This document shows positions 1-64,000 of a stretch of 64,000 nt of DNA, piece by piece. A program made the position numbers and the translations under genes. The number at the start of each line of letters is the position of its first letter. The first letter of the stretch is position 1. The DNA is from Hydrogenobaculum sp. 3684 (lineage in GTDB: Bacteria > Aquificota > Aquificia > Aquificales > Aquificaceae). The notes beneath the pieces were generated by a model. That model made no database searches. It was not told the origin of the DNA and saw only the letters and a program-made list of their open reading frames with translations. The stretch spans positions 868,001 through 932,000 of the forward strand of contig NC_015557.1 of the NCBI RefSeq assembly GCF_000213785.1, written 5' to 3'.

Positions 1-1054
1 TGCCTTCCAACTAGATGAAGGGGCTTTTGGCAAGCTAAATATAGACGGTGCTGTAAGTGGCTACTACCTTTACTCAAACAACGTACCTCCAAATTCTACT
101 CCTCCTCCTAATGGAGATAAGAAAAATCGTTACGATATATCAAACGCCCTTGTAAATATATCAAAACCAGACGGTGTAGTAAGGTTTACTATAGTAGCTG
201 GTGCTTACGCTTTTCCTACAGTAGGTGAAACCACGGCCAAAACCACCCAAAGCGGATATAACACAGATCTATACTCTGCTTTGCCCATAGCTTACTTGGA
301 GTTTGATCCAAATTCAAGCGTATCTATAAAAGCTGGTAAGCTTCCTACGATGATAGGATATGAGTCAGCTTTTACCTATCAAAACATAGATATCCAAAGA
401 AGCATACTTTGGGGTATGCAACCTGTAGTAAGTAGAGGTATTAGGTTTACTTACACAAAAGGTATCTTTTCAGGTAATATTGAACTAAACGATGGTTTTT
501 ACTCTGAGAACAAACTAGCTGTAGAAGGCTCTTTTAGTTTGGCTCCAAATCAAAACTCCTCTATAAGCTTTAACTTTATATATCCAGATAAAAGTACAAA
601 ACCAAACTCAACAGCCAATCCTGCCAACAAACAAGAGTATGAACTCACTGGTTCTTATACATTATCTAAATTTACATTTGCCTTTGATTCTATGTATGTA
701 CATGTGCCTACCGAGACAGATCCATCGGTGAATACTCAATCAAACCACGCTTTTGGTATAGCTGGTTATGCCACTTACAATATAAACGATGCATGGTCTT
801 TGAATGCGAGGACCGAGTATGATCAAGAAGGAAGCTCTGGCACCGATATAATGGGCTTTGGTCTTGGAGCTCACGTTTATTCTATCACTATAACACCAGA
901 ATACAAATATAAGCAATTTTTCATAAGACCTGAAGTATCTTATGTCCATATTACAAACGTAGCTTCAGCTTACTATTACACCTCACCATCTGATACTACA
1001 GCTACAAAAAATACTCAAATAAGGCTTGGTTTAGAAGCTGGATTTGTATTTTAA
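1..1054 (+). CDS. Beta-barrel outer-membrane porin, OmpL/Bbp2-like, 5' end outside window
   Basis: The frame is open from the first bases of the window to the TAA at 1052, so only the C-terminal part of about 350 residues is visible. It contains alternating hydrophobic and polar strands, many Tyr, Ser and Asn residues, and ends in ...GFVF, a terminal Phe as expected for a substrate of the outer-membrane assembly machinery. The pattern GKLPTMIGYES followed by an inner loop and GIRFTYTKG resembles the Bbp2/OmpL porin family. Role: passive channel in the outer membrane; the substrate cannot be told. A strong hairpin follows it. Its position beside Mo-uptake genes could suggest oxyanion entry, but that is inference only. 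Confidence 0.75.
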   Translation, partial: AFQLDEGAFGKLNIDGAVSGYYLYSNNVPPNSTPPPNGDKKNRYDISNALVNISKPDGVVRFTIVAGAYAFPTVGETTAKTTQSGYNTDLYSALPIAYLEFDPNSSVSIKAGKLPTMIGYESAFTYQNIDIQRSILWGMQPVVSRGIRFTYTKGIFSGNIELNDGFYSENKLAVEGSFSLAPNQNSSISFNFIYPDKSTKPNSTANPANKQEYELTGSYTLSKFTFAFDSMYVHVPTETDPSVNTQSNHAFGIAGYATYNINDAWSLNARTEYDQEGSSGTDIMGFGLGAHVYSITITPEYKYKQFFIRPEVSYVHITNVASAYYYTSPSDTTATKNTQIRLGLEAGFVF

Positions 1055-1081
1055 AAAACATGGGTGAATGAGTGAGGGAGT

Positions 1082-1138
1082 AAAAGATGGGCTTTTTTGA
1101 AGGTATAGAAATTAAGTCTTACCTTCAGACCATCTTTT
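1082..1138 (+). terminator. Two-tier hairpin, probable terminator of the porin gene
   Basis: The outer stem is AAAAGATGG (1082-1090) with CCATCTTTT (1130-1138). The inner stem is GAAGGTA (1099-1105) with TACCTTC (1120-1126). The right arm runs into TTTTCTTTT. It lies 28 bp after the porin stop, which fits an intrinsic terminator. Confidence 0.65.
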
Positions 1139-1168
1139 CTTTTAAAACCCAAGATATGATATATATCA

Positions 1169-1207
1169 TTGTATTTCTTAGAGCGTTATGTTAAACTATA
1201 CATAACG
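1169..1207 (+). promoter_or_regulatory. ModE-type operator overlapping a promoter
   Basis: CGTTATGT (1184-1191) and ACATAACG (1200-1207) form a perfect 8-bp inverted repeat with an 8-nt spacer, 24 bp in all. This is the layout and nearly the sequence of the enterobacterial ModE operator as I recall it. The site covers a possible -10 (TAAACT, 1192-1197) placed 17 nt after TTGTAT (1169-1174), so bound ModE would block RNA polymerase. A ModE gene starts 270 bp downstream. The promoter points to the porin relic at 1249 and possibly on to the mod genes. A perfect palindrome, ATGATATATATCAT, lies just upstream at 1156-1169. Confidence 0.7.
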
Positions 1208-1248
1208 AAAGATTAAAGTACTTTAAAGTATATTTAGGAGGAAAAACA

Positions 1249-1440
1249 ATGAGGTACAAAGTAGGTAGTAGTATTTTGCTTTTTAGTGGGTTATATATAT
1301 TAAGCCATAACGCCGATGCGATCTTGCTAAAAGCTTCAAACGATGAGTTTGCACAATTCAAGACATATCCTACACAATGGTAAGGAAATGCAAACGTGGG
1401 TTAGAGGCCACAAGGGTAGTCTTTTTGGGACTATACGTTG
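1249..1440 (+). pseudogene. Decayed porin gene fragment
   Basis: An AGGAGG ribosome binding site (1236-1241) precedes an ATG opening a 44-codon frame that stops at 1381. The start encodes a signal peptide ending ...NADA, followed by ILLKASNDEFA. This matches the mature N-terminus of the intact porin at 16072 (IVLKANDNEFANVG). Just after the stop, another frame contains NANVG, so the similarity continues across a frameshift before fading. It is best read as the truncated, frameshifted start of a porin gene. Its expression signals, including the ModE-type operator, look intact, and the short frame could still be translated. Confidence 0.6.
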
Positions 1441-1463
1441 GCTTTGAGGACGGTATTTTAATA

Positions 1464-1469
1464 TAAAAT
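1464..1469 (+). promoter_or_regulatory. -10 box just upstream of modE
   Basis: TAAAAT ends 7 nt before the ATG at 1477 and there is no Shine-Dalgarno sequence. This fits a leaderless or nearly leaderless modE mRNA, like several other first genes in the window. Confidence 0.45.
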
Positions 1470-1476
1470 ATTGCTT

Positions 1477-2268
1477 ATGATAGAAATTAAAGGTGATATC
1501 TTTATAAACAAAGACGGTGAAGGTTTCTTTGGACAAGGTCGTTATAAGCTTTTAAAGCTTATAGACAAATACGGTTCTATATCAAAAGCTGCAAAAGAGA
1601 TGAAGATGAGCTATAAAGCAGCTTGGGACCATATACAGTCTATAAATAACTTAGCCCAAGAGCCTGTTGTTTATACAAAAGCTGGTGGTAAAGATGGTGG
1701 GCAAACTATACTTACACCATACGGCAAAAGACTTCTTAAGCATTATGAGCGTATTCAAGAAGAATACCAAAAGTTTTTGGAGCTTTTAAAAGAAGAAGAG
1801 TTAGAAAGTTTATACGTTATAAGGAGATTAGATATGAAATTGTCCGCAAGGAATCAGCTTCTTGGAAAAGTAAGCGCTGTAGAAAAAGCCCAAGCGGTTT
1901 CAGAGGTTGTAATCTCAATAAGAAACGGCGCCACAATAAAGTCTGTAATAACTACAGAAGCGGTAGATACCATAGACTTAAAACCTGGTAAAGACGTGGT
2001 GGCTATTGTAAAGTCCTCTGATGTTATACTGGGAGTAGGGGAGGAAGTAGAAAAACTATATCCATTGAGCGTAAGAAACATCTTAAAAGGTGACGTCAAA
2101 CAGATAGTGGAATCTGATGTAAATAGCCTTGTAAAAGTAGACATAGGAGCTGAGCTTACCATTAGCTCTGTAATCACTACAGAGTCTTTGAAAGAGCTTG
2201 GTATAAAAGAGGGCTCTTCGGTTTATGTCATAATAAAAGCCTCAAACGTAATGATTTATGTAATTTAG
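1477..2268 (+). CDS. modE: Molybdate-responsive transcription regulator ModE
   Basis: About 263 residues. Residues 1-110 form a winged helix-turn-helix of the ModE/LysR N-terminal type (SISKAAKEMKMSYKAAWDHI). This is followed by two Mop (molbindin) repeats, about 120-190 and 195-263, each with an ...ISxRNGATIKSVITTE or ELTISSVITTES type core that binds molybdate or tungstate at the dimer interface. That is the complete ModE architecture. A TTG six bases earlier is in frame, but ATG at 1477 is preferred. modA follows after 11 bp. The operator at 1184-1207 is a likely target. As in E. coli, it probably represses transporter genes when Mo is sufficient. Confidence 0.9.
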   Translation: MIEIKGDIFINKDGEGFFGQGRYKLLKLIDKYGSISKAAKEMKMSYKAAWDHIQSINNLAQEPVVYTKAGGKDGGQTILTPYGKRLLKHYERIQEEYQKFLELLKEEELESLYVIRRLDMKLSARNQLLGKVSAVEKAQAVSEVVISIRNGATIKSVITTEAVDTIDLKPGKDVVAIVKSSDVILGVGEEVEKLYPLSVRNILKGDVKQIVESDVNSLVKVDIGAELTISSVITTESLKELGIKEGSSVYVIIKASNVMIYVI

Positions 2269-2279
2269 GAGATGATTTT

Positions 2280-3014
2280 ATGAAAAAGTTTATAGTTTTT
2301 GGGCTTTTAGCAAGCAAAATAGTCTTTGGTGCTACAATTACAGTGGCAGCTGCTGCTGATCTTAGATTTGTATTGCAAGATTTGACAGCACTTTATGAGA
2401 AAGAATATCCTCAAGACAAATTAAAGTTTATATACGGAGCTTCTGGTAACTTTTACAATCAAATAAGGGCTGGTTATCCTATAGATGTATTTATGTCTGC
2501 GGATACACATTTTCCTGAGCTTCTTTATAAACAAGGTTTATCTTACAAACCAAGAGCTTACGCCATAGGCAAACTTGCTCTTTTTACCACAAAAAATATA
2601 GATGTGGATAATCCAAAACTTGCTTTCTTAAAAGCTCAAAAAGTGGCTATAGCAAGTCCAAGAGTAGCCCCTTACGGGGTTGCTGGTATATCTACACTTC
2701 ATTGTTATCATGTGTACAACGAGGTTAAAGATAAAATAATTTTCGGTGAAAATATAATCCAAACTACTCAGTTTGTAGCTTCTAAAAATGCAGATGTGGG
2801 ACTTGTTTCTTATTCTCTTATCTTGGCACCACAGCTTCATAGTAAGGGTAAATTTTACCTTATACCTCAAGCTTGCTATAAACCTATCGTACAAGGCGCT
2901 GCTGTAATAAAATCAACAAAAGATAAAAACGCTGCCATGAGATTTTTTAACTTTTTATATTCCCAGGAAGCGATAGGCATCTGGAAATCTTTTGGATACG
3001 GCATACCAAGATGA
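2280..3014 (+). CDS. modA: Molybdate ABC transporter, periplasmic binding protein
   Basis: The 244-residue protein starts with a cleavable signal peptide (MKKFIVFGLLASKIVFG) and then the ModA core: VAAAADLRFVLQDL, the GASGNFYNQIRAGYPIDVFMSAD segment whose Ser and backbone contacts bind the oxyanion, and VAIASPRVAPYG near the second lobe. It delivers molybdate (or tungstate) to ModB. A GGAG ribosome binding site overlaps the spacer after modE. The stop overlaps the modB start as ATGA, giving translational coupling. Confidence 0.92.
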   Translation: MKKFIVFGLLASKIVFGATITVAAAADLRFVLQDLTALYEKEYPQDKLKFIYGASGNFYNQIRAGYPIDVFMSADTHFPELLYKQGLSYKPRAYAIGKLALFTTKNIDVDNPKLAFLKAQKVAIASPRVAPYGVAGISTLHCYHVYNEVKDKIIFGENIIQTTQFVASKNADVGLVSYSLILAPQLHSKGKFYLIPQACYKPIVQGAAVIKSTKDKNAAMRFFNFLYSQEAIGIWKSFGYGIPR

Positions 3015-3670
3015 TAGATTACAGCCCTTTTTTGATAAGCTTTGAAGTGGCTATATCCACTACGATAGTCCTCGGCGTGGTGGGAATTTTTATATCCTAT
3101 TTTTTAGCTTTTAGTAAAAGCGTATTGGCAGATATCGTAGAACCTTTTATCATGAGCCCTTTGGTGCTTCCTCCCACTGTGCTTGGGTTTTATATCATGT
3201 ATATATTTGGGCTTCAAAGCCCATTGGGAAGGTTGTTAAACAACATTGGTATACATCTTCTTTTTAACTTTAACGGTCTTCTTTTGGGTTCTATCATATA
3301 CAGCTTGCCTTTCGCTGTTTCTCCGGTAGTGTCAGGCTTTAGATCTGTGCCAAAATCTATCATAGAAGCCTCTTATACACTTGGAAAATCAAAGTTTTAC
3401 ACGCTTCTAAAAGTTATAATACCAAACTCCAAATATTCTATAATAAGTGCTTTGGTGCTTGTATTTTCTCATACCATCGGTGAGTTTGGCGTTGTGCTTA
3501 TGGTAGGGGGTGATATTCCTGGTAAAACTAGGACCGCTTCTATAGCTATATTTGATTATGTACAAGAACTAAACTATAAACAAGCAAACATCACAGCTTT
3601 GATACTCTTTGCAATAGCTATGAGTACACTTATTTTTTTACAAATTTTAAAAAGGTTTCAAGAAAGATGA
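3011..3670 (+). CDS. modB: Molybdate ABC transporter, permease subunit
   Basis: The 219-residue membrane protein has about five or six hydrophobic segments. It has the cytoplasmic EAA loop (EASYTLGKSKFYTLLKVIIP), which docks on the ATPase, and a GEFGVVLMVGGDIPGKT region typical of ModB. It forms the inner-membrane channel. It overlaps modA and modC by 4 bp each (ATGA), so the three transporter genes are one translational unit. Confidence 0.92.
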   Translation: MIDYSPFLISFEVAISTTIVLGVVGIFISYFLAFSKSVLADIVEPFIMSPLVLPPTVLGFYIMYIFGLQSPLGRLLNNIGIHLLFNFNGLLLGSIIYSLPFAVSPVVSGFRSVPKSIIEASYTLGKSKFYTLLKVIIPNSKYSIISALVLVFSHTIGEFGVVLMVGGDIPGKTRTASIAIFDYVQELNYKQANITALILFAIAMSTLIFLQILKRFQER

Positions 3671-4296
3671 TGGAAATAAGTATTGAAACAAAGTTTTTTA
3701 AATTTGAAATCAACCTTTCTAAAAGCCAAATACTTGGTATAGTAGGCCCTTCTGGCATTGGTAAAACCACAACCTTAAGAGCAATAGCCGGTTTAGAAGA
3801 AGCTAAGGGTAAGATTGTAGTTGATGGTGAGGTATGGCTTGATAAAAATTTATCTTTAGCTCCCAAGAAGCGCTCTATAGGATTTGTATTTCAAGATTTT
3901 GCACTTTTCCCAAATATGAGCGTGCTTGAGAATGTAGCTTATGCCTCTTCAAAAGAAAATGCTTTAGAGATTTTAAAAGCTTTTAACATAGAACATCTAA
4001 AAGATAAACGCCCAAATAAACTATCGGGTGGCGAGCGTCAAAGGGTGGCAATAGCAAGAGCTATAGCAAGAGCTCCAAAAGTTTTACTTATGGATGAGCC
4101 TTTTTCAGCCCTTGATAGAAAAACAAAGCATTTTATTCAAGATAAGATATTGGAATTTTCAAAGATGCATAAGTTTTATACAATATTTGTAGCTCATGAT
4201 CTTACAGATGTTGTAAGATTATCTGATTTAGTTTTTTCAGTGGAAGATCAAAAGCTTTTATCCAAAGAAGAGTTTGAAGAATATTCTTTAATGTAA
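3667..4296 (+). CDS. modC: Molybdate ABC transporter ATPase, short form
   Basis: The 209 residues contain Walker A (GPSGIGKTT, about 29-37), the Q-loop (FVFQDFALFP), the signature LSGGERQR, Walker B (KVLLMDEPFSALD) and the switch His (VAHDL). It energises ModAB transport. At 209 residues it is a bare nucleotide-binding domain: the C-terminal TOBE/Mop domain that gives many ModC proteins about 350 residues is missing. A separate Mop-domain gene lies downstream at 4954. Two in-frame ATGs (3667, 3670) are possible. The stop codon lies inside the first of the NifA-type sites. Confidence 0.9.
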   Translation: MMEISIETKFFKFEINLSKSQILGIVGPSGIGKTTTLRAIAGLEEAKGKIVVDGEVWLDKNLSLAPKKRSIGFVFQDFALFPNMSVLENVAYASSKENALEILKAFNIEHLKDKRPNKLSGGERQRVAIARAIARAPKVLLMDEPFSALDRKTKHFIQDKILEFSKMHKFYTIFVAHDLTDVVRLSDLVFSVEDQKLLSKEEFEEYSLM

Positions 4297-4356
4297 AAAA
4301 TATTACATTATTGTAATAACTATAACAATTGTTATATGGTTGTAAATTTCATTACA
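4292..4356 (+). promoter_or_regulatory. Three NifA-type upstream activator sites (TGT-N10-ACA)
   Basis: Three exact TGT-N10-ACA elements occur at 4292-4307, 4312-4327 and 4341-4356, each itself largely palindromic. They lie about 60-110 bp upstream of a -24/-12 promoter, the usual place for NifA enhancer sites. The first begins at the modC stop codon. The following genes are nifW and nifZ relics, which supports reading them as nitrogen-fixation control sites. Confidence 0.75.
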
Positions 4357-4402
4357 ATCTTATAAAAACCTTATATAGCAATGCATTTTCTAGAATTGAT
4401 AA

Positions 4403-4418
4403 TGGCATGACAATTGCT
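4403..4418 (+). promoter_or_regulatory. Sigma-54 (-24/-12) promoter of the nifW-nifZ unit
   Basis: TGGCAT-N5-TTGCT matches the RpoN consensus TGGCAC-N5-TTGCW with one change. The invariant GG (4404-4405) and GC (4416-4417) are separated by the canonical 10 nt. Transcription would start near 4428-4430, about 17 nt before the nifW ATG. The NifA-type sites lie just upstream. Confidence 0.75.
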
Positions 4419-4445
4419 AAATAACATATGAAAGGAGGTGAGTGT

Positions 4446-4763
4446 ATGAGTTTGTTTGAAGATATAAAAAAGCTAAGTAGCGCAGAAGAATTTTTTGATT
4501 ATTTCAAGATACCCTATGAAGAGCATATATTAAAACCTTTTAGACTACATATTTTACAAAAGTTTAAAGTTTATATAGATTCTTTATCTGTATCCTCTGA
4601 AGAAGAAGCCTATTAGAAGATGATAGATTTCTTAGTAAAAGCTTATTCGGATTTTCAAAGCACTGATAGTCCGTTCAAAGAAAGGCTGTTTAAAGTACAT
4701 CAAGATGTAGTAAAACCAAATGTTGTCTTTGAGGTTGGTTTAAATGATAGAGCCAAAGTTTAA
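4446..4763 (+). pseudogene. nifW: nifW interrupted by an in-frame TAG
   Basis: A strong AAAGGAGGTGA site precedes ATG 4446. The reading frame begins LKKLSSAEEFF-like (IKKLSSAEEFFDYFKIPY) and has the RLHILQKF motif typical of the nitrogenase stabilising protein NifW. A TAG at 4614-4616 stops it after 56 residues. The same frame then continues without other stops to the TAA at 4761: FLVKAYSDFQ, PFKERLFKV, matching the usual NifW C-terminus. Read through, the protein would be about 105 residues, the normal family length. It is one substitution away from intact, so the lesion is recent, recoded, or a sequencing error. It overlaps nifZ by 20 bp. Confidence 0.8.
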
Positions 4764-4991
4764 AGTGGGTGATATTGTAAAAACCAAGAAAAAATAAGAA
4801 ATGACGGCACATTCCCAGTGTTACCCTGGGGTGAGCTACTTCTACCAAAAGGCGCTGAAGGAGTGGTGATAGACATAGGTAGATTTTTGCAAACACAAGT
4901 GGTGTATGTGGTAAATTTTTTAGAGAATGGTAAAATAGTGGGGTGTTTGGAGCATGAGCTTGAAGCCTGTAACGAAATATACTCTATTTAA
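4744..4991 (+). pseudogene. nifZ: nifZ with a one-base frameshift in an A6 run
   Basis: ATG 4744 opens IEPKFKVGDIV and then stops at TAA 4795, right after six A (4789-4794). Adding one A restores the frame: RNDGTFPVLPWGELL, GVVIDIGRFLQ, VYVVNFLENGKIVGC and an end at 4989-4991. This is the whole NifZ pattern (NDGT-P, GxLL, GxFLQ, VGC). NifZ acts in maturation of the nitrogenase P-cluster. With nifW it is the second damaged gene under the sigma-54 promoter. A sequencing indel, transcript slippage on the A run, or true decay are all possible. Confidence 0.8.
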
Positions 4992-5181
4992 GGGTGTTGT
5001 AACAGATTTAGACGTAGGTGAATTTAGAGCTTCTATAATGGTAAAGTTCAAAAATTTAGAGCTTTCAGCCGTTATACCAAAGAAAATGGTTACAGAATGG
5101 GGATTAAAAATTGGCGACAAAGTGATGGTCCACATAGAAGAAGGGGGCGGTATATATATTTACAAAAACAAACTTACATAA
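4954..5181 (+). CDS. Single Mop/TOBE-domain molybdate-binding protein
   Basis: The 75-residue protein is one TOBE/Mop-like beta domain: YTLFKGVVTDLDVGEF, LELSAVIPKKMV, WGLKIGDKVMVHI, similar to ModC C-termini and molbindins. It starts inside the 3' end of nifZ in another frame, so it is coupled to it. It may store Mo in the cytoplasm or act as the detached regulatory domain of the short ModC; both are inference. The frame is intact, unlike its two upstream neighbours. Confidence 0.65.
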   Translation: MSLKPVTKYTLFKGVVTDLDVGEFRASIMVKFKNLELSAVIPKKMVTEWGLKIGDKVMVHIEEGGGIYIYKNKLT

Positions 5182-5192
5182 TATATAAGAGG

Positions 5193-5954
5193 ATGGTAAA
5201 TTGTATAAAGTTATATGACGATGGAAATCATAAGTTTATATTGTTAAAAGGCATGAGACTTAGCGGAGATTATATATGGACCAACGAGTATATGATTGTA
5301 GAGAAAAACTATGCAGTTTTAATAGACCCAGGCAGTATATATTCATTTTTCCAAGTTTACGATTCAATACTTGATTATGTTAGTTCTGATGATATAAAAA
5401 TTGTATTTTATTCTCACCAAGATCCCGATTTAGCTTCCGGTATAACTATGCTTATGGCAAATACTAAAGCAGATGTGTACATATCTAAACTATGGAAAAG
5501 ATTTATATCTCACTTCGGCATAAAAGATATGACTAAAATAAAAGAAATTCCTGATAATGGTATGAGTATAATCCTACCTAGCGGTAATGAAATTGAGTTT
5601 ATACCAGCCCATTTCCTTCACAGTGTAGGAAATTTCTCCCTTTACGATAAAAAATCTGGTATTTTGTTTAGTGGAGATATAGGAGCCTCTATTGTCACGA
5701 ACGAAGAAGAAGGTATATTTGTGGAAGATTTTGATGAACATTTACCAAAAATGGAATCTTTTCATAAAATATACATGCAAAGCAATATAGTCTGTAGAAG
5801 ATGGGTAGAACAAGTAAGGAAAAGAAATGTAAATATGATAGCTCCACAGCATGGAAAGATATTTAAGGGAGAAAATGTAAACAAATTTTTAAACTGGCTA
5901 TATCAACTTCGATGCGGTTTAGATATTTTAGATGACATATATCCAAAAGCTTAA
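5193..5954 (+). CDS. Metallo-beta-lactamase-fold diiron protein, ODP type
   Basis: About 253 residues. It has the metal ligands of flavodiiron-type beta-lactamase folds: SHQDPD (HxDxD), AHFLHS, FSGDIG and APQHGK. There is no flavodoxin domain, which fits the oxygen-binding diiron protein (ODP) family. ODP proteins bind or reduce O2 and often occur near chemotaxis or nitrogen-fixation genes. Here the gene follows the nif relics by 11 bp. ATG 5193 is the likely start, although the AAGAGG stretch sits directly against it. A longer frame to 5097 overlaps the Mop gene and is unlikely. Confidence 0.7.
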   Translation: MVNCIKLYDDGNHKFILLKGMRLSGDYIWTNEYMIVEKNYAVLIDPGSIYSFFQVYDSILDYVSSDDIKIVFYSHQDPDLASGITMLMANTKADVYISKLWKRFISHFGIKDMTKIKEIPDNGMSIILPSGNEIEFIPAHFLHSVGNFSLYDKKSGILFSGDIGASIVTNEEEGIFVEDFDEHLPKMESFHKIYMQSNIVCRRWVEQVRKRNVNMIAPQHGKIFKGENVNKFLNWLYQLRCGLDILDDIYPKA

Positions 5955-6015
5955 ACTAAATCATTTATCCTTAAAAGCCACTATTCTACCATATTTCATC
6001 AAAATTATAAAATCG

Positions 6016-6374
6016 CTATAATGTGTATATACCAAAAGGAGCGGTTATTACTAACGACGGCTTAAGGCTTTCTATGGTTTCCAAATTTGTAACATGAGGA
6101 TTACCTATGTCCACAGTTTTATTTATAAAATTCGGATCTTCTTTTAAGATAAGATTACCGGCAAAAAACGGTATAGCCTTTCTATTCATTCCAGGATATC
6201 CTACTATACCATCTTGAGCTTTTAGCATAAAACAAAAAGGTAAAGCCATGGGAAACAATACGGCGTATTTTAAGTTTTGACCTGTGAATTTGTTGGCGTT
6301 GATAGTTCAGGTTTTTTAGAGCAAGATATCAAAATCAACGGCACCAAAAGAAAAGAAAGCTTTCTTATACTCAT
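6016..6374 (-). pseudogene. Broken periplasmic-binding lipoprotein gene (PBP/FecB-like)
   Basis: ATG 6374 overlaps the stop of the ModA-like gene as ATGA. It encodes a lipoprotein signal with lipobox (LILISC) but ends at a TAA after about 35 residues. A shift of one frame continues with LKYAVLFPMALPF, VGYPGMNRKAIPF and TNLETIESLKPSLVI, the N-terminal lobe of the metal-chelate/iron-siderophore binding-protein family. It then ends near 6016 with no second lobe. So it is both frameshifted and truncated. In Mo clusters such proteins can serve a second molybdate/tungstate importer; that link is inference. Confidence 0.6.
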
Positions 6375-7006
6375 AACCCATACTCCTTAAAGATATTTTT
6401 TGCAAACTCGCTATTTGTTATAAAATCAAACAACAAAATAGCCTCATTTGTTCTGTTAACAATCACACCTGCCTGCTCTATTGGTTTGTAGTAAGAAATG
6501 TCCAATTCAAAATAGTTTTCTGATTTTAGATTTGCCAGCACAAAAGAAAGAGGCAAAAACGCCAAGTCAGTTTTTCTATCTTTATGGATTTTCAAAACCT
6601 CTTTTGGATTTCTACCAAATATAAGCTTATGTTCGTCTAATAGGTTTGTATTTTTCAGAAATTCGTAAGTAGCTCTTCCATAAGGTGCAACACTGGGGTC
6701 TGGTATAGCAATAAGATGTGCTTTTTCTATATCTTCTAAAGATGGTTTTTTATCAAAAGCAAACAAACAAAGTCTTCCTCTGGCGTATATCCTCAAGTCA
6801 GAGCCTATGCCAAGGTCAACTAATTCTTTAGCGGATTCTATATCTGCAGCTAAAAATATATCATAAGGCTTTTCAGCTGAACTTATGAGCGAGCGTTGAT
6901 AAACTAGGCAGTTTTCTCCTATTGTTACAATAGTTGGAATATTTGCAGCAACGGTTATCTTATCAATTATTCCTTCTAAGTTTGGTGCACACGCTAAATT
7001 TACCAT
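6371..7006 (-). CDS. ModA-like solute-binding protein without a signal peptide
   Basis: The 211 residues have the ModA fold pattern: PYDIFLAADIESAKELV, IYARGRLCLFAF, LIAIPDPSVAPYGRATYEFL and IEQAGVIVN near the end. The typical export signal is absent: the protein starts MVNLACAPNLEGI, directly with the mature domain, after a good GGAGG site. It would stay in the cytoplasm unless a start further upstream was lost. It precedes the broken binding-lipoprotein gene (ATGA overlap) and faces the modABC unit. It may be a cytoplasmic Mo/W-binding protein or a decaying paralogue. The oxyanion-binding region is less conserved than in modA at 2280. Confidence 0.7.
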   Translation of the reverse strand: MVNLACAPNLEGIIDKITVAANIPTIVTIGENCLVYQRSLISSAEKPYDIFLAADIESAKELVDLGIGSDLRIYARGRLCLFAFDKKPSLEDIEKAHLIAIPDPSVAPYGRATYEFLKNTNLLDEHKLIFGRNPKEVLKIHKDRKTDLAFLPLSFVLANLKSENYFELDISYYKPIEQAGVIVNRTNEAILLFDFITNSEFAKNIFKEYGL

Positions 7007-7020
7007 ATCTTACCTCCTAT

Positions 7021-7101
7021 CAACAACTTTTGTTGTATAAAAAGTTAGCATATCTAAACCGAACTATATTTTAGTATATAGCGCTTTTTGAAAAATGTCA
7101 A
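7021..7101 (-). promoter_or_regulatory. Promoter and leader inverted repeat of the ModA-like gene
   Basis: On the minus strand, TTGACA (7101-7096) and TATACT (7078-7073) are 17 nt apart, a near-consensus promoter. Transcription would start near 7066, leaving a leader of about 60 nt. Within it CAACAA-CTT-TTGTTG (7021-7035) forms a 6-bp inverted repeat just before the ribosome binding site, a possible operator or translational control hairpin. Confidence 0.6.
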
Positions 7102-7165
7102 CATCAATATATATGCTAAAATATAAAGATTTATAGCATAAGATTTATATCATAGATAGATAATA

Positions 7166-8008
7166 TTATAAAGGTCTTATTTCTGCCTTGAAATCCATCA
7201 TGGGCGCTTGGTATAGGCTTGAGGTAACCAGTGCATCTACACCAGTACCAGCATACTGCTCTACATTTGACATATTTATACCGCCAGCCGCTAAAATAAC
7301 CATTTCTGGTTTTATAGATTTTATGTGTCTTACAGCCTTTTCTAAAAGATCAGGGTTAAGTTTATCAAATTGTATCATATCAACTATATCTATAAAGCCT
7401 AAAGCCTCTTCCAAGGAAGAAACTTCTACGCATACTTTATGTTCTTTTGCTCTTTGCTTTAAAATTTTAATGGCTTTTACCAAATCTTCATGGGTCTTAA
7501 AAAATACCTTATGTTGATCGAAAATCAATATACTTTCAGATAAACCAAGCCTATGAGGGATTGCTCCACCTATCAAAATAGATTTTATAGTTAAACCTTT
7601 GTTAAAGCCTATCAATTTTCTAGTAGTGGCTATTTCTATGTCTTCTCTTACGCTTTTAGCTTTTCTTACCATTTCGTAGGTTTGTGTAGCTATACCAGAC
7701 ATATACTCTAATATATTTAGACATATTCTCCAGGCTTTATGTATATCTTTTGCATCTCCTGATGCTTCAAAAAACGTTTCCTCAGATTTTAAAACACTAC
7801 CAGACGGCTTAACAAAATTTATTTGTAGGTTTAACTTTTCGGCTATCCTCGCAGCTTCTTCTGTACCACAAAGAACACATTCTTTTTTTCTATTGGATAT
7901 AGCTATGCTGGCAGAAGATTTTATATTTAAAAGTTCTGTTGTTATATCCCAATAAGGAACATCATCCTTGATAAAATTATCTATTTCTTCATCTGTTATA
8001 TATATCAT
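7166..8008 (-). CDS. modD: ModD, NadC-like phosphoribosyltransferase-family protein of Mo clusters
   Basis: About 280 residues homologous to quinolinate phosphoribosyltransferase (NadC): an N-terminal IYITDEEIDNFIKDDVPYWDITT, a central ATTRK, HRLGLSESILIFDQH, and LAAGGINMSNVEQYAGTGVDAL near the end. The wording of these motifs and the position beside mod genes fit ModD, a NadC paralogue of unclear function found with molybdate transport genes. ATG 8008 is chosen over a TTG at 8020. No clear ribosome binding site is present, and the terminator of the upstream gene lies directly before it. Confidence 0.75.
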   Translation of the reverse strand: MIYITDEEIDNFIKDDVPYWDITTELLNIKSSASIAISNRKKECVLCGTEEAARIAEKLNLQINFVKPSGSVLKSEETFFEASGDAKDIHKAWRICLNILEYMSGIATQTYEMVRKAKSVREDIEIATTRKLIGFNKGLTIKSILIGGAIPHRLGLSESILIFDQHKVFFKTHEDLVKAIKILKQRAKEHKVCVEVSSLEEALGFIDIVDMIQFDKLNPDLLEKAVRHIKSIKPEMVILAAGGINMSNVEQYAGTGVDALVTSSLYQAPMMDFKAEIRPL

Positions 8009-8010
8009 AT

Positions 8011-8049
8011 AAAAACCCAAGACCGGCGGTTAAACCGGCCATAGGGCTT
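8011..8049 (-). terminator. Intrinsic terminator of the LysM protein gene
   Basis: In the minus-strand transcript an outer AAGCCC/GGGTTT pairing encloses a GC-rich CCGG/CCGG stem, followed by TTTTT (complement of 8011-8015). It lies between the LysM gene stop and the modD start. Confidence 0.6.
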
Positions 8050-8070
8050 TGGCTTTATGAAAACTTACGA

Positions 8071-8760
8071 TTATTTCTTCTTGGCTTTCTTAGCTGCAGC
8101 TTTAGCTTTTTCGTGAGCTTTTTTGGCGGTTTTTGCCATGTGTTTGGCGTGAGATTTTACTTCTACTGGTTTGCCGTTGAGTATACATAGAGGGTTGCGT
8201 TTTCTGTCTTTGTACTTGAGTGTCCAGTAGTTGAACTCACGTCTTGCCCTTGCCTTTTCTGCTGGTGTGAGGTGTACTAAGTATCTTAGCCTCATGCCTA
8301 CCCTTAATATCCATGGGTCTCTACCTATGGCTCTTCTGTTTAGGTCATAGATTGATGGCCAATATACTTGGGTACCGTAAATCCTTTGAGCTATTGTAGA
8401 AAGAGTATCGCATGGTTTTACTCTGTAATAACCGTACATAGCGTGTGGTTTTACTATTGGCTTACTTACTGGAGGTGGTGGAGGTGGTGGTGTTTGTGGT
8501 GGTGGAGGTGGAGGTGGTGGAGGTGGAGGTGGTGGAGGTGGGGGTGGTGGAGGTGGTGGAGGGGCTGGTTTGTGCTCTTCTTTACCAAGAGCTTTGATCT
8601 TGTTGATGTCAATACATGTAATCCAATAAGCGCCATTGTTACAGGTGTCTGGTTCTGGGTTTAAATACACACCTGCTCCTTCATTTCCGTGCGCGCTTGC
8701 TGCATAAAGCATGAACCCCAGTCCTATGGCTGGTGCCAGCATTGTAAGAAACCTATTCAT
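8071..8760 (-). CDS. Secreted LysM protein with a long polyproline linker
   Basis: 229 residues. There is a signal peptide (about 1-23). Then comes a tract of more than 30 prolines broken only by QT (about 60-95), and a LysM domain (YRVKPCDTLSTIAQRIYGTQVYWPSIYDLNR, about 110-155) that binds peptidoglycan. The C-terminal tail is rich in Lys and Ala. Probably a cell-wall-attached periplasmic or surface protein, with proline as a rigid spacer and a basic tail that could bind polyanions. A GGAGG ribosome binding site precedes ATG 8760. It is monocistronic with its own terminator. No enzyme domain is visible. Confidence 0.75.
   Translation of the reverse strand: MNRFLTMLAPAIGLGFMLYAASAHGNEGAGVYLNPEPDTCNNGAYWITCIDINKIKALGKEEHKPAPPPPPPPPPPPPPPPPPPPPPPQTPPPPPPPVSKPIVKPHAMYGYYRVKPCDTLSTIAQRIYGTQVYWPSIYDLNRRAIGRDPWILRVGMRLRYLVHLTPAEKARARREFNYWTLKYKDRKRNPLCILNGKPVEVKSHAKHMAKTAKKAHEKAKAAAKKAKKK
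8471..8574 (+). repeat. G-rich GGT/GGA triplet tract (polyproline codons on the other strand)
   Basis: About 104 bp of almost uninterrupted GGT, GGA and GGG triplets on the plus strand, encoding the polyproline linker on the minus strand. It has many closely spaced GG runs in an otherwise AT-rich genome. Length change by slippage would stay in frame when whole codons change. Confidence 0.8.
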
Positions 8761-8918
8761 AGCTTTCTCCTCCTTTAACTAAAGTATAGCATCTAATACT
8801 GCCTTTGTCAAGCTATATATATTATATCGTAATTTTATAAAAAAAGTATAAACTTTTTATAAATATATTTAATGATATATATTATACTGTTTTAAAGCTT
8901 TTAGAAAAAATACTATGT

Positions 8919-8924
8919 TATAAT
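8919..8924 (+). promoter_or_regulatory. -10 box of carA
   Basis: TATAAT lies 9 nt before the carA ATG, with no Shine-Dalgarno sequence between. The leader can be only a few nucleotides long. Confidence 0.5.
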
Positions 8925-8933
8925 AAGCTTTTA

Positions 8934-9995
8934 ATGAAAGCAATCTTATGTCTTGAAGATGGTACATATTTTATAGGCAAATCCTTTGGTAAAACTGGTG
9001 AATGTTTTGGAGAAGTGGTATTTAACACAGCCATCACAGGTTATCAAGAGATTATAACAGATCCCTCTTACAAAGGCCAAATAGTAGTGATGACAAACCC
9101 CCAGATAGGAAACTACGGCGTAAACAACAACGATGTAGAATCAGACTCCCCAAAAGTTGCAGGTTTTGTAGTAAGGGAAATATCAAAAATAGATAGCAAT
9201 CATACGTCTATAGACACTCTATCCTCTTATCTTGAAAAGCACAACATAGTAGGTATATCAAATATAGATACAAGGGCTTTGGTAAAAATACTACGAGAAA
9301 GGGGCGTTACCAGAGGATTTATATCTACTATAGACCTAAAGCCAAAAGTTATATACGAAAAAGTGAAAATGGTAAAAGATATATCTTCTCTTGATTTGGT
9401 ATCTGAGGTCACTACAGATAAAATTTATACAGTTCATGCTTATAAAAGCTCAAAACACTTTGTATTGGTGGATTTTGGTGTAAAACAAAGTATAATAAAA
9501 TATCTTGTAGAAAATGACATCACCTGCACAGTAGTACCAGCAAACACACCAAAAGAAGATATAGAAGCTATGAATCCAGATGCAGTGTTTTTATCAAATG
9601 GACCCGGAGACCCAGCAAATGTACTAAATGGTATTGCCATAGCCAAACATTTTTTTGGGAAAAAGCCTGTATTTGGAATATGCCTTGGTCATCAAATCAT
9701 GTCTTTGGCAATCGGAGCTAAAACTTACAAGTTAAAATTTGGGCATCACGGAGCCAATCATCCTGTCAAGGATATGAGAAACAATAGAGTGATGATAACT
9801 TCTCAAAATCACAATTACGCCGTAGAAGATTTACCAGATTTTATGGAAGTCACACATATAAACCTTTTAGACAACACCATAGAGGGTATGATCCACAAAA
9901 ATATACCTTATTATTCTGTGCAATTTCACCCAGAGGCCTCACCAGGTCCTCACGATGCTCTTTATATATTTAAAGAGTTCAAAGATATGGCTTAA
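8934..9995 (+). CDS. carA: Carbamoyl-phosphate synthase small chain
   Basis: 353 residues. The N-terminal CarA domain (AILCLEDGTYFIGKSFG, TGYQEIITDPSY, NYGVN) is followed by a class I glutamine amidotransferase domain with the GICLGHQ nucleophile elbow (Cys) and a C-terminal HPE (SVQFHPEASPGP). It releases ammonia from glutamine for carbamoyl phosphate, feeding arginine (argF at 54827) and pyrimidine synthesis. The large subunit is not in the window. An MFS transporter gene starts directly after the stop. Confidence 0.95.
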   Translation: MKAILCLEDGTYFIGKSFGKTGECFGEVVFNTAITGYQEIITDPSYKGQIVVMTNPQIGNYGVNNNDVESDSPKVAGFVVREISKIDSNHTSIDTLSSYLEKHNIVGISNIDTRALVKILRERGVTRGFISTIDLKPKVIYEKVKMVKDISSLDLVSEVTTDKIYTVHAYKSSKHFVLVDFGVKQSIIKYLVENDITCTVVPANTPKEDIEAMNPDAVFLSNGPGDPANVLNGIAIAKHFFGKKPVFGICLGHQIMSLAIGAKTYKLKFGHHGANHPVKDMRNNRVMITSQNHNYAVEDLPDFMEVTHINLLDNTIEGMIHKNIPYYSVQFHPEASPGPHDALYIFKEFKDMA

Positions 9996-11141
9996 ATGTA
10001 TAAAAACATAGCTTATATTTCTATATTTAGGGTTTTAAGGGGTATCGCTGGTGGGATTATTATGGTGGTTTTCCCTTACCTTATTTTAAAAGATTTCCAT
10101 AAAAGCATAGGATACTTAGGGATTATATACGCTTTGGCTACCATCTCAACAGCGCTTTTATCTGTGGTGGGCGGTGTAATAGCGGATGTGTGGCATAGGA
10201 AAAACGCCGTTATATTGATATCTTTGCTTTTACCTATCAGTGGGATACTTGTTTATTTTAAGGCTTCTTACGTGATTGCTTTTTTAAGTGCTGTTTTAGG
10301 TGGATATTCTGCTACTGGTTCTTTAATGAGCGGTGGGGTTGGTGGGGCTGTGATGCCTATGGTAAACGCTTTAGCCACAGATATAATTCCAAAAGAAAAA
10401 AGAGTGTTTGCCTATTCTGTATTCACTTTCCTAACAGGTATATCTGGGGCCTTTGGAGCTTATTTGGTAAAATATATTCCAAACGATAAGGATGCTTTCT
10501 TGATAGCCTCTTTGCTGTCTTTTGTTGGCATACTTTTCATAATACCTATAGACGCCTATCACAAAAAAGGTCGGATAGATACTCTTACCAGTAAAAAAAC
10601 CATAGGTCAGTTTTCGGTAGTAGGGTTTTTAAACGGCTTTTCCCAAGGGCTTATAACACCATTTTTGATTCCATTTTTTATAATAGTTTATCATATAAAA
10701 AAATCAGATATGGCCTCCTGGGCTTTTGTGGGCGGAGTTTTGGCTTCTTTTGCACCCCTTTTTGCCAACATATTGTATAGACATCTTGGTAATCTTAAAA
10801 GTATAATACTTACAAGAACCATAGGCACTCTAATGATATTTTTTATGCCACTTGTAAAAAACCTATACATAGATTTGATCCTTTATAGCCTTTATCCTTC
10901 TTTTAGAGTATTGGCGCTTCCAATCCAGCAATCCATGATGAGTGAGATGGTGGACGCTTCCGAAATGGCGAGGGCTTTTAGCCTAAATCAAATATCAAGA
11001 TTGGGAGCTTCATCGATTGGAACGTTTTTAACGAGCTTTTTATGGGAGCTTTCATATGTGGGTTTACCGTTTTTTATATATTCGTCTATTATGGCTTTTA
11101 ATATATTTTTATATAAAAAATTCTTTGGAAACAAAGAATGA
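9996..11141 (+). CDS. Major facilitator superfamily transporter
   Basis: 381 residues with about 12 hydrophobic segments. The loop 2-3 region reads GGVIADVWHRKNAVIL, the MFS signature form (GxxaDxxxRK). Inner-membrane secondary transporter, substrate unknown. It begins on the base after the carA stop and has no own ribosome binding site, so translation likely depends on carA. It ends one base before the convergent FlgO-like gene. Confidence 0.8.
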   Translation: MYKNIAYISIFRVLRGIAGGIIMVVFPYLILKDFHKSIGYLGIIYALATISTALLSVVGGVIADVWHRKNAVILISLLLPISGILVYFKASYVIAFLSAVLGGYSATGSLMSGGVGGAVMPMVNALATDIIPKEKRVFAYSVFTFLTGISGAFGAYLVKYIPNDKDAFLIASLLSFVGILFIIPIDAYHKKGRIDTLTSKKTIGQFSVVGFLNGFSQGLITPFLIPFFIIVYHIKKSDMASWAFVGGVLASFAPLFANILYRHLGNLKSIILTRTIGTLMIFFMPLVKNLYIDLILYSLYPSFRVLALPIQQSMMSEMVDASEMARAFSLNQISRLGASSIGTFLTSFLWELSYVGLPFFIYSSIMAFNIFLYKKFFGNKE

Positions 11142-11714
11142 CTATTCGTCGTGGAGTTCTCTTATCTCGTCGTTAACTGGTATTTCATCCGTATAAGCTT
11201 TGTCTATGTTGCCTGTTCTTAGGTTTATAAGTCTCGTGTATACTATGAGCTGATGTCTTGTAAGTGTATACATCCCTTGGTATATGTAAGAGGTTCTAAA
11301 TTTTGTCCTCAAATCGTTTACATTGGAAGAAAGAGCTACATCACCATGGGAATTTACCGTCACATACTTGGATAAATTTATTTCTATGATTTTCACATGA
11401 CATTCTCTTATAAGAGCATCTTTAAAAAGCTCTGTTAGTGTTTTACCCAAAGCGCTCGTATAGTTTATGTTGTTTGAATCCACATAAGTCATTACAGCCA
11501 CCACAGGTATAGTATAAGTTTTGTTATATACTTTGAATGTTGGACATGTATGATAAGCCATCCTGTCTGCAAGATATTTTAAGGGAGCTTTAGATTTTTC
11601 TATGCCAAATTTGTAGGCTTCATAGTTTATCGTAGAGGTTATAGAAGAGCAACTTAAATTTATAGCAGAAATTATTAAAATAGGTAAAAACTTTAAGAGC
11701 TTTTTGTATTGCAT
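11142..11714 (-). CDS. FlgO-like lipoprotein
   Basis: About 190 residues from ATG 11714: a hydrophobic signal ending in ...INLSC, a possible though imperfect lipobox, then a domain with YTSALGKTLTELFKDAL, ...VALSSNVNDLR and a YIYQGMYTLTRHQLIVYTRLINLRTGNI block. This resembles the FlgO family of outer-membrane flagellar accessory proteins. A longer frame reaches 11762, but its first 16 residues are not signal-like. The start lies within the 3' end of pth (22-bp overlap). Other flagellar genes are at 28-30 kb and 38.5 kb. Confidence 0.55.
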   Translation of the reverse strand: MQYKKLLKFLPILIISAINLSCSSITSTINYEAYKFGIEKSKAPLKYLADRMAYHTCPTFKVYNKTYTIPVVAVMTYVDSNNINYTSALGKTLTELFKDALIRECHVKIIEINLSKYVTVNSHGDVALSSNVNDLRTKFRTSYIYQGMYTLTRHQLIVYTRLINLRTGNIDKAYTDEIPVNDEIRELHDE

Positions 11715-12259
11715 AAAGTCATAACATACTCTAAAGGCTCTTCTAAGCTTCTTATAGCGCATTCGCTAGCTTTCTCTATCGTCTTTTTTACAATAGGCGT
11801 ATCTTTGTATTCAAAAGGACTTAAAACGTAGTTTGTGACCTCTTCTTTTGAAGCTGGTCTTCCTATGCCTATTCTAAGCCTAGGAAAATCTTGGGTTCTT
11901 AACTCCCTTATAATAGACTCCACTCCGTTGTGACCTCCAGAACCTCCGTTTGGCTTAATTTTTATAGTGCCTATAGGTAAATCCATGTCATCGTATATTA
12001 CAAGTATATCACTCGGCGCTATCTTTGTTTTTTCCACAAACTGCCTAAGTGCTATACCAGAGTTGTTCATAAAGGTTTGTGGTTTTATAAGATATACATC
12101 TTTCTCTTTTATATGAAAAACTATAGACATATATTTTTCTATTGGATTTTTTAAATGCAATTTAAAAGCTATTTCGTCTATTACTTTAAAACCTATGTTG
12201 TGCTTGGTGTCTTTGTATTTGGGGCCTGGGTTTCCAAGCCCCACTAAAGCTTTTATCAT
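11693..12259 (-). CDS. pth: Peptidyl-tRNA hydrolase
   Basis: 188 residues, normal length. It starts KALVGLGNPGPKYKDTKHNIGF, with the catalytic His in the HN pair, and has FMNNSG, DDMDLPIGTIKIKPNGGSGGHNG and RLRIGIGRP. It recycles peptidyl-tRNA released from ribosomes. The start overlaps the rplY stop (TAATG), a pairing of L25 and Pth common in bacteria. Confidence 0.95.
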   Translation of the reverse strand: MIKALVGLGNPGPKYKDTKHNIGFKVIDEIAFKLHLKNPIEKYMSIVFHIKEKDVYLIKPQTFMNNSGIALRQFVEKTKIAPSDILVIYDDMDLPIGTIKIKPNGGSGGHNGVESIIRELRTQDFPRLRIGIGRPASKEEVTNYVLSPFEYKDTPIVKKTIEKASECAIRSLEEPLEYVMTLCNTKSS

Positions 12260-12852
12260 TATTTGGTAGCAGCTTCTTGAGCTTGTTCTTCTTCGCCTTC
12301 TTTAGTTTCTTCTGGTTCTGCCACTACAAGCACCACTTCTTCCGGATCTTCCATCAACCTACAATTTGCCGGTATATTTAAATCTTTAACGTGCAAAACT
12401 CCGCCTAAACCTACGCCTGATATATCTACAACAATTTTGTCTGGTATTTCTCTTGGATTTACCTTTAACTCTATGCTGTGAAGGTGTATTTCAAGGGTAC
12501 CGCCAAGCTCTACACCTTTTGGAGTACCAACAAACTCAAGGGGTACTTCTACATCGGTCTCTGTAACGTTTGATATGTTGTACAAATCTACATGCACCGG
12601 ATTATCTCCAAGCCATCCGTATTGAATATCTTTCAACAGGCAAGGCAATACTTCGTTACCAAGCTTTGCTTCTATCAAAAACGTAGTACCGTGAGGCATG
12701 GCTGCTAGGTCTTTTATTCTCATGTAAGCGTGTATATTTTGGACGCCTTTGCCGTAGATCTCTACAGGCACAAGCCCTTCTTTTCTCTTGCTTTTTTTAT
12801 CACCTTTTGTAGAAGCTTCTCTTTCTAAAAGCTCAATACTAACCCTTTTCAT
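12259..12852 (-). CDS. rplY: Ribosomal protein L25, long (Ctc) form
   Basis: About 197 residues. The N-terminal L25 domain (SIELLEREASTKGDKKSKRKEGLVPVEIYGKG) binds 5S rRNA. A TL5/Ctc C-terminal beta domain follows (VEVPLEFVGTPKGVELGGTLEIHLHSIELKV) with an acidic Glu-rich tail. ATG 12852 follows an AAGGAG site, so the three residues upstream are dropped. First gene of the rplY-pth-flgO-like unit. Confidence 0.93.
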   Translation of the reverse strand: MKRVSIELLEREASTKGDKKSKRKEGLVPVEIYGKGVQNIHAYMRIKDLAAMPHGTTFLIEAKLGNEVLPCLLKDIQYGWLGDNPVHVDLYNISNVTETDVEVPLEFVGTPKGVELGGTLEIHLHSIELKVNPREIPDKIVVDISGVGLGGVLHVKDLNIPANCRLMEDPEEVVLVVAEPEETKEGEEEQAQEAATK

Positions 12853-12890
12853 AACAATCACTCCTTCTATAGAAAGTTTTCAAGCTATAT

Positions 12891-12896
12891 ATTATA
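12891..12896 (-). promoter_or_regulatory. -10 box of the rplY operon
   Basis: On the minus strand TATAAT (12896-12891) is followed by a leader of about 30 nt with an AAGGAG site. It lies back to back with the rsmG -10 box at 12903-12908, so the divergent promoters overlap. Confidence 0.5.
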
Positions 12897-12902
12897 GCAT
12901 AA

Positions 12903-12908
12903 TATAAT
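12903..12908 (+). promoter_or_regulatory. -10 box of rsmG, leaderless spacing
   Basis: TATAAT ends exactly 6 nt before ATG 12915, and no Shine-Dalgarno sequence is present. Transcription should start at or next to the A of the start codon. Confidence 0.6.
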
Positions 12909-12914
12909 TAACTT

Positions 12915-13445
12915 ATGAATAGAGATAAAGCTTACGAAATATATATAAATGAAATCCTAAAATGGAACAAGGTACATAAGCTTATATCAAAAGCCGATGA
13001 ATCAAAGATTTTTGAAAGACACATAAAAGACGCTGAAGAGATATTTTACAAATTAAAAGATTTTGATATAAAAGAAATAGCAGATGTAGGAGCTGGAGCT
13101 GGTTTTTTAGGTGTGGTGTTTTCTATCCTTGATAAGGATCTAAAAGTTAGTCTAATAGAAGTTGTGGCAAAAAAATGTGCTTTTTTAGAGCATATAAAAG
13201 TTAAGCTTGGACTAAATTACGAGGTTTTATGCAAAGATGCCACTCGTTTAGAAAAAACCTTTGAAGCCACTATAGAAAGGGCTTTTGGCAAACCCCTTGA
13301 CATAGTAAGTACGATGGAAAAACTATCAAACAAATATACGTTTCTTGTCTTAGGAGAAAACGAGGACCTTAAACCTTTAAAACATTTAGGCTATACACCA
13401 ATTAAGCTATCAAAGGGTTTTTTGGCTTTTAAAAGCCTAAAATAA
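12915..13445 (+). CDS. rsmG: 16S rRNA 7-methylguanosine methyltransferase RsmG (GidB)
   Basis: 176 residues, slightly short for the family. SAM-binding motif IADVGAGAGFLGVVFSI, then VSLIEVVAKKCAFLEHIK, and ATIERAFGKPLDI. It methylates G527 (E. coli numbering) of 16S rRNA. It is the only gene of its unit, and probably leaderless. Confidence 0.9.
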   Translation: MNRDKAYEIYINEILKWNKVHKLISKADESKIFERHIKDAEEIFYKLKDFDIKEIADVGAGAGFLGVVFSILDKDLKVSLIEVVAKKCAFLEHIKVKLGLNYEVLCKDATRLEKTFEATIERAFGKPLDIVSTMEKLSNKYTFLVLGENEDLKPLKHLGYTPIKLSKGFLAFKSLK

Positions 13446-13452
13446 ATAATGT

Positions 13453-13458
13453 TATAAT
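13453..13458 (+). promoter_or_regulatory. -10 box of the 13465 gene, leaderless spacing
   Basis: TATAAT ends exactly 6 nt before ATG 13465. No ribosome binding site is visible. Confidence 0.6.
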
Positions 13459-13464
13459 CATATT

Positions 13465-14991
13465 ATGAAATATTTACCAATAGGCATACAAACATTTAGA
13501 GATATTATAGAAGGTGGTTTTTACTATGTAGATAAAACACATTTTATACCAAAGCTAACGAGTAAATATTATTTTCTATCACGTCCCAGAAGGTTTGGTA
13601 AATCTCTTTTTCTTGATACACTAAAAGAAGCATTTTCTGGCAACAAAGAACTATTTAAAGGGCTATATCTGTACGATAATTGGGATTGGGAGAAAAAGTA
13701 TCCTATTATAAAGCTTGATTTAAGCCAAGCTTATCCTGATACAGAGGAAAATCTTATAAAATCATTAGACTCTTTCCTAAAAGCTGTAGCAAAAGAGCAT
13801 CAAATAACATTAGAAGAAGAGATATTGGGACTAAGATTTAAAGAGCTCATCCAAAAACTATACGAAAAATACAATCAAAAAGTAGTGGTACTTATAGATG
13901 AATACGATAAACCTATACTTGATGTAATAGAAGATATAGAAAAAGCAAGAAGAAATAGAGATATACTAAAAAAGTTTTTTGAGATACTAAAGCCCTCCGA
14001 TCCTTATCTAAAGCTTGCCTTTCTAACAGGTGTATCGAGGTTCTCAAAAGTATCAATCTTTAGCGGTTTAAACCAGCTAAACGATATAACCATAGACCCA
14101 AGCTTTGCCACTGTTTGCGGATATACCCAATCTGAGCTTGAAAGTGTGTTTGAAGACAGATTAAAGGATTTTGATAAAGAAAAGATAAAAGTCTGGTACA
14201 ACGGCTACGCTTGGCTTGGAGAGAGTGTTTACAATCCTTTTGATATATTGCTTTTGTTTGATAAGAAAATGTTTAAACCTTACTGGTTTGAGACAGGGAC
14301 ACCTACATTTCTTATTAAGATGTTTATGAAAAATAGATACTACATCCCAGAGCTTGAAAACCTTGAAGTAGGAGATGAGATTTTGTCAAACCTTGATGTG
14401 GATAATATAAGGGTAGAAAATCTTTTGTTTCAAGCTGGTTATCTTACCATAAAAGAGTTTATGGAAGAAGACGGGGTGTATATACTGTCCTATCCAAACT
14501 TAGAAGTAAGAAAAAGCTTAAACAACGCTCTTCTTTTTTATTTAGATTTCGATGCTAGTAAGATAACAAAAACAGAGTTTAATATAAGACAAATTCTTAA
14601 AGAGAAAAATATAGACAAACTAAAAGATGCTATATACACATTCTTTGCCAGCATCCCACATGATTGGTATAGAAAAAACGATATAGACTCATACGAAGGT
14701 TTTTATGCATCTATCGTATATGCACTTTTCAACGGAGCAGGGCTAAATGTGATAGCAGAAGACAATACAAATAAAGGTCAGATAGATCTAAGTGTCTTTA
14801 ACCAAGACAGCGTTTATATAATAGAGTTTAAGGTGGTAGAAGACAAAGAAGAGGGTTTAGCTCTAAAACAGATAAAAGAAAGAAGATATTATGAGAAGTA
14901 CATGGGTAAGTACAAAGAGATCTATCTAATAGGGATAGAATTTAGCAAAGAGAAGAAGAATATAGTTAGTTTTGAATGGGAGAGGGTATAA
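13465..14991 (+). CDS. AAA-ATPase-like / PD-(D/E)XK nuclease-like protein
   Basis: 508 residues of the family combining an AAA-ATPase-like N-terminal domain ([21 protein letters not shown], then a P-loop variant [15 protein letters not shown], and Walker B VVVLIDEYDKP) with a C-terminal PD-(D/E)XK nuclease-like domain (GLNVIAEDNTNKGQIDLSVF ... IIEFKVV). Function unknown; such genes are multi-copy and often linked to mobile DNA or phage. A second, frameshifted copy lies at 17883 and is nearly identical in the C-terminal two thirds. Confidence 0.85.
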   Translation: MKYLPIGIQTFRDIIEGGFYYVDKTHFIPKLTSKYYFLSRPRRFGKSLFLDTLKEAFSGNKELFKGLYLYDNWDWEKKYPIIKLDLSQAYPDTEENLIKSLDSFLKAVAKEHQITLEEEILGLRFKELIQKLYEKYNQKVVVLIDEYDKPILDVIEDIEKARRNRDILKKFFEILKPSDPYLKLAFLTGVSRFSKVSIFSGLNQLNDITIDPSFATVCGYTQSELESVFEDRLKDFDKEKIKVWYNGYAWLGESVYNPFDILLLFDKKMFKPYWFETGTPTFLIKMFMKNRYYIPELENLEVGDEILSNLDVDNIRVENLLFQAGYLTIKEFMEEDGVYILSYPNLEVRKSLNNALLFYLDFDASKITKTEFNIRQILKEKNIDKLKDAIYTFFASIPHDWYRKNDIDSYEGFYASIVYALFNGAGLNVIAEDNTNKGQIDLSVFNQDSVYIIEFKVVEDKEEGLALKQIKERRYYEKYMGKYKEIYLIGIEFSKEKKNIVSFEWERV

Positions 14992-15125
14992 TTTTTATCT
15001 CCATATCAAGGGTAGAGTTTGCTTATTAAAAAAGCCAAAAACAAGAAAAAAGAGATTAAATAATCTTTGCTTAAAACCCCTGCGTTTTGGACTTTTAACA
15101 TAAATCAAGCTTTAAAAAAACTAAA

Positions 15126-15734
15126 TTATGGCAATATCCTCTTAGCAAACAAAAAATGTCTCGTCAGATAAGGGTCGTTGGCAACATCGTCCACTATCAC
15201 CCTGCCGTATACAGAAGAGGCTTCTATCATCTTGCCGTTTCCTATATATATACCTACATGAGACGGATAGGGAGCGTATGTGGAGAAAAACAGCAAATCT
15301 CCAGGTTTTAGATGATGTCTTACGAGTTTTCCAAGCCTTGCTTGTTCCCTGGCAGTGCGTGGTAAGTTTATACCAAGCTGTCTAAATACATCTTGAGTAA
15401 AAGCCGAACAGTCAATACCATACCTTGAATTACCACCAAATCTATAAGGTATACCAAGATATTGAAAAGCCACTTCTTTTAATCTCTCTATAAAGTTTCT
15501 ATTTATATCTTTATAAGAATAAGACTTTCCGTAGGTTTTGTAAGTGTAAGAAGCGGGGCGAAATCCCCTGTTGGCGTAATCTATGTTTTGTCTTATGTAA
15601 TCGCCTATAATATCGTCGTTTCTTACTCTATAAGTGGCGTTGCTGTATTCATTTATTATGCGCTTTATAGGATCTCCCAAACTTATACTTACACCAAAAG
15701 CCAATATACCAAAAGCAAAAAGCACCTTTTTCAT
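15126..15734 (-). CDS. Secreted NlpC/P60 peptidoglycan endopeptidase
   Basis: About 202 residues from ATG 15734, chosen because of its AGGAGG site. Signal peptide (KKVLFAFGILAFGVSISLG). The C-terminal NlpC/P60 domain has the catalytic Cys (YGIDCSAFTQDVF), the catalytic His (SHVGIYIGNGKMIEAS), and the usual PRTAREQ and LKPGDLLFF motifs. It cleaves peptide stems of peptidoglycan in the periplasm. It is a single gene with a structured leader. Confidence 0.9.
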   Translation of the reverse strand: MKKVLFAFGILAFGVSISLGDPIKRIINEYSNATYRVRNDDIIGDYIRQNIDYANRGFRPASYTYKTYGKSYSYKDINRNFIERLKEVAFQYLGIPYRFGGNSRYGIDCSAFTQDVFRQLGINLPRTAREQARLGKLVRHHLKPGDLLFFSTYAPYPSHVGIYIGNGKMIEASSVYGRVIVDDVANDPYLTRHFLFAKRILP

Positions 15735-16007
15735 AAAACCTCCTCTAAAATTTAGGGTATTGGGGTCCAAAAACCCCTATACCTTGGTCCCTTAACTCGT
15801 AAACGTTATTAAATAAGTTTACCACATAAAGGTTTATTTGTGTATGTCCAAAAGCTTTTAAAAACAAATCCTTGGTTATCCCCTACATTGGTCTGGAAGT
15901 AAGAAGCCCAAGACCCCATATATGTTATCGGCGCAAAGGGTTAGGTCTTTATCTGCAATATATTGATATACATCATATAAAAATATAGATTTTTAGATTA
16001 AAAACAC
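15735..16007. other. Intergenic region with a strong leader hairpin before the NlpC/P60 gene
   Basis: GGTAT-T-GGGG (15756-15765) pairs with CCCC-T-ATACC (15774-15783), a stem of nine pairs with one mismatch, about 20 nt upstream of the NlpC/P60 start in its presumed mRNA leader. GGTCT/AGACC and AAATAA/TTATTT inverted repeats occur further right. No coding frame or known riboswitch was recognised. Confidence 0.4.
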
Positions 16008-16036
16008 TTGACAAAAGGACGATAATGTGATTAAAT
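16008..16036 (+). promoter_or_regulatory. Promoter of the major porin-like gene
   Basis: TTGACA (16008-16013), a 17-nt spacer and TTAAAT (16031-16036). A leader of about 30 nt with an AAAGGAGG site leads to ATG 16072. Confidence 0.65.
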
Positions 16037-16071
16037 TATTTTTAAGAAACCTTTAAAAGGAGGACAAAGCT

Positions 16072-17439
16072 ATGAAAAAGAAACTTCTCTTGGCGATGGC
16101 AGTCTTAGGAGCTGCTGCTTGGCAAGGAGCCAATGCTATAGTTTTAAAGGCCAACGACAACGAATTTGCAAACGTAGGTCTTGAGCTTCAAATCTGGGCT
16201 CAAAACAATGGAAAAGTAACCGACAACGACCAAACTTCCAACAACTTTTCCGTCAACAACGCAAGGGTATACTTCTCAGGTCAAATCAACCCAATAGTCC
16301 AATTTGGCGCAGATTTGGATTTCGCAGACCACGACTACAGCGGTTTACCAGCTGATGGCACAGCAAGAGCTCACGAAGGCACAAGCTACACAAGAGTGTC
16401 AGATGCATTCATCAACTTCAAATTTATGCCAGAAGTTCAACTCATGGCAGGTCTATTTAGAGACCCAGTGTCAAGACTCTCCAACACAGATGAGTATACC
16501 TATGTAATACCCACTGGTTTTGGTTATGGGTTTGATACGGTGTGGAGTTACATCACTGGTGATAAGAGTGGTCTATTGGGCGGTAACAATGGCACTAACT
16601 ACGCTCTTGACAACCTCCTAAACCCATTCACACCTATTACGCTTGGTGATGATGTTCAAAATGCCAACAGAGATGCCGGTATAGCTTTATGGGGTAATGT
16701 GGCAGATACAATGCTCAAATACTATCTATTTGCTGCCAACGGCGCTTACGACTATCAAGCTGGCGCGAACGCAGAAGGCAATCTAAAGTATGGTGCAAGA
16801 GTAGAGTTTACACCTACAATGCTTGGATACAAAAACTCATCTGGTTTTGTAGATCAAGATACATTCTTGGGCGCTCTCAACAACCTAACAATAGGCCTTG
16901 GCTATGAACAACAAAAGTTAGATTGTAGCACTACCGCTAGTGCTTTGGACCAAGATCTGTGCGGATCTAACACCTCTCTTACACCGGAATACTACGATGT
17001 AGATGCCAACTGGGAACAAAAGTTTGGTGATTTTGTACCACAAATCCAACTTGGCTGGGCAGAAAAGAGAGATTTAATGGCCGGAGTTGGTGACAACGTA
17101 AAATCTGATGGCTATTATGCCCAACTTGCAGTTCTTTACGATCAAGTGGTAGGTCTTGGAAAACCAGGTATAGCCTTTAGATGGGAACAATCTAAGGTAG
17201 ATAATTATCCTTATCCTATCGGTAGCAAAAACCCCATTGATGTTACAGACGCCAAAATCGACAGATACAGCATATTTGTAAACTACTACATAGCTGGCGA
17301 AGCTGCTAAGTTGTCTCTTGGTGCTGATATCGTAGATCCAAACAGCAACTTAGAAGATGTTAATCTTAATCCTAATGGTAATTCTAACTATCTCAAAGAC
17401 TTCGCAGACTTTACACTCGCTCTTCAAACAGAGTTCTAA
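16072..17439 (+). CDS. Outer-membrane porin
   Basis: 455 residues with a signal peptide (KKKLLLAMAVLGAAAWQGANA). The beta-barrel sequence contains FSVNNARVYFSGQINPIVQFGADLDFAD and VSDAFINFKFMPEVQLMAGLFRDPVSR, as in phosphate-selective or OprP-like porins, and ends in the terminal Phe of ...LALQTEF. A strong promoter, a strong ribosome binding site and a clean terminator suggest an abundant protein. Its mature N-terminus is the best match for the porin relic at 1249. Substrate unknown. Confidence 0.8.
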   Translation: MKKKLLLAMAVLGAAAWQGANAIVLKANDNEFANVGLELQIWAQNNGKVTDNDQTSNNFSVNNARVYFSGQINPIVQFGADLDFADHDYSGLPADGTARAHEGTSYTRVSDAFINFKFMPEVQLMAGLFRDPVSRLSNTDEYTYVIPTGFGYGFDTVWSYITGDKSGLLGGNNGTNYALDNLLNPFTPITLGDDVQNANRDAGIALWGNVADTMLKYYLFAANGAYDYQAGANAEGNLKYGARVEFTPTMLGYKNSSGFVDQDTFLGALNNLTIGLGYEQQKLDCSTTASALDQDLCGSNTSLTPEYYDVDANWEQKFGDFVPQIQLGWAEKRDLMAGVGDNVKSDGYYAQLAVLYDQVVGLGKPGIAFRWEQSKVDNYPYPIGSKNPIDVTDAKIDRYSIFVNYYIAGEAAKLSLGADIVDPNSNLEDVNLNPNGNSNYLKDFADFTLALQTEF

Positions 17440-17461
17440 TATAGCTAATATAGCTTTCATA

Positions 17462-17482
17462 CCCCGCTTAGGCGGGGTTTTA
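17462..17482 (+). terminator. Intrinsic terminator of the porin gene
   Basis: CCCCGC-TTAG-GCGGGG followed by TTTTAT, 22 nt after the porin stop. Confidence 0.9.
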
Positions 17483-17489
17483 TAAATAT

Positions 17490-17849
17490 ATGAATAAGTT
17501 TGAAAATATCTTGCAAAATCAAGTTTGCACTGTAGAAGAAGCTATATCAAAGTATAAGGCTTTTAGAAAATCAAAAATTATTATCACCACAGAGTTTATC
17601 AAAAATCTTTATTATTACGCTGATTTATTTTACAAAATACTTACATCTACAAAATATCTAAATATATCAAACGAAGAACCTATAAAAGACTTGGCAAAAG
17701 CCCTTTGTTATATAAGCTCTCCTCGCAAAAGATTTCCTATCTTAGGTTATATAGAAGATTATAGACTTGTAAAATATGTATTTAGAAAGCATAGAGATTT
17801 TATAGATTCTTATTTAGAAACCAACAAGCTTCTTTTAAACGCATTTTAA
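17490..17849 (+). CDS. Small hypothetical protein, possibly DUF1232/YkvA-like
   Basis: 119 residues. The region ALCYISSPRKRFPILGYIEDYRLVKYVFRKH weakly recalls the DUF1232 core (an aromatic, then P-x-GYxDD). The membrane segment usual there is not obvious. No function is proposed. The ATG lies only 8 nt after the porin terminator with no ribosome binding site, so an own promoter or terminator read-through is needed. The codon pattern looks genuine. Confidence 0.5.
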   Translation: MNKFENILQNQVCTVEEAISKYKAFRKSKIIITTEFIKNLYYYADLFYKILTSTKYLNISNEEPIKDLAKALCYISSPRKRFPILGYIEDYRLVKYVFRKHRDFIDSYLETNKLLLNAF

Positions 17850-17869
17850 TCTTATAATAATCAAAATGT

Positions 17870-19415
17870 TATAATCAAAAGTATGAAGCTTTTACCAATA
17901 GGTATACAAACATTTAGAGATATAATAGAAGGTGGTTTTTCTATGTAGATAAAACACCCTTTATACCAAAGCTAACAAGCAAATATTACTTTCTATCCCG
18001 CCCCAGAAGGTTTGGAAAATCTCTTTTTCTTGATACATTAAAAGAAGCTTTCTCTGGAAACAAGGAGCTTTTTAAAGGACTTTATTTATACGATAATTGG
18101 AATTGGGAGAAAAGATATCCGGTGATAACTATAAACTTTACATCTGGGGTGATGAGCTCATCTCAATTACTCAAAAAAAATATACATCATATATTAGAAA
18201 CCAACGCAAAGCGTTATGAATTTAAATTTAGAAGAAAAAGAAGTTATAAACATCAAATTTGAAGAACTGATTACAAAAATATATCAAAAACACAACATGC
18301 CTGTGGTAGTGCTTGTTGATGAATACGATAAACCAATATTGGATGCGATAGAAAATATAGAAGTAGCAAGAGAAAATAGAGAAATATTGAAAGATTTTTA
18401 TTCGGTGTTAAAGGGTATGGATCCTTATCTAAAGCTTGTATTTCTTACAGGTGTATCAAGGTTTTCTAAGGTATCAATCTTTAGTGGATTAAACCAGCTT
18501 CAGGATATTACTTTAAATGAAGAGTTTTCAACAGTATGCGGTTATACCCAATCTGAGCTTGAAAGTGTATTTGAAGATAGATTAAAGGATTTTGATAAAG
18601 ATAAGATAAAAGTCTGGTACAACGGCTATAGTTGGCTTGGAGAAAGAGTTTACAATCCTTTTGATATATTACTTCTTTTTTCAGAAAAAAGGTTTAGAGC
18701 CTTTTGGTTTGAGACAGGAACACCTACATTCCTTATTAAGATGTTTATGAAAAATAGATACTACATACCAGAGCTTGAAAACTTGGAAGTAGGAGATGAG
18801 ATTCTATCAAATCTTGATGTTGATAATATAAGGGTAGAAAATCTTTTGTTTCAAGCTGGTTATCTTACAATAAAAGAGTTTTTAGAAGAAGATGGGGTGT
18901 ATATACTATCTTATCCAAACTTAGAAGTAAGAAAAAGCTTAAACAACGCCCTTCTTATATATTTAGATTTCGATGCTAGCAAGATAACCAAAACAGAGCT
19001 TAATATAAAACAAATTCTTAAAGAGAAAAATATAGACAAACTAAAAGATGCTATATACACATTCTTTGCAAGCATACCCCATGATTGGTATAGGAAAAAC
19101 GATATAGACTCATACGAGGGTTTTTATGCATCCATCGTATATGCTCTTTTTAACGGAGCAGGGCTAAATGTGATAGCAGAAGACAACACAAACAAAGGCC
19201 AGATAGATTTAAGCGTCTTTAACCAGGACAGCGTTTATATACTAGAGTTTAAGGTGGTAGAAGACAAAGAGGAAGGCGTTGCTTTAAAACAGATAAAAGA
19301 AAAAAGATATTATGAGAAGTACATAGACAAATATAATGATATATACCTAATAGGTATAGAGTTTAGTAAAAAGGATAAGAACATAGTGGGTTTTGAGTGG
19401 GAAAAGTATAATTAA
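17870..19415 (+). pseudogene. Frameshifted second copy of the AAA-ATPase-like / PD-(D/E)XK gene
   Basis: A TATAAT box (17870-17875) and ATG 17883 open the same start as the 13465 gene. At 17940 one base is missing compared with that copy (TTTTTCTATG against TTTTTACTATG), giving a stop two codons later. The other frame continues through the P-loop [15 protein letters not shown]. Near 18220 an extra T (GAATTTAAATTT) shifts the frame back into the long intact frame 18216-19415, which keeps LVDEYDKP and the nuclease-like end. A -1 and a later +1 change thus destroy the start but leave a 399-residue C-terminal frame. It could still be expressed from an internal start. Confidence 0.8.
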
Positions 19416-19418
19416 GCA

Positions 19419-20759
19419 TCAAATAGCTATATCAATAGCTTCCATTATATGGCTTACACCAAAAAGTTCAAGATCTGTCTTAGGTAAATCTTTTATTGAG
19501 CTTTTAGGCAAAACAACCTTTTTTATACCAAAGCGCTCTAGCTCTTTTAGTCTTGCTTCCACATGATGCACAGCTCTTATCTCACCACCTAAGCCGAGTT
19601 CTCCAAAGATAGCTGTATCTTTTGATATAGGTTTTTCTTTTTTTGAAGAAGCTATAGCTATAGCGATAGCCAAATCACAGGCTGGTTCTTGTATCTCAAT
19701 GCCACTAACTACATTTACATAAACATCTGAATCTCTTGTAAAAATCCTCGCTTCTTTTTCAAGCACACCAAGAATTATGGCAAGTCTATTTACATCAAAA
19801 CCTTGAGTTTTACGCTGAGGGGTGGTGTATAGAGCTTTTAGGACAAGAGCTTGAATCTCTACAAGTATTGGCTTTGTGCCTTCGGTATGGGGAAATATTA
19901 CAGAACCTATGGCGTTTTCTTTTCTTTCACTCAAGAAAAACAAAGAAGGCTCTAACACTTCTGTAAGCCCTCTATCTTCCATCTTAAAGACAGCCATTTC
20001 ACCTGTAGCTCCATATCTATTTTTTAAAATCATTAAAACTCTGTAAAGGTTAAAGCGCTCTCCTTCAAATTGACATACGGTATCCACTATGTGCTCCAAT
20101 ACCTTTGGTCCAGCTATAGCACCTTCTTTATTTATATGCCCCACTATAAAACAGGGTATAGCGCTACTTTTACAAAATTCCACAAGTTTAAAAGTAGATT
20201 CCCTCACTTGAGCCACAGATCCCGGCGAAGACTCCAAAGCGTTGGTATACATTGTTTGTATAGAGTCTATTATGAGAGCTTTGGCGTTGTATTCTTTTGC
20301 ACAAGATATTATATGCTCTATATTTGTAGAATTTAATATATATAGATTTGATGAGTTTATATCCATTCTGCTCGCTCTTATAGATATTTGAGAGGAAGAC
20401 TCTTCCCCAGAAGCGTATATCACAACATGTTCTCTTGACATAAAATCTGCTATTTTTAATAAAAGCGTAGATTTTCCAATACCAGGCTCACCGCTTAAAA
20501 GTATCACCTGCCCTTTTACAATCCCACCGCCTAAAGCCATATCAAGGGTTTTATAGCCAGTGGAAGTCCTAAAAAGTTGTTCTTTTTCTATATCCACAAG
20601 TTTTGTAGGCTTTTCAAAAGATTTAACTATATTTTCTGATATGGTGAGCTTTTCTTCTACAACAGAATTCCATTCACCACAAGCACTACACCTACCAACC
20701 CATTTTATATAAGTTTGACCGCAGTTTTGACATACGTAAGTGGTTTTTTCCTTCGCCAT
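19419..20759 (-). CDS. radA: DNA repair protein RadA (Sms)
   Basis: 446 residues. An N-terminal C4 zinc finger (CQNCGQTY ... CSACGEW), a RecA-like ATPase with Walker A GEPGIGKST, a KNRYG motif characteristic of RadA, and a C-terminal Lon-protease-like domain. It promotes branch migration in recombination. Last gene of the minus-strand run that begins with ndk. It overlaps the preceding gene by one base and ends 3 bp from the convergent pseudogene. Confidence 0.95.
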   Translation of the reverse strand: MAKEKTTYVCQNCGQTYIKWVGRCSACGEWNSVVEEKLTISENIVKSFEKPTKLVDIEKEQLFRTSTGYKTLDMALGGGIVKGQVILLSGEPGIGKSTLLLKIADFMSREHVVIYASGEESSSQISIRASRMDINSSNLYILNSTNIEHIISCAKEYNAKALIIDSIQTMYTNALESSPGSVAQVRESTFKLVEFCKSSAIPCFIVGHINKEGAIAGPKVLEHIVDTVCQFEGERFNLYRVLMILKNRYGATGEMAVFKMEDRGLTEVLEPSLFFLSERKENAIGSVIFPHTEGTKPILVEIQALVLKALYTTPQRKTQGFDVNRLAIILGVLEKEARIFTRDSDVYVNVVSGIEIQEPACDLAIAIAIASSKKEKPISKDTAIFGELGLGGEIRAVHHVEARLKELERFGIKKVVLPKSSIKDLPKTDLELFGVSHIMEAIDIAI

Positions 20760-21493
20760 CAGATTACCTTTAAAATTATAAAATAGTATAATATACCAAG
20801 ATATTCTCTAATGGCTTTCGTAGAGTTTTCCAAATCTGACATATTTGGCAAAAAGCTCCTTATGTTGTATCTTAGGTCCTCTTTGTAATCTACAGGATAA
20901 GGTATTACGTTTTTAAAAAATCTATCAAAAAGCATCTTTGCTCTTGGCATATGATAGGCAGATGTTACAAGTATTATACTGTCGCAATCTGGTGTTATGT
21001 AGCGAGTACATACCTTATAGCTTTGGGCTGCGTTTTGCATAGTATCTTTGCTTTTAACATCTTCATATATATTTCCTATATCTATAGCGTTTATAAGCTT
21101 TACTATAGGTGTATTTTTAGGAAGGTATTTTATATCAATACCAGAGAGTATGAGAGGAATTTTTGTCTTATAAGACAGATAAACACCTGCCAAAAGCCTT
21201 TTAACAGTTTCACCAGATAAGTTGCCGTTTTTGTAATACCCACCACCAAGTACAACTATCGCGTTGGCGTTTAAAAAGCCTTTTGGTTGACTGTAGGTAT
21301 GCTCCAAAGGCGTTATAAGAGCATCTTTTACAGGGGTTATAGAAAGAAGATAAAGAAGTATACTCATACCAAATGAGAGTATTTTTATTTTCTTATTTCT
21401 AACAAAAAAGCTTACAAAGAAAAACGTTATTATAAAAATACCGGGAGGTATTAGAATGGAAGTTAAAATTTTTTTAAAAAGGAAAAATATCAT
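20759..21493 (-). CDS. DUF218/ElyC-SanA family membrane protein
   Basis: 244 residues. Two N-terminal membrane helices, then a DUF218 domain with AIVVLGGGYYKNGNLSGETVKRLLAG and LVTSAYHMPRAKMLF. Family members such as ElyC and SanA affect envelope and peptidoglycan precursor metabolism. It overlaps exbD by 4 bp, and radA by 1. Confidence 0.8.
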   Translation of the reverse strand: MIFFLFKKILTSILIPPGIFIITFFFVSFFVRNKKIKILSFGMSILLYLLSITPVKDALITPLEHTYSQPKGFLNANAIVVLGGGYYKNGNLSGETVKRLLAGVYLSYKTKIPLILSGIDIKYLPKNTPIVKLINAIDIGNIYEDVKSKDTMQNAAQSYKVCTRYITPDCDSIILVTSAYHMPRAKMLFDRFFKNVIPYPVDYKEDLRYNIRSFLPNMSDLENSTKAIREYLGILYYFIILKVI

Positions 21494-21912
21494 CTTTTCA
21501 TACGAGTAGCTATGAGGATGTTTTTAATGCCGTTTTGCTTGGCTACATCCATAAGAGCTACTACGTACTTTTCTAAAGTGTTTTCATCGGCTTCTATGAT
21601 GAGGTCGTTTATAGGTTGGTTGTTTACTTTAGTGTTTTGAATGGCGTTTTGAATATCTGTAAGAGTTACATATTGGCCGTTGAGTATATATTGACCGTTT
21701 GGCAATATTTCAACCCTCATAGTTTGTACAACGGTTTTTTTACCTGTTTGAGCCTGAGGAAGTTTTACCGCTAAAAATACCATTGGAGATTGAAAAGCAA
21801 GGATTGCCAAGAATAAAAACACAGCCAAAAGAGTATCCACCAGAGGAACTACATCTACATACGTCCTCTCTTCTATAGACATGCCTATCTTTGCTTTTTT
21901 TCTTAAATTCAT
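21490..21912 (-). CDS. ExbD/TolR-type proton-channel subunit
   Basis: 140 residues. One N-terminal membrane helix carrying the conserved Asp (VDVVPLVDTLLAVFLFLAI) and a periplasmic domain (VEILPNGQYILNGQ). With the ExbB/TolQ-like protein upstream (2 bp between the genes) it should form the proton-driven motor that powers TonB- or Tol-type envelope work. Confidence 0.88.
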   Translation of the reverse strand: MNLRKKAKIGMSIEERTYVDVVPLVDTLLAVFLFLAILAFQSPMVFLAVKLPQAQTGKKTVVQTMRVEILPNGQYILNGQYVTLTDIQNAIQNTKVNNQPINDLIIEADENTLEKYVVALMDVAKQNGIKNILIATRMKR

Positions 21913-21914
21913 TT

Positions 21915-22535
21915 TTATCCCTCCGATATGGCGTCTATTATCTCTTTTACTTCTGTTTCTATTTTAGATACTATACGATTTTCTACGGCTTTGTAAACCC
22001 AGTAAAAAAATAAAGCTGGTATAGCCACCGCAAGCCCTGTAGCCGCTGCTGTAAGAGCTTCGCTTATACCGTTTGCCAAAAGATACATAGCAGATTGGGT
22101 TTCAGAAGTAGAGAATGCCGCAAAAACCTTTATAAGACCTGTTATGGTACCAAATAATCCTAAAAGCGGAGATACCGAAGCTACTGTAGAAAGTAAAACC
22201 AAATTTTTATCTGCATCCGATATTACATAAGAAAAAGCATCTTCTGCAATTCTATTTAACTGATAGGAGTCTCTTCTTCCTTTTAGATAGGCTTTTAAAA
22301 GCGATAAAAAAGCCTTTGAAGCGTTTGTGTCTTGAGTTTCAAGCATTTTAACAGCAGCATCTATATTTCTACCAAGTATAAGAGCTTTTATCTGAGCGTA
22401 TCCTTTTGGCAAAAATCTGCTTAGTCTAAGAGAGAAAGCCCTTTCTAATATAATAGCCCAAGATATAATAGAAAGTACCAAAAGAGGATATATTACTATA
22501 CCACCCCTTTGAATTATTATCATAATATCATCCAT
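21915..22535 (-). CDS. ExbB/TolQ/MotA-type proton-channel subunit
   Basis: 206 residues from ATG 22535, which follows a GGAGG site lying inside the end of the TPR gene. Three membrane helices, with the family core STVASVSPLLGLFGTITGLIKVF and ISEALTAAATGLAVAIPALFFY. Partner of the ExbD/TolR-like protein next door. No TonB, TolA, TolB or Pal gene is in the window. Confidence 0.88.
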   Translation of the reverse strand: MDDIMIIIQRGGIVIYPLLVLSIISWAIILERAFSLRLSRFLPKGYAQIKALILGRNIDAAVKMLETQDTNASKAFLSLLKAYLKGRRDSYQLNRIAEDAFSYVISDADKNLVLLSTVASVSPLLGLFGTITGLIKVFAAFSTSETQSAMYLLANGISEALTAAATGLAVAIPALFFYWVYKAVENRIVSKIETEVKEIIDAISEG

Positions 22536-22536
22536 C

Positions 22537-25209
22537 TTAACCTCCAATGTTTAAAAGATTTTTGTTTTTACAAGCCGGTAAACGGCGTTTAAGGCTTTTT
22601 ACATAATACAGCTCTTGATTGGACAGAGAATTCATGTTTAGCTTATCCAAAAGACAAGAAGCATCTTCGTAAGCGTGCATACTTATCAAAATCTTTGAGG
22701 CTTTTAATATAGAATCCTTATACATATCCTGCTCGTTTGGAGTAAGTATGACAACGCTAACATATTCTTTTAAAGCCTTATTTTTATCACCCTGAGAAAG
22801 ATAATAGTTTCCTAACTCATAGAAAGCCTTAGCCCTTATGGAAGGATCTTGCGAATTTGATGCAAACTTAAGAAGGCTTGGATCTTTGAAGGTATTAAAA
22901 GCCTCTAAAGCCAAAGCCCTCACTTTATCATCTTGGTATTGGGATATAAGTCTATTTAGTATATCCTTTGCTTTGTTTAACATATGGTTTGATATGTATA
23001 TCTCGTAAGCGTGTATCAAGTCTTTTTCATCACCGGTAGAATATATAGCGGCAGCTTTGTTTATATGCCCTTCTTTTAAATATAAATCTGCCAAGAGTTC
23101 CTTTGCCTTTTCTTTAGTTTCTCCTTGAGCGTTGTCTATTACGTTTATAAGAAGCTCCTCTTTTTTGTGAGGATCTAGTTCTAACATAGCCATTTTTAGC
23201 ATAGCCCTGTAGCGAGGACCACCAACTATAGTGGATAAGAGGTTGTAAGCTTCTTCTTTTTTACCTTGCTTTATATAAATGTTTGCAAGCTGATACTTTA
23301 GATCTTCAGAAAGGGGGTTATTTTTATATCTTTCTATAAACTGCTTTATGGCCACTTCCAAATTCTTAGAAGGATTTTTAATGCGAGAAGATATAATATC
23401 GTAAGAAGCTTCCATAGCCTCTTTTGAGTTTGGATAGTTTTCCACTACCTTTTGATAATAGTAAATGGCTTTGTTGATATCGCCTAAATTGTAGTAAGCA
23501 TCGCCAAGCTTAAGAAGCGCCCTCGCTCCAAAGCGTTCGGAAGAAACTATTTCTTTAAAATATCTTATAGCATCTTGATAATCATCTTGTATAAAGTAAG
23601 AAAGCCCATAAAGATATTTGGCTTCAGCAGTGGTTGGTTTTAACACTTCCCTTGCTTTAGCGGGTTCATCTATAGATAAGTAAGCTTTGGCAAGAAGTAT
23701 CCTTTCGTCATAGGTAGATGGGTTTTCTAAAAGCCTTATGACGTCTTTATAATCTCCCATGTTAAAATAGACTATAGCCCTATAGTATCTGCTTGTGAAG
23801 TAAGTTAAAGCTTTTTGATAGTCTCCAAGCTTGAAATAATACCATCCTTCATAGTAGTTGTGAAGCTCAGTATAGCGTTTGAAACCTTCGCTTCTTAAAA
23901 GATTTCTAAGGGCTATGAGATGTTTAGTATAATAATAGCTCTCTGCAAGCCATTTGTAATAAAACTCATCGTGGTTTGGCATCATTTGTAAAATATTTAT
24001 AGCATCTTTATAGTCTTTGGCTTTTACACAAGCATAAACTGCATCCTTATAGTCTTTTATCTTTAGGAATAAAAGCTTTGCATAGTTGTAATCACCGTTG
24101 TTGTAAGCTTGGACCGCCGCTAACTTTGTAAGGATACTGTATTTGTTGTTTGATAGGATAGAAGCAACGGCTGCGCCTTTAGGACTTTCTTCGCCTATAA
24201 GAGCATATAGGTTTAAAGCCAAATCAGAACCAGGGTAAAGATTTTCTATCATTACAGCTTTTTCTAAGGCTTTTTCGTATTTTTTATTTTTCAAATCTAT
24301 CAAAGCAAGGTAATAAAGGGCTTTATACCTTAGGCTGTAAGGAAGAGAGTAGTTTGTGTATATGGTCTCAAAAATTTGCTTTGCTATGTCGTATTTTTTA
24401 GAAAAGTAGTTTATAATACCAGACCTAAAAAATAGGCTATTTTGATAATAACCAGGTATTATGATACCTTGGATAAAATCGTTTATATAAGAGCAGTAAT
24501 TTTTAAAAACAAACTCACTACAATCTACAGTGGAGTACCTACCACCATTTTTTATAGCAAACACAGTTTCCCAAAGCTTTTTATGATAAGTGGGGGAATT
24601 TATAAAAACTGGTTTTTGATTGAGCTTCAAACTAAGAGCATAATAACCTTCACAGGCACTTTGCTGATACATAGAAGTGTATTTACAAGAGTTATAAAAC
24701 ATATCCCTTGCAGAAAGCTCGTTGTTTTCTTTTAGCCTTGTCATACCCATTACGTAGTATCCCATTGGAAGGTAAGGTGAATAAGTATATTTTAAAAGCC
24801 TTTGAAAATTTCTCTCAACACCTTTATAATCACCGCTTAGATAATCAGATACCATGCTTGAGTAATCTGCTACATCATCCGGCTCGCCACAGCTTATAAA
24901 AGAGGAGTTTTTTAGCTTTTGGACTGGAGTAAGTTCCATATAAGCAGGGGCTTGGAGCACCTCACCACTTAAATCAAGCTCTTTAAAAGAAGGGGCTCTT
25001 AGCTTAGCTGGTGGTTCTAAGGGTGGTTTGTCTATGTTAAATTGGCTTATCACCTGGACGTTTAAATTTAATTGATGGGGAATTCCTGTTTTATTGGAAG
25101 ATGCTTGTTCTTGTTTTAGCTCTTTTATATTTATCTTTGTGGGGTCCGTAGCAAAAGACGCTACTATAAAAAATATAAATAAGCTAAATAGCCCTATGCG
25201 CTTCAGCAT
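22537..25209 (-). CDS. Large secreted TPR-repeat protein linked to ExbBD
   Basis: 890 residues. A signal peptide (LKRIGLFSLFIFFIVASFA), a Pro-rich stretch (near 70-90), then a long series of tetratricopeptide repeats to the C-terminus (for example ALLKLGDAYYNLGDINKAIYYYQKVVENYPNS). TPR arrays are protein-binding scaffolds. Secretion and its place before an ExbB/ExbD pair suggest a periplasmic partner of that motor, comparable in position to CpoB of Tol-Pal, though much longer. It overlaps the phosphatase gene by 26 bp. Confidence 0.8.
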   Translation of the reverse strand: MLKRIGLFSLFIFFIVASFATDPTKINIKELKQEQASSNKTGIPHQLNLNVQVISQFNIDKPPLEPPAKLRAPSFKELDLSGEVLQAPAYMELTPVQKLKNSSFISCGEPDDVADYSSMVSDYLSGDYKGVERNFQRLLKYTYSPYLPMGYYVMGMTRLKENNELSARDMFYNSCKYTSMYQQSACEGYYALSLKLNQKPVFINSPTYHKKLWETVFAIKNGGRYSTVDCSEFVFKNYCSYINDFIQGIIIPGYYQNSLFFRSGIINYFSKKYDIAKQIFETIYTNYSLPYSLRYKALYYLALIDLKNKKYEKALEKAVMIENLYPGSDLALNLYALIGEESPKGAAVASILSNNKYSILTKLAAVQAYNNGDYNYAKLLFLKIKDYKDAVYACVKAKDYKDAINILQMMPNHDEFYYKWLAESYYYTKHLIALRNLLRSEGFKRYTELHNYYEGWYYFKLGDYQKALTYFTSRYYRAIVYFNMGDYKDVIRLLENPSTYDERILLAKAYLSIDEPAKAREVLKPTTAEAKYLYGLSYFIQDDYQDAIRYFKEIVSSERFGARALLKLGDAYYNLGDINKAIYYYQKVVENYPNSKEAMEASYDIISSRIKNPSKNLEVAIKQFIERYKNNPLSEDLKYQLANIYIKQGKKEEAYNLLSTIVGGPRYRAMLKMAMLELDPHKKEELLINVIDNAQGETKEKAKELLADLYLKEGHINKAAAIYSTGDEKDLIHAYEIYISNHMLNKAKDILNRLISQYQDDKVRALALEAFNTFKDPSLLKFASNSQDPSIRAKAFYELGNYYLSQGDKNKALKEYVSVVILTPNEQDMYKDSILKASKILISMHAYEDASCLLDKLNMNSLSNQELYYVKSLKRRLPACKNKNLLNIGG

Positions 25210-25822
25210 ATAATTCTCCTAAATGACAGCTTATATTTAGCTTTTGAATTATATCTTGCTCTCCCAAACTCAAAATAGAATAAGAGGCGTTATCGCATCC
25301 AAAAGCCCAAAAGTGAGACAAATCAATACCAAGCACAGCACAGTAAAACACCCTCATAGGTACCGAGTGAGAAACTGCTATTATAGTTTTATCCTTGTAT
25401 GTGGCTTTTATGAAAGATATAAAATCTACCGTTCTATCAAAAACCTCTTTTAAAGATTCCCCTTTTGGAAATCTTATCTTATGAGGAGCCTTCATCCAAG
25501 TTTCAAAATCTTCTTTGTATTTTTTTTCTATATCATCCACAAGCTCACCAGCCCATTCTCCGTGGTCTATCTCAATGAGCCTTTGATCTAAGATAATATC
25601 TTTACCGATGGCATCCCCTATGGCTTGGGCGGTTTTTCTTGTTCTAGTAAGAGGAGATGAATATATAGCCTCTACATGTGGAAACTCTTTTTTTATATGG
25701 ATGGCCAAAGCCTTTGCCTGAAGCTCACCTCTTTGTGAGAGATCTGGATCTAAAATCCCTTGATACCTTCCTATGGGATTCCACTGACTTTCGGCGTGTC
25801 TTACAAGAATCAATCTACACAT
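25184..25822 (-). CDS. Histidine phosphatase (PGM-like), probable phosphoserine phosphatase
   Basis: 212 residues. Catalytic LVRHAESQWN, YSSPLTRTRKTAQ, IDHGEWAG and the second His in VSHSVPMRVF. It looks like cofactor-dependent phosphoglycerate mutase, but homologues in Hydrogenobacter were shown to be metal-independent phosphoserine phosphatases. The gene overlaps by 13 bp a class V aminotransferase that could supply phosphoserine, so a role in serine synthesis is the better guess. A phosphoglycerate mutase role or cobalamin phosphatase (CobC) cannot be excluded. Confidence 0.7.
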   Translation of the reverse strand: MCRLILVRHAESQWNPIGRYQGILDPDLSQRGELQAKALAIHIKKEFPHVEAIYSSPLTRTRKTAQAIGDAIGKDIILDQRLIEIDHGEWAGELVDDIEKKYKEDFETWMKAPHKIRFPKGESLKEVFDRTVDFISFIKATYKDKTIIAVSHSVPMRVFYCAVLGIDLSHFWAFGCDNASYSILSLGEQDIIQKLNISCHLGELYAEAHRAI

Positions 25823-26934
25823 AAAGCTTTTACTGTATTTATATACTCTTCCAGCACATCTTTAGAGGTATTTGTAACAATAGAGGCGGCTTGTATTACA
25901 GAGAAAGTGGATATAGCATCTATTTGGCCCATATGGGATACTCTAAAAATCTTACCCTTTAACTTATCTTGCCCCCCTGCTGTTCTTATTCCAAGTTTTA
26001 AAAGCTCTTTTCTAAAGGCTTCCGCATCCGTATTGGGTGTTTCTATGGCACTTACAGATATAGAAGGATTTTTGCTAAAAGCCTTAAAACCCATCTTTTC
26101 AAAGGCTTTTATTGTGGCTTTTGATATGGCTGTGGTTTTCTTTTCTATGTTTTTTATCCCTTCATTTAAGATCATTTCCAACGATTTTTTTAAACCAAGC
26201 ATGATAGGTATAGCTGGTGTATAAGCGGTTTGACCTTCTATTTGCTTTTTTAGTTCCTTTGAGATGTTAAAATAATATCCTTTAGGACTCAACCTTTTAC
26301 TGGCTTTTTCGGAAAACCAAAGCATAGAAAGACCTGGTGGAAGCATAAAAGATTTTTGGGAACCACCTACTATTATATCTATACCATCTTCTTCTGGTTT
26401 TATATCGTAGGTGCCAAGAGCTGTTATAGCATCAGCCACCAAAAGAGTATCTGAATCTTTCAAAAGATTACCTATAAATTTAGGATCATGGTATGTGGCT
26501 GTGGAGGTTTCTGATATTTGGATAAAAACTCCTTTTACATTTTCTTTTTCAATAGCGTTTTTAAGTGCATCTTTATCGTAAGTCTCCCCCCATTCTACCT
26601 TAAAATCTACCACGTCAAGCCCATAGGTTTTACAAAGCTCTAGCCATCTTTCAGCAAATTTACCACCATTTAAAACAAGTACTTTATCCCCTTGATTGAA
26701 GAAGTTTATAACTGCAGCTTCCATCGCTCCAGTACCAGAGCTTGCAAAAAATACAAAATTCTCGCTTTCGCTCGAAATAAGCTTTTTAAAAAGGGTTCTT
26801 GTATCTATAAGCGCTTGTTTAAACTCTGGGGTTCTATGGTGTATTATCTGGGCTCCCAAAATAGCCCTTATTTCCTCTGGTATCTCTACAGGACCTGGTG
26901 TGAAAAGCTTTTCGTTGGATTTATAGCAATTCAT
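25810..26934 (-). CDS. Class V aminotransferase, possibly phosphoserine aminotransferase
   Basis: 374 residues, PLP-dependent fold type I, class V: KLFTPGPVEIP, SSGTGAMEAAV (cofactor phosphate contacts), VADAITALG, and the Schiff-base Lys in GGSQKSFMLPPG. It resembles serine-pyruvate/alanine-glyoxylate aminotransferases. Next to the likely phosphoserine phosphatase it may make phosphoserine from 3-phosphohydroxypyruvate; this is inference from gene order. It overlaps ndk by 4 bp. Confidence 0.75.
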   Translation of the reverse strand: MNCYKSNEKLFTPGPVEIPEEIRAILGAQIIHHRTPEFKQALIDTRTLFKKLISSESENFVFFASSGTGAMEAAVINFFNQGDKVLVLNGGKFAERWLELCKTYGLDVVDFKVEWGETYDKDALKNAIEKENVKGVFIQISETSTATYHDPKFIGNLLKDSDTLLVADAITALGTYDIKPEEDGIDIIVGGSQKSFMLPPGLSMLWFSEKASKRLSPKGYYFNISKELKKQIEGQTAYTPAIPIMLGLKKSLEMILNEGIKNIEKKTTAISKATIKAFEKMGFKAFSKNPSISVSAIETPNTDAEAFRKELLKLGIRTAGGQDKLKGKIFRVSHMGQIDAISTFSVIQAASIVTNTSKDVLEEYINTVKALCVD

Positions 26935-27356
26935 GAGTATATCTCTAAAGATGAAAATATATATGGTATCTCGTAAAAGGCTGATTCTTTGGAATCAGAG
27001 GCATGTATAGCGTTTTTTCCTTTATCTGTACCAAAAAGGGCTCTTATGGAATTTGGAGCTACCTTTCTTGCTTCTTCGCTATCGGTGGGTCCTATTAGCT
27101 CTCTTACTTTTGATATGGCGTTTTCACCTTCCAAAACCATCGCCACCACAGGACCAGAGCACATAAACTCTACAAGCTCAGCAAAAAACCCTCTTTCTCT
27201 ATGTACATAGTAAAAGCCTTCTGCTTTTTCTTTGGTAAATTTAAACATTTTGAGTGCTAAAAGCCTAAGACCATTTTTAGAAAGTATGTCAATAATGGCT
27301 CCAGTGGCCCCTTTCTCAAAAGCATCTGGTTTTACTATCACAAGCGTCCTTTCCAT
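26931..27356 (-). CDS. ndk: Nucleoside diphosphate kinase
   Basis: 141 residues, normal length. ERTLVIVKPDAFEKG, GPVVAMVLEGENAI, and the phosphorylated His in NAIHASDS. It balances NTP pools. First gene of the eight-gene minus-strand run down to radA. An AGAGGT stretch serves as ribosome binding site. Confidence 0.96.
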   Translation of the reverse strand: MERTLVIVKPDAFEKGATGAIIDILSKNGLRLLALKMFKFTKEKAEGFYYVHRERGFFAELVEFMCSGPVVAMVLEGENAISKVRELIGPTDSEEARKVAPNSIRALFGTDKGKNAIHASDSKESAFYEIPYIFSSLEIYS

Positions 27357-27392
27357 ACAATTTACCTCTTTTAAAGCTTTTAATAAATTGAT

Positions 27393-27398
27393 ATTATA
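27393..27398 (-). promoter_or_regulatory. Extended -10 promoter of the ndk operon
   Basis: Minus strand TGGTATAAT, an extended -10 element, lies about 37 nt before the ndk start. A weak TTGAGA lies 13 nt upstream of the box, too close for a normal -35. Confidence 0.5.
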
Positions 27399-27446
27399 CC
27401 ATAGCTTAAACTCTCAAGCGATAGATTGATTCTAAATAATTAAGAT

Positions 27447-28088
27447 TTATACGCTAAAGATTACATTTTTGTTTAAACATTCGTCTTTAAGTATACACTC
27501 ATCACAGTTTGGAGTTTTTTGGCAGCATCTTTTAGCATGCTCTACGATAAGTGCATGGTATTCTTTATATATATCTATATCCTGTGGAATATTAGAAGTT
27601 ATAAAATCTGCGTATTCGTCGTATTCTTTAAAGGTAAGTCCAAACAACCTTTTTATAATCCTTTTTGTATACATATCTATCACAAAATAAGGTTTGTTGT
27701 AAGCATATAGAAGTATCGAGTCGGCGGTTTCTTTCCCTATACCTTTAATGTTTAAAAGAGTTCCTCTTGTGGGTTCTATGTCTATATTTGATATATCTTT
27801 TAGTATATTAGCTTTTCTTTGGAAAAAACCAGATGGTCTTATTAGTTCTTTTAAAAGCTCAATATCTACATGTTTTATAGCTTTTAGGCTTAAAAGTTTA
27901 TAATTTTTTAGGTTTTCTAAAGCCTTTTCTACGTTTTTCCAGTTTGTGTTTTGGGTAAGTATTGCTCCTATTATAATCTCATCTTTTGGATCTGTGTTAT
28001 GGGTCTTATGATAATCGATATCTACTGGCCACCAGTTTTGATAGCCATAACTATCAAGAAAAATTTTATAAAGCTCCAGCAGATTCAT
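27447..28088 (-). CDS. Endonuclease III-family DNA glycosylase, MagIII-like
   Basis: 213 residues. HhH-GPD fold: GAILTQNTNWKNVEKAL, RPSGFFQRKANIL, the hairpin LLNIKGIGKETADSILLYA with the helix-hairpin-helix Lys, and the catalytic Asp in FVIDMYTKR. The C-terminal CCQKTPNCDECILKDEC should bind a 4Fe-4S cluster. The N-terminal WWP and general pattern recall Helicobacter MagIII, a 3-methyladenine glycosylase. It removes damaged bases. It overlaps the flhB-like gene by 4 bp and ends its unit. Confidence 0.82.
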   Translation of the reverse strand: MNLLELYKIFLDSYGYQNWWPVDIDYHKTHNTDPKDEIIIGAILTQNTNWKNVEKALENLKNYKLLSLKAIKHVDIELLKELIRPSGFFQRKANILKDISNIDIEPTRGTLLNIKGIGKETADSILLYAYNKPYFVIDMYTKRIIKRLFGLTFKEYDEYADFITSNIPQDIDIYKEYHALIVEHAKRCCQKTPNCDECILKDECLNKNVIFSV

Positions 28089-28348
28089 AGCCTCTTTTTT
28101 AGCTTTTCTACAAAAACAAGGACTTTTGCGACAGCTTTGTAAAGTTCTGGCGGTATCTCTTCATAAATATCTAGGTTGTAAGCGGCAGATAGGAGTTTTT
28201 CATCTTGGATAACAGGTACTTGATTCTCTTTAGCAAGTTCTATAATCTTTTGGGCTATATAACCTTTCCCTTTTGCTACAAGACGAGGGGCGTTGTCTTT
28301 TCCTCTTTCGTATTTTAATGCTATAGCTTTTTTCTCTTTTTCATCCAT
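28085..28348 (-). CDS. FlhB C-terminal-domain-like protein
   Basis: 87 residues similar to the cytoplasmic domain of the flagellar export switch FlhB: AIALKYERGKDNAPRLVAKGKG, IIELAKENQVPVIQDEKLLSAAYNL. There is no membrane part, and no NPTH autocleavage site: the corresponding strand starts at its C-terminal side. It is paired with a FliK-like gene 1 bp upstream, a known arrangement. It may interact with FliK or the export gate to set export specificity. Confidence 0.82.
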   Translation of the reverse strand: MDEKEKKAIALKYERGKDNAPRLVAKGKGYIAQKIIELAKENQVPVIQDEKLLSAAYNLDIYEEIPPELYKAVAKVLVFVEKLKKRL

Positions 28349-28349
28349 A

Positions 28350-29948
28350 CTATGTAAAAATATTTAAATTTGAATTTTGGGTTATGTTTCTTGCTACTTC
28401 TAAGTCAAAGTCTTGGGCTTTTAGCATAAAAACTTCCAAAGTACTTAAATTTAAACCTTCTTCTTTTAACACATTATCAAGCTCTTCCTTAGAGGATTCC
28501 AAAAGCTTTGAGAGAGGTTCTATATCTGTGTAAAATTTTATAGAAATTTTTTTTGTATCGTTTTTTGGCATCTCTAAAATACTCCCTAAAAATCCGTCTT
28601 CCCAGTTTAGCTTTATAAAAGCTCTGTAGGTGTTTTCTTCTTTCTTAAAAGCTCCAAAACCTTTTTTTGAACCCTCTTCAAAATTTATAAAAAATGCGTT
28701 GTTTTGTAGTATAAACTGCTGGGCTAAGTTAATATTGTATAGTGTATTTGCATCTTCCTTAAGATGGTTGAGTTTAGCATCAAAGCTTACGTTGTTTTGT
28801 AAGTTGTTTAAGGCTTCTTTTATATGTTTTGAAAATTCCAACACTTTTACAGGGTTTTTAGATATTTGGTTTAACACATCCTGTTTGATGCTGTTTATAT
28901 CTTTTATCACATCACTAACAATAGCTTTTAAAGCGTTGTCTTGTATATTTGCCACAAGCTCCTTAGGATCTTTTGTATTTAATATATCAAGAAAGAGCTC
29001 TGGGTTTGATTTTAAAAGTTCTTTGGCGCTTTGATTTTTTATGTTTAAAATGTCTTGGAGGCTTTTAAAAAAGATATCTTTTATATCGGAGGACATATTT
29101 TTCAATACACTTGAAAGTTCCAATACAAAGTTTGGAAGGGATTTTGCATTAAAAATAAAATTTTTTTCTATATTAGCTAATATACTTTGAGCTTTTGGTA
29201 TATAGTTTAAAACATCTTTTGGAATGCCTTTAGGTTCTTGGGTCAGCAATAAGCTAAGCATATCTTTTATATCCTCTGGTGAGCTTTGTGATTTAAAAAG
29301 CGCTTCCAAATCTTCTTTTGAGAAGTTGGCGTTTGCTATGTTTTCGATGGCTACTTTCATATCTTCTTTTAGGTTTTTAAAAGCTTCTAGACTTTTTATA
29401 TCTTTAGCGGTGTTTACTATGTCTTGAAGAAGCTTATATTTGTTATCTTGGGTTAGAGTTGAAAGGTCTTTGGCTTTTAAAAGAAAATCTAAAAGCTTTT
29501 TTTCATAAAAAAGACCGCTATTTTCAATATCAGTTTTAGAAAAGCTTTGAGAGAGGACCGAAGACTCGTAATCCATGGCTTTATTTAAAATACTTATAGA
29601 AGATGAAGGAGATTTCAAATCAGCTATTTTTAAAACAAGGGGATTTATAGAGCTTATAACTAGTTTTAGCATATCGTTTTTCTTTATATCAAGCGTGGTG
29701 GCGGCGTTTACTTCAATCTCAACACCGTTGTTAAGTATCAGTTTATAAGCGTTTGGTTTTACATCTTCTACAGTGGCTTCTATAAAACCTTGTTTTGACA
29801 GCTCATCGCTCAAAGCTCCAAGAAGAGCTTGGGAAACGGTGGTTTTTATAGCTATGGCAAGGTTTTCAGACTCTTTGGAAACCTCTAGGGGCTGTGAGTT
29901 TAAAATAGTCTCGTTTAAAGCTGTACCTTCAAGTCTTTTAATATCCAT
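28350..29948 (-). CDS. FliK-like flagellar hook-length control protein
   Basis: 532 residues, Lys/Asn/Leu-rich and helical through most of its length. The last 130 residues (FKKEENTYRAFIKLNWEDGFLGSILEMP, ISIKFYTDIEPLSKLLESSKEELDNVLKEEGL) match the FliK C-terminal domain pattern. FliK measures hook length and triggers the FlhB switch. The flhB-like gene next door supports this. It overlaps pdxA by 11 bp. Confidence 0.68.
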   Translation of the reverse strand: MDIKRLEGTALNETILNSQPLEVSKESENLAIAIKTTVSQALLGALSDELSKQGFIEATVEDVKPNAYKLILNNGVEIEVNAATTLDIKKNDMLKLVISSINPLVLKIADLKSPSSSISILNKAMDYESSVLSQSFSKTDIENSGLFYEKKLLDFLLKAKDLSTLTQDNKYKLLQDIVNTAKDIKSLEAFKNLKEDMKVAIENIANANFSKEDLEALFKSQSSPEDIKDMLSLLLTQEPKGIPKDVLNYIPKAQSILANIEKNFIFNAKSLPNFVLELSSVLKNMSSDIKDIFFKSLQDILNIKNQSAKELLKSNPELFLDILNTKDPKELVANIQDNALKAIVSDVIKDINSIKQDVLNQISKNPVKVLEFSKHIKEALNNLQNNVSFDAKLNHLKEDANTLYNINLAQQFILQNNAFFINFEEGSKKGFGAFKKEENTYRAFIKLNWEDGFLGSILEMPKNDTKKISIKFYTDIEPLSKLLESSKEELDNVLKEEGLNLSTLEVFMLKAQDFDLEVARNITQNSNLNIFT

Positions 29949-30870
29949 AACGTTTTAAAAGCTCCAAAGAGTATTTGGCACTATCTACCCTTGCTAAACC
30001 CTTATAAGCTATGTCGTAAGCGGTACCATGGTCTGGTGATGTTCTTAAAAATGAAAGACCTATAGTAACATTTGAACCTTTATCAAAAGCCAACATCTTA
30101 AAAGGTATAAGACCTTGATCATGATACATGCAAAGAAATATATCATCTTTTTTTATGTCTATAAAAGCAGTATCCGGTGGAATTGGTCCTACAACATCCT
30201 CATCTCTTATGGCTGGTATTATAATCTTTGCCTCTTCATCACCTATAAGCCCGCCTTCCCCAGCGTGCGGGTTTAAACCAAGCACCTTTACAGTCGGTAT
30301 AAAACGAAAGTACTTTGGTATGTAACCTTTTATAAGTTTTATCTTTTGTTTTATGAGTTCTATATTTATTGCACTGGCTACATCTTTTAAAGGTATATGT
30401 ATGGTGGCAAGCACCACTTTTATAGCATCGCTATACATCATCATGGCAAAATCTTTTTTGTTGTCTGCAAAAGCAAGATATTCCGTTTGACCGTTGAAGC
30501 TAAAACCAGAGGCTTTTGCAAAATACTTGTTTATGGGCATCGTTAAAATACCATTTAGTTTTTTTGAAATAGCATCCGCTGTAGCTCTTGCAAGATAAGC
30601 TATAGCAAGCTTTCCAGAAGAAGGAGATGGTTCTAAAGCTCCTTTTAATCCCAAGGATATCAAGTATACGCCTTTATCTTTTACATCGTCTATATTGTTT
30701 ACTTTCTCATAGTAAAAATTCTGGCCCAAAACACTTGAAGCGTGTTTTAAAATATACTCTTCTCCATATATTACGTATGCGTTTTCATCTTCCATGTCTT
30801 TTTGAAGCTTTAGTATAAGCTCTGGCCCTATACCCGCTGGATCACCCATCGTAATACCAAATATCTTCAT
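29938..30870 (-). CDS. pdxA: 4-hydroxythreonine-4-phosphate dehydrogenase
   Basis: 310 residues. GITMGDPAGIGPELILK start, LTMPINKYFAKASGF, LGLNPHAGEGGLIGDEE with metal-binding His, and MYHDQGLIPFKML. An enzyme of pyridoxal phosphate synthesis by the deoxyxylulose route. It overlaps the recO-like gene by 4 bp. Confidence 0.95.
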   Translation of the reverse strand: MKIFGITMGDPAGIGPELILKLQKDMEDENAYVIYGEEYILKHASSVLGQNFYYEKVNNIDDVKDKGVYLISLGLKGALEPSPSSGKLAIAYLARATADAISKKLNGILTMPINKYFAKASGFSFNGQTEYLAFADNKKDFAMMMYSDAIKVVLATIHIPLKDVASAINIELIKQKIKLIKGYIPKYFRFIPTVKVLGLNPHAGEGGLIGDEEAKIIIPAIRDEDVVGPIPPDTAFIDIKKDDIFLCMYHDQGLIPFKMLAFDKGSNVTIGLSFLRTSPDHGTAYDIAYKGLARVDSAKYSLELLKRYGY

Positions 30871-31541
30871 CTATTTAAACCCCTAAAAAGCCTCATCATA
30901 AATTTAGTCCCTTCTTTGGCTTCTGATATACTCATTTTTACATCACCTATATTTTCTAAATCGGTGTTTGATATTATTTTTAAAAGCTCTAAAACATGTT
31001 TTCTTACTTTCATAGAGTATTTCGGTGCCCCTATATCTCCATCCTGAAGGTTTATATACAAAACATTTGGGCTTTTAGAAAAATCTTTATCCAAGAATAA
31101 AGGTCTAAAACCAAAATAGTCTGCTACATTTATCAAAAACCACAAAACTGGAATATAAAAGTTTTTACCAAAATCATAACTCCAAAAAAACTCCAAAAGT
31201 CTATAAACATATTCATCGTAGAGTTTTATATCTTCTTTTATTGCTTTTGAAATATAAGAAAGCCCCATATAATTCTCATAAGAGTATAGATTTTTATTTC
31301 TCTTATAATCTATTATATCTACCAAATTTGCCAAATCTTTTGCAGATTCCCACCATATGTTTACTTTATCAAAAAGCTCAAGTTTACCAAAAAGATTGGA
31401 ATCTAAATATATGTCTCTTACATAAAGAGTGACAAGACCTCTTGATTTTAAATAAACTTGTACAATCTTTGCAAGAGCCTCGGTCTCTTCAGCCTCTAAA
31501 AGATAAAATCTGTTTAGTATATAGCCTTCTGATTTTAACAT
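30867..31541 (-). CDS. RecO-like DNA repair protein
   Basis: 224 residues. The start (EGYILNRFYLLEAEETEALAKIVQVYLKSRGLVTLYVRDIY) resembles the OB-fold N-terminal domain of RecO, and a helical C-terminal part follows. The usual RecO zinc cysteines are absent. RecO loads RecA on single-stranded DNA. Similarity is modest and rests on pattern and length, so a lineage-specific protein is possible. Confidence 0.5.
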   Translation of the reverse strand: MLKSEGYILNRFYLLEAEETEALAKIVQVYLKSRGLVTLYVRDIYLDSNLFGKLELFDKVNIWWESAKDLANLVDIIDYKRNKNLYSYENYMGLSYISKAIKEDIKLYDEYVYRLLEFFWSYDFGKNFYIPVLWFLINVADYFGFRPLFLDKDFSKSPNVLYINLQDGDIGAPKYSMKVRKHVLELLKIISNTDLENIGDVKMSISEAKEGTKFMMRLFRGLNR

Positions 31542-32276
31542 CTAACATTTGTTTTTACCGAGTTTTTTCATTAAAGAAGATGGCACAAGTTTTAAAGCTT
31601 TTATTATAAACTCGTAAAAAGAAGGTGTATAAAGAACATCTTTTTTCTTTAGCATAGCATCGTATATATCCTTTGCCACAGTCTCTTTTTCTCCGGCTAA
31701 AAAGCTTGGGAAAGATATATCTTTGGTCATCTTGGTTTTTATAAATCCAGGCTTTACACTCATCACATGGATATTCTTTGAAGCCATGCAGTATCTCAAA
31801 CCCTCAAGGTAAAAGCTAAAACCTGCCTTAGAAGAGCCATACAAAGAATTTGATGGTCTTGCCCTATCTCCTGCCACCGAAGAAACACCTATAAGCATGC
31901 CGTGATGTTGTTTTAAAAAATGTTTTACAGCAAAGTTTGCACTCATCACACAAGAGGTGTAATTTACATCTATAGTATTTAAAATCTCTTTTTTATCGTA
32001 TGGGTCTTTTGGCAAATATCCTTGGAATATCAAAACCACATCTATGATATTTTCTGAAAATATCTCATCCATTATCTTTTCTAAACTGTCGTAATCCGTT
32101 AAATCACAAACATAAGTGCTTGGTTTTTTTGAAGATAAAACGTTTATATGATTTGCAATCTCTTCTAACTTATCTTTATTCCTTGCTATCAAAAAAAGCT
32201 CAAAACCGTTTTTAGCAAACTCTTCTTCTGTAGCTATAGCCAAATCAGAACTCGCCCCAATAAAAAGCGCTTTCAT
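31542..32276 (-). CDS. Short-chain dehydrogenase/reductase
   Basis: 244 residues. An N-terminal Rossmann motif in the variant form LFIGASSDLAIATEEEF, VSSVAGDRARPSNSLYGSSKAGF with the catalytic Ser, Tyr and Lys (YxxxK), and VKPGFIKTKMT. NAD(P)H-dependent oxidoreductase, substrate unknown; it resembles enzymes acting on polyprenyl sugars (DprE2-like). First gene of the six-gene run to the endonuclease III homologue. Leaderless promoter. Confidence 0.85.
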   Translation of the reverse strand: MKALFIGASSDLAIATEEEFAKNGFELFLIARNKDKLEEIANHINVLSSKKPSTYVCDLTDYDSLEKIMDEIFSENIIDVVLIFQGYLPKDPYDKKEILNTIDVNYTSCVMSANFAVKHFLKQHHGMLIGVSSVAGDRARPSNSLYGSSKAGFSFYLEGLRYCMASKNIHVMSVKPGFIKTKMTKDISFPSFLAGEKETVAKDIYDAMLKKKDVLYTPSFYEFIIKALKLVPSSLMKKLGKNKC

Positions 32277-32282
32277 AATAGT

Positions 32283-32288
32283 ATTTTA
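32283..32288 (-). promoter_or_regulatory. -10 box of the SDR operon, leaderless spacing
   Basis: Minus strand TAAAAT ends exactly 6 nt before ATG 32276. It is divergent to the box at 32302-32307 within a gap of only 37 bp. Confidence 0.6.
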
Positions 32289-32301
32289 GCATATAAGATG
32301 T

Positions 32302-32307
32302 TATAAT
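32302..32307 (+). promoter_or_regulatory. -10 box of the leader ORF / glycosyltransferase unit
   Basis: TATAAT ends exactly 6 nt before a GTG codon at 32314 that opens a 24-codon frame. This is the same spacing as at other leaderless genes here, which supports GTG 32314 as a real start. Confidence 0.55.
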
Positions 32308-32313
32308 AAGAGA

Positions 32314-32388
32314 GTGAAAGAGCGATATCAGCGCATTTCAGAGCTAAGGAATAGGCAAAGCCACTCAAGGAGATTTGAGAAATGCTAA
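32314..32388 (+). CDS. Leader ORF 1 (24 residues)
   Basis: GTG 32314 to TAA 32386. Starts MKERYQRISE and ends FEKC. The stop overlaps the ATG of leader ORF 2 (AAATGCTAA, start at 32382). It is basic and has no recognised domain. The peptide itself may not matter; ribosome passage could open the hairpin that hides the next start. Confidence 0.45.
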   Translation: MKERYQRISELRNRQSHSRRFEKC

Positions 32389-32473
32389 AGCACACTAGAG
32401 CGATGGTATCGCATTTCGGGGCTAAAGAACAAGCAATGAAACTTAGGAGGTGTAAGAAATGCTAAAGCACACT
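32319..32473 (+). repeat. 78-bp imperfect tandem repeat, two copies
   Basis: Copy 1 is 32319-32396 and copy 2 32397-32473, directly joined and roughly 70% identical by eye. Each begins AGAGCGAT, contains GCATTTC about 40 nt before GAAATGC, a purine-rich ribosome binding site, and ends GCTAAAGCACACT. In both copies the GCATTTC/GAAATGC pairing would enclose an ATG start codon. Copy 2 includes the first codons of the glycosyltransferase gene. Confidence 0.75.
32382..32465 (+). CDS. Leader ORF 2 (27 residues)
   Basis: ATG 32382 to TAA 32463 with an AGGAG site upstream. Its first five codons (MLKHT) are identical to those of the glycosyltransferase gene, because it starts in repeat copy 1 as that gene starts in copy 2. 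It ends CKKC and overlaps the glycosyltransferase ATG by 7 bp. Likely a translational coupling device. Confidence 0.45.
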   Translation: MLKHTRAMVSHFGAKEQAMKLRRCKKC

Positions 32474-33565
32474 GTTTGTCTTTACGTAAATCATTTAGGA
32501 AGAGCTTCGCAAAATGCCACAGCTATAACCATCGTGTCTATAGATATAGCAAATGCACTCAAAAAATTGGGCCATGAGGTTTTCTTTGTGGTAAATAAAC
32601 CTATAGTAGAAGAAGATATAGATTTTAAAGTATATTCCCTTTACAAAGAAAACACGTTTTTAAACGGAGAACTGCCTTACGCCATAAGATTATCAAATAC
32701 ATTAAAAGCTGAAAAACCAGATATAGTGATGTCTTTTATGAAAGCCCAGACTATTGTACTATCTCTTTCAAAGCTTATAAACCCATCTAAAAATACTATT
32801 TATTTAGGAAGTATACGCAACAACGACGCTTATTATGCTTACGGGAAAAATGTATATATACCTTATAGATATTTGATAAAGTTTTTATACGAAAGCTTAG
32901 ATTACATCGTAGTACCATCGGAAGCTATTAAAGAAGATCTTCAAAAAACATTTTTTATAAAAGAAGATAAGTTTAAGATAATACCAAACTGTATAGACTT
33001 TGAAAAACTTGATAAACTATCGGAAGAAGATTGCGATGTAAAAGGAGATTTTATAAATATAGGAAGGTTGGTAGACCAAAAAGGTCAAATCTATCTTATT
33101 GAGGCTTTTAAAAAAGTAAAAGATAGATTTAAAGATGTAAAGCTTGTCATAATAGGAGAAGGAGAGTTAAGAAATACAATAGAAAACAAAATCAAAGAGC
33201 TTGGACTTGAAAACGATGTCATACTCACTGGATATCAAACAAACCCTTACAAATATCTTAAAAATTCAAAAATCTTTGTATTAAGTTCCATTTTTGAAGG
33301 TTTTGGTAATGTGATAATAGAGGCTATGCACTTTGGACTACCCGTTATATCTTACGAGTGCCCCGGCGGACCAAAAGAGATAATAAAAAATGAATTCGGA
33401 GTTTTAGTACCACCAAAAGATGTAGATGCTTTAGCAAATGCTATGATAGAAATGCTTGAGGACAAAGAAAAACAAAAACATTACTCTATTATGTCTAAGA
33501 AAAGAGCTTTGGATTACGATTGTAAAAGCTATGCAAAAACGTTGATATCTTTGAAAATGCTATAA
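32459..33565 (+). CDS. Family 4 glycosyltransferase
   Basis: 368 residues, GT-B fold: N-terminal VSIDIANALKKLGHEVFFV, the middle IGRLVDQKGQIYLIEAF, and the C-terminal SSIFEGFGNVIIEAMHFGLPVISYECPGGPKEII with the family E-x7-E. Transfers a sugar from a nucleotide donor to a lipid or glycan acceptor, probably for envelope polysaccharide. AGGAGG at 32444-32449. Its start is embedded in a 78-bp tandem repeat and coupled to a leader ORF. Confidence 0.88.
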   Translation: MLKHTVCLYVNHLGRASQNATAITIVSIDIANALKKLGHEVFFVVNKPIVEEDIDFKVYSLYKENTFLNGELPYAIRLSNTLKAEKPDIVMSFMKAQTIVLSLSKLINPSKNTIYLGSIRNNDAYYAYGKNVYIPYRYLIKFLYESLDYIVVPSEAIKEDLQKTFFIKEDKFKIIPNCIDFEKLDKLSEEDCDVKGDFINIGRLVDQKGQIYLIEAFKKVKDRFKDVKLVIIGEGELRNTIENKIKELGLENDVILTGYQTNPYKYLKNSKIFVLSSIFEGFGNVIIEAMHFGLPVISYECPGGPKEIIKNEFGVLVPPKDVDALANAMIEMLEDKEKQKHYSIMSKKRALDYDCKSYAKTLISLKML

Positions 33566-33594
33566 TATTTACAATAATTTTTAGGGGGGTGATT

Positions 33595-35049
33595 ATGAAA
33601 GTTTGTATCATAGGAGGCGGTATAGGGGCTTACAATGTTACCGAGGAGCTTGTAAAACAAGGAAATGTAGATATACATATCTTCTCGGAAGAAAAGTTTT
33701 TGCCTTACAACAAGATATATATACTCGATGTACTAAGCGGTAAAAAGACCTTTAAGCAGATACTTTTAAAAGATGAAGCTTGGTATAAAGAACATGGTAT
33801 TGAGGTTTTATTAAATACCAAAATAACTAAAATTTATCCTAAAGATAAAACCTTTGTTAGCGATAAAGGTGAAACCTTTTCTTACGATAAGCTAATATTG
33901 GCTACTGGAAGTGTGCCAAAAATACCACCGATAGAAGGTGTAAACAAAGAAAACGTATTTTTTGTAAACAACATAGAAGATATATATAAAATCTCTAACT
34001 ACGCCAAACATTCTAAAAAAGCTGCTGTAATAGGTGGTGGTTTTATAGGTATTGAAGGGGCAAAAGCTTTAAAAGATATAGGTCTTCAAACAACAATCAT
34101 ACATATCTTTGATATCCTGATGGAAAATTGGTTAGACAAAGAAGCCAGCGATATGCTTGTTAAATATCTAAAGAAATTAGATATAGATGTACTTCTTTCT
34201 AAAAAAGCCACAAAATTCAGCGGAGATAAACTTGTTGATAAGATTGAATTTTCAGATGGCACCGCGATAGAAACAGACTTTGTGATCCTTGCCACTGGTG
34301 TATCGCCAAATGTAGAGCTTGCGAAAAACTCTGGGCTAAATGTCAACAAGGGTATAGTGGTAAATGAATATTTAGAGACATCAGAAACTGATATATACGC
34401 AATAGGGGATTGCATAGAATTTCAAGGAAAAACCTTCGGCTCGGTGGCACCTATAATGGATCAAGTAAAAGTATGCACCAAAAACATACTAAATGCCAAC
34501 AAAGAAAGATACACTATGCACGAACCAGATTACGCTATTTTAAAATCCTTTGATATAAGTATAGTTGTAATAGGCAATACAAAAGATGAAGCTAACGCCG
34601 ATGAAATCATTTACAAAAATACCCTAAAAGATATATACAAAAAGGTACTAATAAAAAACGGTTTTATAACAGGGGCTATACTTTACAACACCCATGGTTT
34701 TAGCGAAATTTTACACTTAGCTCAGTCCAAGACAAGCGTCCTTGGTGTAAACACAGACTTTCTTGTGGAAGATTTGATCGAAAAATCCGAAAACAGGGAG
34801 TTTGATCTATCTCATATTGTATGCAGGTGTAATTTTGTCACTTATGGTACCATATTAAAAGCCATAGAAAACGGTGCAAAAACAGTTCAAGATATAGAAA
34901 AAATGACCAAAGCCGGCACCTCCTGCGGGGCTTGTATACCAGACATCAAAATGATACTATCCACCAAGGTAAAAGACTACTCTCCTACATCGGATGTATA
35001 TACACCAAAAACCAACACCGTTGATTTTAGTATATTTGATAATCTTTGA
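33595..35049 (+). CDS. FAD/NAD(P)-dependent oxidoreductase with BFD-like 2Fe-2S domain (NirB N-terminus-like)
   Basis: About 484 residues. Two Rossmann motifs (CIIGGGIGAYNV and AVIGGGFIGIEGAKAL), FAD motifs ATGSVPKIPP and IYAIGD, and a C-terminal BFD-like 2Fe-2S domain (VCRCNFVTYG ... GTSCGAC). The layout matches the electron-input half of the nitrite reductase large subunit and related NADH oxidoreductases, but no sirohaem part follows. Electron acceptor unknown. A GGGGGG stretch serves as ribosome binding site. ATG 33595 is preferred to GTG 33589. Confidence 0.8.
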   Translation: MKVCIIGGGIGAYNVTEELVKQGNVDIHIFSEEKFLPYNKIYILDVLSGKKTFKQILLKDEAWYKEHGIEVLLNTKITKIYPKDKTFVSDKGETFSYDKLILATGSVPKIPPIEGVNKENVFFVNNIEDIYKISNYAKHSKKAAVIGGGFIGIEGAKALKDIGLQTTIIHIFDILMENWLDKEASDMLVKYLKKLDIDVLLSKKATKFSGDKLVDKIEFSDGTAIETDFVILATGVSPNVELAKNSGLNVNKGIVVNEYLETSETDIYAIGDCIEFQGKTFGSVAPIMDQVKVCTKNILNANKERYTMHEPDYAILKSFDISIVVIGNTKDEANADEIIYKNTLKDIYKKVLIKNGFITGAILYNTHGFSEILHLAQSKTSVLGVNTDFLVEDLIEKSENREFDLSHIVCRCNFVTYGTILKAIENGAKTVQDIEKMTKAGTSCGACIPDIKMILSTKVKDYSPTSDVYTPKTNTVDFSIFDNL

Positions 35050-35137
35050 TATCTACTTCATTCATTGTAAAACTCATACAAACTCCTCCTAATCTATGAT
35101 AAAATATTAGACTTAGAATTTTAAAAGGAGGTTTTTT

Positions 35138-35323
35138 ATGAAAAAGGATATACATCCTGAATTAAAAGAAACTGTATTTCATTGTGGTTGTGGTAACACG
35201 TTTACACTTCTTTCTGTAAAAGGTGGTACAGTGTATTTGGAAACATGCAACCAGTGTCATCCTTTTTATGCTGGAAAGTTAAAGCTAAGACCGGCATTTT
35301 TGGAGCTTGATAAGAAAAACTAA
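35138..35323 (+). CDS. rpmE: Ribosomal protein L31, zinc-binding type
   Basis: 61 residues. KKDIHPELKETVFHCGCGNTF and CNQCHPFYAGK: the CxC and CxxC cysteines make this the zinc-binding C+ form. AAGGAGG precedes the ATG. prfA follows after 15 bp, a common pairing. Confidence 0.95.
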   Translation: MKKDIHPELKETVFHCGCGNTFTLLSVKGGTVYLETCNQCHPFYAGKLKLRPAFLELDKKN

Positions 35324-35338
35324 CGCGGTCAAGGGGTG

Positions 35339-36409
35339 ATGCTTCCAAAAAACTTCTTAGAGAAAATTCAAGATATAGAGCAAAAGTATTTACAAACGGA
35401 AGAGAAGCTAGCATCCCTTGATATAACAAAAGATGCAGATACTTACAAAGCTCTTAGCAAAGATTTAAAAGAATTATCTTACATACATGAGCTTTACAAA
35501 GATTATAACAAAATACTAAAAGATATAGAAGACACCAAAGAACTTTTAAAAGATAAAGACTTAAGAGAGTTAGCAGAAAAAGAACTGGAGAACTTAAACA
35601 TTAAGCTTTTACAAAAAGAAAAAGAACTTATCAACGTACTTACACCAAAAGACGCCAACGACAGCAAAAACGTCATACTCGAAATAAGAGCTGGGGCCGG
35701 AGGGGAAGAAGCAGCGCTTTTTGCTGCAGACCTTCTTAGAATGTACCAAAGGTATGCTGAAAGAAAAGGTTGGAAATTCAACATATTAGAAGCCAACAAA
35801 ACAGGTTTAGGAGGCTATAAAGAGGTTATTGTATCGATAGAGGGTAAAAATGTTTACTCTCACCTAAAGTATGAAAGTGGTGTGCACAGAGTCCAAAGGG
35901 TACCAATAACAGAATCTGGTGGCAGAATACACACATCTACTATCACAGTAGCGGTGTTACCAGAGGCCGACGAAACCGAGGTAATTATAAACCCTCAAGA
36001 CTTAAGAATAGAAACTTTTAGAGCCTCTGGAGCCGGTGGACAATACGTAAACACCACAGAATCAGCGGTGAGAATCACGCATATTCCCACTGGTATCAGC
36101 ATATCTTGTCAAGACGAAAGAAGCCAGCTTCAAAACAAGTTAAAAGCTATGCGTATACTTTACGCTAGATTAAAAGATTTTTATGAAAAACAGAAAAAAG
36201 AGGAAACCGACAAAGAAAGAAAAGAGCAAGTTGGTACCGGAGAAAGAAGCGAAAAAATAAGAACTTACAATTTCTCACAAAATAGGGTCACCGACCATAG
36301 GATAAACCTTACATTACATAAGCTTCAAGACGTATTGGACGGGGACTTAGATGATATAATATCTGCTTTACAAGCAAAAGAATTGGAGGAAAAGTTAGCT
36401 AGCGTATGA
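35339..36409 (+). CDS. prfA: Peptide chain release factor 1
   Basis: 356 residues. GAGGEEAALFA, HRVQRVPITESGGRIHTS, and the catalytic GGQ in FRASGAGGQYVNTTESAVRI. It releases peptides at UAA and UAG. The relic TAG in nifW at 4614 would be read by this factor. The stop overlaps a 30-residue ORF (ATGA). Confidence 0.97.
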   Translation: MLPKNFLEKIQDIEQKYLQTEEKLASLDITKDADTYKALSKDLKELSYIHELYKDYNKILKDIEDTKELLKDKDLRELAEKELENLNIKLLQKEKELINVLTPKDANDSKNVILEIRAGAGGEEAALFAADLLRMYQRYAERKGWKFNILEANKTGLGGYKEVIVSIEGKNVYSHLKYESGVHRVQRVPITESGGRIHTSTITVAVLPEADETEVIINPQDLRIETFRASGAGGQYVNTTESAVRITHIPTGISISCQDERSQLQNKLKAMRILYARLKDFYEKQKKEETDKERKEQVGTGERSEKIRTYNFSQNRVTDHRINLTLHKLQDVLDGDLDDIISALQAKELEEKLASV

Positions 36410-36498
36410 AACTTATTTTTTTGTTAGAACCGCTTATACTTATACTTGCAATAATAGGTGTAGTTTTGTTTATATTTAGAGAGATAAGGAACAAGTGA
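36406..36498 (+). CDS. 30-residue single-helix membrane protein
   Basis: ATG 36406 overlaps the prfA stop (ATGA) and the TGA overlaps the next start (GTGA at 36495). The product is one hydrophobic helix (LEPLILILAIIGVVLFIF) with a basic end REIRNK. The double overlap supports real translation. Partner of the DUF202 protein is a guess from coupling. Confidence 0.55.
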   Translation: MKLIFLLEPLILILAIIGVVLFIFREIRNK

Positions 36499-37148
36499 TA
36501 ATATTTAAGAATTTGCCCTCCGTAGATGAGCCACGGCTCTACATGTCTTCAGAAAGAACATACCTTACATATCTTAAATTCATACTGCTAGCTTTTGGTA
36601 GCGGAATAGTGGCAAAAAGACTTGAAATATACTTTTTTTATACAGGTTTCTATAAGCTGGCGATCTTTTTTGGAGAACTTCACACCATATTGATTTGGCC
36701 ATCGCTTTTAGCTCTTCTTTTCTTAGCTGTTAAGTTTTATCTGGATATAAAATATATACAAGGAGGCCAAAAGGTGAGCCAAAAGGAAGTAATAGATCCT
36801 CGCATATACATGGCTGCCGAAAGAACATTTTTAGCTTGGATAAGAACCGCCATAGGTCTTATAGCCTTTGGTTTTGTAGTAGAAAAGTTTGATTTTTTCC
36901 TAAAGCAATTATCCATAATGCTTCATACAAAGATAAATGTCAATGGTCATTTTGAAGGTATGGGTTTTATATTTATATTTTTTGGTATATCAACGCTTGT
37001 AATAGGAGGATTAAATTTTATAAAAACTATAGACGATATAAACAAAGGCACTTACAAAACACATAAAGCTCTTTATATCGCTTACGGACTTATAATATTT
37101 GTATGTATGATAATATTGGCATCTATGCTTATAGGAGTTAATTTATGA
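36495..37148 (+). CDS. Membrane protein with two DUF202 (YidH-like) domains
   Basis: 217 residues with about six membrane helices. Two copies of the DUF202 motif: EPRLYMSSERTYLTYLKFIL (about 10-29) and DPRIYMAAERTFLAWIRTAI (about 99-118), each followed by two helices. Single-domain DUF202 proteins are common; this is an internal duplication whose first copy has diverged more (AWIR replaced). Function unknown. GTG start. It overlaps aroA by 4 bp. Confidence 0.78.
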   Translation: MIIFKNLPSVDEPRLYMSSERTYLTYLKFILLAFGSGIVAKRLEIYFFYTGFYKLAIFFGELHTILIWPSLLALLFLAVKFYLDIKYIQGGQKVSQKEVIDPRIYMAAERTFLAWIRTAIGLIAFGFVVEKFDFFLKQLSIMLHTKINVNGHFEGMGFIFIFFGISTLVIGGLNFIKTIDDINKGTYKTHKALYIAYGLIIFVCMIILASMLIGVNL

Positions 37149-38428
37149 TAATAAAGAAAGTAGAGAAAATAGAAAAAGAACTAAGAGTACCATCAGACAA
37201 ATCTATATCTCATAGAAGCGTGATGTTTGGAGCTTTAGCAAGCGGTACATCCTATGTAAAAAATTGGCTAGTGGCAGAAGATACCTTGGCTACGCTAGAT
37301 ATATTTAGGAAGCTTGGCATAGATATAAGAAGAGAAAACAACACCTTAGAGATAAAGGGTGGTAAAGAATATTTTAAAGAACCAGAAGATATACTAGATG
37401 CAAAAAACTCCGGCACCACCGCTAGAATAACGTCTGGTATATTGGCAGGTTTTAATTTTTTTAGTGTTTTAACAGGGGATGAAAGCCTCAAAAAAAGACC
37501 TATGAAAAGGGTTACAAAACCCCTTTCTTTGATGGGAGCTACAATAATAGGAAGAGAAGACGCCTCTTTGCTTCCTATAGCTATAAAAGGAGGGAATTTA
37601 ATAGGTGGTAGCTTTGAAAACAAAGAAGCTTCTGCTCAAGTAAAATCTTGTATTCTTTTGGCTGGATTTTTGGCAAAAGAAAACACTATTACAGAGGTAA
37701 TAGAACCTTACATCTCAAGGGATCATACCGAAAGGATGCTTTCTAGTATGGGGGCAGATATAAACATCATTTCTAACGGTAAACATATAATAAAGATAAA
37801 ATCAGGTGGAGTTTTAAATCCGATAAATATAGACGTACCAGCCGATCCTTCTTCAGCAGCTTTTATAGCAGCCCTTGCGATACTTACCAAAGATAGCTAC
37901 GTCTTATTAAAAGATGTTCTTATAAATCCAACTAGGGATGGTTTTTTCAGAAAAGCAAAAGAGATGGGAGCAAATATAAATTATATAAACAAAAGACATC
38001 AAAACGGAGAAGACATAGCAGATATAGAGGTTAGATATTCACCAAATTTAAAAGCAATAAGTATAGATGAAAAAGATGTACCTTCTTTGATAGATGAAAT
38101 ACCAATTTTATCTGTGTTGATGTGTTTTGCAGAAGGTATTAGTTTAGTAAAAGGAGCAAAAGAACTAAGAAAGAAAGAAAGCGACCGTATAAGAGCCATT
38201 TACGTAAATCTCAAAAATGCTGGTGCCATCATAGAAGAGTTTGAAGATGGATTTAGCATAAAAGGTCCTTGCAAGCTAAAGCTAAAAGAGATAAAATCTT
38301 TTAAAGACCATAGGATTGCCATGAGCATGAGCATACTTGGTATGGTGCTTGGAACAGAGCCAGAGTTAGACGATCCAGAATGTGTAAGCATATCTTATCC
38401 AAACTTCTTTCAAGATATATATTCCTGA
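37145..38428 (+). CDS. aroA: 3-phosphoshikimate 1-carboxyvinyltransferase (EPSP synthase)
   Basis: 427 residues. PSDKSISHRSVMFGALASG, NSGTTARITSG, a KKRPMKR loop, VPADPSSAAFIAALAI, DEIPILSVL and KESDRI, all family positions. Class II-like form. It joins shikimate-3-phosphate to PEP for chorismate. Coupled to the DUF202 gene by ATGA. Confidence 0.96.
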   Translation: MIIKKVEKIEKELRVPSDKSISHRSVMFGALASGTSYVKNWLVAEDTLATLDIFRKLGIDIRRENNTLEIKGGKEYFKEPEDILDAKNSGTTARITSGILAGFNFFSVLTGDESLKKRPMKRVTKPLSLMGATIIGREDASLLPIAIKGGNLIGGSFENKEASAQVKSCILLAGFLAKENTITEVIEPYISRDHTERMLSSMGADINIISNGKHIIKIKSGGVLNPINIDVPADPSSAAFIAALAILTKDSYVLLKDVLINPTRDGFFRKAKEMGANINYINKRHQNGEDIADIEVRYSPNLKAISIDEKDVPSLIDEIPILSVLMCFAEGISLVKGAKELRKKESDRIRAIYVNLKNAGAIIEEFEDGFSIKGPCKLKLKEIKSFKDHRIAMSMSILGMVLGTEPELDDPECVSISYPNFFQDIYS

Positions 38429-38444
38429 TCTTTCTTTAAAATCC

Positions 38445-38473
38445 TTGAAAAAAAGGATTTCAACAAATATAAT
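38445..38473 (+). promoter_or_regulatory. Promoter of fliA
   Basis: TTGAAA (38445-38450), 17-nt spacer, TATAAT (38468-38473): a housekeeping-type promoter about 36 nt before the fliA ATG. It implies that flagellar sigma-28 is made from a sigma-70-type promoter. Confidence 0.7.
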
Positions 38474-38508
38474 AGATGTATGTTATACATTAAACACGAG
38501 GACATAAA

Positions 38509-39246
38509 ATGTCCACAAGCATAAACAAAGATTTTGATATAGAAAAAAAAGAACAACGAGAAAAGAAAATTTTAGAATATATACCGCTTGTAAAAAAGAT
38601 ATGCAGCAAAATGTCAAGAAATTTACCACCAAGCGTAGATTACAACGATTTAGTTAGTAACGGCATAATAGGACTTATAAACGCTATAGACCATTTAGAT
38701 GAGTCAAAAAATCCAGAGTCTTATATAAAAATTAGAGTAAAAGGGGCTATTTATGATTACCTTAGAAGTCTTGATTTTGGCAGTAGAAACATAAGAGATA
38801 AAGAGCATAAAATAAAAGAAATTATAAGAGCCTTTCAAAACGAGTATCAACGAGATCCTACTGACGAAGAGATAAGTAGCATTTTAGGTGAGAGCTTAGA
38901 AGAGTATCAAAATAGCCTTTATAAGATATCTTTTTCCTATCTACAAAGTTTAGAAGACATGGTGTATAAAATAACAGAAGAAAATGAAAGTTCATACGAC
39001 AACTTTGTAACATCAAGCATTGAAACCCCAGAAGAACATGCGGTAAAATCAGATTTAGCAGAGAAGTTAAAAGAGGCTATTGATAAGCTTGACGAGAGAG
39101 AAAAGTTGGTTTTGCAGCTTTTATTTTATGAAGAGCTTGGTATAAAAGAAGTAGCAGATATCTTAGGAATATCTTTATCAAGGGTATCTCAGATAAAATC
39201 TCAAGCTCTAGAAAAATTAAGGAAGCATTTAGAGGAAACTATATGA
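38509..39246 (+). CDS. fliA: Flagellar sigma factor FliA (sigma-28)
   Basis: 245 residues. Region 2 (LVKKICSKMSRNLPPSVDYNDLVSNGIIGLINAID, IKIRVKGAIYDYLRSLDFGSR), region 3 (FQNEYQRDPTDEEISSILG) and region 4 (LLFYEELGIKEVADILGISLSRVSQIKSQALEKLR). The layout and RxxDxGSR pattern fit sigma-28. It directs late flagellar genes. The MFS gene start overlaps the stop (ATGA). Confidence 0.9.
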   Translation: MSTSINKDFDIEKKEQREKKILEYIPLVKKICSKMSRNLPPSVDYNDLVSNGIIGLINAIDHLDESKNPESYIKIRVKGAIYDYLRSLDFGSRNIRDKEHKIKEIIRAFQNEYQRDPTDEEISSILGESLEEYQNSLYKISFSYLQSLEDMVYKITEENESSYDNFVTSSIETPEEHAVKSDLAEKLKEAIDKLDEREKLVLQLLFYEELGIKEVADILGISLSRVSQIKSQALEKLRKHLEETI

Positions 39247-40748
39247 AATGGTTATATACGTTTATTGTTTTAAGCGGTACGTTTGTAGCTGTGTTGGGTA
39301 TAACCAGCGTAAACGTGGCTATGCCAAAGATGATAGCCCCTCTTTCTACGGATATTTACGGTATACAGTGGGTTTCTATAAGCTATCTTGTAGCTACAGC
39401 TATCACGATATTGGTTTTTAATCATTTTACAAACCTTTACGGCCTTAAAAGAGTTTATCTTGCTGGTATTGTATTTTTTGCAGTTGGAAGCGCGCTCTCT
39501 GGTACAGTAGATAACATAGGCACAATGATAATGGCAAGATCTATACAAGGTATAGGGGAAGGATTTTTGATACCTGCCGCTCAGGCTATCATATTCAGGA
39601 TATTTCCACCAGAACAGCGCGGGTTAGCTATGGGAATGTATGCCATGGGAGTTGCTTTTGCACCAGGTCTTGGTCCTACAATAGGTGGTTATTTGGTGGA
39701 ATACTTGTCTTGGCGATGGGTCTTTTACATGAATTTACCTTTTATTATACCAATATTCTTTGCATCTTTGATACTACTACCAGATTTTCACAACCCCCAA
39801 AAGCATGAAAAACCTTTTAACTACATAAGTTTTGGGCTTTTAGCAACAGCATCCACAAGCCTTATAGTCTTATTATCAAGAGGAGAGAAATGGGAGTGGT
39901 TTTATTCTATAAAAACTATCGTTTTTTTGAGTATCGCTATACTTTGCTTTTTAGCCTTTTTAATATCAGATTTAATATCAAAGCATCCTTTAATAGGATT
40001 TGACATATTTAAATACAAAGAGTTTGACTATGCAGTCGTCACTTTTGTTCTGGTATACGGCCTTGCTTTTTTCCAAATACTATATATAATGCCAGTTTAC
40101 TTTGAGAGGGTAAGGGGGCTTGGAAGCTTTGACACAGGGCTATACATATTTCCTTTTGCAATAGGCATAGTGCTTTTTTCTCCTATAGGTGGAAAACTAA
40201 GCGATAGGTTGGATCCAAAGATACTTCTTCTTGCTTGTCAAAGCATTATTTTTATAGACATACACTTTTTCCTTTCTCATGTAGATTTTTTCACACCTAA
40301 GCTAAACATATCTTTTTATATGTTTTTTGTGGGTGTTGGTATGGGGCTTTTCTTCGCACCTCTTACAGCTTTGGCTCTTAGGCATTTAAGACAAGATTTA
40401 GTCCCGCTTGGTTCTGCTTTATACAATTATGCCAGACTTATAGGGGCTGCCGCTGGAACCTCTATAGCCACCAACACATTCACCAAAAACACCGCTTATG
40501 TATATGATAATATAAACAATATGAACTATACCCATGTACATTATATATACTATAGATTGGAAGCATTGAAATGGATTTTAAACACAAGCCTTCTAAAGGC
40601 TAAAGCTCTTGTAATAGGGCTTCAAACTCTTATATCCCAAGCTTACGCCGTGCAATCTGTTTTGAGGTTTGGCTCTTTTACACTTGTTATAGCTATGATT
40701 TTTACTTTAATACTCATGTATATAGAAAGGAAAAGGGTAAAAGCATGA
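39243..40748 (+). CDS. DHA2-family (EmrB/QacA-like) drug:proton antiporter
   Basis: 501 residues with about 14 hydrophobic segments. SVNVAMPKM near the start, ARSIQGIGEGFLIPAAQAIIF, GLGPTIGGYLVEYLSWRWVFYMNLP: the DHA2 motif set. Likely exports a toxic compound or a metabolite. It is translationally coupled to fliA, with no functional link apparent. Confidence 0.88.
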   Translation: MKWLYTFIVLSGTFVAVLGITSVNVAMPKMIAPLSTDIYGIQWVSISYLVATAITILVFNHFTNLYGLKRVYLAGIVFFAVGSALSGTVDNIGTMIMARSIQGIGEGFLIPAAQAIIFRIFPPEQRGLAMGMYAMGVAFAPGLGPTIGGYLVEYLSWRWVFYMNLPFIIPIFFASLILLPDFHNPQKHEKPFNYISFGLLATASTSLIVLLSRGEKWEWFYSIKTIVFLSIAILCFLAFLISDLISKHPLIGFDIFKYKEFDYAVVTFVLVYGLAFFQILYIMPVYFERVRGLGSFDTGLYIFPFAIGIVLFSPIGGKLSDRLDPKILLLACQSIIFIDIHFFLSHVDFFTPKLNISFYMFFVGVGMGLFFAPLTALALRHLRQDLVPLGSALYNYARLIGAAAGTSIATNTFTKNTAYVYDNINNMNYTHVHYIYYRLEALKWILNTSLLKAKALVIGLQTLISQAYAVQSVLRFGSFTLVIAMIFTLILMYIERKRVKA

Positions 40749-41056
40749 ATAAAGATATTATAGCAAAAGCTATAAAAGAGATAACAAAAGAACTTGAGCT
40801 TTCCGAACCATCTGGGTTTATGCTGTCTTACGATTTTAACGACATATGGATTGATATATCTTTAGAAAAAAATGAGAACGGTGAATGGGATAACAAAATA
40901 TACACCATAAGTGTAGGCAAACAAAAAGCTAAAAACTTTATAGATTACATCTCTGAGCTAACTCCTGAGATTTACGAAGACAACGATAGAGTATACGTCC
41001 AGTTAACAGAGGAAGAGTGGCATTCTATTCAAGATTTTATCCTAGATATCATATGA
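40745..41056 (+). CDS. Small acidic hypothetical protein
   Basis: 103 residues, strongly acidic and rich in Ile; mixed alpha/beta, no signal or membrane segment. Not recognised. The start overlaps the MFS stop (ATGA) and the stop overlaps the gspN-like start (ATGA), so it is translated as part of the run. Confidence 0.6.
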   Translation: MNKDIIAKAIKEITKELELSEPSGFMLSYDFNDIWIDISLEKNENGEWDNKIYTISVGKQKAKNFIDYISELTPEIYEDNDRVYVQLTEEEWHSIQDFILDII

Positions 41057-41793
41057 GCTCAAGCTCTTTTAGTTTAAAAAACGTTTTTAAACCATTATAT
41101 TTACTTTATTTGGTAGCTTCCATAACTACAGTATTTTTGGGAATTATACTATTTGGTGAAAAGCTTTTAATAGCAAGATATATAATGGCAAAAAACGGAT
41201 ATTACTTCTACTATAAAAAAGCAAAAGAATATATAACAAGCATAGATTTAAACAATGTGAAAATCTTTTATAAAAATCCCAAGAGCCCATCAACGAACTT
41301 TCAATACTTAGCTCATCTTTCCTATGTAGGTATTGGATTTTATCCACCTTTTATACTAAGCGCTTCTTTTACTTGTCAAAATGGATACGTTGATTTAAAA
41401 GAAAATATGCTTTTAAAGCATATAAACATAAACTCTAAAAGGTTTCCACTTTCTTGTATTAAAGCTTCAAAATCTCAAGGTCAAATGAACTCGAAAATGC
41501 TTCTTACACCAAACTACGTGGATGGTTTTATGGATTTTAAAATGTTAAACATAAAAGGTTATTATATTAAAAGCCTAAAACTAAACTTCAAAAAAAACCG
41601 TTTCACATTTAAAGGCGAGGCAGATATTTTAAACACACCCGTTGATGTCAAAGGAGACGGCATTGTTAGTATAGATCAAAATACCCTTACAAATTCAAAA
41701 ATATCTGGTGTGGGACTTATAAACCTTCCTTTTAAAAGGATGCGCATTATTTTTGGAGGTACCGTTGTAAACCCTACTATAAATATAGAATGA
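41053..41793 (+). CDS. GspN-like protein (type II secretion / envelope)
   Basis: 246 residues from ATG 41053. One N-terminal membrane anchor (YLLYLVASITTVFLGIILFG), then a beta-rich domain with LSYVGIGFYPPFILSASFTCQNG, a KSQGQMNSKML stretch, and a final region FKGEADILNTPVDVKGDGIV. The layout and coupling to a GspK-like gene suggest a GspN-type assembly factor. Similarity is weak, so this is mostly context. Confidence 0.45.
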   Translation: MSSSSFSLKNVFKPLYLLYLVASITTVFLGIILFGEKLLIARYIMAKNGYYFYYKKAKEYITSIDLNNVKIFYKNPKSPSTNFQYLAHLSYVGIGFYPPFILSASFTCQNGYVDLKENMLLKHININSKRFPLSCIKASKSQGQMNSKMLLTPNYVDGFMDFKMLNIKGYYIKSLKLNFKKNRFTFKGEADILNTPVDVKGDGIVSIDQNTLTNSKISGVGLINLPFKRMRIIFGGTVVNPTINIE

Positions 41794-42656
41794 TAGTACT
41801 ACTAGCTTTGTTTTTTTCTTTAGGAGCTATATTTTACAGTTTAGAGGCTTTTAAAGAAGCAAAAAATTATTACAACTATACGCTAAAGTTATACCTAAAG
41901 CAAAGCTTGAGCGTTACCAACGATTCTTTGATACCTATTGTATTGAAAAAGGCTCAAGAAATCTATCAAGAAAACCCATACAATCCATACTACAAAGAAA
42001 GTATGAAAGTAGAAGATATAAGTATTAAGCTTTTAATAAAAGATGACAACAAGTTCAACGTAAATTCCATAAAAAACCCTATTTATTTTAACGTTTTTAA
42101 AAGTTTATCTGAAGAGTTCTGCATGCCAAAAGATTTTCCCTACTACGTTTATTACTGGATAACTGGTAAAAGCAAAGACAACATAGATCTAGATGCACTG
42201 ACATATACAGCTCCTTTTAAAGACATGCAGTCAAAAGAAGAAATTATATACGCTACACCTTATAGCAGCCTTTTATACAAAAACAACTGCCATGGCAAAA
42301 AACAAGAAAAAGGCATATGGTATTTTTTAGATACAAAAAACCAAAGTTTAAATATAAATACGATACCAATACCTATATTAAAAGCCTTAAACAAAGATAT
42401 TACAGACTCTATGGCAAAAGAAATTATAGATTATATAAATTTACACCCTATCAAAAATATTGAGGATTTGGTAAATATAAGAGGATTATCTTTAGACGAT
42501 ATTTATAAAATTCAAAGCATCGTATCTACAAAATCAAGTTTAGAAGTCATAAAGATAATTTCAAAAACCAAAATGGGCGGTATAACACAAAGACTTACCA
42601 CAAAAGTTTATTACTCACCCCCTCAAAATAAGATATTGGGTATTTATCAATATTGA
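41790..42656 (+). CDS. GspK-like minor pseudopilin (type II secretion)
   Basis: 288 residues. A short hydrophobic start (IVLLALFFSLGAIFYSLEAF) without an evident prepilin leader, then a GspK-like region: LNINTIPIPILKAL, SMAKEIIDYINLHPIKNIEDLVNIRGLSLDDIYKIQSIV, i.e. the helix-hairpin-like repeats of GspK. GspK caps the pseudopilus. Other gsp genes are not in the window. It overlaps the gspN-like gene by 4 bp. Confidence 0.6.
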   Translation: MIVLLALFFSLGAIFYSLEAFKEAKNYYNYTLKLYLKQSLSVTNDSLIPIVLKKAQEIYQENPYNPYYKESMKVEDISIKLLIKDDNKFNVNSIKNPIYFNVFKSLSEEFCMPKDFPYYVYYWITGKSKDNIDLDALTYTAPFKDMQSKEEIIYATPYSSLLYKNNCHGKKQEKGIWYFLDTKNQSLNINTIPIPILKALNKDITDSMAKEIIDYINLHPIKNIEDLVNIRGLSLDDIYKIQSIVSTKSSLEVIKIISKTKMGGITQRLTTKVYYSPPQNKILGIYQY

Positions 42657-42697
42657 GGTATAATATATTAAGTAAAGTTTTAAAAGGAGTAAGGACT

Positions 42698-43120
42698 ATG
42701 GCAGAACACAACAACACACCACATAAAGATGATGCTTTTGGAACTCTTAAAGATGCTAAAGTTATAGCTGTAGTAGGGTTTTCAGATAACCCAGAAAGGC
42801 CATCTTACTATGTTACAGAAAGGGTTTTGAAAAAGGGTCTTCACAAGATATATCCAATAAATCCAAAGTTAGCAGGGCAAGAGATAATGGGTCTTAAAGT
42901 ATATGGATCTTTGGAAGAAATACCAGAGCCTATAGATATAGTAAACGTTTTTAGAAATCCTGCCCACGTAGAGCCTATAGTACAAGAAGCTATAAAGCTT
43001 GGAGCAAAAACGGTTTGGCTTCAGCCTGGGGCTGAGAATTATGAAGTCATTGAAAAATATAAAGATAAAATCCATTTTGTTTATGAAGCTTGCATAGGAG
43101 TTGAGGCAGGATATTTATGA
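42698..43120 (+). CDS. CoA-binding domain protein (YccU-like)
   Basis: 140 residues. Rossmann-like CoA-binding fold: VIAVVGFSDNPERPSYYVTERVLKKG, YPINPKLAGQEIMGLKVYGSLEEIPEPIDIVNVFRNP, and the end KTVWLQPGAEN. Function unknown in the family. ATG 42698 follows AAAGGAG. It overlaps secA by 4 bp. Confidence 0.85.
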   Translation: MAEHNNTPHKDDAFGTLKDAKVIAVVGFSDNPERPSYYVTERVLKKGLHKIYPINPKLAGQEIMGLKVYGSLEEIPEPIDIVNVFRNPAHVEPIVQEAIKLGAKTVWLQPGAENYEVIEKYKDKIHFVYEACIGVEAGYL

Positions 43121-45951
43121 TAGGATATGTTTTAAAAAAAATTTTAGGGACAAAAAACGATAGAGAAATAAAGAAAATAAGAAAATGGGTAGAGAAGATA
43201 AACGCTCTAGAAGAGTCTTTAGATAAGCTTTCAAACAAAGATATTGTTTTAAAAGCCCAAGACTTATACTTTAGAGTAAACCAAAACGAACATATAAAAC
43301 AAGCTATTATAGAAGGAGAAATGGTAGAAGAGCTAATAGAGGCGTTTGCTCTGGTAAGAGAAGCTTCAAAGCGCACTATGGGCTTAAGACAGTTTGACGT
43401 GCAGCTAATAGGTGGTATAGTTTTATATCAAGGTAAAATTGCAGAGATGAAAACCGGTGAAGGAAAAACCCTTGTGGCGGCAGCCCCGGCGTTTTTCACA
43501 GCTCTAACAGATATAGGAGTGCACATTGTCACTGTAAACGATTATTTGGCAAAAAGAGATGCAACGTGGATAGGCCCTATATATAGGTTTCTTGGGCTTG
43601 ATGTAGGTGTTATAAACTCAGATAGCATGAGCTATATAATAGATTGGCAAGACCCAGAAAAGGCGATGGAAGCCATAGAAAAAGATATAAGGGTGTGGCC
43701 TAAAGGTATGGTAGGGGATGCTATAGATTACTCTAAAATAGATGTACACGCCAAAACATCTTATTTTACTAAGGCGATACCAGTAGAACGTGTAAAAGCC
43801 TATGAAGCTCACATAACTTATGGTACCAACAATGAATTTGGCTTTGACTATTTAAGAGACAACTTAGCAGTATCAAAAGATCAGATAGTCCAAGTAAAGG
43901 GTCATGGTTATGCAATAGTGGACGAAATAGACAGTATTTTGATAGATGAGGCTAGAACCCCTCTTATAATAGCTGGTCCATCAAATTTAGATAACAAGGT
44001 TGTTTTACAGGCCAACGAATTTGTACAAACACTTGAAATAGAAAAAGACTTTACAGTAGATGAAAAAAATAGGACAGCAATGCTCACAGAAGAAGGCATA
44101 GAAAAAGCAGAAAAATATTTTGGCATTCAAAATCTATACGACATTAGACATATCGACTTAGTACACGCTATCAACAAAGCCCTCATTGCTCACAATCTTT
44201 ACAAAAAAGATGTACATTACATGGTGAAAGACGGAGAAATACTCATAGTAGATGAGTTTACTGGAAGAGCCTTACCAGGTAGAAGATGGAGCGAAGGCCT
44301 TCACCAAGCTATAGAGGCTAAAGAAGGCGTTGAAATTCAAGAAGAAAATCAAACATTGGCCACCACTTCATTTCAAAATTATTTTAAGCTTTATAAAAAA
44401 TTAGCTGGTATGACAGGTACAGCTGAGACAGAAGCTCTTGAATTCAAAGAAATATACAACTTAGACGTTGTTGTTATACCCACTAACAAACCAAACATAA
44501 GAAAAGATCTACCGGATGCAATATTTAAAACTAAAAAAGAAAAATGGGAATATGTAGCAAAAATAATTGAAGAAAACCATGCCAAAGGAAGACCTATATT
44601 AGTGGGTACGGTATCCATAGAAGACTCTGAAACACTTTCAAAGCTTTTAGAACAAAGAGGTATAAAGCACAACGTCTTAAACGCCAAACAACACGAAAAA
44701 GAAGCTTGGGTCATAGCTCAAGCCGGAAGAAAAGGTGCTGTGACAATAGCAACAAACATGGCAGGAAGAGGTACTGACATACTTCTTGGCGGTAACCCAG
44801 AGTTTTTAGCAAGAGAAATTTTAAAGCAAAAAGGCATAGATGAAGAAAAAGCTACAGAAGAAGATTGGAAAAAAGCTTATGAAGAAGCCACAAAGATTAC
44901 CCAAAAGGAAAAAGAAGAGGTTATAAAAGCTGGTGGTCTTTTGGTGATAGGTACCGAAAGACATGAATCAAGAAGGGTAGACAATCAGCTAAGAGGTAGG
45001 GCAGGAAGGCAAGGAGATCCAGGAGAAACCAGGTTTATACTATCTTTAGAGGATGATCTTCTTAGGATATTTGGCGGAGATAGGGTTAAAAAGCTAATGG
45101 AGTTTATGAAAATACCAGAAGGAGAGCCTATAGAAAGCTCTATAGTATCAAAGTCTTTAGAAGGTGCCCAAGAAAGGGTGGAACTTCAAAACTTCCAATC
45201 TCGGAAAAGACTTTTAGAGTACGACGAGGTCATAAACATACAACGTTCTGTGGTATACGATATAAGGCGTTCCATTCTCTTTCAAGATGATATAAAAGAA
45301 GAGATAAAAGATTTTATAAAAGATGTAATACACACCCAAGTTTATACGCTTTTAACAGAAGACGAACCAGAGTTATGGGAATTAGAACCTCTAAAAACAT
45401 TTTTCAAAGAATGGATAGGTGTTGACTTACCAGAAAAATTTGAAGCAAAAGACCGAGAAGAGTTAGAAGAGGAAATATTTAGACTTGTGATGGAAAAGTA
45501 CGCCCAAAAAGAACAAGAAATAGGCGAAGAAACCATGAGAGAAATAGAAAAAGTATTTACCCTAAATATCATAGACAACCTTTGGAGAGAACAGCTTCAC
45601 ACTATAGATAAATTAAGAGAGGGGATATACCTAAGAAGCTACGCTCAAAGGGATCCTCTAGTAGAATTTAAAAAAGAAGCTTTTAGGCTTTTTGAAGAAC
45701 TTATGCTAAACTTCAAAATATCCGCTATTCAATCTATAATGAATGCTCAAATATCAAAAGAAGAATTGGAGCAGCAAGAACAAAATATGTTTAACTTAGA
45801 GATAGACACGTTAAACAAAAGCATGGCTATAAGCGAAGCTTTAGAAAATATAGCAAAAGAGTTTCAAGAGAAAAGACCAAGGTTTAGGACATTAAAAGAT
45901 AGGTTGGAAGAACGTAAGAAAAAACTAGAAAAGAAAGGAGGAACAGCATGA
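43117..45951 (+). CDS. secA: Protein translocase ATPase SecA
   Basis: 944 residues. Walker A MKTGEGKT, VNDYLAKRDA, Walker B VDEIDSILIDEARTPLIIAG, GTAETEALEF, MAGRGTDI, RGRAGRQGDPG, and helical scaffold. Between VGVINSD and ITYGTNNEFGFDYLRDN there are about 50 residues more than in E. coli SecA (positions about 165-220), an insert I recall as typical of Aquificales. The C-terminal zinc finger is missing; the end is Lys/Arg-rich. It drives preproteins through SecYEG. Confidence 0.97.
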   Translation: MIGYVLKKILGTKNDREIKKIRKWVEKINALEESLDKLSNKDIVLKAQDLYFRVNQNEHIKQAIIEGEMVEELIEAFALVREASKRTMGLRQFDVQLIGGIVLYQGKIAEMKTGEGKTLVAAAPAFFTALTDIGVHIVTVNDYLAKRDATWIGPIYRFLGLDVGVINSDSMSYIIDWQDPEKAMEAIEKDIRVWPKGMVGDAIDYSKIDVHAKTSYFTKAIPVERVKAYEAHITYGTNNEFGFDYLRDNLAVSKDQIVQVKGHGYAIVDEIDSILIDEARTPLIIAGPSNLDNKVVLQANEFVQTLEIEKDFTVDEKNRTAMLTEEGIEKAEKYFGIQNLYDIRHIDLVHAINKALIAHNLYKKDVHYMVKDGEILIVDEFTGRALPGRRWSEGLHQAIEAKEGVEIQEENQTLATTSFQNYFKLYKKLAGMTGTAETEALEFKEIYNLDVVVIPTNKPNIRKDLPDAIFKTKKEKWEYVAKIIEENHAKGRPILVGTVSIEDSETLSKLLEQRGIKHNVLNAKQHEKEAWVIAQAGRKGAVTIATNMAGRGTDILLGGNPEFLAREILKQKGIDEEKATEEDWKKAYEEATKITQKEKEEVIKAGGLLVIGTERHESRRVDNQLRGRAGRQGDPGETRFILSLEDDLLRIFGGDRVKKLMEFMKIPEGEPIESSIVSKSLEGAQERVELQNFQSRKRLLEYDEVINIQRSVVYDIRRSILFQDDIKEEIKDFIKDVIHTQVYTLLTEDEPELWELEPLKTFFKEWIGVDLPEKFEAKDREELEEEIFRLVMEKYAQKEQEIGEETMREIEKVFTLNIIDNLWREQLHTIDKLREGIYLRSYAQRDPLVEFKKEAFRLFEELMLNFKISAIQSIMNAQISKEELEQQEQNMFNLEIDTLNKSMAISEALENIAKEFQEKRPRFRTLKDRLEERKKKLEKKGGTA

Positions 45952-47324
45952 TAAAATTTGGTACAGACGGCTGGAGAGCAATAATAGGTTTTGAGTTTAG
46001 CCAAGACAACATAGTAAAAGTTGCAAAAGCCCATGCGAAAGCGTTAAAAAAGCACGGTTTAAATAAAGTTATAGTGGGATATGACCATAGGTTTTTAGGG
46101 GAGAGGTTTGCAATATTAGTTGCCAATGTAATGAAAACAGAAGGTATAGAAGCTGATGTAGCAAAAGAAGCTGTTAGTACACCAAACATATCTTTTGCAG
46201 TAAAGTATATGGGATATAATCAAGGCGTGATGATAACAGCTTCTCACAACCCTTACTATTACAATGGATATAAGATAAAAGAGTCTTTTGGGGGCGCAGC
46301 TACACCAGAATTTATAAACGAAGTAGAAGATGAGATTAAAAATATAAAAGATGTTGATTTTAAAGAACACAACATAAAAAGAGTAGATATTATATCTCAA
46401 TATATAGAAAAAACGACGTCAAACATAAGCAAAAATATTCTCTTAGAAAAAGAGCTAAACATAGTACATGACTCTATGTATGGACCAGCTTTTAAATACT
46501 ATTTAGAGGCTTTTAAAGATAAAAAATTAAATCTTTTCTCTATAAGACATCACAAAGATGCACTTTTTGGAGAGGGAGCTCCTGAACCTGTAGAGAAAAA
46601 TTTAAGCATATTAAAGGATAAAGTAAAAACTGTAAAAGCCAACCTTGGCATAGCAAACGATGGAGATGGAGACAGAATAGCGCTTGTGGATGAGAACGGA
46701 GAGTTTATAAACTCACAGCTTGTTTATATACTTCTTATGCTTCATATTATTAAAAACAAAGGCATAAAAAAAGGAGTGGTGGTAAAAACAGTATCCACCA
46801 GCTTTTTGGTGGATAGGATATGCAAGGATTTTGGCATAGAAGTAGAAGAAACACCTGTGGGATTTAAATATATAAACGAAATAGTGCTAAAAAAAGATGT
46901 AATATTTGGCGGAGAAGAATCTGGTGGATACGGATTTCCATTTTTCCTACCAGAAAGAGATGGGTTTTTATCGGGGCTTTTTATAATAGAAATGATGCTT
47001 TTAGAAGATAAATCTTTATCAGCTATTATAAAAGATATTTTTAACAAATACGGTGAAGCCTACTACAACAGAGTAGATCTAAAAGTAGAAGAACACATAA
47101 AAGATAGACTTAAAAATCTTATTAAAAATCCACCTGATGTGTTAGAAGATATAAAAGTACAAAAAGTAAACACAAAAGATGGGTTAAAACTAATTTTTGA
47201 AGATGATTCATGGGTACTGCTTAGAGCCTCAGGCACAGAGCCTCTTATTAGAATATACGCAGAAGCCACCTCAAAAGATTTGTTAAATACCTTGCTTTTA
47301 AAAGCCCAAAAACTAGTCTCGTAA
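45948..47324 (+). CDS. Phosphoglucomutase/phosphomannomutase
   Basis: 458 residues of the alpha-D-phosphohexomutase family: FGTDGWRA, the phosphoserine loop ITASHNPYYYNGYK, metal-binding NDGDGDRIAL, sugar-binding GGEESGGYGF and phosphate-binding RASGTEPLIRIY. It interconverts hexose 1- and 6-phosphates for glycogen or envelope sugars; which one cannot be told. The start overlaps the secA stop (ATGA). Confidence 0.92.
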   Translation: MIKFGTDGWRAIIGFEFSQDNIVKVAKAHAKALKKHGLNKVIVGYDHRFLGERFAILVANVMKTEGIEADVAKEAVSTPNISFAVKYMGYNQGVMITASHNPYYYNGYKIKESFGGAATPEFINEVEDEIKNIKDVDFKEHNIKRVDIISQYIEKTTSNISKNILLEKELNIVHDSMYGPAFKYYLEAFKDKKLNLFSIRHHKDALFGEGAPEPVEKNLSILKDKVKTVKANLGIANDGDGDRIALVDENGEFINSQLVYILLMLHIIKNKGIKKGVVVKTVSTSFLVDRICKDFGIEVEETPVGFKYINEIVLKKDVIFGGEESGGYGFPFFLPERDGFLSGLFIIEMMLLEDKSLSAIIKDIFNKYGEAYYNRVDLKVEEHIKDRLKNLIKNPPDVLEDIKVQKVNTKDGLKLIFEDDSWVLLRASGTEPLIRIYAEATSKDLLNTLLLKAQKLVS

Positions 47325-47332
47325 AATGAAAA

Positions 47333-47920
47333 ATGGAAAAAGAGAAACTGGTTATTTTCATAGATGGTTCAAACGTATTTCATGGACTAAAAAATGAAAC
47401 CTTCAGATTAGATTACCTAAAGCTAATAGAATTTTTAACGGCCGATAGGTATTTGGTAAGAGCGTATTTTTATTCTGCACTTCCAAGCGACAAAGACGTA
47501 GACAAACAATCAAAAGAAGGCTTTGCCAAACAAAAAAAATTTTTGGAAGATTTGGCTTTTATGGGAATCAAAGTAAAGCTTGCAAAGTTAAGAAAGCTAC
47601 CGGATGGCAATTTCTTAGAAAAAGAAGTAGATATAATGTTAGCTACAGATATGCTATCTTTGGCCTACAAAAATGCATACGATTCATGTGTACTTGTAAG
47701 TGGAGACAGCGATTTTTCATACACAGTAGAAGTGGTACAATCTTTAGGTAAACGAGTAGAGAACGCCACATTCAAAAAGACATCTTCATACTCTTTGAGA
47801 AGACTTTGTGATAAATTTATATATCTTGATGATCATCTAGACAAATTCTTACTAAAACCAAAAGAACCCACCGTATGGGACAAAATTAAAAATGTTTTTA
47901 AAATAAACATTGTAAATTAA
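47333..47920 (+). CDS. NYN-domain (LabA-like) putative nuclease
   Basis: 195 residues. VIFIDGSNVFHGL with catalytic Asp, KEVDIMLATDMLSLAY and VLVSGDSDFSYTVEVVQSLGKRVE: the PIN-like NYN fold with its acidic residues. Likely an RNase. The start lies 8 bp after the mutase stop with no good ribosome binding site. Confidence 0.85.
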   Translation: MEKEKLVIFIDGSNVFHGLKNETFRLDYLKLIEFLTADRYLVRAYFYSALPSDKDVDKQSKEGFAKQKKFLEDLAFMGIKVKLAKLRKLPDGNFLEKEVDIMLATDMLSLAYKNAYDSCVLVSGDSDFSYTVEVVQSLGKRVENATFKKTSSYSLRRLCDKFIYLDDHLDKFLLKPKEPTVWDKIKNVFKINIVN

Positions 47921-47984
47921 AATCTTGAAAATTTTATAAAATTACTTTATAATATAATTATACTTTTTTTAAAGGAGGAGTAAG

Positions 47985-48326
47985 ATGAAAAAGTTACTCA
48001 TCATAGCAGCCGCAGGCTTGGCACTTGTTGCTTGCTCAAAGCAACAATCCGCTGAACAAAGCAGTGGTAGCCAAAACGCACCAGCAGCTACCCAAAACGC
48101 AGCACCACCACCACCAACACCAGCAACACCATCAGCTGGTTCTTCATCTTCAAGTTCTTCAAACAACGGATCAGCTACTACACCATCATCTGGTTCTTCA
48201 AGCTCTACAAGCAATGGCGCCAATGCTTCGTCATCAAACTCAAACAGCTCAAGCTCCAACAGCTCAAATTCATCTTCAACACCAGCTCCAGCACCAGCAG
48301 CTCCATCTGGCTCAAACGGTCAATAA
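47985..48326 (+). CDS. Low-complexity Ser/Pro/Ala-rich lipoprotein
   Basis: 113 residues. Lipoprotein signal with the lipobox LVAC (Cys 17), then only Ser, Asn, Pro, Ala, Thr and Gly with long Ser runs and Pro-Ala blocks. No folded domain is expected. It may be a surface or spacer lipoprotein. A TATAAT-containing region and AAAGGAGG precede it, and a strong terminator follows: a single, well-expressed gene. Confidence 0.75.
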   Translation: MKKLLIIAAAGLALVACSKQQSAEQSSGSQNAPAATQNAAPPPPTPATPSAGSSSSSSSNNGSATTPSSGSSSSTSNGANASSSNSNSSSSNSSNSSSTPAPAPAAPSGSNGQ

Positions 48327-48338
48327 CAAAGGTTTAGT

Positions 48339-48362
48339 GCCCCCAATTTAGTGGGGGCTTTT
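48339..48362 (+). terminator. Intrinsic terminator of the lipoprotein gene
   Basis: GCCCCC-AATTTAGT-GGGGGC followed by TTTT, 12 nt after the stop. Confidence 0.9.
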
Positions 48363-48376
48363 GATTAACTTTATGA

Positions 48377-48382
48377 TAAAAT
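48377..48382 (+). promoter_or_regulatory. -10 box of the HARP gene, leaderless spacing
   Basis: TAAAAT ends exactly 6 nt before ATG 48389, with no ribosome binding site. Confidence 0.6.
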
Positions 48383-48388
48383 ATATTA

Positions 48389-48949
48389 ATGCAAGATAAT
48401 GTAATAATAGACACAAGTATATTTACAAATCCAAATATCTACAAAAGCATATCCTTAGGACAACCCATAGACGCTATAGAAGCTTTTATTGGTTTAGCCC
48501 ATAAAAGCAGTAAAAAAATATATATGCCTCGGACAGTTTATATAGAACTATGCAAGGTCGTGGATTTAGAATCAATAAAAAGCAAGTTTGAATCTAGCAT
48601 CATTATAAAATCCCCAAATAGATGCAACATTACCATAAACGCGTTGGCGTTGTTTGATTTTGTAGAGGATATGCGCATAAGAATAAACAAAGGCTTAAGA
48701 ATTGCCGAAGAATTTGCCAGAGATAAAACACAAGATATACAAACTACAATATCAAAGCTAAGAGAAAAGTATAAAGAGGCTCTAAGACAAGGTACTTTAG
48801 ATAGCAAAGAAGATGTTGATGTTATATTGCTTGCTTTAGAACTAAACGGAGTTATATTGTCTGGAGACGAAGGGATAAACAGCTGGGCAGACAAATTCGG
48901 CATAAGAACAGTGAACCCTCTTTTTATACAAGAGTTTTTAAGCTTTTAG
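48389..48949 (+). CDS. HARP, protein-only RNase P of the Aquifex type
   Basis: 186 residues. A PIN-like metallonuclease: NVIIDTSIFTNPNIY (first catalytic Asp), MPRTVYIELCKVVD, a helical insert (about 95-130) and EDVDVILLALELNGVILSGDEGINSWADKFGIRTV with the remaining acidic residues. This is the family once called 'RNA ligase partner' and then shown in Aquifex aeolicus to be an RNA-free RNase P that removes tRNA 5' leaders. It predicts that this genome lacks rnpA and rnpB. Leaderless promoter; monocistronic. Confidence 0.85.
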   Translation: MQDNVIIDTSIFTNPNIYKSISLGQPIDAIEAFIGLAHKSSKKIYMPRTVYIELCKVVDLESIKSKFESSIIIKSPNRCNITINALALFDFVEDMRIRINKGLRIAEEFARDKTQDIQTTISKLREKYKEALRQGTLDSKEDVDVILLALELNGVILSGDEGINSWADKFGIRTVNPLFIQEFLSF

Positions 48950-48982
48950 TATATAATGATAGATAATAATTAGGAGGTTTAT

Positions 48983-49360
48983 ATGAATTTGAAAAAAATA
49001 GCTATTGCTTTGGCAGCTTGGACAATGTTTTACAACGTATCACCAGCCATGGCTTCTTTCATAAGTTCAAAAGCCCCCATACAAGAAAACTCACAAAAAA
49101 GTGATTATATAAAAGAGATCCAAAAAGCTCTTGAGAATAAAATAGTAGCCCAAAAGCTAAAAGAATACGGCATGAACCCTAAAGAAGTTAAAGAAAAACT
49201 GAAATCCATGAATGAAGAACAGCTAAGACTTCTGGCAAACGCTTCAAAAAAGTTAAACGCTGGTGGTGATGTATTGGGACTTGCAATAGCGGTGCTTGTT
49301 ATAGTGTTGCTAGTGGTATTGATACTAAGACTTACCGGTAAAGAGGTGATTATAAGATAA
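48983..49360 (+). CDS. PA2779-family protein
   Basis: 125 residues. A signal peptide or first helix (KKIAIALAAWTMFYNVSPAMASF), a helical middle with EIQKALENKIVAQKLKEYGMNPKEVKEKL, and a C-terminal membrane helix (VLGLAIAVLVIVLLVVLILRL). The PA2779 family is found next to PA2778 C39-like peptidases, as here. Its stop shares bases with the likely AUA start of the next gene. Confidence 0.78.
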   Translation: MNLKKIAIALAAWTMFYNVSPAMASFISSKAPIQENSQKSDYIKEIQKALENKIVAQKLKEYGMNPKEVKEKLKSMNEEQLRLLANASKKLNAGGDVLGLAIAVLVIVLLVVLILRLTGKEVIIR

Positions 49361-49860
49361 AACGTATAATTTTTGCAACAATCTTTATTATCTTTTTATC
49401 CTATGGGGGGCAGTTTTGCTCCCATCTCAACGTAACATTTATAAAGCAAAAAGAGAATCTTTGCGGTCCTGTAGCAGTGGAAGAGATTCTCATGTTTTAT
49501 AAAGATAAAAAGCCTTTCAACAACATAGTAAAAGCTGTATACACACCCTCTATAGAAGAAAGCCTTATAACAGACATACAAGATTATTTCGAGAAAGAAG
49601 GTTTTAAAACTAAGTATATAAGAAGCATCAATGCCATAAAGCATCAAATAAAAAAATGTAGGCCTGTTATAGCCCTTTTAGATATGGGAAATTTTCTCGT
49701 ATCAATACCGCATTACGTAGTGATAACTGGTTTTAATGAAAAAGGGTTTTTTATGAACGACGGTTACAAAAAAGATAGGTTTATGAGTTTTAAAGATTTT
49801 AAGAAGAGATTTAAAAGCATGGGGAATGTAGCGTTGGTGGCTTACAAAGAAAATAAATAA
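49357..49860 (+). CDS. PA2778-like C39-type cysteine peptidase with a probable AUA start
   Basis: About 167 residues if read from ATA 49357: a signal peptide (MKRIIFATIFIIFLSYG), the C39-like catalytic Cys in KQKENLCGPVAVEE (about residue 36), His in SIPHYVVITGF and Asp in FFMNDGY. No ATG, GTG or TTG exists in frame between the upstream stop (49339) and GTG 49477, and that GTG lies after the catalytic Cys. An AAGAGGTG site stands 8 nt before ATA, which overlaps the previous stop as ATAA. The pairing with a PA2779-like gene supports the family call. Role unknown, probably export or processing of a peptide. Confidence 0.7.
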   Translation: MKRIIFATIFIIFLSYGGQFCSHLNVTFIKQKENLCGPVAVEEILMFYKDKKPFNNIVKAVYTPSIEESLITDIQDYFEKEGFKTKYIRSINAIKHQIKKCRPVIALLDMGNFLVSIPHYVVITGFNEKGFFMNDGYKKDRFMSFKDFKKRFKSMGNVALVAYKENK

Positions 49861-49884
49861 GTTGTATGCTAAAATAATTTCACT

Positions 49885-51594
49885 ATGGAAGAATTTAGGG
49901 AAAAAAAGTTAGAAGAGCTTGCTAAAAGCCAAAAACACGTCTACAAATATGAATTTGAAAGTCCTTACTTTATCCACGATATAAGAGAGAAATACGAAAA
50001 AGAACCAAGAAAAGATAAAATTGTTGTAAAAGCCACCATCAAAAGGGTTTCAAAAGTAGAATATGGATTTGTGCTGAGGATAGCTTCAGAAAGTGGCGTT
50101 GAAATGCTTACTTATACAAAAGAGGCTTTCGAGCCAAACAAAACTTACAACATAGAAGGTATTCTATCAAGGGTAGAAGAAAAATTAAGCCTAATAGATG
50201 CAAAACCCACAGAAGAAGCCCCCACCACAAGCATAGATGATATCAAAAAAGAGTACGATTTAGATCCAAACTTTGAAGATATATCGATAGCTGGAAGGCT
50301 TGTAGCCTTAAGAAGCATGGGTAAGGCCATATTTGGACATATACAAGATTTTACTGGAAAATTACAGATATATATTAAAAAAGATATAGTAGGAGATGAG
50401 AAGTTCAAATTCGTAGAAGATTATATAGATGTAGGAGACATAATAGGTGTAAAAGGAAAGCTTTTCAGAACACATACCGGAGAGCTCACCGTAGAAGTTT
50501 TTGATATTGAACTTTTAACAAAAGCTCTAAACAACATGCCAGAAAAATGGCATGGAATAAAAGATGTAGAAATAAAGTATAGACAAAGATATTTGGATTT
50601 AATAGCTAACGAAAGCTCTAGAAAAGTCTTCGCTTTAAGATCAAAGATTATAAAAGCCCTTAGAGATTTTTTTGATAAAAACAAGTTTATGGAAGTAGAA
50701 ACTCCCATCTTGCAGCCAATAGCATCAGGAGCCACCGCAAGACCTTTTGTTACATATCATAATTACCTTGAATCTGAGCTTTATCTTAGGATAGCGCCAG
50801 AGCTTTATTTAAAAAAGCTTATAGTGGGCGGTATACCAAGGGTATATGAAATTGGTAAGAACTTTAGAAACGAGGGCGTAGACACCACCCACAACCCAGA
50901 GTTTACAATGGTAGAATTTTACGCCGCTTACTGGGATTATAAAAAACTCATCAAGTTTACCGAAGAGCTTTTTGATTATCTCACAGATGTTACCGGTATT
51001 AAAAGCATAGAAACCCAAAATGGTGTTATAAACTTAAAGCCGCCTTTTAAAGTGGCCAAATTTTTTGAGCTTTTAGAAGAAAAAACATCAAAAGATAAAA
51101 GTTTTTTCCTACATAATGAAGAAGAACTAAAGAATTTTGCCCATGAGCTTGGTATACCAAAAGCTTATACTTTAACAAAACCAAAGCTTATAGAAAAAGT
51201 ATTTGAATATACGGTAGAAGACGAGCTTATCCAACCTACTTTCATCATAGATTTCCCTAAAATACTGTCTCCACTTGCTAAAACCCACAGAGATGACGAT
51301 GAGCTGGTAGAACGTTTTGAGCTTTATATAAACAAGAAAGAAATAGCAAACGCCTATTCAGAGTTAAACGACCCCGAAGACCAAGCCAAAAGATTTTTAG
51401 AGCAAAAGCTTCAAAAAGCCACTGGTGATGAAGAAGCTATGGAAACCGATGATGATTTTGTAGAAGCCCTTAGATACGGTATGCCACCAACCGCCGGCGA
51501 AGGAATAGGAATAGATAGACTTGTAATGCTCTTTGCAAACGTAGACTCCATAAGGGATGTGATACTTTTCCCAGCCAATAGAAAGCTAGAATAA
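49885..51594 (+). CDS. lysS: Lysyl-tRNA synthetase, class II
   Basis: 569 residues. An anticodon-binding OB-fold (about 140-220), motif 1 around VETPILQPIASGATARPFVTYHN, motif 2 YEIGKNFRNEGVDTTHNPEFTMVEFY, motif 3 GEGIGIDRLVMLFANVDSIRDVILFP. Longer than the usual ~500 because of about 60-120 extra N-terminal residues containing a second OB-like segment (KIVVKATIKRVSKVEYGFVLRI). A TAAAAT box lies 9 nt before the ATG, without a ribosome binding site. Confidence 0.95.
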   Translation: MEEFREKKLEELAKSQKHVYKYEFESPYFIHDIREKYEKEPRKDKIVVKATIKRVSKVEYGFVLRIASESGVEMLTYTKEAFEPNKTYNIEGILSRVEEKLSLIDAKPTEEAPTTSIDDIKKEYDLDPNFEDISIAGRLVALRSMGKAIFGHIQDFTGKLQIYIKKDIVGDEKFKFVEDYIDVGDIIGVKGKLFRTHTGELTVEVFDIELLTKALNNMPEKWHGIKDVEIKYRQRYLDLIANESSRKVFALRSKIIKALRDFFDKNKFMEVETPILQPIASGATARPFVTYHNYLESELYLRIAPELYLKKLIVGGIPRVYEIGKNFRNEGVDTTHNPEFTMVEFYAAYWDYKKLIKFTEELFDYLTDVTGIKSIETQNGVINLKPPFKVAKFFELLEEKTSKDKSFFLHNEEELKNFAHELGIPKAYTLTKPKLIEKVFEYTVEDELIQPTFIIDFPKILSPLAKTHRDDDELVERFELYINKKEIANAYSELNDPEDQAKRFLEQKLQKATGDEEAMETDDDFVEALRYGMPPTAGEGIGIDRLVMLFANVDSIRDVILFPANRKLE

Positions 51595-51660
51595 CAAAGC
51601 TCATTGAAATAATGAAATTTTATCGTATGTTTTTAAAACAACTACTTAAAGGAGTTTAGC

Positions 51661-52656
51661 ATGGAACAAGTTTTTTTTGATATATATCAAAAGGCAAAAA
51701 AAGATGAGATTTCAAAAGAAGAGGCTTTATTTATACTAAAAGCCGAAGACAAGTATATACCGCTTATAGTATATTTGGCTTCTAAACTAAAGGATGAGTT
51801 TTTCGATTCTACAAAATTTGAATTTTGCTCTATCATAAATGCAAAAAGTGGTGCTTGTTCAGAAGATTGTAAATTTTGCGCTCAGTCTAAATTTTATAAA
51901 ACACCAATCAACATATACAAACTAGTGGATAAAGAAGAGCTGGTAGAGGGCGCTCTAAGGGGCGTAGAGTTTGGAGCAAATAGATATTGCATGGTTTTAA
52001 GCGCAAGAGCTGCTTCTGATGAAGAGGTAGAAAAGCTTTGCGAGGCCGTGCAAGAAATAAAAGCGCAAAACATACCTATAAACGTATGTGTATCTGCAGG
52101 AACCATAGGGCTTGAAAGTCTATTGAAGCTAAAAGAAGCTGGTGTAACAAGGATAAATCACAATCTCGAAACTTCCGAAAACTACTTTCCCAACATAGTT
52201 TCTACGCACACTTGGAGAGAAAGGTTAGAAACCATAAAAAACGTTCAAAAAGCTGGTCTTTCCACCTGTAGCGGGGCTATATTTGGACTTGGAGAAACAG
52301 ACGAAGATAGAGTGGATTTAGCTTTTGTTTACAAAGAACTTGGCGTAGATTCGATACCTTTAAACTTTCTTATGCCTATACCAAACACACCTTTAGAAAA
52401 CAACAAACCTTTAAGAGCCTTAGATGCTCTTAAAATAATAGCTATGTTTAGATTTACCAACAAAAGTGCAGAGTTAAGGCTTTGTGGCGGTAGAGAACAA
52501 ACATTAGGCGATTTTCACGGTATGGCAGCTTTTATGACAAACGCACTGATGGCAGGTGGATATCTAACAAGAGCTGGAAGAGACATCAAAAAAGATTACA
52601 AAATGCTTGAAGATATGAATTTAGAAAGGCTTACATCGGAAGAGGTGTGCAAATAG
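51661..52656 (+). CDS. bioB: Biotin synthase
   Basis: 331 residues. Radical-SAM cluster Cys triad in SGACSEDCKFCAQSKF, second-cluster Cys in VCVSAG and STCSGAIFGLGET, and SAELRLCGGREQ with Arg. It inserts sulphur into dethiobiotin. A good AAAGGAG site. It overlaps tadA by 10 bp. Confidence 0.96.
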   Translation: MEQVFFDIYQKAKKDEISKEEALFILKAEDKYIPLIVYLASKLKDEFFDSTKFEFCSIINAKSGACSEDCKFCAQSKFYKTPINIYKLVDKEELVEGALRGVEFGANRYCMVLSARAASDEEVEKLCEAVQEIKAQNIPINVCVSAGTIGLESLLKLKEAGVTRINHNLETSENYFPNIVSTHTWRERLETIKNVQKAGLSTCSGAIFGLGETDEDRVDLAFVYKELGVDSIPLNFLMPIPNTPLENNKPLRALDALKIIAMFRFTNKSAELRLCGGREQTLGDFHGMAAFMTNALMAGGYLTRAGRDIKKDYKMLEDMNLERLTSEEVCK

Positions 52657-53090
52657 AATATATAGAACAAAAGCTTTTGGAACTTTGCAAAGAAGCTATA
52701 GCCCAAGATAGAATACCAGTAAGTGCCGTAGTTACAAAAAATGATGAGATAGTATCTTGGGCTTTTAACGGTATAAAAAGCATAGAGCATGCGGAAATAA
52801 TAGCTTTAGAAAAAGCAATGAATGTATTAAATGCAAAGAGGCTCGATGGATGCAATATTTATGTAAGCTTAGAACCTTGCCCCATGTGCACTTACGCCAT
52901 AAGCTTAGCTAGGATAGAAAAAGTGTATTTCTTTTCCTTGGATGATAAAAAAGGGGCTATTTTAAGCAACGCAAACATAATTGATCACTTTGAACTTAAA
53001 CTAAAGTGGGAATACAAGAAAAATTCCGATTTTGAGAATATGTTAAAAGGTTATTTCAAAAACAAAAGACGTTTAACTGTGCTAAAATAA
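52647..53090 (+). CDS. tadA: tRNA-specific adenosine deaminase
   Basis: 147 residues. Zinc-dependent deaminase motifs HAEIIALEKAM (His and catalytic Glu) and EPCPMCTYAI (two Cys). It converts A34 to inosine in tRNA-Arg. GTG start at 52647 within the bioB end, preceded by AAGAGG. The FNGIKSIEHAE variant is slightly divergent from the usual sequence. Confidence 0.88.
   Translation: MQIEYIEQKLLELCKEAIAQDRIPVSAVVTKNDEIVSWAFNGIKSIEHAEIIALEKAMNVLNAKRLDGCNIYVSLEPCPMCTYAISLARIEKVYFFSLDDKKGAILSNANIIDHFELKLKWEYKKNSDFENMLKGYFKNKRRLTVLK
53083..53088 (+). promoter_or_regulatory. -10 box of yjbQ-like gene, leaderless spacing
   Basis: TAAAAT ends exactly 6 nt before ATG 53095 and overlaps the last codons of tadA. 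No ribosome binding site is present. Confidence 0.55.
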
Positions 53091-53094
53091 AACT

Positions 53095-53496
53095 ATGATA
53101 GAGAGAATCAAAGTAAAAACAGCAAAACACACCTCGGTAGTAAATATAACCCAAAGGATAAGAGAGATAGTAGAAGCTTCTTTTATTGACAACGGACTTT
53201 GCATAGTGTATGTACCGCATACTACTGCTGCGGTTTTTATTAACGAAGGAGCGGACCCTGACGTTGTAAAAGACATACTAAACACACTCGATAGACTAAT
53301 ACCTTGGACAAACGACTATTCTCACATGGAAGGAAATGCTGCAGCTCACATTAAATCTTCTATCATAGGAAATTCAAGAATAATACCTATATTAGATGGA
53401 AGGCTTATGTTGGGAAAATGGGAAGCTGTATTTTTAGCAGAGTTTGATGGACCAAGAGAGAGGGAAGTGGTTGTAAGCATAGTGAGGTCTTCATGA
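53095..53496 (+). CDS. YjbQ/UPF0047 family protein
   Basis: 133 residues, complete. VYVPHTTAAVFINEGADPDVVKDI, NDYSHMEGNAAAHIKSSIIG, and GRLMLGKWEAVFLAEFDGPREREV: the conserved His and Glu residues of the family. Weak thiamin-phosphate synthase activity is reported for some members; the physiological role is unclear. It overlaps rseP by 4 bp. Confidence 0.9.
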   Translation: MIERIKVKTAKHTSVVNITQRIREIVEASFIDNGLCIVYVPHTTAAVFINEGADPDVVKDILNTLDRLIPWTNDYSHMEGNAAAHIKSSIIGNSRIIPILDGRLMLGKWEAVFLAEFDGPREREVVVSIVRSS

Positions 53497-54809
53497 TACA
53501 TACGGTTTTAGCGTTTTTAATACTTATAAGCATTTTAATAGTATTTCACGAGTTTGGCCATTTTATATTTGCTAAACTCTTTGGTGTAAAAGTAGAAGTA
53601 TTTTCTGTGGGTTTTGGAAATCCGATATTTAAAAAGAAAATAGGAGAAACTGAATATCAAATAGCATATATACCAATGGGAGGTTATGTCAAACTCTACG
53701 GCGAAGAAGAGGAGGCAAGTTCCAAAGACCCGAAGGCATTTTCCTCAAAAGCACCGTGGCAAAAGATTCTTATAGCAGCGGCAGGACCGTTGTTTAACCT
53801 AATTATAGCTTTTATAGGTTTTACACTATCTTTTTACATAGGTATACATCAGCCAGCTTACATAGAAGAACCTGTAAAAGTTGGCTATATTGCCAAAAAA
53901 TCACCATTTTACAAAGCTGGTATAAGACCTGGTGATACCATAATAAAAATAGACAACCTACCTATAAAAACATGGAAAGATCTATATACAGCAGAGATAA
54001 AAGCCGTAGGTGAAAGTTCTAAAGTGGTTTTTGAAAGAAATGGACATATATATACTACCACTATAACCCTAGGCAAGATTCTAAATAAAGATTCCATAGG
54101 AATATTACCTGAGATAGCTCCTGTAGTAGGTGGTATCATAAAAAATTCACCGGCTTCTCAAATAGGATTAAAAGAAGGCGATAAGATACTTGCAGTAAAA
54201 ATGAGCGACATGCCCACGGCAATACCTATAAAAAATTGGTATGAGCTAACAGATTATATGAGAAAAGACAAAGGCAATCCAATAACGCTTGTAATAGAAA
54301 GATCAAATACTTTATTAGTAAAAGATGTTATACCAAAATATTCTGCCAAACTAAAAGAGTACTACATAGGAATATACCCAGAAACTACATACGTATTAAA
54401 AAGATACCCTATAAACGAAGCCATGATTCAAGCTATAAGAAAAATAAAAGAACTGACAATCCTTAGCATAGATTCTATAAAAGCTTTGGTCACAATGCAT
54501 GCATCTGTTTTAAACCTAAGTGGACCGATAAGCATAGCAAAAATGTCAGGGCAAGCGGCAGAAGGTGGTTTAGGAGAATTTTTGGGGTTTATGGCTTTTG
54601 TTTCTTTGCAACTTGCCATAATAAACATCTTACCTATACCCATGTTGGATGGTGGTCTTATAGTGCTATTTTTAATAGAAGCTATCATAAGAAGGCCATT
54701 ATCAGAAAAGTTTAAAGAATATTGGCAAAAGATAGGTATAGCTTTTGTAGTTTCTCTATCAGCCGTTGCAATACTAAGCGATATAATAAGGCTTTTCACA
54801 GGCGTATAA
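53493..54809 (+). CDS. rseP: Site-2 intramembrane metalloprotease RseP
   Basis: 438 residues. HEFGHF zinc motif in the first membrane helix, GGYVKLYGEEEE, two PDZ domains (about 125-200 and 205-290), and the third zinc ligand in NILPIPMLDGGLIVLFL. It cleaves membrane-bound regulators or signal peptides within the membrane. Confidence 0.94.
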   Translation: MIHTVLAFLILISILIVFHEFGHFIFAKLFGVKVEVFSVGFGNPIFKKKIGETEYQIAYIPMGGYVKLYGEEEEASSKDPKAFSSKAPWQKILIAAAGPLFNLIIAFIGFTLSFYIGIHQPAYIEEPVKVGYIAKKSPFYKAGIRPGDTIIKIDNLPIKTWKDLYTAEIKAVGESSKVVFERNGHIYTTTITLGKILNKDSIGILPEIAPVVGGIIKNSPASQIGLKEGDKILAVKMSDMPTAIPIKNWYELTDYMRKDKGNPITLVIERSNTLLVKDVIPKYSAKLKEYYIGIYPETTYVLKRYPINEAMIQAIRKIKELTILSIDSIKALVTMHASVLNLSGPISIAKMSGQAAEGGLGEFLGFMAFVSLQLAIINILPIPMLDGGLIVLFLIEAIIRRPLSEKFKEYWQKIGIAFVVSLSAVAILSDIIRLFTGV

Positions 54810-54814
54810 TTTGT

Positions 54815-54820
54815 TATAAT
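54815..54820 (+). promoter_or_regulatory. -10 box of argF, leaderless spacing
   Basis: TATAAT ends exactly 6 nt before ATG 54827, just after the rseP stop. No ribosome binding site. Confidence 0.6.
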
Positions 54821-54826
54821 AGATAT

Positions 54827-55765
54827 ATGAAAGCGCATTTTCTGGACGTATGGGATATCACTTTTGACGAAGCAAAGCGTATAATAGATTTATCTTTTGA
54901 TTTTAAATACAACAATTTCAATCCTAAAAGCTTGCAAAACTTAAACATAGCGCTTCTTTTTAGCAAACCTTCTACAAGAACAAGGGTATCTTTTGAAGTA
55001 GGCATAAAAGAGCTTGGGGGTAACCCAATATTTTTGCAAGAATCAAGCCTTCAAGTATCAAGAGGAGAAGATGCTTCAGATAGCGCCAGGACGCTGTCTC
55101 GCTATGTAGACGGTGTAGTTGTAAGAACTGGCTCTCATCAGTGGCTTTTAGAATTTGCTCAATACTCTGTCATACCTGTTATAAACGCTCTTACAGACTA
55201 TACTCATCCTTGCCAAGCTATATCAGATATATTTACACTTTTTGAAGCTTTTAGAGAAAAAATAAAAAATATAAAAGTGCTTTACATAGGCGATGGCAAC
55301 AACATGGCAAACGCTCTAATATCAGCTTTTGCTATATTTGGACTAAGCCTAACTGTGTGTACGCCAAAAGAGCTTAGGCCAGATGAAGAGAATTTAAAAA
55401 GGGCTTTAGAAGTTTCAAAACAAACCGGGGCAGAGATTATATTGGAAGAAGATCCTATAAAAGCTGCTAAAGACAAAGATGTAATATATACGGATGTGTG
55501 GATTTCAATGAACGATGAAGGCTCAAAAGATCACAAAATAAATTTGTTAAAGGATTATCAGGTAAATGCCAAGTTGCTTTCTTACGCTAAAAAAGATGTA
55601 AGAGTTATGCATTGTCTACCAGCCAAAAAGGGACAAGAGATAACAAAAGAAGTCTTTGAAGAACATGCAGATTTTATATTCAATCAAGCAGAAAATAGAC
55701 TTCATACACAAAAAGCTCTGATGTATTTGATGTTTAATGGAACAAATCAAATGGCTTCTATCTAA
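54827..55765 (+). CDS. argF: Ornithine carbamoyltransferase
   Basis: 312 residues. Carbamoyl-phosphate loop SKPSTRTRVSFEVG, HPCQAISDIF, DVWISMND and MHCLPAKKGQEIT with the active-site Cys. It makes citrulline from carbamoyl phosphate (carA at 8934) and ornithine. The longer upstream frame inside rseP is not needed, because the -10 box points to ATG 54827. It overlaps the exporter gene by 29 bp. Confidence 0.96.
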   Translation: MKAHFLDVWDITFDEAKRIIDLSFDFKYNNFNPKSLQNLNIALLFSKPSTRTRVSFEVGIKELGGNPIFLQESSLQVSRGEDASDSARTLSRYVDGVVVRTGSHQWLLEFAQYSVIPVINALTDYTHPCQAISDIFTLFEAFREKIKNIKVLYIGDGNNMANALISAFAIFGLSLTVCTPKELRPDEENLKRALEVSKQTGAEIILEEDPIKAAKDKDVIYTDVWISMNDEGSKDHKINLLKDYQVNAKLLSYAKKDVRVMHCLPAKKGQEITKEVFEEHADFIFNQAENRLHTQKALMYLMFNGTNQMASI

Positions 55766-57434
55766 CTTAAAACCCTATTGGGCACTTGTAAGCCTTGTTA
55801 TATTTGGTTCCATTTTAGAAGGGCTTGGCACGTCTTTTATGACATACCTTGTTAAAAGAATAATGGATGATGTATTCATATTAAAAGAATCAAACAAGCT
55901 TTACATGATACTATATCTTTTTGCAGCGGCGGCTGTTATTATCCAAATTGGATTTTTCTTAAGGAATTTCCTTATGAATATGGTATCAGAAAAACTCCTT
56001 ATGGATTTCAGAGAAAAGATGTTTTCATCGCTCCTTTACTCAAAGGTAGATTTTTTCATAAACCATCCAAGCGGCGATATAATAAGTAGGTTCAACAACG
56101 ATATAAACGCAATAAAAAATATACTTATAGACTATATGCTATCCCTTATAAAAGAACCCATTACAGTTCTTTTGCTTTTGGGTGTTTTAATATATAGAGA
56201 TATATATTTGACTGTTATAATAATCTTTGCTTTTCCCATCATATCTTATTCAGTAAAATACTTTGGAACAAAAAGGGCTAAATATGTAAAGCTAAACCAA
56301 GAGAGATTAGGTATTATAAATCAACATGTAACGCAACTCATAAGCGGCATAGAAAACATAAAAATATTTGGAGCTGAAAACAAATTTTTGGAACGTTTTG
56401 TCCAGGCAAATAAGAACTTATTTAAAGCAGGTATAAAAACCATATTCTACACAGTAATGAACTCGATATTCAATCAATCTACTGGTTATATAGTTTTTGG
56501 TTTGGTGCTTTTATATGGAGGTTATAGGATAGTCCATGGTTATACTAGCGCTGGGAATTTTATATCCTATATAACTGCATTGCTCCTCATACAAATGCCC
56601 ATCATGGAAACTCAAAAAGGCTTTATGAATATGCGCTCCTCAATCCCGCTTGTAAAAAGAGTTCAAGAGATGCTCTTACTTCAAAAAGAAAAAGACGGCA
56701 CTATAGATATAAATAACCTCTTGGTACCTATTGTCATGAAAAATGTATATGTAACAATAGATTCTAAGGAAATTCTCAAAGATATAAATCTAACTATAAA
56801 CCCAGGTGAAAAAATAGGTATAGTGGGACCTACCGGTGCTGGTAAATCTACGCTTCTTGATATACTTCCAAAGCTTGTGAGCTACAAAGGAGATGTATAT
56901 ATAAAAGATAAAAGTTTAGAAGAGATAACAAACAAATCGATAAGATCTAAAATAGCCTTTGCTTCTCAACATGTTTTCATATTCAACGATACTGTTAGAA
57001 ACAACCTTTTAATAGCAAATCCAAACGCATCAGAAGAGCTTTTAATAAAAGCTATAAAACTAGCAAAAGCAGAGTTTTTGTTTACATTGAAAAACGGTCT
57101 TGACACCGTTTTAGGAGAATACGGATATACAGTATCAGGGGGCGAAAGACAAAGAATAGCCATAGCGAGGATTTTTCTAACAAATCCAGATATAATTTTG
57201 TTAGATGAAATTACTTCAGCTCTTGATGTACATACAGAGCAAGCTGTTATATCAAATATTTTTGAGATTTTTAAAGATAAAACAATACTAATAGTGGCTC
57301 ATAGGCTCTCAAATATAATAAATTGTGACAGAATTCTTTACATAGAGGATGGAAGAATATTGGAAGAAGGCACTTTTGAAGAGCTCATGAGAAAACAAGG
57401 CAATTTTTATACTCTATATCAAAAATCTAGATAA
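55737..57434 (+). CDS. MsbA-like ABC exporter (membrane and ATPase domains fused)
   Basis: 565 residues. A six-helix membrane domain (about 10-310, with ISRFNNDINAIKNIL) and an ATPase domain with Walker A GPTGAGKST, signature VSGGERQRIAIARI, Walker B IILLDEITSALD and the switch His in VAHRLS. Likely flips lipid A or another lipid across the inner membrane. It ends tail to tail with DUF4416 (8-bp overlap). Confidence 0.88.
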   Translation: MEQIKWLLSNLKPYWALVSLVIFGSILEGLGTSFMTYLVKRIMDDVFILKESNKLYMILYLFAAAAVIIQIGFFLRNFLMNMVSEKLLMDFREKMFSSLLYSKVDFFINHPSGDIISRFNNDINAIKNILIDYMLSLIKEPITVLLLLGVLIYRDIYLTVIIIFAFPIISYSVKYFGTKRAKYVKLNQERLGIINQHVTQLISGIENIKIFGAENKFLERFVQANKNLFKAGIKTIFYTVMNSIFNQSTGYIVFGLVLLYGGYRIVHGYTSAGNFISYITALLLIQMPIMETQKGFMNMRSSIPLVKRVQEMLLLQKEKDGTIDINNLLVPIVMKNVYVTIDSKEILKDINLTINPGEKIGIVGPTGAGKSTLLDILPKLVSYKGDVYIKDKSLEEITNKSIRSKIAFASQHVFIFNDTVRNNLLIANPNASEELLIKAIKLAKAEFLFTLKNGLDTVLGEYGYTVSGGERQRIAIARIFLTNPDIILLDEITSALDVHTEQAVISNIFEIFKDKTILIVAHRLSNIINCDRILYIEDGRILEEGTFEELMRKQGNFYTLYQKSR

Positions 57435-57927
57435 CACTAAGATAATAATCTCTTGCCATTTTGAAAAATAGTTTTACTTTTTCATATCTATAATCTTGAT
57501 AAGTCCAGTAAAAGGGCTTAAAATCTTTATAGATATAAATATACTCCATCTCTAAGAATATATTTTTACCTATATGAATTCTAGCACCTCTTTCTTTGGA
57601 AGAAGCCAAAATAAGATGTTGTTTATTTATATAACCGGGGTCTATATTAACAGTCCTTTTAGAGTTTATACTAAAGAGTTTTTCTATTTCCATTGTTTTT
57701 AGCTTTAGACTTAAAATATCTGTATCTTCAAAAAGGTTTTTTGCATAAAGGTAAACTTTAAAAAGAGGTTTTTCCATCTCTTTTGAATAATATTTTTGAA
57801 GATTTTCAAAGTAAAAATGCTCCGATATGCAAAATCTGCCAAAATCTCCAAGCTCTTCTAATACGGTGTATAAATTTTCTTCGTAGTTTTTGTTATAAAG
57901 TATGGCAAATATCGGCAAAGCTTTCAA
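57427..57927 (-). CDS. DUF4416 family protein
   Basis: 166 residues. RTVNIDPGYINKQHLILASSKERGARIHIGKNIFLEMEYIY and FYWTYQDYR match the DUF4416 family. Function unknown. It overlaps the argC stop by 4 bp and is the last gene of the rplM unit. Confidence 0.82.
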   Translation of the reverse strand: MKALPIFAILYNKNYEENLYTVLEELGDFGRFCISEHFYFENLQKYYSKEMEKPLFKVYLYAKNLFEDTDILSLKLKTMEIEKLFSINSKRTVNIDPGYINKQHLILASSKERGARIHIGKNIFLEMEYIYIYKDFKPFYWTYQDYRYEKVKLFFKMARDYYLSVI

Positions 57928-58928
57928 GGTATCACAGGGAACGTGTCAATACCAAGCGTTTCTTCTAAACCAAACATGATATTCATATTTTGAACAGCTT
58001 GAGAAGATGCTCCTTTACCAAGGTTGTCTATAGCGCTTATTATTTCAAGCGTTTTTAAGCTTTTATGATAATAAATATATATATAGCACATGTTTGTGCC
58101 TATTACCCATTTAGTATGAGGTGGTTTATCTGTTAGTTTTACAAAAGGTTCATCTTTGTAAAAATCCTCATAAAGGGCTTTAAAATCAATCTCTTCTATG
58201 TCAAAAAGCTTTATGTTTGCAATCATCCCCCTTGAAGCAGGAATAACCATAGGACTAAACTGCACTTCTAAACCAAGGTACAAAGACATCTCCGGGGTAT
58301 GTCTATGCTTTCCTATGCCGTAGTAAAAAGCGTTTTGTTCCATGTATGGAAAATGAAATTCTTGTTTTAACTTAGCACCAGCCCCAGAAACCCCAGAAAC
58401 AGCGTTTACTATTATAGGCTTTCTATAAGAGGTATTTTTTACAATAGGTAACACTCCCAGTATAACAGCAGTAGGATAACATCCTGGATTTGATACGATA
58501 TTGGCTTTTCTTATACCTTCTCTAAAAAGCTCTGGTAAACCATAAACCACTTCTTTAACAATAGACTCATGCTCAAGCTTATACTCTAAATTGTAGTATT
58601 CTTTAAAGATATTTTTATCTTTTAATCTAAAAGCTCCAGACAAATCTATAATTTTTACATTTTTAGAAGCGTAGAAAGGCACTTGGTCTAAAGAAGCTTC
58701 ATGTGGCAAGGCTAAAAACACCACATCCACATCTTCAAGTTCTTTTGTAATTTTAATGTTTTCTATATTGGCAAAGTCTAAAACATCGTATAGGTACTTA
58801 TCGTAGTGTGTAGAAGAAGATAAAGATGTTATCTTTACTTTAGGATGTTTTGATAATATCCTTAAAAGTTCTAAACCGGTATAGCCAGTAAATCCAGCTA
58901 TACCAACTTTTATTATCTCTTGCTCCAT
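57924..58928 (-). CDS. argC: N-acetyl-gamma-glutamyl-phosphate reductase
   Basis: 334 residues. VGIAGFTGYTGLELLRIL, LALPHEAS, catalytic Cys in VSNPGCYPTAVILG and His in GIGKHRHTPEMS. Arginine synthesis step that precedes argF. It starts within the end of rpsI (16-bp overlap), so arginine synthesis is tied to ribosomal-protein expression here. Confidence 0.95.
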   Translation of the reverse strand: MEQEIIKVGIAGFTGYTGLELLRILSKHPKVKITSLSSSTHYDKYLYDVLDFANIENIKITKELEDVDVVFLALPHEASLDQVPFYASKNVKIIDLSGAFRLKDKNIFKEYYNLEYKLEHESIVKEVVYGLPELFREGIRKANIVSNPGCYPTAVILGVLPIVKNTSYRKPIIVNAVSGVSGAGAKLKQEFHFPYMEQNAFYYGIGKHRHTPEMSLYLGLEVQFSPMVIPASRGMIANIKLFDIEEIDFKALYEDFYKDEPFVKLTDKPPHTKWVIGTNMCYIYIYYHKSLKTLEIISAIDNLGKGASSQAVQNMNIMFGLEETLGIDTFPVIP

Positions 58929-59353
58929 CTAAATTTGGCACGAGCACCCATTTTACCATATTTTTTACGTTCTTTAATACGAGCATCCACTTTGAGTAGA
59001 CCTGCTTTTTTGAGGGTAGTTCTAAAATTTGGATTATAGGTCAAAAGTGCATCGGCTATGCCATACATTATAGCTTCTGCTTGAGCAGACAAGCCACCAC
59101 CGTTTACTATAGCGTAAACGCCAAACTTACCGTTGGTATTTGTAATGTTAAAGGGCAAAAGCACTTTAGCAAAAGAGCTATCTCTTTGGAGATACTCTCT
59201 CATATCGTACTCTTTTTGTGAGTCTCTAGCTTTTACTATAAAACCATTGGCATTTTTGACAAGCCATACTCTAGCTACGCTGTCTTTTCTCTTACCTACA
59301 CCGTGATAAGAGTTATCTTCTAAAACCTTAAAATTTCTAACCACTGTTGCCAT
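58913..59353 (-). CDS. rpsI: Ribosomal protein S9
   Basis: 146 residues. GVGKRKDSVARVWLV, NGGGLSAQAEAIMYGIADALL, and the basic tail KRAKFRWSKR-type (ARAKFRWSKR) that reaches the P site. AAAGGAG ribosome binding site. 12 bp after rplM, the conserved order. Confidence 0.96.
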   Translation of the reverse strand: MATVVRNFKVLEDNSYHGVGKRKDSVARVWLVKNANGFIVKARDSQKEYDMREYLQRDSSFAKVLLPFNITNTNGKFGVYAIVNGGGLSAQAEAIMYGIADALLTYNPNFRTTLKKAGLLKVDARIKERKKYGKMGARAKFRWSKR

Positions 59354-59365
59354 AATATACTCCTT

Positions 59366-59800
59366 TTACTTAAGAGGTTTAGGGTTTTGAGCTATGTGAG
59401 GATGCTTATCGGTTTCATAAACTTTCAACCTTTTCAATATCCTATGACCAAGCCTATTTTTAGGTAGCATCCTCTTTACCGCCAACATAATAACTTGGTT
59501 TGGATTGGTTTCCAACATGAAACCAAGAGACTTCTCTTTGAGACCGCCTGGATGGTTTGTATGAAACTTATAGACTTTATCTCTTAGCTTATTACCTGTG
59601 GTTTTTACCAGTTTAGAGTTTATAACTATTACAAAATCACCACAATCTACATCTGGTTGATATATAGGCTTGTGCTTACCCCTTAAGATGCTGGCGCATT
59701 TAGCTGCAAGTCTTCCTAACACCATATCCTTAGCGTCTATTATCCAATACTCTCTTTTAATATCCTGTGGTTTTGGCCTTATAGTCTTCACGCTATCCAT
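59366..59800 (-). CDS. rplM: Ribosomal protein L13
   Basis: 144 residues. WIIDAKDMVLGRLAAKCASILRGKHKP, the GDFVIVINSKLVKTTGNKLRDKVYKFHTNHPGG core, and VKRMLPKNRLGHRILKRLKVY. First gene of rplM-rpsI-argC-DUF4416. Confidence 0.97.
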   Translation of the reverse strand: MDSVKTIRPKPQDIKREYWIIDAKDMVLGRLAAKCASILRGKHKPIYQPDVDCGDFVIVINSKLVKTTGNKLRDKVYKFHTNHPGGLKEKSLGFMLETNPNQVIMLAVKRMLPKNRLGHRILKRLKVYETDKHPHIAQNPKPLK

Positions 59801-59834
59801 ATTGCCTCCATTTTATAAAACTTAATAGCCTATT

Positions 59835-59862
59835 ATTATACCATATATAAAGTAAAAGTCAA
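59835..59862 (-). promoter_or_regulatory. Promoter of the rplM operon
   Basis: Minus strand TTGACT (59862-59857), 16-nt spacer, TATAAT (59840-59835). The leader is about 30 nt and ends in GGAGG before ATG 59800. Confidence 0.75.
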
Positions 59863-59940
59863 TATCAATGCACAAGTTTACTACATCGTGAACACATACT
59901 TTTAACAAGGTGTGCGCTCACACTCTATCTGAACTCATAC

Positions 59941-59964
59941 AGTATTTAAAGGATACGTTTTCTT
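59941..59964. repeat. 24-bp flank shared by both CRISPR arrays (left side)
   Basis: AGTATTTAAAGGATACG and the following TTTTCTT recur at 62681-62704 before the second array with one or two changes. Similarity stops upstream of AGTATTTA. It may be the array-proximal end of a CRISPR leader. Confidence 0.6.
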
Positions 59965-61110
59965 TTTCTTAACCCACACGGTTCAGATGAAACTATTATT
60001 ACACACCTTCCACAACACATTTAAAGCAACTTCTTAACCCACACGGTTCAGATGAAACAAATTTCTTTCTCTTTGGCTTCAATCTTTCGTAAAGCTTCTT
60101 AACCCACACGGTTCAGATGAAACTGTCCATCCCACGTTAAAGATTTAGCGTAGTAGATAGCTTCTTAACCCACACGGTTCAGATGAAACAGTCCAATTTA
60201 TAAAGTCTTGCACTGCTTGATTGACTCTTCTTAACCCACACGGTTCAGATGAAACACTTTGTTGAAAGGAACATTAACAATGTAAAAGAAGTACTTCTTA
60301 ACCCACACGGTTCAGATGAAACTCAGTCCATCATTGTCTGTGACGCTAAAATGTGTCTTCTTAACCCACACGGTTCAGATGAAACTGTGTTTAGTTTGAC
60401 AGGGTCTAATATGCCAAGCCATCTTCTTAACCCACACGGTTCAGATGAAACTTGCGAGAAAAGAAAATGAAGAAAATCTTAAAAGGCTTCTTAACCCACA
60501 CGGTTCAGATGAAACCGTTGTAAGCAAGTAGTTCAATCGCAGCGTCCATGATCTTCTTAACCCACACGGTTCAGATGAAACAGCTGTGGATTAGGATTTT
60601 CAAACTCTTAGAACAAGCCTTCTTAACCCACACGGTTCAGATGAAACAGAATCATTAGGATTGTTTGCATTTGATATACAAGACTTCTTAACCCACACGG
60701 TTCAGATGAAACACACTTATACACTCTACACCAAAGCATAAACTCTGGACTTCTTAACCCACACGGTTCAGATGAAACCAAGTTTTGAATTTCAAACACC
60801 ATTCCCTAATTTAACTTCTTAACCCACACGGTTCAGATGAAACTATGATTTGTATCAAGAAATAGAGTATTTTTTTATGATATGGCTTCTTAACCCACAC
60901 GGTTCAGATGAAACATATCATTTTTATAGATTAGAGTCAATATTGTAAAACTTCTTAACCCACACGGTTCAGATGAAACGCGATATTAAAAAATGAAGAT
61001 TTCAAGCCTGATAGAGGCTTCTTAACCCACACGGTTCAGATGAAACCTTCCAAAGATACAGTTTAAATTTGTAGATGCCAACTTCTTAACCCACACGGTT
61101 CAGATGAAAC
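59965..61110 (+). CRISPR. CRISPR array 1: 18 repeats, 17 spacers
   Basis: The 29-bp repeat begins CTTCTTAACC and ends AGATGAAAC. Spacers are 34-42 bp, mostly 36-37. Repeats start at 59965, 60030, 60095, 60161, 60227, 60294, 60357, 60423, 60487, 60553, 60619, 60684, 60750, 60815, 60886, 60951, 61018 and 61082. Only the first (59965) differs, with T for C at its first base. The GAAAC end is typical of the 3' end of type I/III repeats, suggesting transcription along the plus strand; the conserved element on the right side argues the other way. No cas gene is in the window. Confidence 0.97.
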
Positions 61111-61249
61111 CAGAAATCACTACTCCTAATATTATATAGTGTATCAATGGTTTTGTCAAGGGGGTACCCCTCGCAAATGAAGGTAATTTTCCGAAAATGC
61201 CAGATTCTGCAAAGTTTAGTGTACCGTTATCAAGTTTAAATCATTGTCT
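61111..61249. other. Unique spacer segment between array 1 and the duplicated element
   Basis: 139 bp without a plausible gene, absent at array 2, where the duplicated element touches the last repeat. It contains GGGGGTACCCC, a near-perfect palindrome (61162-61170 region). Its last bases, ATTGTCT, form the left arm of an inverted repeat with the element. Confidence 0.5.
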
Positions 61250-61567
61250 AACAAGCTTTTTACAAATTCGCCGTAATTACGGTTTTATGGTTTTATGTAC
61301 TTACGGTTTTACGGCAAAATTAATCGCTTGTTAGACAATAAGTTGGAAGGCTAATAAAACTTATTTTTGTATAAACAATCCACTAAAACCCCTAACTAAA
61401 AAAGTTAAAAATGCCGTGGGGGTTATCAAAAGTATGTAAAAACTCTCTACACATATTCAGCTATTGAAGTACGGCCAGCTCTTAAGAAAAACTTAAGAGG
61501 CTCAATAAGCCCCAATGTAGATAGTATAACATATTTTAATCCGAAGGTGTATAAGTTGAGTGAGCAC
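61250..61567. repeat. Duplicated noncoding element, copy 1
   Basis: 318 bp, almost identical to 63130-63455. Order: AACAAGC; degenerate tandem octamers related to ACGGTTTT; GCTTGTTAGACAAT, which pairs with ATTGTCTAACAAGC across the boundary at 61243-61256; AACCCC...GGGGTT enclosing AACT...AGTT; and a perfect hairpin CTCTTAAG-AAAAA-CTTAAGAG near 61480. No open frame of note. Candidate CRISPR leader, structured RNA or small mobile element. Confidence 0.85.
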
Positions 61568-61609
61568 GTCTTATATGCCTGTCTTTTTAACAGAGACATG
61601 TTATAAGAC
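61568..61609. repeat. Long imperfect inverted repeat after element copy 1
   Basis: GTCTTATA (61568-61575) pairs with TATAAGAC (61602-61609), and inside it TGTCT with AGACA. It starts on the base after the duplicated element and is absent at copy 2. It may be the terminator of the Rpn gene, which ends about 90 bp to the right on the minus strand. Confidence 0.55.
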
Positions 61610-61696
61610 AAGTTCACACATTACAAGCATACAACAATTTATATGTTTAAGATATAGCAAACTTGCACGTTTGATTGAAGTAGGTGGGTTTTTAGC

Positions 61697-62656
61697 TTAC
61701 AAAATCTCTTCAATCTTACCAGCCAGTATAACCTTTTTAAACATGTCATCTAAAATCTGTATATCATCTGTGTTTTCTATCTTTTCTTCAAGTTCTTTTG
61801 GTAGTACTCCAAACTTGATAAGGACAGCACTCTTGATGTCATCTTTTTTGGTTTTAAGAGATCCTTTTTCTAATCCTTCTTGCAATCCTTCTTGCCTACC
61901 TTTTTTTAATCCTTCCATCATCCACTTTTCTGTTAGTGTCATAATCTTCTCGTCACCTCCTGTTAGCTCTTTTAAAATACTTTCAACTTCCTCAGGGTTA
62001 TTCTTCACAGATACAATATAATCAATCGTTAAAAATATGCAATGAGATTTTTCTATATAATCATGGGTTTTGATATAATCAGCTATAAGCTCAAGTACTT
62101 TTATAAAGCCTTTTATGCTATCAAATATATGCTTCATTGCAAGCATAGCCCACTGTGTGCAAAGATCTTGATGTGCCTTACTTATAATATCTTCATCTGA
62201 TATTCGATTTAAATCTATAAGTATATAGTTTAGCTTAGATGCGTATTTTTCTAATTTGGTATTTTTAACAATAGGTAAAGATGTGGGTACGTTCCATTCA
62301 CCTTTTCCATGATAAAAAACAATGTTGATAATAGGAGGGTAATAATCTTTTTCTTTTATAGCTTCTTCCCAGATAGCGGCGTTGTAGTATAGAAGCTGAA
62401 TAGGTAATTCTTTATCAAGATAAGATTTGTGTTCAAGTACAATCCTTATATAAGCATCTTGATCTTCTACCTTGCAGCTAAAAAGTAAATCAAGCATAAA
62501 CTTTTGAGATTTAGAAGAAAACTTTTCTGTATTAACAGGTGTTATAGAGTGTATCTCTTGCCCTATATCTTTAGCAAAGATATCAAGAAGCAATTTTACC
62601 CTCTTAGGGTCAGAAAATATCTGCTTAAAAAATGAATCATGGGGCTGTATATCCAT
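61697..62656 (-). CDS. Rpn/YhgA-family putative PD-(D/E)XK nuclease
   Basis: 319 residues. Start PHDSFFKQIFSDPKRVKLLLDIF, middle FMLDLLFSCKVEDQDAYIRIVLEHKSYLDKELPIQLLYY (the nuclease core with D...E-H-K), NIVFYHGKGEW, and a C-terminal MEGLKKGRQEGLQEGLEKG repeat region before a final helix. This is the Rpn family of recombination-promoting nucleases, often transposon-like in copy number. It lies between the two CRISPR arrays. Leaderless promoter. Confidence 0.85.
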   Translation of the reverse strand: MDIQPHDSFFKQIFSDPKRVKLLLDIFAKDIGQEIHSITPVNTEKFSSKSQKFMLDLLFSCKVEDQDAYIRIVLEHKSYLDKELPIQLLYYNAAIWEEAIKEKDYYPPIINIVFYHGKGEWNVPTSLPIVKNTKLEKYASKLNYILIDLNRISDEDIISKAHQDLCTQWAMLAMKHIFDSIKGFIKVLELIADYIKTHDYIEKSHCIFLTIDYIVSVKNNPEEVESILKELTGGDEKIMTLTEKWMMEGLKKGRQEGLQEGLEKGSLKTKKDDIKSAVLIKFGVLPKELEEKIENTDDIQILDDMFKKVILAGKIEEIL

Positions 62657-62662
62657 AGATCT

Positions 62663-62668
62663 ATTTTA
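62663..62668 (-). promoter_or_regulatory. -10 box of the Rpn gene, leaderless spacing
   Basis: Minus strand TAAAAT ends exactly 6 nt before ATG 62656. It lies about 13 bp from the shared flank of array 2. Confidence 0.6.
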
Positions 62669-62680
62669 CTACAAATTAAA

Positions 62681-62704
62681 AGTATTTAGAGGATACGTTT
62701 TCTT
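62681..62704. repeat. 24-bp flank shared by both CRISPR arrays, copy 2
   Basis: AGTATTTAGAGGATACG plus TTTTCTT, matching 59941-59964 except one or two bases, directly before the first repeat of array 2. Confidence 0.6.
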
Positions 62705-63129
62705 CTTCTTAACCCACACGGTTCAGATGAAACTGATTATGAGTTATTGACAAATGATACGGTACAATGCTTCTTAACCCACACGGTTCAGATGAAACTT
62801 TTGGTGTGTTTTATAAAGCCAACAAGAACGATAAACTTCTTAACCCACACGGTTCAGATGAAACTGTGTAAGAGTGTAGGATAATGATGCCCAATCATAT
62901 GATCTTCTTAACCCAAACGGTTCAGATGAAACGAATTGAAAAAGGTACCACACAAGTGGTACCTCATTGCTTCTTAACCCACACGGTTCAGATGAAACAA
63001 GAGGATAACTCTTTCCAGCAATCCACACTACCGTCTTCTTAACCCACACGGTTCAGATGAAACTCTTACCTACTATTTGACCTTCATACATAATAAAGCG
63101 CTTCTTAACCCACACGGTTCAGATGAAAC
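62705..63129 (+). CRISPR. CRISPR array 2: 7 repeats, 6 spacers
   Basis: Same 29-bp repeat as array 1. Repeats start at 62705, 62770, 62836, 62904, 62970, 63035 and 63101. The fourth (62904) has CCCAAACGG for CCCACACGG. Spacers are 36-39 bp. The spacer 62933-62969 contains a perfect inverted repeat, AGGTACCAC and GTGGTACCT. The last repeat touches the duplicated element. Confidence 0.96.
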
Positions 63130-63455
63130 AACAAGCCTTTTACAAATTTGCCGTAATTACGGTTTTGCGGTTTTATGTAATTACGGCTTTACGGTTTTAC
63201 GGTAAAATTAATTGATTGTCAGACAATAAGCTGGAAGGCTAATAAAACTTATTTTTGTATAAACAATCTAATAAAACCCCTAACTAAAAAAGTTAAAAAT
63301 GCCGTGGGGGTTATCAAAAGTATGTAAAAACTCTCTACACATATTCAGCTATTGAAGTACGGCCAGCTCTTAAGAAAAACTTAAGAAGCTCAATAAGCCC
63401 CAATGTAGATAGTATAACATATTTTAATCCGAAGGTGTATAAGTTGAGTGAGCAC
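63130..63455. repeat. Duplicated noncoding element, copy 2
   Basis: 326 bp, matching 61250-61567 with few substitutions. It is 8 bp longer because it carries one more ACGGTTTT-like octamer. It begins on the base after the last repeat of array 2, so the ATTGTCT left arm of the inverted repeat seen at copy 1 is missing. Confidence 0.85.
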
Positions 63456-63463
63456 CTATAAAG

Positions 63464-63553
63464 ACAAGTATGCCACGATTCACAAGTCTGCCACACCCTA
63501 CAAGTCTGCCACACCCTACAAGTCTGCCACACCCTACAAGTATGCCACGGTTT
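63464..63553. repeat. 18-bp minisatellite, five units
   Basis: Five tandem 18-bp units starting ACAAGTCTGCCAC or ACAAGTATGCCAC at 63464, 63482, 63500, 63518 and 63536. The three middle units are identical and the outer two vary. It follows element copy 2 by 8 bp and is followed by two GGTACC palindromes (63554 and about 63575). Unit length is a multiple of three and frames stay open on both strands, but no coding context supports a gene. Confidence 0.9.
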
Positions 63554-63647
63554 GGTACCTATACTTCCCTTCATGGTACCCACCACACTTAACTCCTTGT
63601 AAAATTTTAAGGAATATTTTAACAAGGTAGTGTGATATCAAAGAATA

Positions 63648-64000
63648 TTAAACCACTACTCTTTTTACCCTTTTACCCATCCTACACATCAACTCGTAAG
63701 GTATTGTTTTTACGATTTTAGAAGCCATAGAAAACGTTTGCTTTTCGTTTACAAAATCAACATAATCCCCTATTTTTATATTTACCTCATCGGGAAGTTC
63801 AAACATCGTCATGTCCATAGTCACTGCACCAACCATTGGAAGCTTTACACCGTTAAAATCAAAATACCATTTGTTTGCAAGAGATTTTGGAATACCATCG
63901 GCATACCCCATAGAAACCACACCTATAGTAGCATCTTTAGATAAAGTATATGTTCCTCCGTAAGAGATTTTATCGCCTTTTTTAAAATTTTTTAGTGATA
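63648..64000 (-). CDS. alr: Alanine racemase, C-terminal part (start outside window)
   Basis: About 117 residues visible, the frame remaining open to the window edge. GDKISYGGTYTLSKDATIGVVSMGYADGIPKSL, then VGAVTMDMTMFEL with the substrate-binding Met, and DYVDFVNEK: the C-terminal beta domain of alanine racemase. It makes D-alanine for peptidoglycan. The enzyme's catalytic Tyr lies upstream of or near the window edge (SYGGTYT region). No frameshift is seen. Confidence 0.88.
   Translation of the reverse strand, partial: SLKNFKKGDKISYGGTYTLSKDATIGVVSMGYADGIPKSLANKWYFDFNGVKLPMVGAVTMDMTMFELPDEVNIKIGDYVDFVNEKQTFSMASKIVKTIPYELMCRMGKRVKRVVV

Follow-up and report, generated by a model that had tools for sequence, protein, structure and literature searches.

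A relict NifA/sigma-54 promoter probably left by a dismantled nif operon in Hydrogenobaculum

What does a seemingly perfect NifA/sigma-54 control region do in front of broken nitrogen-fixation genes? We addressed this question for a 64,000-nucleotide stretch of the genome of the hot-spring bacterium Hydrogenobaculum sp. 3684 (hereafter the window; positions are counted from its first nucleotide), using the whole source genome (G000; one contig, 1,552,775 bp) and those of its relatives, among which Hydrogenobaculum sp. Y04AAS1 (G003), a complete genome of the same genus, was the reference for the operon alignment. The initial annotation had described three exact TGT-N10-ACA sites and a correctly spaced -24/-12 promoter within 127 bp, and direct reading, pattern searches, and conservation in G003 bore this out. 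UAS1 (TGTAAAAAATATTACA, 4292–4307, overlapping the modC stop codon), UAS2 (TGTAATAACTATAACA, 4312–4327), and UAS3 (TGTAAATTTCATTACA, 4341–4356), all on the plus strand, were found by both direct reading and pattern search and are identical in G003. The -24/-12 element (TGGCATGACAATTGCT, 4403–4418, plus strand), found by pattern search, fits TGGCAY-N5-TTGCW and has a core that is unchanged in G003. Reckoned from its -12 GC, transcription is predicted to start at about 4429, which centers the three UAS at approximately −129, −109, and −80, where such sites are sought about 80–150 bp upstream of a start. An ATG at 4428 was rejected as the nifW start, as it coincides with the predicted transcription start; the true nifW start is at 4446.

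A chance run of AT-rich palindromes might produce such a region, given that TGT-N10-ACA alone is common in the AT-rich window (23 seen vs 13 expected). However, the probability of at least three such sites per 127 bp was 5e-6 with the first-order composition of the whole window and 5e-5 with the local AT-rich composition, that of a -24/-12 element per 127 bp was 1e-4 to 8e-4, and the joint probability with a correctly spaced -24/-12 element was below 1e-7 per 127-bp stretch even in the AT-rich model. These values, the conservation of the sites in G003, and the homologous promoters preceding nif genes across Aquificaceae led us to reject a chance origin, to which we attach next to no credence. 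Within the 1,552,775-bp genome, this is also the only UAS paired with an exact -24/-12 element at 40–70 bp spacing; the scan for further pairs that had been proposed returned no second one. Four of the five other exact -24/-12 sites lie within coding genes. The remaining, intergenic site (G000:C1:273918-273933, minus strand; L099) precedes a Rieske/molybdopterin pair (arsenite-oxidase-like), adjoining an NtrC-family activator, and is probably part of a sigma-54-controlled operon.

The control region lies behind modE-modA-modB-modC (1471–4296, plus strand), a molybdate regulator and transporter recognized by Pfam/NCBIfam matches to a TOBE regulator, modA, a permease, and an ABC ATPase. Downstream, and on the same strand, a nifB Shine-Dalgarno sequence fused to that of nifW marks a deletion junction (AAAGGAGGT, 4431–4439; by comparison with G003). 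It is followed by a nifW pseudogene (4446–4763; PF03206), in which a single internal TAG at 4614–4616 replaces the CAA of G003, and by a nifZ pseudogene (4744–4991; PF04319 match on read-through), which a 1-nt deletion near 4790 has frameshifted relative to the intact frame aligned from G003. Two intact genes come next: a small TOBE/Mop-like gene (4954–5181; PF03459), which occupies the same place in G003 and has a similar counterpart in the T. albus-like genome G050, and a co-directional ODP-family gene (5193–5954; metallo-beta-lactamase fold, di-iron; PF19583, E = 4e-73) beginning 11 bp 3′ of the mop gene. The genes behind the promoter are thus damaged, as had been stated: nifB and the ferredoxin gene fdx are deleted, nifW carries a nonsense codon, and nifZ carries a frameshift, leaving the promoter with no functional nif gene to drive.

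The genome of strain Y04AAS1 (1,559,514 bp; PMC2613243) preserves the earlier arrangement. The same promoter there heads nifB, fdx (a 4Fe-4S ferredoxin), nifW, nifZ, and the small TOBE/Mop-like gene, all with open frames. The two strains share the locus behind modEABC, the promoter, about 95% DNA identity, and the absence of nifHDKEN, whereas nifB, fdx, nifW, and nifZ are intact in Y04AAS1, from which the ODP gene and neighboring genes have been deleted. In the alignment, G000 lacks exactly 1,624 bp, containing nifB and fdx. The ends of the deletion are two identical 9-bp copies of AAAGGAGGT, one before nifB and one before nifW, which lie 1,624 bp apart in G003; a single copy is left in the fused sequence. 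Because both copies are the Shine-Dalgarno sequences of these genes, the deletion placed nifW behind the promoter and the first ribosome-binding site; the ATG at 4428 is a side product. The comparison shows that the promoter belonged to nifB, not nifW, in an operon nifB-fdx-nifW-nifZ-mop; its description as the region upstream of nifW is therefore right for the present arrangement, in which it abuts nifW, but not for its origin.

Genome-wide searches of G000 for the rest of the system yielded no true NifH (the matches were weak, partial, and of P-loop type), no NifD, NifK, NifE, or NifN, and no NifB, so the nifHDK genes sought at the suggestion of the initial annotation were missing, as were all six genes that would make up a molybdenum nitrogenase (0 of nifHDKENB). 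Together with the G003 comparison, these losses agree with its view of a unit caught during loss. In G003, NifB was present and NifH and NifDKEN were not found; intact nifB, ferredoxin, nifW, and nifZ genes (L039:5807-7213) thus stand in a genome without nifH, D, K, E, or N. Since the Y04AAS1 NifB stands without nitrogenase in its genome, NifB alone is no marker of diazotrophs here. Only one of five genomes of the genus (G001, 82% complete; L041) had a nif cluster, and G002 and G004 had no nif genes. Nevertheless, in the interval separating modC from the gene that follows it, G002 and G004 carry scars (L095, reverse complement about 3060-3170; L096:2990-3213) in which a degenerate UAS1 with one mismatch (TGTAATAAACATTGCA, CGTAAAAAACATTACA) is fused to the final 93 or 117 bp of ODP. 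On the simplest reading, the ancestor of G000, G002, G003, and G004 had an operon with this promoter and ODP, which has since been dismantled differently: the whole operon would have been deleted in G002 and G004, ODP and its neighbors deleted and nifHDKEN lost in G003, and nifB and fdx deleted and nifW and nifZ broken in G000. Elsewhere in the genus, NifHDK has been reported in other Hydrogenobaculum metagenome-assembled genomes (MAGs), from Iceland and one Yellowstone spring, in a 2026 survey (PMC12780486), and a Hydrogenobaculum sp. is placed among diazotrophs in a published tree (PMC5715403).

Against the trend of other genes, the G003 NifB shares 86% identity with its counterpart in the T. 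albus-like G050, with which it nests, but 63% with that of the congener G001; the outgroup consisted of distant NifB sequences (58% or less), the sole matches from a scan of named organisms. Horizontal gain of the operon, with a Thermocrinis-like organism as donor, is a candidate explanation, consistent with the nesting of NifB and with the general activators of G003 and G050 being only 50% identical, but NifW, NifZ, and Mop of the two genomes share 40–50% identity, without the closeness seen in NifB.

Which proteins could act at the control region? The initial annotation had made its reading depend on rpoN and nifA. In the genomes read, rpoN is encoded, intact, and open to the RpoN box (a TGA flagged in it by the search is the normal stop); as for nifA, the NifA of nif clusters is absent from G000, and an Nlh2-type NifA-like paralog remains. 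G000 encodes four complete sigma-54 activators (full-strength PF00158), all four of which fall outside the nif-linked clade in the tree. The tree was used because the NCBIfam TIGR01817 cut-off does not separate the paralogs: nif-linked NifAs also score below it. NifA proteins encoded inside the clusters of G032, G033, G035, and G050 formed one clade, and the one NifA-like activator of G000 (502–505 aa, GAF-AAA-HTH) belonged to a second clade, shared with relatives from genomes that lack nif. Its close relatives occur in 59 of 64 Aquificaceae, only 5 of which have nifH, and it has matches to the Nlh2 domains solved for Aquifex aeolicus (PDB 4g3v, 2m8g). Judged by its sequence, then, the sole NifA-like activator of G000 is an Nlh2-type paralog common across the family with or without nif, not the cluster NifA.

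Control of the NifA/sigma-54 type is indeed present in an Aquificales genome, since Hydrogenobaculum belongs to Aquificaceae, but it is less unexpected there than had been supposed. Searching the family for UAS paired with -24/-12 elements returned approximately 30 matches, compared with 0 for a reversed control pattern, and promoters of the same kind occur in the nif clusters of G001, G032, G033, G035, and G050. G000 has the same sites, spacing, and order as these clusters, which include those of the T. albus-like G050 and the H. thermophilus-like G033, and differs in that the genes behind are deleted or broken and the nif-linked NifA is absent. In nif-less genomes, many matches precede genes for P-II, glutamine synthetase, and ammonium transporters, including glnK-amtB of the congener G002, and some precede a gene of the CO-dehydrogenase/prismane family. 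Examples are TGTWAAC/GTTWACA sites with -24/-12 elements before glnB-glnA and glnK-amtB in nif-less Aquificaceae (L183-L190, L192, L197, L207) and variant UAS before the CO-dehydrogenase/prismane gene (L187 and L201-L204).

The half-sites differed with gene context, TGTAAT/G being found with nif and TGTWAAC with nitrogen assimilation. A leave-one-out matrix, with sites grouped by gene context, separated the two sets without overlap: log-ratios averaged +10.9 (2.5 to 18.1) for the nif set and −12.0 (−17 to −4.6) for the gln/amt set. The three UAS of G000 scored +5.6, +6.8, and +4.1, with the nif set. Studholme and colleagues reportedly showed in 2000 that an A. aeolicus NifA-like protein bound near glnBA. 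We infer that the Nlh2-type protein serves a glnB/glnA/amtB regulon. Its expected sites, TGTWAAC/GTTWACA before glnB, glnA, and amtB, differ from the TGTAAT/ATTACA of the G000 sites. Because the latter are of the nif half-site type, the operator looks orphaned as far as its sequence tells. However, the recognition helices of the remaining paralog (TLRQLDYRIKKY) and nif-linked NifA (TVRQLNYRIKKY) differ by only two residues, and the paralog may bind the G000 sites well, in which case the operator would not be orphaned.

Substitutions between G000 and G003 bear on the age of the decay. The dN/dS ratios were 0.10 for nifW and 0.13 for nifZ; across both, 6.5 of 20 changes were non-silent, compared with 16 expected without constraint (silent excess, P ~1.5e-5). 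The mop gene likewise had a dN/dS of 0.10. Across UAS1–3 and the core of the promoter, none of 58 positions had changed, as opposed to 9 of the 81 surrounding positions (Fisher P 0.006). The low ratios of nifW and nifZ and the unchanged UAS indicate that most of the divergence dates to the useful period of the operon, which would make the decay recent; recency alone can explain the intact look of the promoter.

We therefore consider it very probable that the region is a relict NifA/sigma-54 promoter of a nifB-fdx-nifW-nifZ-mop-ODP operon, whose remaining intact targets would be the Mop-like and ODP di-iron proteins, and, as part of the same explanation and with the same high confidence, that its perfect look is due mainly to the recency of the decay. 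NifA bound at UAS contacts sigma-54 RNA polymerase at -24/-12; in the working form, a NifA hexamer on the three UAS would have done so under nitrogen limitation. As the comparison shows, slipped or recombined pairing of the identical Shine-Dalgarno sequences removed nifB and fdx, with the promoter and ribosome-binding site fused exactly to nifW. The nifW and nifZ genes are inactivated, nifHDKEN and the nif-cluster NifA are missing, and RpoN and the Nlh2-type paralog remain. Given UAS of the nif half-site type, activation by this paralog is probably weak, and the products of any transcript from the promoter would be the Mop-like protein and ODP. We infer the past activation by NifA, the present activity of the promoter, and the order of the losses. 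Counting against a relict, neither mop nor ODP has been broken, a state as compatible with a promoter still used as with a decaying one.

Selection may instead keep the control region to drive mop and ODP under nitrogen limitation through the Nlh2-type activator and RpoN. The purifying selection on mop, the intact ODP gene only 11 bp downstream of it, the UAS unchanged relative to G003, and an activator with a similar recognition helix that is intact along with RpoN all accord with such a repurposed promoter. Yet the scores of the UAS place them with the nif type and not with the gln/amt sites that precede nitrogen genes in nif-less relatives; ODP appears dispensable, as it was deleted in G003, G002, and G004; and the observed constraint also spans the time before decay. 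We regard repurposing as possible but unlikely. It is more doubtful still that nifB-nifW-nifZ and their promoter had a nitrogenase-independent role in this clade, although that would explain why they were retained in G003 without nifHDK and why nifW and nifZ remained constrained after the split. The complete G003 genome does keep nifB, fdx, nifW, and nifZ intact without NifH or NifDKEN, and dN/dS was 0.10–0.13 between the lineages; on the other hand, each lineage may simply have undergone its own recent loss of nifHDK, and some Hydrogenobaculum MAGs carry NifHDK (PMC12780486).

We know of no task that NifB, NifW, or NifZ performs apart from nitrogenase, which also counts against such a role. 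A bolder combination, in which the Nlh2-type general nitrogen activator has taken over the promoter to run the Mop-like protein and the oxygen-handling ODP under nitrogen limitation, with nifB-nifW-nifZ of the sister strain working without nitrogenase, is a long shot. The recoding envisaged earlier, with nifW translated by stop-codon readthrough and nifZ by frameshifting, would indeed restore good NifW and NifZ matches. It would, however, leave these proteins without a nitrogenase, as NifB and NifH, D, K, E, and N are all missing, and at the corresponding positions the G003 genes show a sense codon and an unbroken frame. The nonsense codon, frameshift, two-gene deletion, and absent structural nif genes need no recoding, the chance of which we take to be negligible.

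A relict promoter of this kind is the remnant of a well-known regulatory unit, and its value is in the series of stages, the corrected nif past of the genus, and the split between paralogs and half-sites. Within one genus, one operon can be followed through graded removal: an intact nifB set without nitrogenase, a promoter fused to broken nifW and nifZ, and complete deletion with a scar. A deletion between Shine-Dalgarno repeats also preserves the operon layout. Furthermore, a non-diazotrophic Hydrogenobaculum lineage once carried nif genes. The absence of nif from Hydrogenobaculum has been used to support late nif gain in Thermocrinis and Hydrogenobacter (PMC3733012); its past presence speaks against that argument, and NifHDK in other MAGs was already noted (PMC12780486). 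The half-sites suggest a testable rule, namely that the two NifA paralogs of Aquificaceae may split their targets by TGTAAT versus TGTWAAC.

Further along the window, 6016–7006 (minus strand) holds a modA-like gene and remnants of an adjoining 346-aa gene, of which G002 and G004 have intact copies, and the TonB-receptor/FecCD-type block beside this region is missing in G000. At 8480–8560 (minus strand), a proline run (PPPPP) in the gene of a LysM-like secreted protein differs in length between G000 and G003.
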